The translations under genes were made by a program, and so were the position numbers. A stretch of 19,724 nucleotides of DNA from Bdellovibrio sp. (GTDB lineage Bacteria > Myxococcota > SpSt-1050): assembly GCA_020725805.1 (NCBI GenBank), contig DYEF01000081.1, positions 1 to 19,724 on the forward strand, read 5' to 3'. This document shows, piece after piece, positions 1 to 19,724 of this stretch (the stretch's first letter is position 1; every line of letters begins with the position of its first letter). The notes under the pieces were generated by a model that worked only from the letters and a program-made list of their open reading frames with translations, made no database searches and had not been told where the DNA came from.

Positions 1-84
1 AAAGATAAGATTAAATGGGAAATAAGAGGGGAGGTGTGCAAAAAACCGATATTTTTTACAGCAGAAACCCATAAATCTCATTAG
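1..84 (+). CDS. possible C-terminal end of an upstream gene (partial)
   Basis: Frame 1 is open from the first base to a TAG at 82-84 and would encode 27 residues ending ETHKSH; the other two forward frames close within the first 24 bases. The peptide contains a WEIRGEV stretch and looks protein-like, but 27 open codons can occur by chance. No family is recognisable. It would be on the same strand as the thiolase cluster, separated from it by about 200 bases. Confidence 0.3.
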   Translation, partial: KDKIKWEIRGEVCKKPIFFTAETHKSH

Positions 85-282
85 TTGAATGAAATACAGA
101 TTAAATTTTTATTCTCCTGCTGGATTAATCCTGATTTTTTACCAGAGAAACACTAAAAAAACATTACATCGCAAAATGCTTAAACCAGATAATTATTTCT
201 GCTCTGTTCATTTTTTATTGCTTTGTCATTTCAAAAATAATATAGATTATTTTACCTTATTTTTAAGAGGAGGAATACTATT
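85..282. other. AT-rich leader upstream of the thiolase/DUF35 cluster
   Basis: No convincing gene is seen. A 65-codon open frame runs through (89-286) but lacks a ribosome binding site and looks like AT-rich noise. The region holds a candidate promoter (218-246) and a strong ribosome binding site, GAGGAGG, at about 267-273 for the first thiolase-like gene. Confidence 0.55.
218..246 (+). promoter_or_regulatory. candidate sigma70-type promoter for the thiolase/DUF35 operon
   Basis: TTGCTT (218-223), a 17-base spacer, then TATAGA (241-246). The spacing is ideal and each box matches consensus at four or five positions. It lies about 36 bases before the first start codon. Such boxes are easy to find in AT-rich DNA, so this is tentative. 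Confidence 0.35.
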
Positions 283-1434
283 ATGAACAACAGAGTCGGA
301 ATTATTGGTATAGGATGTACAGGTTTTAAACCTGTGAGTCCTGATGTCAGTTACCGCGAACTGATATTTGAAGCTGCTCAGAAGGCATATACTGAGGCCG
401 GACTTCATCCAAAAGAGATTGACTCATTTATTTCTGCTACCGAGGATTTTATCGAGGGTTATTCTATTGCCGATGAATATGTACCTGACCAGCTTGGTGC
501 TGTTATGAAGTCAGTTCATACCGTGACTGCCGATTTCTTACAGGCACTCGGTGTCGGATATATGATGGTTAAGACTGGACAATTCAAGACCATTGCGATA
601 GAGGGACATTCAAAGGTATCCAATATTGAGACACTCGATGAGGTTATGGCATTTGCCCTGGATCCGATATACATCAGACCTCTTAAGGAAAATGCCGATT
701 TTATAGCAGGTCTTGAGATGAGAAGATTTCTCGAGAGAACAGGGAATACAGAGGAGCAGTGTGCATCTGTCGTTGTAAAGAACAGAAAAAATGCCCTAAA
801 TAATCCTTATGCAGGATATGGTGCGATATTCAATGAATCAGATGTGCTGAACAGCGAACCGATTTCTCTCCCTTTAAAACAACTGGATAAGGCACAGACA
901 TCCGACGGGGCTGTGGTCTGTGTGATAGCAGAGGAGAGTACAGCTAAGTCTCTTTGCAAAAATCCTGTCTGGATAGACGGAATTATGTGGTACTCGGATA
1001 ATGCAAATGTCTGGTCAAGGTGTATGAGCGAGGCAAACTATATAAAACTTGCAGCAAAAAAGGCCTACGAGATGGCAGGCATTAAAAATCCTGTCAAGGA
1101 TACACAGTTTGCGGAGGTCTGTGATGAATATTCATTCAAGGAACTGCAGCATCTGGAGGCACTTGGTATAGCCAGAAGAGGTGAGGCCGGATTTCTGACA
1201 GCAAACGGATTTACTGCACTCGACGGAGTATATCCGGTCAATCCGTCAGGAGGGTCTCTTGGTGTAGGGCATACATTTGAGGCATCCGGGGGTATGAAGG
1301 TTTTTGAGGCAGTAATGCAGCTCAGGGGTGAGGCCGGTAAAAGACAGGTAAAGAATGCCAGAAGAGGAATAGTCCAGATCTACAGAGGCGTTCCTACTTC
1401 AACCGGGGCCGTTGCTGTATTATCAAACGAGTAA
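283..1434 (+). CDS. thiolase-fold protein (SCP-x/archaeal type) lacking the cysteine nucleophile, paralog 1
   Basis: A 383-residue thiolase-superfamily protein of the SCP-x/archaeal acetyl-CoA acetyltransferase type. Family landmarks are present: an N-terminal VGIIGIGCTGF strand-loop, KNRKNALNNP near 166-175, the SDGA loop at 207-210, CDEYSFKE near 280-287 in place of the NEAF-type loop, and NPSGGSLGVGH ending in His330. The segment that normally reads N-A-C-A-S-G reads V-T-A-D-F-L (81-86), so the acyl-accepting cysteine appears replaced by Asp84. The C-terminal CxG cysteine is also absent (QIYRGVPTSTG). Ordinary ping-pong thiolysis is therefore unlikely; in this fold, Cys-less members such as Ltp2 act as retro-aldolases with DUF35 partners. 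The start has an excellent SD, GAGGAGG, 9 bases upstream. It is the first of four closely spaced genes. Substrate unknown. Confidence 0.85.
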   Translation: MNNRVGIIGIGCTGFKPVSPDVSYRELIFEAAQKAYTEAGLHPKEIDSFISATEDFIEGYSIADEYVPDQLGAVMKSVHTVTADFLQALGVGYMMVKTGQFKTIAIEGHSKVSNIETLDEVMAFALDPIYIRPLKENADFIAGLEMRRFLERTGNTEEQCASVVVKNRKNALNNPYAGYGAIFNESDVLNSEPISLPLKQLDKAQTSDGAVVCVIAEESTAKSLCKNPVWIDGIMWYSDNANVWSRCMSEANYIKLAAKKAYEMAGIKNPVKDTQFAEVCDEYSFKELQHLEALGIARRGEAGFLTANGFTALDGVYPVNPSGGSLGVGHTFEASGGMKVFEAVMQLRGEAGKRQVKNARRGIVQIYRGVPTSTGAVAVLSNE

Positions 1435-1451
1435 GAGAGGAGGATTAGAAT

Positions 1452-2615
1452 ATGGGTATGAGAAAAGTTGCTATAGTAGGTGCAGGAATCACTAAGTTTG
1501 TCAGAAGGGCACAGGAGACCGGACCTGAGCTTGCATATCAGGCTTCCAAAATGGCACTCGATTCCTGCGGCTTAAAACTCAAGGATATAGAAATGATTAC
1601 TTTAGGGACCGCGCCAGATGCCTTCGATGGTGTTCATATGAAGGGAGAATACCTTCTCGGCGGTGCCGGAGGTAATAAAAAACCCTATATCAGGAATTTC
1701 GTAGGTGGCGGAACAGGAGTCTTTGCCCCTATTCACGGCTGGATGCACGTTGCCTCCGGTATGTGCGACCTCTGTATGGTCGTCTGTGAAGAGAAGATGT
1801 CGAGCTGTCATCCGCATCCGCAGGGAGCATTTCTGACCATATTCGACCACACGACTGAACAGCCGATTAAGCCTACACTGATATGGATCTTTGCACTCGA
1901 GATGAAAAGGTATATGGAGACTTACGGGTTGAAACCGGAGGATGTTGCAAGAGTGGCTGTCAAGAACAAGAAGAATGCCCTCGACCATCCGTCTGCACAG
2001 GTAGCAGAGGAACTGACGGTTGAGGACATTGTAAATTCAGAAGTACTTGCTGACCCTGTTCACAGACTTGATATCAGTCCGGCTTCGGACGGAGCAGCAG
2101 CCGTAATTCTTGCATCAGAACACGTTGCAAAGAGGCTGACGGATAAACCGGTATGGATTGAGGGAGTTGGCTGGAATCTGGATACAGCGTACTGGGCGAC
2201 AAAGGATCTGTACTATCCGAGATATGTAGAGAAGGCAGCAAGAATGGCCTATGATATGGCCGGAATCAAGGAGCCTCACAAGGAGATTCAGGTTGCAGAG
2301 CCTTATGACCCGTTTGACTATAAAGAGCTTCATCATATGGAAGGACTGCTGCTCTGCGAGAGAGGAGAGGCGGCAAGACTTACAGCCGAAGGATATACGG
2401 CAAGAGACGGAAACCTGCCGATTTGTCCGTCCGGTGGTGCTCTTGGTGTGGGCAATCCAATCGCTGCCACAGGTCTGATGAAGGTCATTGAGATATTCCT
2501 GCAGTTAAGAGGGGAGGCCGGGAAACGTCAGGTTCCGGGTAATCCGAGAGTCGGACTTGCCCAGGCTTGGGGAGACCTGATGCAGGTAGGAACAGTTATT
2601 GTACTAAAAAGATAG
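1452..2615 (+). CDS. thiolase-fold protein lacking both cysteine and catalytic histidine, paralog 2
   Basis: A 387-residue paralog of the preceding gene. The two share the KPVWI-x-G-(V/I)-x-W segment, GEA-rich loops, and the C-terminal LRGEAGKRQV. The nucleophile region reads VGGGTG (84-89), with Gly86 where cysteine is expected, and the GHPxGATG motif reads GNPIAATG (334-341), so the histidine is replaced by Asn335. The terminal CxG cysteine is missing (QAWGDLMQVG). With neither cysteine nor histidine, this is probably a structural or substrate-binding partner of paralog 1, or the lyase subunit of a mixed complex. The start follows GAGAGGAGG with about 9 bases spacing, 17 bases after the previous stop. 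A member of the family normally runs 380-400 residues, so length is complete. Substrate and reaction cannot be read from the sequence. Confidence 0.85.
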   Translation: MGMRKVAIVGAGITKFVRRAQETGPELAYQASKMALDSCGLKLKDIEMITLGTAPDAFDGVHMKGEYLLGGAGGNKKPYIRNFVGGGTGVFAPIHGWMHVASGMCDLCMVVCEEKMSSCHPHPQGAFLTIFDHTTEQPIKPTLIWIFALEMKRYMETYGLKPEDVARVAVKNKKNALDHPSAQVAEELTVEDIVNSEVLADPVHRLDISPASDGAAAVILASEHVAKRLTDKPVWIEGVGWNLDTAYWATKDLYYPRYVEKAARMAYDMAGIKEPHKEIQVAEPYDPFDYKELHHMEGLLLCERGEAARLTAEGYTARDGNLPICPSGGALGVGNPIAATGLMKVIEIFLQLRGEAGKRQVPGNPRVGLAQAWGDLMQVGTVIVLKR

Positions 2616-2624
2616 GAGGCAAAA

Positions 2625-3173
2625 ATGAAGATAGATAAAGTTCCTGTAAAGGGATTATCAAGCAAAGAATACGAGAAGGCCTTAAAGATTAGCTGGGACC
2701 CTGTTTTGAAGTACAACTGGGACAACGGAAAGGCCATCGGAAGATATCTGCACGAACTCAAAAAAGGCAGAATCATTGCCAGAGTATGTGATAAATGCAA
2801 CCGCATAATGATTCCGCCCCGTATGTTCTGTGAATACTGTTTCAGACCGACTGACAGATGGCAGTATGTCAAGGATACTGGGAAAGTAAATACATTTGCG
2901 GTCTCAAGGGTCTACTGGAATGCCCAGAGAATACCGCAGGGTGAGCCGCCGATAATACCGGCAGTAATTGAAATAGATGGTGCGAGCGAAGGTATGGGAC
3001 TTCTGCACCTTCTCGGGAATGTCGAGCCTGAAGACATTAAAATCGGGATGAAGGTAAGAGCGGTATGGAAACCCGAGAACGAAAGAACCGGCTCGATTAC
3101 CGATATTCTTTATTTCGAACCTGTAAGAGAGAAAAATCCGCCGAAGGCAAAACCAGCGGCCAAGAGGAGGTAA
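2625..3173 (+). CDS. DUF35 OB-fold protein with zinc ribbon, paralog 1
   Basis: 182 residues. A zinc ribbon is formed by Cys55-x2-Cys58 and Cys69-x2-Cys72 (RVCDKCN ... RMFCEYCF), preceded by an N-terminal helical extension and followed by an OB-fold domain with the usual DUF35 ending, KIGMKVRAVWKPENERTGSITDI (139-161). The last residues are Lys/Pro-rich (KAKPAAKRR). DUF35 proteins bind and stabilise thiolase-fold enzymes, as in BbsA with BbsB, ChsH2 with Ltp2, and archaeal thiolase/HMG-CoA synthase complexes, often shaping the acyl-CoA channel. The start follows an AGGAGG ribosome site that lies just past the upstream stop. Assignment to the family is firm; the partner is inferred from adjacency. 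Confidence 0.85.
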   Translation: MKIDKVPVKGLSSKEYEKALKISWDPVLKYNWDNGKAIGRYLHELKKGRIIARVCDKCNRIMIPPRMFCEYCFRPTDRWQYVKDTGKVNTFAVSRVYWNAQRIPQGEPPIIPAVIEIDGASEGMGLLHLLGNVEPEDIKIGMKVRAVWKPENERTGSITDILYFEPVREKNPPKAKPAAKRR

Positions 3174-3179
3174 GAAACA

Positions 3180-3644
3180 ATGTATAAGGAGAAACTCGAA
3201 AAGAATATAGAGTGTGGTTCATTCCCGGGTCAGATTCCTGTAAATTATGTCTATACATTAGGCATCGCCGGAGACGAATTCTTCCGGACCATCAGGGATA
3301 AAGGTTATTTTATAGCGAGTAAATGCTCCTGCGGCAAAAAATATATTCCTGCACAGATGTACTGTGATGAATGTTTCGGAGAGTGCAAGGAATATGTAAA
3401 GGTCGGTACAGAAGGTGAATTGTACTCCTATACAGAATGTTATTATGATTACAGGGGTAACAAATATGATGAGCCTCATCTTCTGGGACTCGTTAAATTC
3501 AGGGATTGTGAAGGTGGGATTATCCACAGACTCAAGATAAACAAGGACGAAATCAGAATCGGCATGAAAGTTGAGGCGGTTTTTAAGCCACAGAAACAGA
3601 GAACGGGCTCGGTGGAAGATATTCTGTATTTTAAGAAAAAGTAA
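3180..3644 (+). CDS. DUF35 OB-fold protein with zinc ribbon, paralog 2
   Basis: 154 residues with a zinc ribbon of Cys49, Cys51, Cys62 and Cys65 (KCSCGKKY ... MYCDECF), then an OB-fold domain ending in RIGMKVEAVFKPQKQRTGSVEDI. The first knuckle is CxC instead of the CxxC seen in the preceding paralog, a small departure in metal-site spacing. The start is preceded by AGAGGAGGTAA, which overlaps the stop of the upstream gene, so translation is probably coupled. As the last of the four genes it gives two DUF35 proteins for two thiolase-fold proteins, which suggests one specific partner each or a mixed assembly. Confidence 0.82.
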   Translation: MYKEKLEKNIECGSFPGQIPVNYVYTLGIAGDEFFRTIRDKGYFIASKCSCGKKYIPAQMYCDECFGECKEYVKVGTEGELYSYTECYYDYRGNKYDEPHLLGLVKFRDCEGGIIHRLKINKDEIRIGMKVEAVFKPQKQRTGSVEDILYFKKK

Positions 3645-3653
3645 AAGATAATA

Positions 3654-3682
3654 TTGACAGCAATCAACTCTTAAAATAATAT
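3654..3682 (+). promoter_or_regulatory. strong sigma70-type promoter for lnt-prfB
   Basis: A perfect TTGACA (3654-3659), a 17-base spacer, then TAATAT (3677-3682). Transcription would begin near 3688-3690, only a few bases before the ATG pair at 3692 and 3695. No SD motif is seen upstream of lnt, so a leaderless or nearly leaderless transcript is suggested. Confidence 0.6.
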
Positions 3683-3691
3683 CCGCTCCCT

Positions 3692-5287
3692 ATGATGAGC
3701 GGGATAAAAGTAATTCTGTTTTCGGTTCTCAGCGGAATTCTTTCGGCATTATCCCAGCCGCTTGTAATATCGCTGTTTTCAGATAAGGAACTGCTTAATC
3801 CTTTCTATTCGGGATTTCTTGCGTGGGTATCCTTTATACCATTTCTTTATGCAATAAGGAGTCTGGAACCCAGAAGGGCATTTCTGGCAGGGTTGTCGGG
3901 AGGGGTTTTCTATTTTGGTATCGTCCTTTACTGGCTTGATATCGCTATGACTGTCTTCGGCAATATGCCGCAGTATCTGGCAATTCCAGTGCTCTTTATT
4001 CTTGTATTCTATTGTGCACTGTACTGGGGTTTCTGGGCTTATATCTCTGTTTATATCTTCAGAAATGTCGGTATCGATATCAGTATTATTGCCCCGTTTG
4101 TCTTTGTTGCACTTGAATATCTGAGAAACTATCTGCTCTCAGGTTTTCCGTGGGGCAACATTGCATATTCACAATATAAAAATCTGTTGTTCATTCAGAT
4201 ATCGGCTATCGGAGGAATTTATCTGGTACAATATGTAATTCTGTCAATAAATGCAGTCCTTGAAAGCTGGGTAAGGCATTTCCTGCTCAGGAACGAAAGA
4301 AGACCTCTGAGATATTCGTTCTTTCTTCTGGGGATGCTCATATTCGTTTATTTCTATGGCATACTGAGGGCAAATAATGTCAATGAAGCGGCAGTAAATT
4401 CACCAAAGCTGAAGATATCAATGCTTCAGGGTAATATTGATCAGGGGATAAAGAAGAAGTCGCAGCAATACAGGGGTTCGATACTTTCGAACTATCTTGA
4501 CCTGCTTAAAAAGGCGGAAGGGGATGCTCCCGAACTGGTAATCTGGCCTGAGGCGGCATATCCGCTCTCACTCCCTGATGAGATGCAGTCGTTTTCACAA
4601 CCGGACCCGATGCTCGGACCGGATAAATTTCCGTTTGCTCAGATAATCGGTGTCTCCACTTACTATTATGAAAACGGCAGACGCTTTTTGCATAATGGCG
4701 CATTCGTATTTGACAGTGAACTCAATATAGTTGCAAAATACTATAAGTCTCATCTCGTCCCTTTCGGAGAATATGTCCCGCTTGGAATTCCGGTCGAAAA
4801 ATTTGTATCGGGAATCGGGACGTATATCCCCGGAGAGGAAGTAAAACCGGCGGAAGTCATATTTAATGGTAAAACGATAAAATCCGGAATCCTGATCTGC
4901 TATGAAGGTATCTTCCCTGAGATAAGCAGAGAGCATTCTTCAAAGGGGGCAAACCTGCTCGTAAATCTGACAAATGATGCGTGGTACGGAATATCTTCGG
5001 CACCATATCAGCATCTTTCTATGTATGTCTTCAGAGCGGTCGAAAACGGGAAGTATCTCGCACGCGTTGCAAATACAGGTATTACTGCAATAATAAATCC
5101 GTATGGCAGGATTTTATCGGAAACCAGCATATTCGAAAGGGCTCATCTTTCAGGAGAGGTCTCCCTTATTGAAGAGAAGACCATTTATACAAGAATCGGA
5201 GACCTGTTTGCCATACTTGTCACTTTATTTGTAGCGGCTGCCTTTGTTGTTGCAAGAGTGATACTCAGAAAGAGAATTGCGAGGTAA
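3692..5287 (+). CDS. lnt: apolipoprotein N-acyltransferase
   Basis: Transfers a third acyl chain to the N-terminal cysteine of diacylated lipoproteins at the inner membrane. The 531-residue protein has about six hydrophobic segments in residues 5-226, a periplasmic nitrilase-type domain at about 240-495, and a C-terminal membrane helix (about 502-524). The catalytic triad is visible: Glu287 in VIWPEAAYP, Lys352 in YYKSHLVPFGEYVP and Cys403 in GILICYEG. Length is close to the E. coli protein (512). Two ATG codons stand in tandem, and there is no SD site; a near-consensus promoter ends only 9 bases before the first. prfB follows 3 bases after the stop. The enzyme would mature the lipoproteins encoded nearby and indicates an outer membrane. 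Confidence 0.95.
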   Translation: MMSGIKVILFSVLSGILSALSQPLVISLFSDKELLNPFYSGFLAWVSFIPFLYAIRSLEPRRAFLAGLSGGVFYFGIVLYWLDIAMTVFGNMPQYLAIPVLFILVFYCALYWGFWAYISVYIFRNVGIDISIIAPFVFVALEYLRNYLLSGFPWGNIAYSQYKNLLFIQISAIGGIYLVQYVILSINAVLESWVRHFLLRNERRPLRYSFFLLGMLIFVYFYGILRANNVNEAAVNSPKLKISMLQGNIDQGIKKKSQQYRGSILSNYLDLLKKAEGDAPELVIWPEAAYPLSLPDEMQSFSQPDPMLGPDKFPFAQIIGVSTYYYENGRRFLHNGAFVFDSELNIVAKYYKSHLVPFGEYVPLGIPVEKFVSGIGTYIPGEEVKPAEVIFNGKTIKSGILICYEGIFPEISREHSSKGANLLVNLTNDAWYGISSAPYQHLSMYVFRAVENGKYLARVANTGITAIINPYGRILSETSIFERAHLSGEVSLIEEKTIYTRIGDLFAILVTLFVAAAFVVARVILRKRIAR

Positions 5288-5290
5288 TAT

Positions 5291-6401
5291 ATGTCAAAGG
5301 AATTAAAGGAAAGGATAGAATCGCTGAACAGAAAACTATCGGACCTCAGAGGTTATCTTTGACACAGAAGGAAAAAAGAAGAGAATAGCGGAAATCGATA
5401 TGCTTATGTCCTCACAGGAATTCTGGCAGGATATTTCAAGGGCCTCCAAGATTCAGCAGGAGAGAAAGATACTGGATGAACTGCTCAAAGAGGATAAATT
5501 CTGTGAGACTCACATAGAAAATTCGAGAGAGTTGCTATCTATGGCATTGGAAAGCGGGGAAGAAGATGTCCTCGAATCAATAAGGAGAGACCTCGATGAG
5601 GTTGAAAATAAACTCTCTGAGATCGAGTTCAATCTGATTCTCTCAGAGCCCGTTGACAAAAGTGATGCGATTGTTTCTATAAATTCGGGAGCAGGCGGTA
5701 CAGAGTCTCAGGACTGGGTAAGTATGCTTCTGAGAATGTATCTCAGATGGGCGGAGGGGCGAGGATTCTCAACAGAGGTTGTTGACCAGCTTCCGGGCGA
5801 AGAGGCGGGACTGAAGAATGTCTTGTTTCTTGTGAAGGGTCCTTATGCCTATGGTTATATGAAGGCAGAGGTAGGTGTTCACAGACTTGTCAGAATTTCT
5901 CCCTTTGATGCAAATGCAAGAAGACACACATCATTTGCCTCTGTGGCTGTTATACCCGATGTGCCTGACGAGATAGTTATAGATATAAAGGATTCGGATC
6001 TGAGGATTGATGTATTCAGGGCGGGAGGTCACGGAGGACAGGGCGTGAATACGACAGATTCGGCTGTAAGGATAACCCATCTGCCTACAGGTATTGTTGT
6101 TCAGTGCCAGAACGAAAGAAGTCAGCACCAGAACAAGGCAACTGCGATGAAGATACTGAAGGCAAGACTATATGAAATTGAAATGAAAAAGCGTGAAGAG
6201 GAGATGGAAAAACTGCATAAGGAGAAGAAGAAGATAGAGTGGGGCTCCCAGATTCGCTCGTATGTACTTCAGCCATACAGACTTGTAAAAGACCACCGGA
6301 CAGGTTATGAGACAGGAAATGCGGATGCAGTCCTTGACGGGAATATTGATGAATTTATCAAACAGTATCTTCTGATGATGGCAAGAGAGAAAAACCAATG
6401 A
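5291..6401 (+). CDS. prfB: peptide chain release factor 2 (programmed +1 frameshift)
   Basis: Recognises UAA/UGA and triggers peptide release. Translation starts at ATG 5291 (GAGG 7 bases upstream, within the end of lnt) and runs 23 codons, ending LRGYL, to an in-frame TGA at 5360-5362. A +1 slip on CTT moves reading to GAC at 5361, continuing DTEGKKKRIAEID into the main frame and giving about 369 residues, close to E. coli RF2 (365). The codon-recognition tripeptide SPF lies at about 203-205 and the GGQ hydrolysis motif at about 248-250 of the shifted product. Calling the gene from ATG 5400 would lose the first 36 residues. It is cotranscribed with lnt. Confidence 0.95.
5345..5363 (+). promoter_or_regulatory. 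RF2 autoregulatory +1 frameshift site
   Basis: The sequence around the slip reads AGA GGT TAT CTT TGA C. GAGGT pairs with the 3' end of 16S rRNA and sits one codon before CTT, as in the classic AGG GGG TAT CTT TGA C site. Low RF2 leaves the UGA unread and promotes the shift, so RF2 sets its own level. The internal SD is weaker than the E. coli form. Confidence 0.92.
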
Positions 6402-6404
6402 AGG

Positions 6405-6424
6405 TCTGTTCCGTAGACAACAGA
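6405..6424. terminator. weak dyad between convergent prfB and the toroid lipoprotein gene
   Basis: TCTGTT (6405-6410) and AACAGA (6419-6424) form a 6-bp stem with an 8-base loop in the 30-base gap between two convergent stops. The following T-tract is short and offset, so termination function is uncertain. Confidence 0.25.
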
Positions 6425-6431
6425 AAGGATT

Positions 6432-7997
6432 TTACATATCTTCAGAAATAAATCCGTAGTATCTTCCCATCCAGTATGCAAGAAGATAATCTTCAGGCGA
6501 CTCAATAAGTAATTTATCTTCCGGTTCGATCTTGAGTTTGTACGGATTCCTTATCCATAAAAAATTATCAGTCCCGTATTCATTTATAGGTATTATTACG
6601 TCTGTAAGCGGCTCATCACTTCTGTCGTAACATACAGTATTATAGCGATTGAGTGTGTCAACCGCATATTGATATTTTGTCTCGGGGAAAAGTTGTAAGA
6701 CACATATAGCATCTGAGAGTTCATTCCGGGGGAAATCATACTTATCTGATTTGTTTACTGCATAGAAGAATGTATATAGCGGGTTTTGTTGAACCTTCAT
6801 TGGTCTGGGGTCATCTGCATCCCACAATTGTTGGTGAAGGATATCCTGATAATATTCTTTAAGTTCGGTATCGTCTTCATTCTGAATAATATGAAACATT
6901 GAAATCTGAGCCATGTTGTGATTGTTCCAGTTGGTTTTGCAGTCGAGATTCAATCCGATATTACCAAGGTAATCTGTATAAGGTGAAGGATCTTCATTCT
7001 TTATACATTCATATCTTCCTTTTTTCTGAAGAAGACAGTTTTCATAAAAATTTTTATATTTAATTCCTCCTACTCCGGCAGCGAGTCTGAACCATGATAG
7101 CGTCAGTAAGGCATTAAACCCTGCAAAATCATCAAACGCAGTCGCATACATTCTGCCATAAGTAGTAACTTTTCCGTCAATATCGGTAATTCTCAGGTTA
7201 TTTTCTATCAGGTGGTCGGCCACACCTGTTAAAATCTCTTTTACAATTATTTTCACTTCCTCATCTTCTACAAGATTCCATAATACAGACATTGCAAACA
7301 TATGGTGAGCATATTCATCCTTACTCACATCTGTCTTAAACCAGTAACCCCTGAATTCACCATCTTCAACTTTTACAAATCTCTTGCAATGTCTCACAGT
7401 AAGGTCACAGTCAGGATACCAGTTGTCAAGCTGCTCATCTGTCGGGAATCCGGGAAGTGAGGGATTTACATATACACGTGTAAAGAGTCCTTTTACACCG
7501 GTAATTTTCATCAGATTAAATTCACCTCTAAGAGATTTTTTTATATTATTCAGCGCTTCTTCTGAGCCGGTAGCGGCATATCTGAACGCCTGTGAGGCAG
7601 TGTATAGTGCTGTCCACGTACCGACATTATCACTCATAATCACTCTGTCGAAATTCCTGCCATCCTCCTTAACGAATACAGAATAGAGAAGTTCCTGCCC
7701 ATACGGAATATGTAATCTTACTGCGAGATCGTCATAATATTCAGCCTTTTCTCTCAGGCTTCTGGTGGTTTTATTGACAGGTTTATTGCATTTAACAGGG
7801 TTAAATTTTATTTTATCATCCGAAATATCTCCGGATTCTATATCAGATGATATTTCGTTATCTGCAGCAGAACCAATGTCCCGGAACTGAGTAAAATCAG
7901 TTGAATATTCCCTAGAACATGAAAATATCAATAAAAATGAAACGATTATTAGCATAAAAGGGATATATTTGTTATTCATGGATATTTTCAATATCAT
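6432..7997 (-). CDS. exported lipoprotein, probable (alpha/alpha)-toroid protein of unknown function
   Basis: 521 residues. A hydrophobic signal (about 11-26) ends in LLIFSC, making Cys27 the likely lipidated residue, followed by a disordered Asp/Ser/Glu-rich linker (about 40-65). The mature part is rich in amphipathic helices and aromatic residues. Segments such as SDNVGTWTALYTASQAF (122-138), AATG, GLFTRVY (170-176), TDVSKDEYAHHMFAM (222-236) and NWNNHNMAQISMFH (356-369) resemble the repeated helical hairpins of six-hairpin glycosidase or polysaccharide-lyase-like toroids. This fold call is inference; no catalytic residues can be assigned. The start is set by AGGGAG about 9 bases upstream of the ATG; an internal Met7 is an alternative. 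It is transcribed divergently from the EGF-like protein gene, and both carry similar acidic linkers. Confidence 0.75.
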   Translation of the reverse strand: MILKISMNNKYIPFMLIIVSFLLIFSCSREYSTDFTQFRDIGSAADNEISSDIESGDISDDKIKFNPVKCNKPVNKTTRSLREKAEYYDDLAVRLHIPYGQELLYSVFVKEDGRNFDRVIMSDNVGTWTALYTASQAFRYAATGSEEALNNIKKSLRGEFNLMKITGVKGLFTRVYVNPSLPGFPTDEQLDNWYPDCDLTVRHCKRFVKVEDGEFRGYWFKTDVSKDEYAHHMFAMSVLWNLVEDEEVKIIVKEILTGVADHLIENNLRITDIDGKVTTYGRMYATAFDDFAGFNALLTLSWFRLAAGVGGIKYKNFYENCLLQKKGRYECIKNEDPSPYTDYLGNIGLNLDCKTNWNNHNMAQISMFHIIQNEDDTELKEYYQDILHQQLWDADDPRPMKVQQNPLYTFFYAVNKSDKYDFPRNELSDAICVLQLFPETKYQYAVDTLNRYNTVCYDRSDEPLTDVIIPINEYGTDNFLWIRNPYKLKIEPEDKLLIESPEDYLLAYWMGRYYGFISEDM

Positions 7998-8060
7998 AGT
8001 TGCAACTCCCTTTCAATAGAAAGAAAAGATTATGTACATTGAAGCCGGTTAGAGAAATTA

Positions 8061-8089
8061 TTGAAATACTATTCTTAAAGGTTTATAAT
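8061..8089 (+). promoter_or_regulatory. near-consensus sigma70 promoter for the EGF-like protein gene
   Basis: TTGAAA (8061-8066), a 17-base spacer, then a perfect TATAAT (8084-8089), 21 bases before the start codon. An AGGAG ribosome site follows at about 8099-8103. This is one of the best promoter matches in the window and suggests substantial constitutive expression. Confidence 0.72.
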
Positions 8090-8110
8090 AATCAGCAGAG
8101 GAGATGATTT

Positions 8111-9742
8111 ATGAAAATTGTCCCATCTTTATTAAAGATTATTATATTTGTTTACGTTGCTGCATTCATACATAAGGGATGCGGCGAGCAGAAAACGGAG
8201 GATAAGACAAATCCCTGTGATGGTGTTACCTGCAGCGGCAGGGGAGTCTGTGTGGTCAACAACAATGAACCTTCCTGTGTATGTAAGGAAGGGTATGAGA
8301 GTTCCGGACTTAAATGCATAAAGATATCATCTGATACGGGTGATGATTCGTTTTCTGATTCGGCAGACATTGAAGATACAGAGTCAGCAGATATTACGGA
8401 AAAAGATTCCGGCAATGAAGATATAAGGGATATTATTACCAGCGACCTTGGTGATACAGGGAAGACCTGCATTGATGAATGTAATACACCGGATTCGAGA
8501 ATCTGTGACGGAAATGACAGATTTAAGGTGTGCAAGGATTACAATTATGACGGTTGTTATGAGTGGGGTGAACCGCAGAAGTGCCCGAATAATTCAGTAT
8601 GCAAAGACGGTTTTTGTGACTGCGGGAATAATTTTCTGGACTGCAACGGCTCTTTTTACGACGGCTGTGAATCGAATATTATGGAAGATATCAATAATTG
8701 CGGGAAGTGCGAGAAGAGCTGTCTCGTGGATAATGCCTCTGTGAGATGCAATAAAGGGAAATGTGAACTGGCTGATTGTCTCCCGGGCTGGGGGAACTGT
8801 GATAAGGTTTTCGAGACAGGCTGTGAATCGAATTTATATTATGATGACAATAACTGTGGTTTTTGCGGAAACATATGCGGATTCCAGTCGGTATGCAATA
8901 TGGGAAAATGTGTATGTAATTACGGATTTGGCGACTGCAACGAAACTCAGTCTGACGGTTGTGAGACGAAAATACTAAGTGATAATAGTCATTGCGGAAA
9001 GTGCAACAATAAATGTGGCTTAAACTCGGTTTGCTCAAACGGAGAATGTGTCTGTAAGGACAACTGGGGGGATTGTAACAAGGATAAGACTGATGGTTGT
9101 GAGACAGATTTGCTTTCAAATAACAAACATTGCGGAGCGTGTAATTCAGTATGCGGACTGCATTCGTCCTGTAATCAGGGATTCTGCAAATGTGAACAAT
9201 ACTGGGGAAACTGCAATGATGATTTTTATGACGGCTGTGAGGTATATCTGTATAACGACAACAGCAACTGCGGGGAGTGTAGATTCAAATGCGGTCCGAA
9301 TGCTACCTGTGAATATGGTCAGTGCAAGTGCACCTACGGATGGGGAAACTGCAATGGTTTTTGGGATGATGGGTGCGAAAAAGATATCCTCCACGACAAT
9401 AACAACTGCGGCGAATGCTGGAAGAGCTGCGGATATAAGGCCTGGTGCAATAACGGACAATGTGTATGTGAATGGAATTTTGGCAATTGCAATGATAGCT
9501 GGAAGGACGGTTGTGAAACAGACCTGAATAATACAAATATACATTGCGGAAAGTGCTGGAATAATTGCGGACCAAATGCCTATTGCCAGAACGCACAATG
9601 CAAATGTAATGACTGTTATGCAGATTGTGATACATATCAGGGGTGTGAAACCGAAATATGTTATAACAATGCAAGGTGTGGTTCCTGTTACAAATCCTGT
9701 AATCCCGATGAATACTGCAGTTATAAACAGTGTGTGAAATAA
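8111..9742 (+). CDS. exported EGF-like/cysteine-repeat protein with 46-residue tandem units
   Basis: 543 residues. The N-terminal hydrophobic stretch (about 6-20) followed by HKGC24 suggests export, possibly as a lipoprotein, though the lipobox is poor. Next comes one EGF-like domain (Cys36, 41, 47, 56, 58, 69), then an Asp/Ser-rich linker (73-118), a transitional Cys-rich segment (120-226), and six exact 46-residue units starting at 227, 273, 319, 365, 411 and 457, with a shortened last unit from 503. Each unit follows (W/F)G(D/N)C....DGCE..L..(D/N)N..CG.C...CG....C..G.C.C, about eight cysteines each. Such proteins are typical of the surface or outer membrane in Myxococcota-like bacteria and depend on disulfide formation. 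Function is unknown; adhesion or calcium-dependent scaffolding are possibilities. AGGAG and a strong promoter precede it. Confidence 0.85.
   Translation: MKIVPSLLKIIIFVYVAAFIHKGCGEQKTEDKTNPCDGVTCSGRGVCVVNNNEPSCVCKEGYESSGLKCIKISSDTGDDSFSDSADIEDTESADITEKDSGNEDIRDIITSDLGDTGKTCIDECNTPDSRICDGNDRFKVCKDYNYDGCYEWGEPQKCPNNSVCKDGFCDCGNNFLDCNGSFYDGCESNIMEDINNCGKCEKSCLVDNASVRCNKGKCELADCLPGWGNCDKVFETGCESNLYYDDNNCGFCGNICGFQSVCNMGKCVCNYGFGDCNETQSDGCETKILSDNSHCGKCNNKCGLNSVCSNGECVCKDNWGDCNKDKTDGCETDLLSNNKHCGACNSVCGLHSSCNQGFCKCEQYWGNCNDDFYDGCEVYLYNDNSNCGECRFKCGPNATCEYGQCKCTYGWGNCNGFWDDGCEKDILHDNNNCGECWKSCGYKAWCNNGQCVCEWNFGNCNDSWKDGCETDLNNTNIHCGKCWNNCGPNAYCQNAQCKCNDCYADCDTYQGCETEICYNNARCGSCYKSCNPDEYCSYKQCVK
8789..9739 (+). 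repeat. 138-bp tandem coding repeats (46-residue cysteine units)
   Basis: Six consecutive units of exactly 138 bp start at about 8789, 8927, 9065, 9203, 9341 and 9479, with a shorter final one from about 9617. The proteins align without gaps, yet the DNA copies differ at many positions, so the array is old rather than freshly amplified. An upstream segment (about 8621-8786) is a more diverged, irregular copy. Confidence 0.85.
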
Positions 9743-9760
9743 GACTCATTATTTAGTCAA

Positions 9761-9818
9761 TAGTCCACAGTCGACAGACCACAGAAGAAGTCCACGGTCC
9801 ACAGACCATAGTCCACAG
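9761..9818. repeat. degenerate GTCCACAG/GTCGACAG short-repeat array
   Basis: GTCCACAG occurs at 9763-9770 and 9811-9818 with variants GTCCACGG and GTCCACAG back to back at 9790-9804, and a TCGACAG copy at 9771-9777, all in the same orientation. This resembles degenerate microsatellite-like intergenic filler, with no CRISPR-type constant repeat length. Confidence 0.65.
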
Positions 9819-9867
9819 ATTGCTAGTGCTGAAGGCTGAAGTGCTGAAGTCGATAGTACTACTAAAG

Positions 9868-9896
9868 TGGCTGAGTATCGAAATATATCGAAGCCA
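9868..9896. repeat. REP-like palindrome, copy 1
   Basis: Arms TGGCT (9868-9872) and AGCCA (9892-9896) enclose a core that begins TGAGTA and ends TATCGAA. The core matches copy 2 at 18 of 21 positions, while the arms differ but remain complementary. Confidence 0.55.
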
Positions 9897-9911
9897 TCAC
9901 TAAAATTGGAG

Positions 9912-9938
9912 ATTTCGGTACGGCTTCGCCTACTCAAT
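9912..9938. repeat. REP-like palindrome, copy 3 (inverted orientation)
   Basis: On the reverse strand this reads ATTGAGTAGG ... TACCGAAAT, sharing the TGAGTA...GAA...TA(T/C)CGAA pattern with the two forward copies. It has short ATT/AAT arms and an inner GGC-TTC-GCC hairpin (9922-9930). Confidence 0.45.
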
Positions 9939-9955
9939 GTTCTTTTAATATTAAG

Positions 9956-9986
9956 GTCGCTGAGTAATGAAATGTATCGAAGCGAC
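9956..9986. repeat. REP-like palindrome, copy 2
   Basis: Arms GTCGCT (9956-9961) and AGCGAC (9981-9986) are perfectly complementary over 6 bp and enclose a core beginning TGAGTA and ending TATCGAA. Compared with copy 1, one G-C pair in the stem has become C-G, a compensatory change. Confidence 0.55.
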
Positions 9987-10039
9987 AGTCCTCAGTTTAT
10001 AGTCTACACGATTTATCTGCAGTCTGTTCCCCTCAGATA

Positions 10040-10067
10040 TTGACAATCTGAATTAAACAAGTAATAT
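10040..10067 (+). promoter_or_regulatory. candidate promoter for the MscS-type channel gene
   Basis: A perfect TTGACA (10040-10045), a 16-base spacer, then TAATAT (10062-10067), 24 bases before the start codon. An AGGAG ribosome site lies between. Confidence 0.5.
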
Positions 10068-10091
10068 AGCCTTTTCTGGCAGGAGTGTTCT

Positions 10092-11132
10092 ATGAACTTT
10101 AATGAATATATTCATATCCTGATTCCGGCAATAATATTTGTAATCACATCTGCCACATTATTTGTGGTCAGATATATTCTGCTTAAGTATCTTAAGAAAC
10201 TCAGTGAAAAGACAGAGACAAAGGCAGACGATATTATTCTTGATTCATTCAGGACACCATCTTTTTACTGGGTAATAGCCATTTCGATTTATGTTACAAT
10301 CTCTTTTGCAAATATACCGCAGGAATACAGTCAGATATCAGTATATCTTACCAAGGCTGTCTATATAATAATTATTCTGTCTGTTACACTTGCTCTGGCC
10401 AATATGTCCGGCAGGCTTCTGAAGGATTATGTGCAGTCCTCAAATCTGAGTCTTCCGACCACCGGCCTTGCCTATACGATAGTAAAGGGTGTAATTATTC
10501 TGCTGGGCTTTTTAATAATTCTCAATTATCTCGGTATATCAATTACTCCGCTTATTACTGCTCTGGGTGTCGGTGGACTTGCTGTTGCCCTTGCCCTTCA
10601 GGATACACTTGCGAATCTCTTTGCCGGTGTTCATATAATGGTCGAGAAATCGATAAGAGTCGGTGATTTTATCAGGCTCGAGAACGGACTTGAGGGTTAT
10701 GTAGAGGATATCGGGTGGAGGACAACGAAGATAAAAATGCTCGCCAACAATATAGTTGTAATACCCAATAATAAACTTTCACAAAGTATTATTACGAATT
10801 ACTACCTACCGGAGAAGAGTATGGCTATCCTGATACCTGTGAGTGTCAGTTATAACAGCGATATCGATAAGGTCGAGAGGGTTCTTATGGAGGCCGGCAG
10901 GGAGATTGTCAGAAATTTCGATTTTATGAATAAAAATTTCGAGCCGCTTGTAAGACTGAATCCGGGATTTTCCCAGAGTTCTCTGGATTTCACTCTTATT
11001 ATATCTGTCAGCGAAGTAACTTCACAATTTGTCGCAATGCACGAAACAAGGAAACTGATTATCAGAAAATTCAGGGAAAATAATATCGAAATTCCATATC
11101 AGCAGACTGTTGTTCACCTCAGAAACAGCTGA
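10092..11132 (+). CDS. MscS-family mechanosensitive ion channel
   Basis: 346 residues. Opens under membrane tension to release solutes during osmotic downshock. Hydrophobic segments lie at about 9-32, 57-75, 86-106 and 128-146, followed by the Gly/Ala-rich pore helix (about 149-182: ITPLITALGVGGLAVALALQ, then DTLANLFAG), the beta domain with RVGDFIRLENGLEGYVEDIGWRTT (189-212) and VVIPNNKLS, and a C-terminal alpha/beta domain. With one or two helices more than E. coli MscS (286 residues) it resembles MscS-like/YnaI-type relatives. AGGAG stands 7-8 bases before the ATG. The gene ends 6 bases from the convergent downstream gene, leaving no room for a terminator. Specific paralog name not assigned. 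Confidence 0.92.
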   Translation: MNFNEYIHILIPAIIFVITSATLFVVRYILLKYLKKLSEKTETKADDIILDSFRTPSFYWVIAISIYVTISFANIPQEYSQISVYLTKAVYIIIILSVTLALANMSGRLLKDYVQSSNLSLPTTGLAYTIVKGVIILLGFLIILNYLGISITPLITALGVGGLAVALALQDTLANLFAGVHIMVEKSIRVGDFIRLENGLEGYVEDIGWRTTKIKMLANNIVVIPNNKLSQSIITNYYLPEKSMAILIPVSVSYNSDIDKVERVLMEAGREIVRNFDFMNKNFEPLVRLNPGFSQSSLDFTLIISVSEVTSQFVAMHETRKLIIRKFRENNIEIPYQQTVVHLRNS

Positions 11133-11138
11133 TATCCA

Positions 11139-11564
11139 TCATTCTGCTATAAAATCGAAAATGATTTCTGCCTTTTTTGGTTCGCATATAGAAGAGGTGC
11201 ATACCACAAAAGAGAGGTCTCCTTTTACCTGAAAACTGCCGCTTTTCTTAGGAGTAAGTCTGCCCGTAAAGACCGGTTTCTTTATATTCCTGTTTAAGAG
11301 GTCTTCTTTTGTATAAAGCTCCTTTTCAAATTCCACATCGGTATAACCTTCTTTGTCGAATCTGAGTTTTACAGGTGCCTCGACCTCCATTTCAAAACCG
11401 TCTGTCGGAATAATCTCTATTCTGAATTCAGCAGGACTGCCCGATTTAACCCGTTCGGTGATGGATTTCTTTATGATATAATGGTCAGGCGAGGTCAGTC
11501 TTTCACCGGATTTACAACAGATAAAAAGAAGAAGTATCAGTAATGCAAAATATCTCTTCTTCAT
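11139..11564 (-). CDS. small exported protein with DsbD N-terminal-like CxxxxC domain
   Basis: 141 residues. A signal-like segment LLILLLFICC (8-17) may be a lipoprotein signal, with Cys16 or Cys17 as the lipid site, although the lipobox is atypical. The rest looks like a beta-sandwich (EFRIEIIP, VKLRFDKEGY, TGRLTPKKSGSFQVKGDLSF) ending in VVCTSSICEPKKAEI with Cys122 and Cys127. That ending resembles the redox-active pair of the DsbD N-terminal domain (C-x5-C followed by P), which accepts electrons from the DsbD transmembrane part. The ATG overlaps the upstream oxidoreductase stop as ATGA, so translation is coupled. No transmembrane DsbD domain is encoded here. A redox role outside the cytoplasm is inferred. 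Confidence 0.65.
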   Translation of the reverse strand: MKKRYFALLILLLFICCKSGERLTSPDHYIIKKSITERVKSGSPAEFRIEIIPTDGFEMEVEAPVKLRFDKEGYTDVEFEKELYTKEDLLNRNIKKPVFTGRLTPKKSGSFQVKGDLSFVVCTSSICEPKKAEIIFDFIAE

Positions 11565-13603
11565 TTTCTAACCTCACAGAGTCTGTTGATTTCGGTTGCC
11601 GTATTATGTCCGTCTTTTATGGCATTTGTGATATTTGACGGCCTTCTGGCATCACCGATGACGAAATATCTGATGTCATCACGACCTTTAAGGATATTTT
11701 CGAGTTTGTTATTCGGCTTTGCCCCCATTGCCAGAACGACTGTATGTGCAGGGAAGAATTCCTCTTTGCCGTCTACCTCCGCATAAACCCCTTCCTTATC
11801 AATCCTGACAACCTTTGCCTTCGGGACAAATTTTACACCAAGTCTTTTGAGCGAAGATAGGATAATCCATCTCGTTGATTTACCGACGTCCCTGCCGAAT
11901 TTCTCATCCATATCGAGGATCGTTATTTTGCGTGTTGTCTGTGTTGCAAGCCTTTTGATTTCCTCGAGGGGCAGAGCCTCGTATTCTATCAAAAATTTCG
12001 TCATCTCAGGTGGCAGGGTATCGCTTGAGGCAATAAAATGTGCTGTATCGAGACCAACCCCGTTACCTCCGACTATTACAACCTCATTTCCGTAAGGTCT
12101 TCTCTTTGTGAGAACGAATCGGGCAAGTACTGAATTTTCGTTTATTGCGTAGGGGATATCCGGTATGAACTGAACCGAGCCTGTTGCAAGTATAATAAAA
12201 TCATAGTGATTTCTGTCCAGCTCATCCAGATCGAACCGTTTGTTAAGAAGGAGGTTTATACTCAGTTTTTCGATCATATACTGGTAGTATTTTACCAGCC
12301 TCCTGTAGTCGTCCTTTCCGGGGGCTGCACTTGCATCAATCAGCTGACCTCCGATATAACCGTTTTCCTCGTAGATAGTAACGGTGTGACCTGCCTTCGA
12401 GAGGTTTATTGCACACTCGAGACCTGCAACTCCGGCACCTATTACGGCAATATTTTTCGGGTCAATCTCACCGGTCTTCTCCTTTTGTCCCTCATTTCCG
12501 GCAAGCGGGTTTACAGTACACCCTACAGGAAGTCCGTTGAATACATTGTCGAGACATTCCTGATTGCAGGCAATACAGGGACGTATTTCGCTCTGTCTTT
12601 TGTGATAGACCTTGACCGGCATTTCCGGGTCTGCAATCAGTTGTCTGCCGAAATTGATAATGTCGGCATATCCGTGAGCAATCAGACTTTCTGCATCATC
12701 TATCTCATTTATTCTGTTCGAAAGAAAGACCGGAATTTTTACATTATCTTTTACCATTTTGGAGAGGAACCTGAAACCTGCCGGAGGAAGATGTCCTGTT
12801 ATCTGCGGTACCTGTGATTCGTGCCAGCCGCCGGTAACGTTGATGGCATCGACACCGCATTCTTCGTATAGTTTTGCGATTTCGACCATATCCTGAAAAC
12901 CGGAAGAGCCGGGCATAAAATCATATCCGCTCATTCTGATAATCAGGGGAAAATCCTTCCCCACGGCACTACGGGTATTTTCTATAACCATTCTAGCAAA
13001 TCTGAATCTGTTTTCGAAACTTCCCCCGAATCTGTCCGTCCTCTTGTTTGTAAGAGGGGAGAGAAACTGACATATCAGATAACCCGCAGAGGCAATAATC
13101 TCGACTCCGTCATAACCCGCCTTCTTTGCCCTGTTTGCCGCCTGTGCATAGGCATTTATAACCATCTCTATATCCTTTTCGGTCATCTCCTCAGGCATAA
13201 CCCCGGTGAGTCTGGAAGGAATAGGGGAGGGTGCCAGTACCCTCTTGCCGAAAAGGAATGAATGTGAATATCTGCCTGCGTGATATAACTGGGCAAATAC
13301 CTTCGTCTCGGTTTTGTGTATCTTCTCACAGAAACTTCTGTGGCTTTCGATTTTTGAATCATCCTCCAGACTTATCATAAGAGGACCTGCGCCGGTATCA
13401 TCAATGGCACAACCTCCTACAATAATCAGGCCTGTTTTGTTCTTTGCCCTCTCGTAGTAAAAATCCGTAACCTGCTGAGTTATGTTACCGTCAGGTGTCA
13501 TATTAAGATGGAGAGCGGGCATACTTATACGGTTCTTTAACTGACACCTGTTGATGAAAATGGGAGTCAGAAGAAGCTGGGATTTCGTAAGATAAAATGA
13601 CAT
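11561..13603 (-). CDS. FadH-type 2,4-dienoyl-CoA reductase / Old Yellow Enzyme oxidoreductase
   Basis: 680 residues, matching the FadH family (about 670). An FMN-binding TIM barrel (about 8-340) has SAGYLICQFLSPLTNKRTDRFGGS (172-195) and NVTGGWHES (255-263); by comparison with E. coli FadH, Tyr175 and His261 are the catalytic pair. Four cysteines for a 4Fe-4S cluster follow: Cys343, Cys346, Cys350 and Cys362 (CIACNQEC ... GCTVNP). The C-terminal FAD/NAD(P)H part has GAGVAGLE (389-396) and GGNGVGLD (512-519) nucleotide-binding loops. The enzyme would move hydride from NAD(P)H through FAD, Fe-S and FMN to an enoate or dienoyl-CoA. A GGAGG site 6 bases before ATG supports the start; a 9-bp dyad overlaps it. 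Exact substrate is not certain, as related trimethylamine-dehydrogenase-like enzymes share this architecture. Confidence 0.9.
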   Translation of the reverse strand: MSFYLTKSQLLLTPIFINRCQLKNRISMPALHLNMTPDGNITQQVTDFYYERAKNKTGLIIVGGCAIDDTGAGPLMISLEDDSKIESHRSFCEKIHKTETKVFAQLYHAGRYSHSFLFGKRVLAPSPIPSRLTGVMPEEMTEKDIEMVINAYAQAANRAKKAGYDGVEIIASAGYLICQFLSPLTNKRTDRFGGSFENRFRFARMVIENTRSAVGKDFPLIIRMSGYDFMPGSSGFQDMVEIAKLYEECGVDAINVTGGWHESQVPQITGHLPPAGFRFLSKMVKDNVKIPVFLSNRINEIDDAESLIAHGYADIINFGRQLIADPEMPVKVYHKRQSEIRPCIACNQECLDNVFNGLPVGCTVNPLAGNEGQKEKTGEIDPKNIAVIGAGVAGLECAINLSKAGHTVTIYEENGYIGGQLIDASAAPGKDDYRRLVKYYQYMIEKLSINLLLNKRFDLDELDRNHYDFIILATGSVQFIPDIPYAINENSVLARFVLTKRRPYGNEVVIVGGNGVGLDTAHFIASSDTLPPEMTKFLIEYEALPLEEIKRLATQTTRKITILDMDEKFGRDVGKSTRWIILSSLKRLGVKFVPKAKVVRIDKEGVYAEVDGKEEFFPAHTVVLAMGAKPNNKLENILKGRDDIRYFVIGDARRPSNITNAIKDGHNTATEINRLCEVRK

Positions 13604-13629
13604 AAATTACCTCCGACTGCGGTAATTTA
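13603..13629 (-). promoter_or_regulatory. 9-bp perfect dyad overlapping the ribosome site and start of the FadH-like gene
   Basis: TAAATTACC (13603-13611) and GGTAATTTA (13621-13629) are exact reverse complements around a 9-base centre. Read in the gene's direction, the centre plus stem contains GGAGGT, the ribosome site, and the last arm includes the first base of ATG. It may be a repressor operator or an RNA hairpin that hides the ribosome site. Confidence 0.6.
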
Positions 13630-14818
<1,189 letters not shown>

Positions 14819-14880
14819 TAAGGCTTTTATAAACGGAGGTTTATACGGTCATATTTCAGTGACAGCCAGAAGCCCTGAAA

Positions 14881-15684
14881 ATGTATAAAAAGTCTCTATA
14901 TGTTATTTTCATACTGATCCCGTTTCTGATGATAATGCTGTCGATTGTATATCAGAGCGAACCTATAATAATATCCTCAAAACTTCTTTCGGTCGTTTAT
15001 CCTGTCAAATCGCTGTATGTTAGTATTACTGACAGGATATCCGAGGTGGCCGATTTTTTGAAGTCACACAAAAAACTTGCAGAGGAAAACAGATTCCTTA
15101 AGGAAGAGACAAAAAGACTGAAGGTAAAAGAGAATATGTATGATTACTGTCAGAATGAAAATATACAGTTAAAGAAATTTCTCGATTACCGGTATGAGAC
15201 CGGCAGCAAGCTTGTATTAGTGAGGGTAATAGATTATGTCAGGAGTTATTCGAAGGATATAGTCGTCGTCGATGCAGGTGAGAATAAGGGCATAAAAAAG
15301 GGTATGTATGCAATAACCGATGCGGGTCTTGCCGGAAAGGTTATCGAGACATCTAATTCGTTTTCCCATATAAGACTTTTGTCGGACAGAAGGTCGCTTC
15401 TATCCGTTACGAGCATAAATAATCAGACCAGAGGAATAGTTCAGGGGGAGGGCAGACTGAATCAACGGCTTACAATGAAATATATACCTATGAGTTCGAA
15501 TGTCGAGCTGAACGACGTCGTAGTAACTTCACAGAGTATCGAGACATATTCTGTCCCGGGAATCCCGATAGGAATAATCAAGGATGTCAGACAGTTTTCG
15601 AAGGAGATGTTTCAGGAGGCATACATAATGCCTTTTGTAAAATTCGACAATATTGAATTTATGTTTATCATAACCGAGATGTGA
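14881..15684 (+). CDS. mreC: rod shape-determining protein MreC
   Basis: 267 residues: a cytoplasmic KK stub, one membrane helix (about 6-24), a coiled-coil-like segment with many Lys/Glu (about 57-100), then the two beta-barrel periplasmic halves, with VVVDAGENKGIKKGMYAITDAGLAGKV (128-154) and LLSDRRSLLSVTSINNQTRGIVQGEG (166-191) as the family hallmarks. It links MreB/MreD to PBP2 in the periplasm. The ribosome site before ATG is weak; an in-frame stop at 14860 prevents a longer start. A GGAGG at 14835-14839 lies too far upstream (about 40 bases) to serve this ATG. mreD starts 1 base after the stop. Confidence 0.93.
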   Translation: MYKKSLYVIFILIPFLMIMLSIVYQSEPIIISSKLLSVVYPVKSLYVSITDRISEVADFLKSHKKLAEENRFLKEETKRLKVKENMYDYCQNENIQLKKFLDYRYETGSKLVLVRVIDYVRSYSKDIVVVDAGENKGIKKGMYAITDAGLAGKVIETSNSFSHIRLLSDRRSLLSVTSINNQTRGIVQGEGRLNQRLTMKYIPMSSNVELNDVVVTSQSIETYSVPGIPIGIIKDVRQFSKEMFQEAYIMPFVKFDNIEFMFIITEM

Positions 15685-15685
15685 T

Positions 15686-16168
15686 ATGAGAGATGAACTG
15701 AGAATACCTTTATATTTCTTCGGTGCATACATACTCCTTAAAGTTCTGACTCTGATTTTTGGTGTTTCATACTATTATGCAGATGTCTTCATCCCGCTCA
15801 TCCCGTTTTTCGTACTTCTGGACAATTACGCCCTGCAGATTCTGCTTTTCGTAATTATGGGATTTGTATCGTCAGTGGTTTATTACGATGAGATGTTTGC
15901 AAATCTCTTAGGATACGGAATTTCACTGATACTTCTGCTGAACTTTTCAAAGAAATACAGTCTTATAAATCTCTTCAATTATCTAATCTCCGTTATTACC
16001 GCAAGTCTCATTGTATTTCTGGTGCAGATGCTTTCCTATTTTGCAAAGGACAAGATAATAGTATTTGCAGACCTCTATCAGTTTGTCTTTATTAACCTTT
16101 TTGCCGGAGTATTATATTATTATTCTTACCGAATCGCTGTATTCAGGAGCGCCGCCGACAGATGCTGA
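15686..16168 (+). CDS. mreD: rod shape-determining membrane protein MreD
   Basis: 160 residues, almost entirely hydrophobic, with about five membrane helices (about 9-25, 31-46, 50-66, 73-86, 94-118 and 127-150 include the hydrophobic runs). Sequence conservation in MreD is low, so the call rests on size, topology and position exactly between mreC and the PBP2 gene. It begins 1 base after the mreC stop (TGA T ATG) and its 3' end overlaps the PBP2 start by 7 bases, a pattern of tight translational coupling. The C-terminal AADRC follows directly on the last helix. Confidence 0.88.
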   Translation: MRDELRIPLYFFGAYILLKVLTLIFGVSYYYADVFIPLIPFFVLLDNYALQILLFVIMGFVSSVVYYDEMFANLLGYGISLILLLNFSKKYSLINLFNYLISVITASLIVFLVQMLSYFAKDKIIVFADLYQFVFINLFAGVLYYYSYRIAVFRSAADRC

Positions 16169-18111
16169 AAGACAAGATAGTCACAGAGTCGGAAATAAGA
16201 AATTTTTACCGGATATCATATCTGATATTTGCATTCATCATTGTGGCTGTATTCTCCATAATAATTATCAGACTCTATAAAATACAGGTGAGAATGGGCG
16301 AATATTATTATGACCGGGCGGAGAAGAATTTTATTCAGGAAGTAAGGCTCAGCCCGTTAAGGGGGAGAATTCTGGATACAAAGGGGAGGGTGATTGCACA
16401 GAACAGACCTTCATTCAATCTCTTCCTTACACCGGCATTCGTAAAGAATTACAGGAAGACACTCGAATCTATCGACAGACTCATAGGAATACCCGAAGAG
16501 AGGTTCAATGACATTATTTCGGAGATAAAAAAGAAGAGAGGGCTCGAGAGATTCAAGCCGATAAAAATCCTCTCAGACCTGAATTTCGACCAGGTGGCAA
16601 TAATTGAGTCCAATATCGAGGAACTTTCCGGGACAGAGATTCTGATGGATTCATACAGGGATTATCCGCTGGGGGAACTGGCCTCGCATATAGTTGGTTA
16701 TGTTGGTGAGATTGACAAAAAGATGCTCTCTGACAGGAATAAGAATCAGGAAATATACAAACAGGGCGATATAATCGGCAAGCGGGGAATCGAGCTCTCC
16801 TATGAAGATTATCTCAGGGGAGAGGAGGGTAAGGAATTCATTCTTGTCGATGCGAAGGGATTCAAGGTGGATTCCTCCGAGGTCAAGGATTTTTTAAAGG
16901 AGAAGATAAAGAAATTTCCGCCGCGTCAGGGTGCTGATGTTTATCTGACGATAGATCTGGATTATCAGATGGAACTGGAGAAGATGTTCAATGTTCTCGA
17001 CGGCGGACTGATCGCAATAAATCCGGTTACAGGAAAGATATATGCCCTTATAAGCAGGCCCTCATTTTCGCCGGCAAAACTGAGTCAGAGAATAAGCCGT
17101 ACAGACTGGAATAACCTTATAAACGACCCCTTAAAGCCTCTTATAAACAAGGTAACACAGGACCACTATCCGCCGGGTTCGACTTTCAAGATCGTACCCG
17201 CCCTTGCAGCTCTCGACAAAAGACTCATTACAGAAAATACGACTTCTTTCTGCAACGGCGTTTTTCAGTTCGGGACAAGACCTTTCAGGTGCTGGGCAAA
17301 GAGGGGGCACGGCAATCTTGCACTTCACAGGGCGATTGTGCAGTCCTGTGATGTATATTTTTACAGACTCGGGGACAGACTCGATATTGATAATATTTAC
17401 AATTACGCCAGAATGCTCGGCTTTGGTCAGAAAACCGGGCTCGAAATTGATGAAGAGACGCCGGGAATTATTCCCAACAGGGATTACTATAAAAAGAATA
17501 AGAAGTTCGGTTCCTATCACAAAGGATATGCAATCAATTCGTCTATAGGGCAGGGTGATGTGGCAGTCACGCTTATTCAGCTGGCCTATGCTTATGCGAC
17601 CCTTGCAAACGGGGGGAAACACATAAAGCCGATAATTGTGGATGAGATAAGAGACAGGGAGAACAAAGTCATCCTGAAGAATGAGCCTGAGGTAATAAAT
17701 GAACTCAATACCGATAAAGGTATAATCGAGGCTATTGTTGACGGCCTCTATGGTGTTACAAGTGAGCCGGGCGGGACCGCTACATTTCAGAAATACAAGG
17801 TGTTTGGAAATGATAAGAGGATAAAGATAGCGGGAAAAACAGGTACGGCACAGGTAGTGGAAATGAGGGACGGGAAGAATATTTCCGAATCATATATGCA
17901 TAAGGACCATGCCTGGTTTGTTGCCTTTGCAGATGTGGATAACCCGGAGATACTTGTTGCAGTTCTGCACAAACACGGGGGCCACGGGGCATCAGGGGCA
18001 TCTCCGTATGTTTTCAATGCAATCAAACTCTTTTACGAAAAATACAAAGGTATGGAATTCGATAAGAATATAAATATGAGAAATGTCTCTTTCATTGAAT
18101 CAGAGGACTGA
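16162..18111 (+). CDS. mrdA: penicillin-binding protein 2 (elongasome transpeptidase)
   Basis: 649 residues. One N-terminal membrane helix (about 17-37), the non-penicillin-binding dimerisation domain with SPLRGRILDTKGRVIAQNRPSF (64-85) and IIGKRGIELSYEDYLRG (204-220), then the transpeptidase domain with the serine motif PGSTFK (Ser340, Lys343), SCD (395-397) and KTGTAQ (559-564). The conserved CNG ... RCW pair of PBP2 is present (Cys364, Cys377). It cross-links peptidoglycan in lateral wall growth together with RodA. The start overlaps mreD by 7 bases, with AGGAG about 12 bases upstream inside mreD. Length agrees with E. coli PBP2 (633). Confidence 0.96.
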   Translation: MLKDKIVTESEIRNFYRISYLIFAFIIVAVFSIIIIRLYKIQVRMGEYYYDRAEKNFIQEVRLSPLRGRILDTKGRVIAQNRPSFNLFLTPAFVKNYRKTLESIDRLIGIPEERFNDIISEIKKKRGLERFKPIKILSDLNFDQVAIIESNIEELSGTEILMDSYRDYPLGELASHIVGYVGEIDKKMLSDRNKNQEIYKQGDIIGKRGIELSYEDYLRGEEGKEFILVDAKGFKVDSSEVKDFLKEKIKKFPPRQGADVYLTIDLDYQMELEKMFNVLDGGLIAINPVTGKIYALISRPSFSPAKLSQRISRTDWNNLINDPLKPLINKVTQDHYPPGSTFKIVPALAALDKRLITENTTSFCNGVFQFGTRPFRCWAKRGHGNLALHRAIVQSCDVYFYRLGDRLDIDNIYNYARMLGFGQKTGLEIDEETPGIIPNRDYYKKNKKFGSYHKGYAINSSIGQGDVAVTLIQLAYAYATLANGGKHIKPIIVDEIRDRENKVILKNEPEVINELNTDKGIIEAIVDGLYGVTSEPGGTATFQKYKVFGNDKRIKIAGKTGTAQVVEMRDGKNISESYMHKDHAWFVAFADVDNPEILVAVLHKHGGHGASGASPYVFNAIKLFYEKYKGMEFDKNINMRNVSFIESED

Positions 18112-18113
18112 AT

Positions 18114-19223
18114 TTGGAAATATTTACCAAGAAAAAGTCTAATACAGACGTAATTTTTCTTATATTGCTGTGTATGGTTATAATTACTGCCGGAATTGTA
18201 AATCTTTATTCGGTTACGACCCCCAGAGGAATAGAGAACCAGTATTACTACAACCAGATAATCTGGGCAGTATTTGGTCTGGTTATATGCATTCCTGTTG
18301 TTATTTTTGACTATAAGAAACTGGAAATATTTGCCTATCCTTCGTATGTAATATGTATACTTTTGCTTATAGGGGTATTTCTGTTCGGTAAAACAGCAAT
18401 GGGTGCAAAGAGATGGATACATTTCGGAATTTTCCAGATGCAGCCCGCGGAGATTACCAAAATTGCAGTAATTATGTCGGTTGCCAAGTATTTCAGCGAT
18501 AAAAAAGAGGTTTACAACAGCTGGCCTGTCTATAAACTATTAGGTCCGCTTATACTGATTCTAATACCTTTTGTACTTGTCCTGAAACAGCCCGACCTCG
18601 GAACAGCAATGATCATATTTCTTATCGGAATACTTCTCATCCTCTTTAACAGGGTAAGATTTTCGCACTTTATTTTTATGTCTATTGCAGGAATAGGCTT
18701 TGCATTTCTGGCCTGGTTAAAGTTTCTGAAGCCCTATCAGAAAAAAAGAATCCTGGCATTTCTGGACCCCGAATCAGATGTCCTTGGCTCGGCTTATCAT
18801 TCAATTCAATCAATGATTGCGGTAGGTTCGGGCCAGATTTTCGGCAAAGGATATATGAAATCGACGCAGTCACAGTTCAGTTTTCTGCCGGAACAGCATA
18901 CGGACTTTATTTTCAGTATTTTTGCGGAAGAATGGGGATTTGTAGGGTCACTTGTTCTGATTCTGTTATGTATATTAGTCCTCATCCAGATTCTGAGGAT
19001 TTCGTATTCTACAACAGATATTTTCGGTAAAAACATTTCTTTTGGAATATTTGCTTACTTTTTCCTTCATTTTTCGATTAATATCAGTATGCTTCTGGGT
19101 TTATTGCCGGTAGTAGGGGTGACGTTCCCGTTCTTAAGTTACGGAGGGTCGTCCCTTGTAAGCTCAATGATTTTAATAGCGCTCGTGATCAATATATCTA
19201 TAAGAAGAGGTAGGTATGAATAA
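18114..19223 (+). CDS. rodA: peptidoglycan glycosyltransferase RodA (SEDS family)
   Basis: 369 residues with about ten membrane helices. Polymerises lipid II for lateral wall synthesis in a complex with PBP2. SEDS hallmarks are visible: AMGAKRWIHFGIFQMQPAEITKIA (95-118), KQPDLGTA (158-165), QSMIAVGSGQIFGKGY (232-247), LPEQHTDFIFSIFAEEWGF (259-277, including the likely catalytic Asp264) and VTFPFLSYGGSSL near the end. The start is TTG at 18114, preceded by GAGG 7 bases away inside the end of mrdA; the gap to mrdA is only 2 bases. The next ATG would cut the first helix. It is the last gene of the elongasome cluster. Confidence 0.96.
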   Translation: MEIFTKKKSNTDVIFLILLCMVIITAGIVNLYSVTTPRGIENQYYYNQIIWAVFGLVICIPVVIFDYKKLEIFAYPSYVICILLLIGVFLFGKTAMGAKRWIHFGIFQMQPAEITKIAVIMSVAKYFSDKKEVYNSWPVYKLLGPLILILIPFVLVLKQPDLGTAMIIFLIGILLILFNRVRFSHFIFMSIAGIGFAFLAWLKFLKPYQKKRILAFLDPESDVLGSAYHSIQSMIAVGSGQIFGKGYMKSTQSQFSFLPEQHTDFIFSIFAEEWGFVGSLVLILLCILVLIQILRISYSTTDIFGKNISFGIFAYFFLHFSINISMLLGLLPVVGVTFPFLSYGGSSLVSSMILIALVINISIRRGRYE

Positions 19224-19243
19224 GTTAACATAATATATATTAT

Positions 19244-19315
19244 CGGACATTGTTAATGGCATTAACTTCAGGTGCCAGGTATAATATGTTTTTGCCATTG
19301 ACACCCCAATGTCCG
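19244..19315. repeat. 72-bp interrupted palindrome (REP/MITE-like)
   Basis: CGGACATTG (19244-19252) pairs perfectly with CAATGTCCG (19307-19315), and AATGGCA (19255-19261) with TGCCATT (19293-19299). An inner 13-base dyad, TTAAT-GGC-ATTAA, lies at 19253-19265. It occupies the gap between rodA and the AmgK-like gene. There is no T-tract, so a plain intrinsic terminator is less likely than a small repetitive element. Confidence 0.55.
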
Positions 19316-19332
19316 GGAAAGGAACAATATTT

Positions 19333-19626
19333 ATGAATAATTACAATGAGTTAGAACAGGAACTTAAAGAACTTATTGAACAAAATATTTCAATTGGGAT
19401 CAAAGATATAATCAAACTCAAGGGAGATGCTTCATACAGGTCCTATTACCGGATTCTTGGCAATAAGCCTTCCGAAACCGTAATTTTAATGAAATGGGAC
19501 CCTAAACTTACAAACAAATCCGAAGAAGCTTCCAAAAATATTTCGACAGACGAATTCCCTTTTGTAAACATCTGCAATTACCTTATGTTGTTCCAAAATA
19601 GAAATGTTACATTATCTGCAAAGTAG
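19333..19626 (+). pseudogene. AmgK-like sugar kinase / aminoglycoside phosphotransferase-fold gene, 5' fragment cut by an insertion
   Basis: About 84 native residues from ATG 19333 (GGAA 8-9 bases upstream). LKGDASYRSYYRIL (near 30-43) and VILMKWDP are the N-lobe nucleotide-binding pattern of the phosphotransferase family that includes the cell-wall sugar kinase AmgK, and EEA...EFPFVNICNYL matches the hinge region that normally continues into the kinase C-lobe. Homology ends near codon 84 (about 19584), after which 13 unrelated residues (MLFQNRNVTLSAK) precede a TAG. Family members are about 330-350 residues, so three quarters are missing. The break coincides with the repeat-bearing start of a probable insertion element. 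An in-frame ATG at 19309 lies inside the palindrome and is not preferred. Position after rodA suits wall-sugar metabolism. Confidence 0.65.
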
Positions 19627-19638
19627 AAATGTTACATT
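19594..19638. repeat. two 20-bp direct repeats at the insertion end
   Basis: Copies at 19594-19613 and 19619-19638 match at 19 of 20 positions and are separated by 5 bases. They are good candidates for transposase binding sites. Confidence 0.8.
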
Positions 19639-19675
19639 TAATAGGTTTGGATATAAAGAAAAGTTAGGGATTAAA

Positions 19676-19724
19676 GTGGAATTACAGGGAAAAGTATATG
19701 TTTCCCTATGGGGGGTAATAGGGA
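19676..19724 (+). CDS. possible start of the insertion element's transposase gene (partial)
   Basis: GTG at 19676 is preceded by AGGGA 5 bases away and opens a frame (reading ELQGKVYVSLWGVIG after the start) to the window edge. Its position about 90 bases from the proposed tip suits a first transposase gene, but 16 codons are too few to identify a family. Confidence 0.22.
   Translation, partial: MELQGKVYVSLWGVIG

Follow-up and report, generated by a model that had tools for sequence, protein, structure and literature searches.

The window analyzed here, a stretch of 19,724 nucleotides on a contig of a Bdellovibrio sp., carries four consecutive genes (A, B, D1 and D2; Table 1), the two larger of which encode proteins that databases label as thiolase or acetyl-CoA acetyltransferase. 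The locus raises the question of whether these proteins can be thiolases and, if not, which reaction they may catalyze with their two DUF35 neighbors. The reading that we favor, with a rough probability of 0.45, is that the four genes encode one hetero-oligomeric C-C lyase dependent on CoA thioesters, in which B would be catalytic and A largely non-catalytic. The protein families of the quartet are already known as entries without assigned function. No functional study of the quartet, of PRK06065/PRK06066 or of SSO2061-2064 was found in a literature search that mostly fell outside subscription journals, and the four-gene unit and the missing nucleophiles are absent from the PRK06065/PRK06066 models and from the portions consulted of the 2010 structure paper on SSO2064.

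Table 1. Genes and putative ribosome-binding sites of the quartet (positions in the window).
Feature	Position	Strand	Remarks
Shine-Dalgarno-like GAGGAGGA upstream of A	267..274	+	
A, thiolase-fold subunit, 383 aa	283..1434	+	nearest NCBIfam model PRK06066
Shine-Dalgarno-like site upstream of B	1437-1444	+	
B, thiolase-fold subunit, 387 aa	1452..2615	+	NCBIfam PRK06065
Shine-Dalgarno-like site upstream of D1	2614-2619	+	
D1, DUF35 protein, 182 aa	2625..3173	+	zinc ribbon + OB fold
Shine-Dalgarno-like site upstream of D2	3164-3170	+	
D2, DUF35 protein, 154 aa	3180..3644	+	best solved relative SSO2064 (3irb)

The four ORFs lie on one strand with gaps of 6-17 bp. Pfam Thiolase_C_1 matches the two large ORFs, A and B, at 4e-32 and 2e-33. 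Both NCBIfam models nearest to them carry the name 'thiolase domain-containing protein'; B is a member of PRK06065 (634.9 bits, over the cut-off of 455), and A scores 465.1 bits against PRK06066, which is under the cut-off of 516 yet makes it the closest model. According to the AlphaFold models, A and B belong to the thiolase-fold superfamily, with the predicted fold spanning the whole chain; the best match is 6esq in both cases (Z 55.9 and r.m.s.d. 1.6 Å over 377 residues for A, Z 49.5 and 2.2 Å over 376 residues for B). D1 and D2 are of the DUF35/ChsH2 type, with an OB-fold domain and a zinc ribbon of four Cys; PF01796 is present in both and PF12172 in D1, and the cysteines at positions 55, 58, 69 and 72 of D1 and at 49, 51, 62 and 65 of D2 are conserved. 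In one Sulfolobales-type quartet (L164) the D2 protein closely resembles SSO2064, which seems to be orthologous to D2.

The quartet is complete and in the order A-B-D1-D2 in 72 of the 80 loci retrieved, the other eight being cut by contig ends, which is more than chance would give, and these loci are spread over many bacterial phyla and the archaea. The initial annotation had described a set of two thiolase-fold and two DUF35 proteins with ribosome sites throughout and had proposed a survey for a conserved quartet; the ORFs, the Pfam matches, the Shine-Dalgarno-like sequence before each gene and the conserved order all bear this description out. The two DUF35 genes adjoin A and B throughout. 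In two related genomes (G006 and G044) B, D1 and D2 form a single ORF of 733-735 aa beside A, and it is therefore very likely, as judged from gene structure, that a complex is formed.

Profile alignments to 7yvy and 6esq agree in placing Gly86 of B opposite the nucleophilic Cys and Asn335 opposite the histidine of the GHP motif, as the initial annotation had stated. Its placement of Asp84 of A at the expected cysteine should probably be corrected. Profile alignments to 6esq and 7yvy, a phmmer alignment to 6hsj and the profile alignment of A to B set Thr82 opposite the nucleophilic Cys and Asp84, two residues on, opposite the Ser of C-A-S-G; the limits of strand and helix in the model do not by themselves settle the matter, and the 17-residue distance to the conserved Gly that ends the next helix agrees with residue 82. 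The equivalent of the Cys in A is thus more likely to be Thr82 than Asp84, and position 82 is Pro in half of the family. The earlier claim that neither chain carries the nucleophilic Cys holds with this shift. In the CxG loop the second catalytic Cys is also absent, with Tyr367-Arg-Gly in A and Trp373-Gly-Asp in B. Of three thiolase features, the nucleophilic Cys and the second Cys are missing from both chains, and the GHP His is replaced in B (Asn335 in 81/81 sequences) and present in A as His330, which is His in only 41 of 77 relatives. A and B, although labelled as thiolases, probably cannot be thiolases.

The pocket of B is strongly conserved. Tyr285-Asp-Pro-Phe stands at the HDCF site of thiolases in the profile alignment, and Gly86, each of these four residues and Asn335 are found in 81 of 81 sequences; Tyr285 and Asn335 are also kept in all of 15 further archaeal rows. 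The segments GGGTG, EPYDPF, KELHH, PSGG, GNP and WGDLMQ are nearly invariant from bacteria to archaea.

The neighbors of the quartet point to branched short-chain acyl-CoA metabolism. A cluster with acyl-CoA dehydrogenase is present in 30 of the 80 loci, and acyl-CoA ligases are neighbors in Sulfolobales-type archaea; an enoyl-CoA hydratase was not found consistently adjacent to the quartet. A split B12-dependent mutase adjoins the quartet in Desulfobacterota-type MAGs, in a Bdellovibrio-like MAG and in Bathyarchaeota. In this mutase Phe/Gln replaces the Tyr/Arg pair of methylmalonyl-CoA mutase, which makes it isobutyryl-CoA-mutase-like, and methylmalonyl-CoA mutase was accordingly rejected as a partner. 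MeaB and an adenosyltransferase accompany the enzyme among the quartet neighbors, and acyl-CoA dehydrogenase and 3-hydroxybutyryl-CoA dehydrogenase lie near it. In some quartet loci a second mutase, with Tyr/Arg, is located further downstream. A single mutase was found in the genome of the window; it has the same Phe/Gln signature and lies beside an adenosyltransferase and a 3-hydroxybutyryl-CoA dehydrogenase. In the Sulfolobales-type regions read the quartet has no mutase beside it, and a search of the genome of a close Spirochaetota relative that has the quartet detected none. Within the phylum, the close mutase subclade occurs in 5/5 quartet genomes versus about 12-14 of all 146 genomes (p about 2e-6, uncorrected for shared ancestry); this co-occurrence is a weak indication because of the uncorrected ancestry and because Phe/Gln mutases that belong to a different subclade occur widely in the phylum.

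B is most likely, by its conserved residues, a Tyr-based acyl-CoA aldolase or retro-aldolase within the A-B-D1-D2 complex. The stoichiometry, reaction, direction and substrate that we infer would be as follows. A and B would associate in the way that the protomers of a thiolase dimer do, with D1 and D2 as caps in the manner of the DUF35 subunits of Ltp2-ChsH2 and Sal-Shy. An acyl-cysteine intermediate would be impossible. Tyr285 of the YDPF motif of B may act as a base on the β-hydroxyl of a 3-hydroxyacyl-CoA, and Asn335 and the GGG loop would hold the thioester enolate; the C2-C3 bond would then break, or form in the reverse direction, and cleavage would release an acyl-CoA together with either an aldehyde or a ketone. 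The A chain would be a largely non-catalytic partner that has kept the acidic Asp84 next to the old nucleophile site. Because the quartet travels with acyl-CoA dehydrogenase and the isobutyryl-CoA-mutase-like AdoCbl mutase, short branched substrates are probable, such as 3-hydroxyisobutyryl-, 2-methyl-3-hydroxybutyryl- or 3-hydroxyisovaleryl-CoA. A wider proposal, which we advance tentatively and hold to be rather doubtful, is that a Cys-free C-C lyase of four subunits, shared by both domains and with a Tyr/Asn pocket (Y-D-P-F and G-N-P), acts together with the isobutyryl-CoA-mutase-like B12 enzyme, both being part of a branched-chain acyl-CoA pathway, as yet undescribed, in anaerobes and archaea.

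Several other readings need to be weighed. The initial annotation had considered only the His-bearing paralog, A, or the interface to be catalytic; catalysis by A would require His330 and the acidic Asp84 of A to act with B as the partner. His330 does occupy the GHP-type site, Asp or Glu is found at position 84 in 76/76 relatives read and Cys82 occurs together with His330 in two A sequences (L024 and L049); however, the His is present in only 41 of 77 relatives, with other residues in archaeal rows, the HDCF-equivalent site of A is variable and A evolves faster than B in a tree in which each chain forms a separate clade spanning bacteria and archaea. Set against the nearly invariant pocket of B, these results disfavor A as the sole catalyst and render this reading distinctly improbable. 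The annotated heteromeric (2 + 2) acyl-CoA lyase or aldolase otherwise stands as the best reading, given the quartet, universal among the retrieved loci, the B-D1-D2 fusion, the absent nucleophiles and the Tyr of B. A may also share in catalysis, since it too has residues that hardly vary (Asp/Glu84, Glu278, Asp281, Lys286 and Arg368). In some thiolase-fold enzymes one protomer contributes residues to the active site of the other, and each chain here has near-invariant residues; both chains could thus be catalytic, or one site could be shared across the A-B interface, for example with a carboxylate of A in the pocket of B, in a reaction that would not be a simple retro-aldol. We regard this as unlikely.

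That the quartet is a non-catalytic CoA-binding scaffold, gathering other acyl-CoA enzymes such as the mutase and the dehydrogenase, would fit the loss of the thiolase nucleophile from both chains, and the archaeal complex of thiolase and HMG-CoA synthase has DUF35 proteins as its scaffold (PMC12329534). However, the near-invariance of the B pocket across bacteria and archaea argues for chemistry, and one searched genome has the quartet without a detected mutase, so that a pure scaffold seems quite unlikely. The database labels of both chains and the two dehydrogenases near the mutase would suit a conventional thiolase system for acetoacetyl-CoA or 3-ketoacyl-CoA, misread through alignment, but A and B of the window lack a Cys at either catalytic site in the profile alignments and Gly86 and Asn335 of B are invariant, which makes this the least credible reading, at a very low probability.

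In Sulfolobus acidocaldarius and in a broad span of uncultured archaea and bacteria, genes that carry the label thiolase or acetyl-CoA acetyltransferase probably cannot encode thiolases, and metabolic models in which they serve acetoacetyl-CoA conversion or β-oxidation would be in error. Identification of the true reaction would establish an acyl-CoA lyase that is free of Cys and might close a gap in the metabolism of branched-chain acyl-CoA. Because Sulfolobus can be manipulated genetically, the question is open to a direct test.

Among known systems, 6esq has the solved fold nearest to A and B, but is a thiolase with its Cys, linked to HMG-CoA synthase through one DUF35 protein. The PhlABC acyltransferase (5m3k) resembles the quartet in having two thiolase-superfamily chains, one of which is taken as inactive, plus DUF35 (PMC2954200); it differs in that PhlC is catalytically active and in having one DUF35 protein instead of two. 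The benzoylsuccinyl-CoA thiolase BbsA-BbsB (7pxp) likewise joins a thiolase-fold chain to a DUF35 partner, but with one chain of each, and is named a thiolase; A (97.7 bits) and B (133.3 bits) are far under the cut-off of 750 of the NCBIfam BbsB model, and D2 (29 bits) is under that of 250 for BbsA. The steroid side-chain retro-aldolases Ltp2-ChsH2 and Sal-Shy (6ok1 and 9myr) share with the quartet a thiolase fold without the nucleophilic Cys and have a DUF35 partner, as the quartet putatively does. Each has a single aldolase chain and one DUF35 domain tethered to a hydratase, whereas the quartet combines a pair of thiolase-fold chains with a pair of free DUF35 proteins and lacks an adjacent hydratase. 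Their catalytic residues are Tyr294 of Ltp2 and Tyr302 of Sal in a Y-D-x-F/Y motif, with a second site 50 residues on, Tyr344 in Ltp2 and Gln352 in Sal (PMC12329534). Mapped to Ltp2 through other thiolase alignments and the published numbering, Tyr285 of B falls on the same site as the catalytic Tyr, and positions 285 and 335, aligned to the HDCF and GHP histidines of thiolases, are likewise 50 residues apart. The third motif residue, however, is His in Ltp2 or an essential Cys in Sal and Pro287 in B (81/81), and the second site is Asn335 in B rather than Tyr or Gln; the acid/base set of B would therefore differ from that of Ltp2 and Sal.

The window is a complete contig (C77 of the window genome, G000) within a 3.29-Mb draft genome, and its features are collected in the table. 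The thiolase-fold proteins A and B of the quartet share 38% identity, and a search of the window genome with A as the query returned only A and B. B exceeds the NCBIfam cut-off for PRK06065 and the model nearest to A is PRK06066, both being 'thiolase domain-containing' entries with no function attached. AlphaFold models of A and B (mean pLDDT 89 and 81, respectively) give full-length matches to thiolase-fold enzymes, the top ones being to enzymes with a DUF35 partner. The DUF35 proteins D1 and D2 each contain a ChsH2-type OB domain and four conserved cysteines. Among the other genes, prfB starts at the ATG at 5291 and runs for 23 codons before CTT TGA C, where reading passes into the downstream frame.

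Quartet genes and other features of the window
Feature	Position	Strand	Length (aa)	Remarks
A, B, D1, D2	283-3644	+		four consecutive ORFs, 6-17 bp gaps, good ribosome sites
A		+	383	
B		+	387	
D1		+	182	
D2		+	154	
prfB (release factor 2)	5291-6401			classic programmed +1 frameshift
Lipoprotein-like ORF	6432-7997		521	zero Pfam matches
Cys-rich protein, probably secreted	8111-9742			many NCGxC/CGxxC-type repeats
FMN/FAD enoate-reductase-type protein	11561-13603			BaiCD/mycofactocin OYE family, scores below cut-offs

In a profile alignment to solved thiolases, Gly86 of B occupies the nucleophile position, Tyr285 that of the HDCF histidine and Asn335 that of the GHP histidine. The nucleophile position of A falls at residue 82, with Asp84 two residues past it, both in the comparison with B and in alignments to 6esq, 7yvy and 6hsj. 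The initial annotation had described both proteins as nucleophile-less, and in these alignments both sites indeed lack Cys, whereas the site in A had probably been misplaced at Asp84. Across 76 sequences residue 82 is Pro (38), Ser (13), Thr (9), Ala (7), Gly (5) or Cys (4). Cys82 occurs together with the GHP histidine in the A relatives of loci L024 and L049, and some A chains may thus retain part of the thiolase site. A had also been favoured as the catalytic chain on account of its histidine; this now appears improbable, since residue 330 is His in only 41 of 77 sequences (Asn in 25), whereas the B pocket (Gly86, Tyr285, Asp286, Pro287, Phe288, His294, His295 and Asn335) is almost invariant in 81 sequences and is kept in nearly all of 15 additional archaeal rows. 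The segment Trp373-Gly-Asp-Leu-Met-Gln of B is likewise nearly invariant in the 81 sequences, and it too is kept in nearly all of the 15 archaeal rows.

A scan of named genomes with the B alignment gave 275 relatives, of which the best 80 were retained; their record titles include Spirochaetota, Krumholzibacteriota, Actinomycetota, Chloroflexota, Deltaproteobacteria, Syntrophaceae, Planctomycetota, Zixibacteria, SAR324, Bathyarchaeota and others. The order A-B-D1-D2 is intact and complete in 72 of these best 80 loci, the remaining eight being interrupted by contig ends, and two genomes from the phylum of the window encode B, D1 and D2 as a single fused ORF of 733-735 aa adjoining A. Both observations are consistent with the earlier proposal of a heteromeric complex, which would therefore stand. 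B is also present in 42 of 200 genomes from the phylum of one Bathyarchaeota genome, where A, and usually the DUF35 genes, adjoin it in most inspected regions. In the tree, A and B form separate clades that each extend across bacteria and archaea, the A fork being less well supported, so that the pair is either old or has travelled together. The DUF35 protein SSO2064 (3irb) aligns end to end (E 3e-81) with D2 of one Sulfolobales-type quartet (L164).

A second set resembling the quartet but divergent from it (A-like, B-like and two DUF35 ORFs) is present at locus L021 of genome G006, adjoining an enoyl-CoA hydratase-like ORF; its B-like protein retains the Tyr and has SNP instead of GHP. The quartet architecture may belong to a wider superfamily. 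In Bathyarchaeota loci L090, L098, L099 and L101, a divergent PRK06064-type thiolase and a DUF35 gene lie back to back with the quartet.

Desulfobacterota-type MAGs, one Bdellovibrio-like MAG and Bathyarchaeota have a split B12 mutase adjoining the quartet, in several cases accompanied by adenosyltransferase and MeaB. The substrate-side pair of this mutase is Phe/Gln, the pair of isobutyryl-CoA mutase, and not Tyr/Arg; a Tyr/Arg mutase and a carboxylase lie farther along in some quartet loci. Near the active site of the quartet-adjacent mutase at L054:6472-8151, ETGLSIAFHYPT stands where the Tyr/Arg mutase at L054 has QTGLSVAFDLPT. The single mutase match in the window genome is of the Phe/Gln type and is located on a contig other than that of the quartet, beside a small subunit, an adenosyltransferase and a 3-hydroxybutyryl-CoA dehydrogenase. 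Acyl-CoA dehydrogenase occurs in 30 of the best 80 loci, and Sulfolobales-type quartet regions also contain acetate--CoA-ligase-like enzymes and, in one region, indolepyruvate oxidoreductase. The mutase cluster, the dehydrogenase and the ligase-like neighbours together point to a putative role in short branched acyl-CoA turnover. In Syntrophothermus, a like cluster of mutase, adenosyltransferase and MeaB is described in connection with the syntrophic degradation of isobutyrate, in passages that do not mention the quartet (PMC5017805).

No assigned function for the quartet was found in the available literature and database sources; it is a new variant within the thiolase-fold/DUF35 kind. In the steroid side-chain retro-aldolase Ltp2, the β-hydroxyl proton is accepted by the YDHF Tyr, acting as base, and the acid is a second Tyr 50 residues further on; in the related enzyme Sal the YDCY Tyr is indispensable and Gln occupies the second site (PMC12329534). 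B shares the first-site Tyr with both enzymes and the 50-residue spacing with Ltp2, but its second site is Asn. From this arrangement we infer that the most likely chemistry is the breaking or making of a C2-C3 bond by a Tyr-based, cysteine-free mechanism, with B as the catalytic chain. Because of Pro287 and Asn335, B, as judged by its sequence, is outside the Ltp2 and Sal types as defined.
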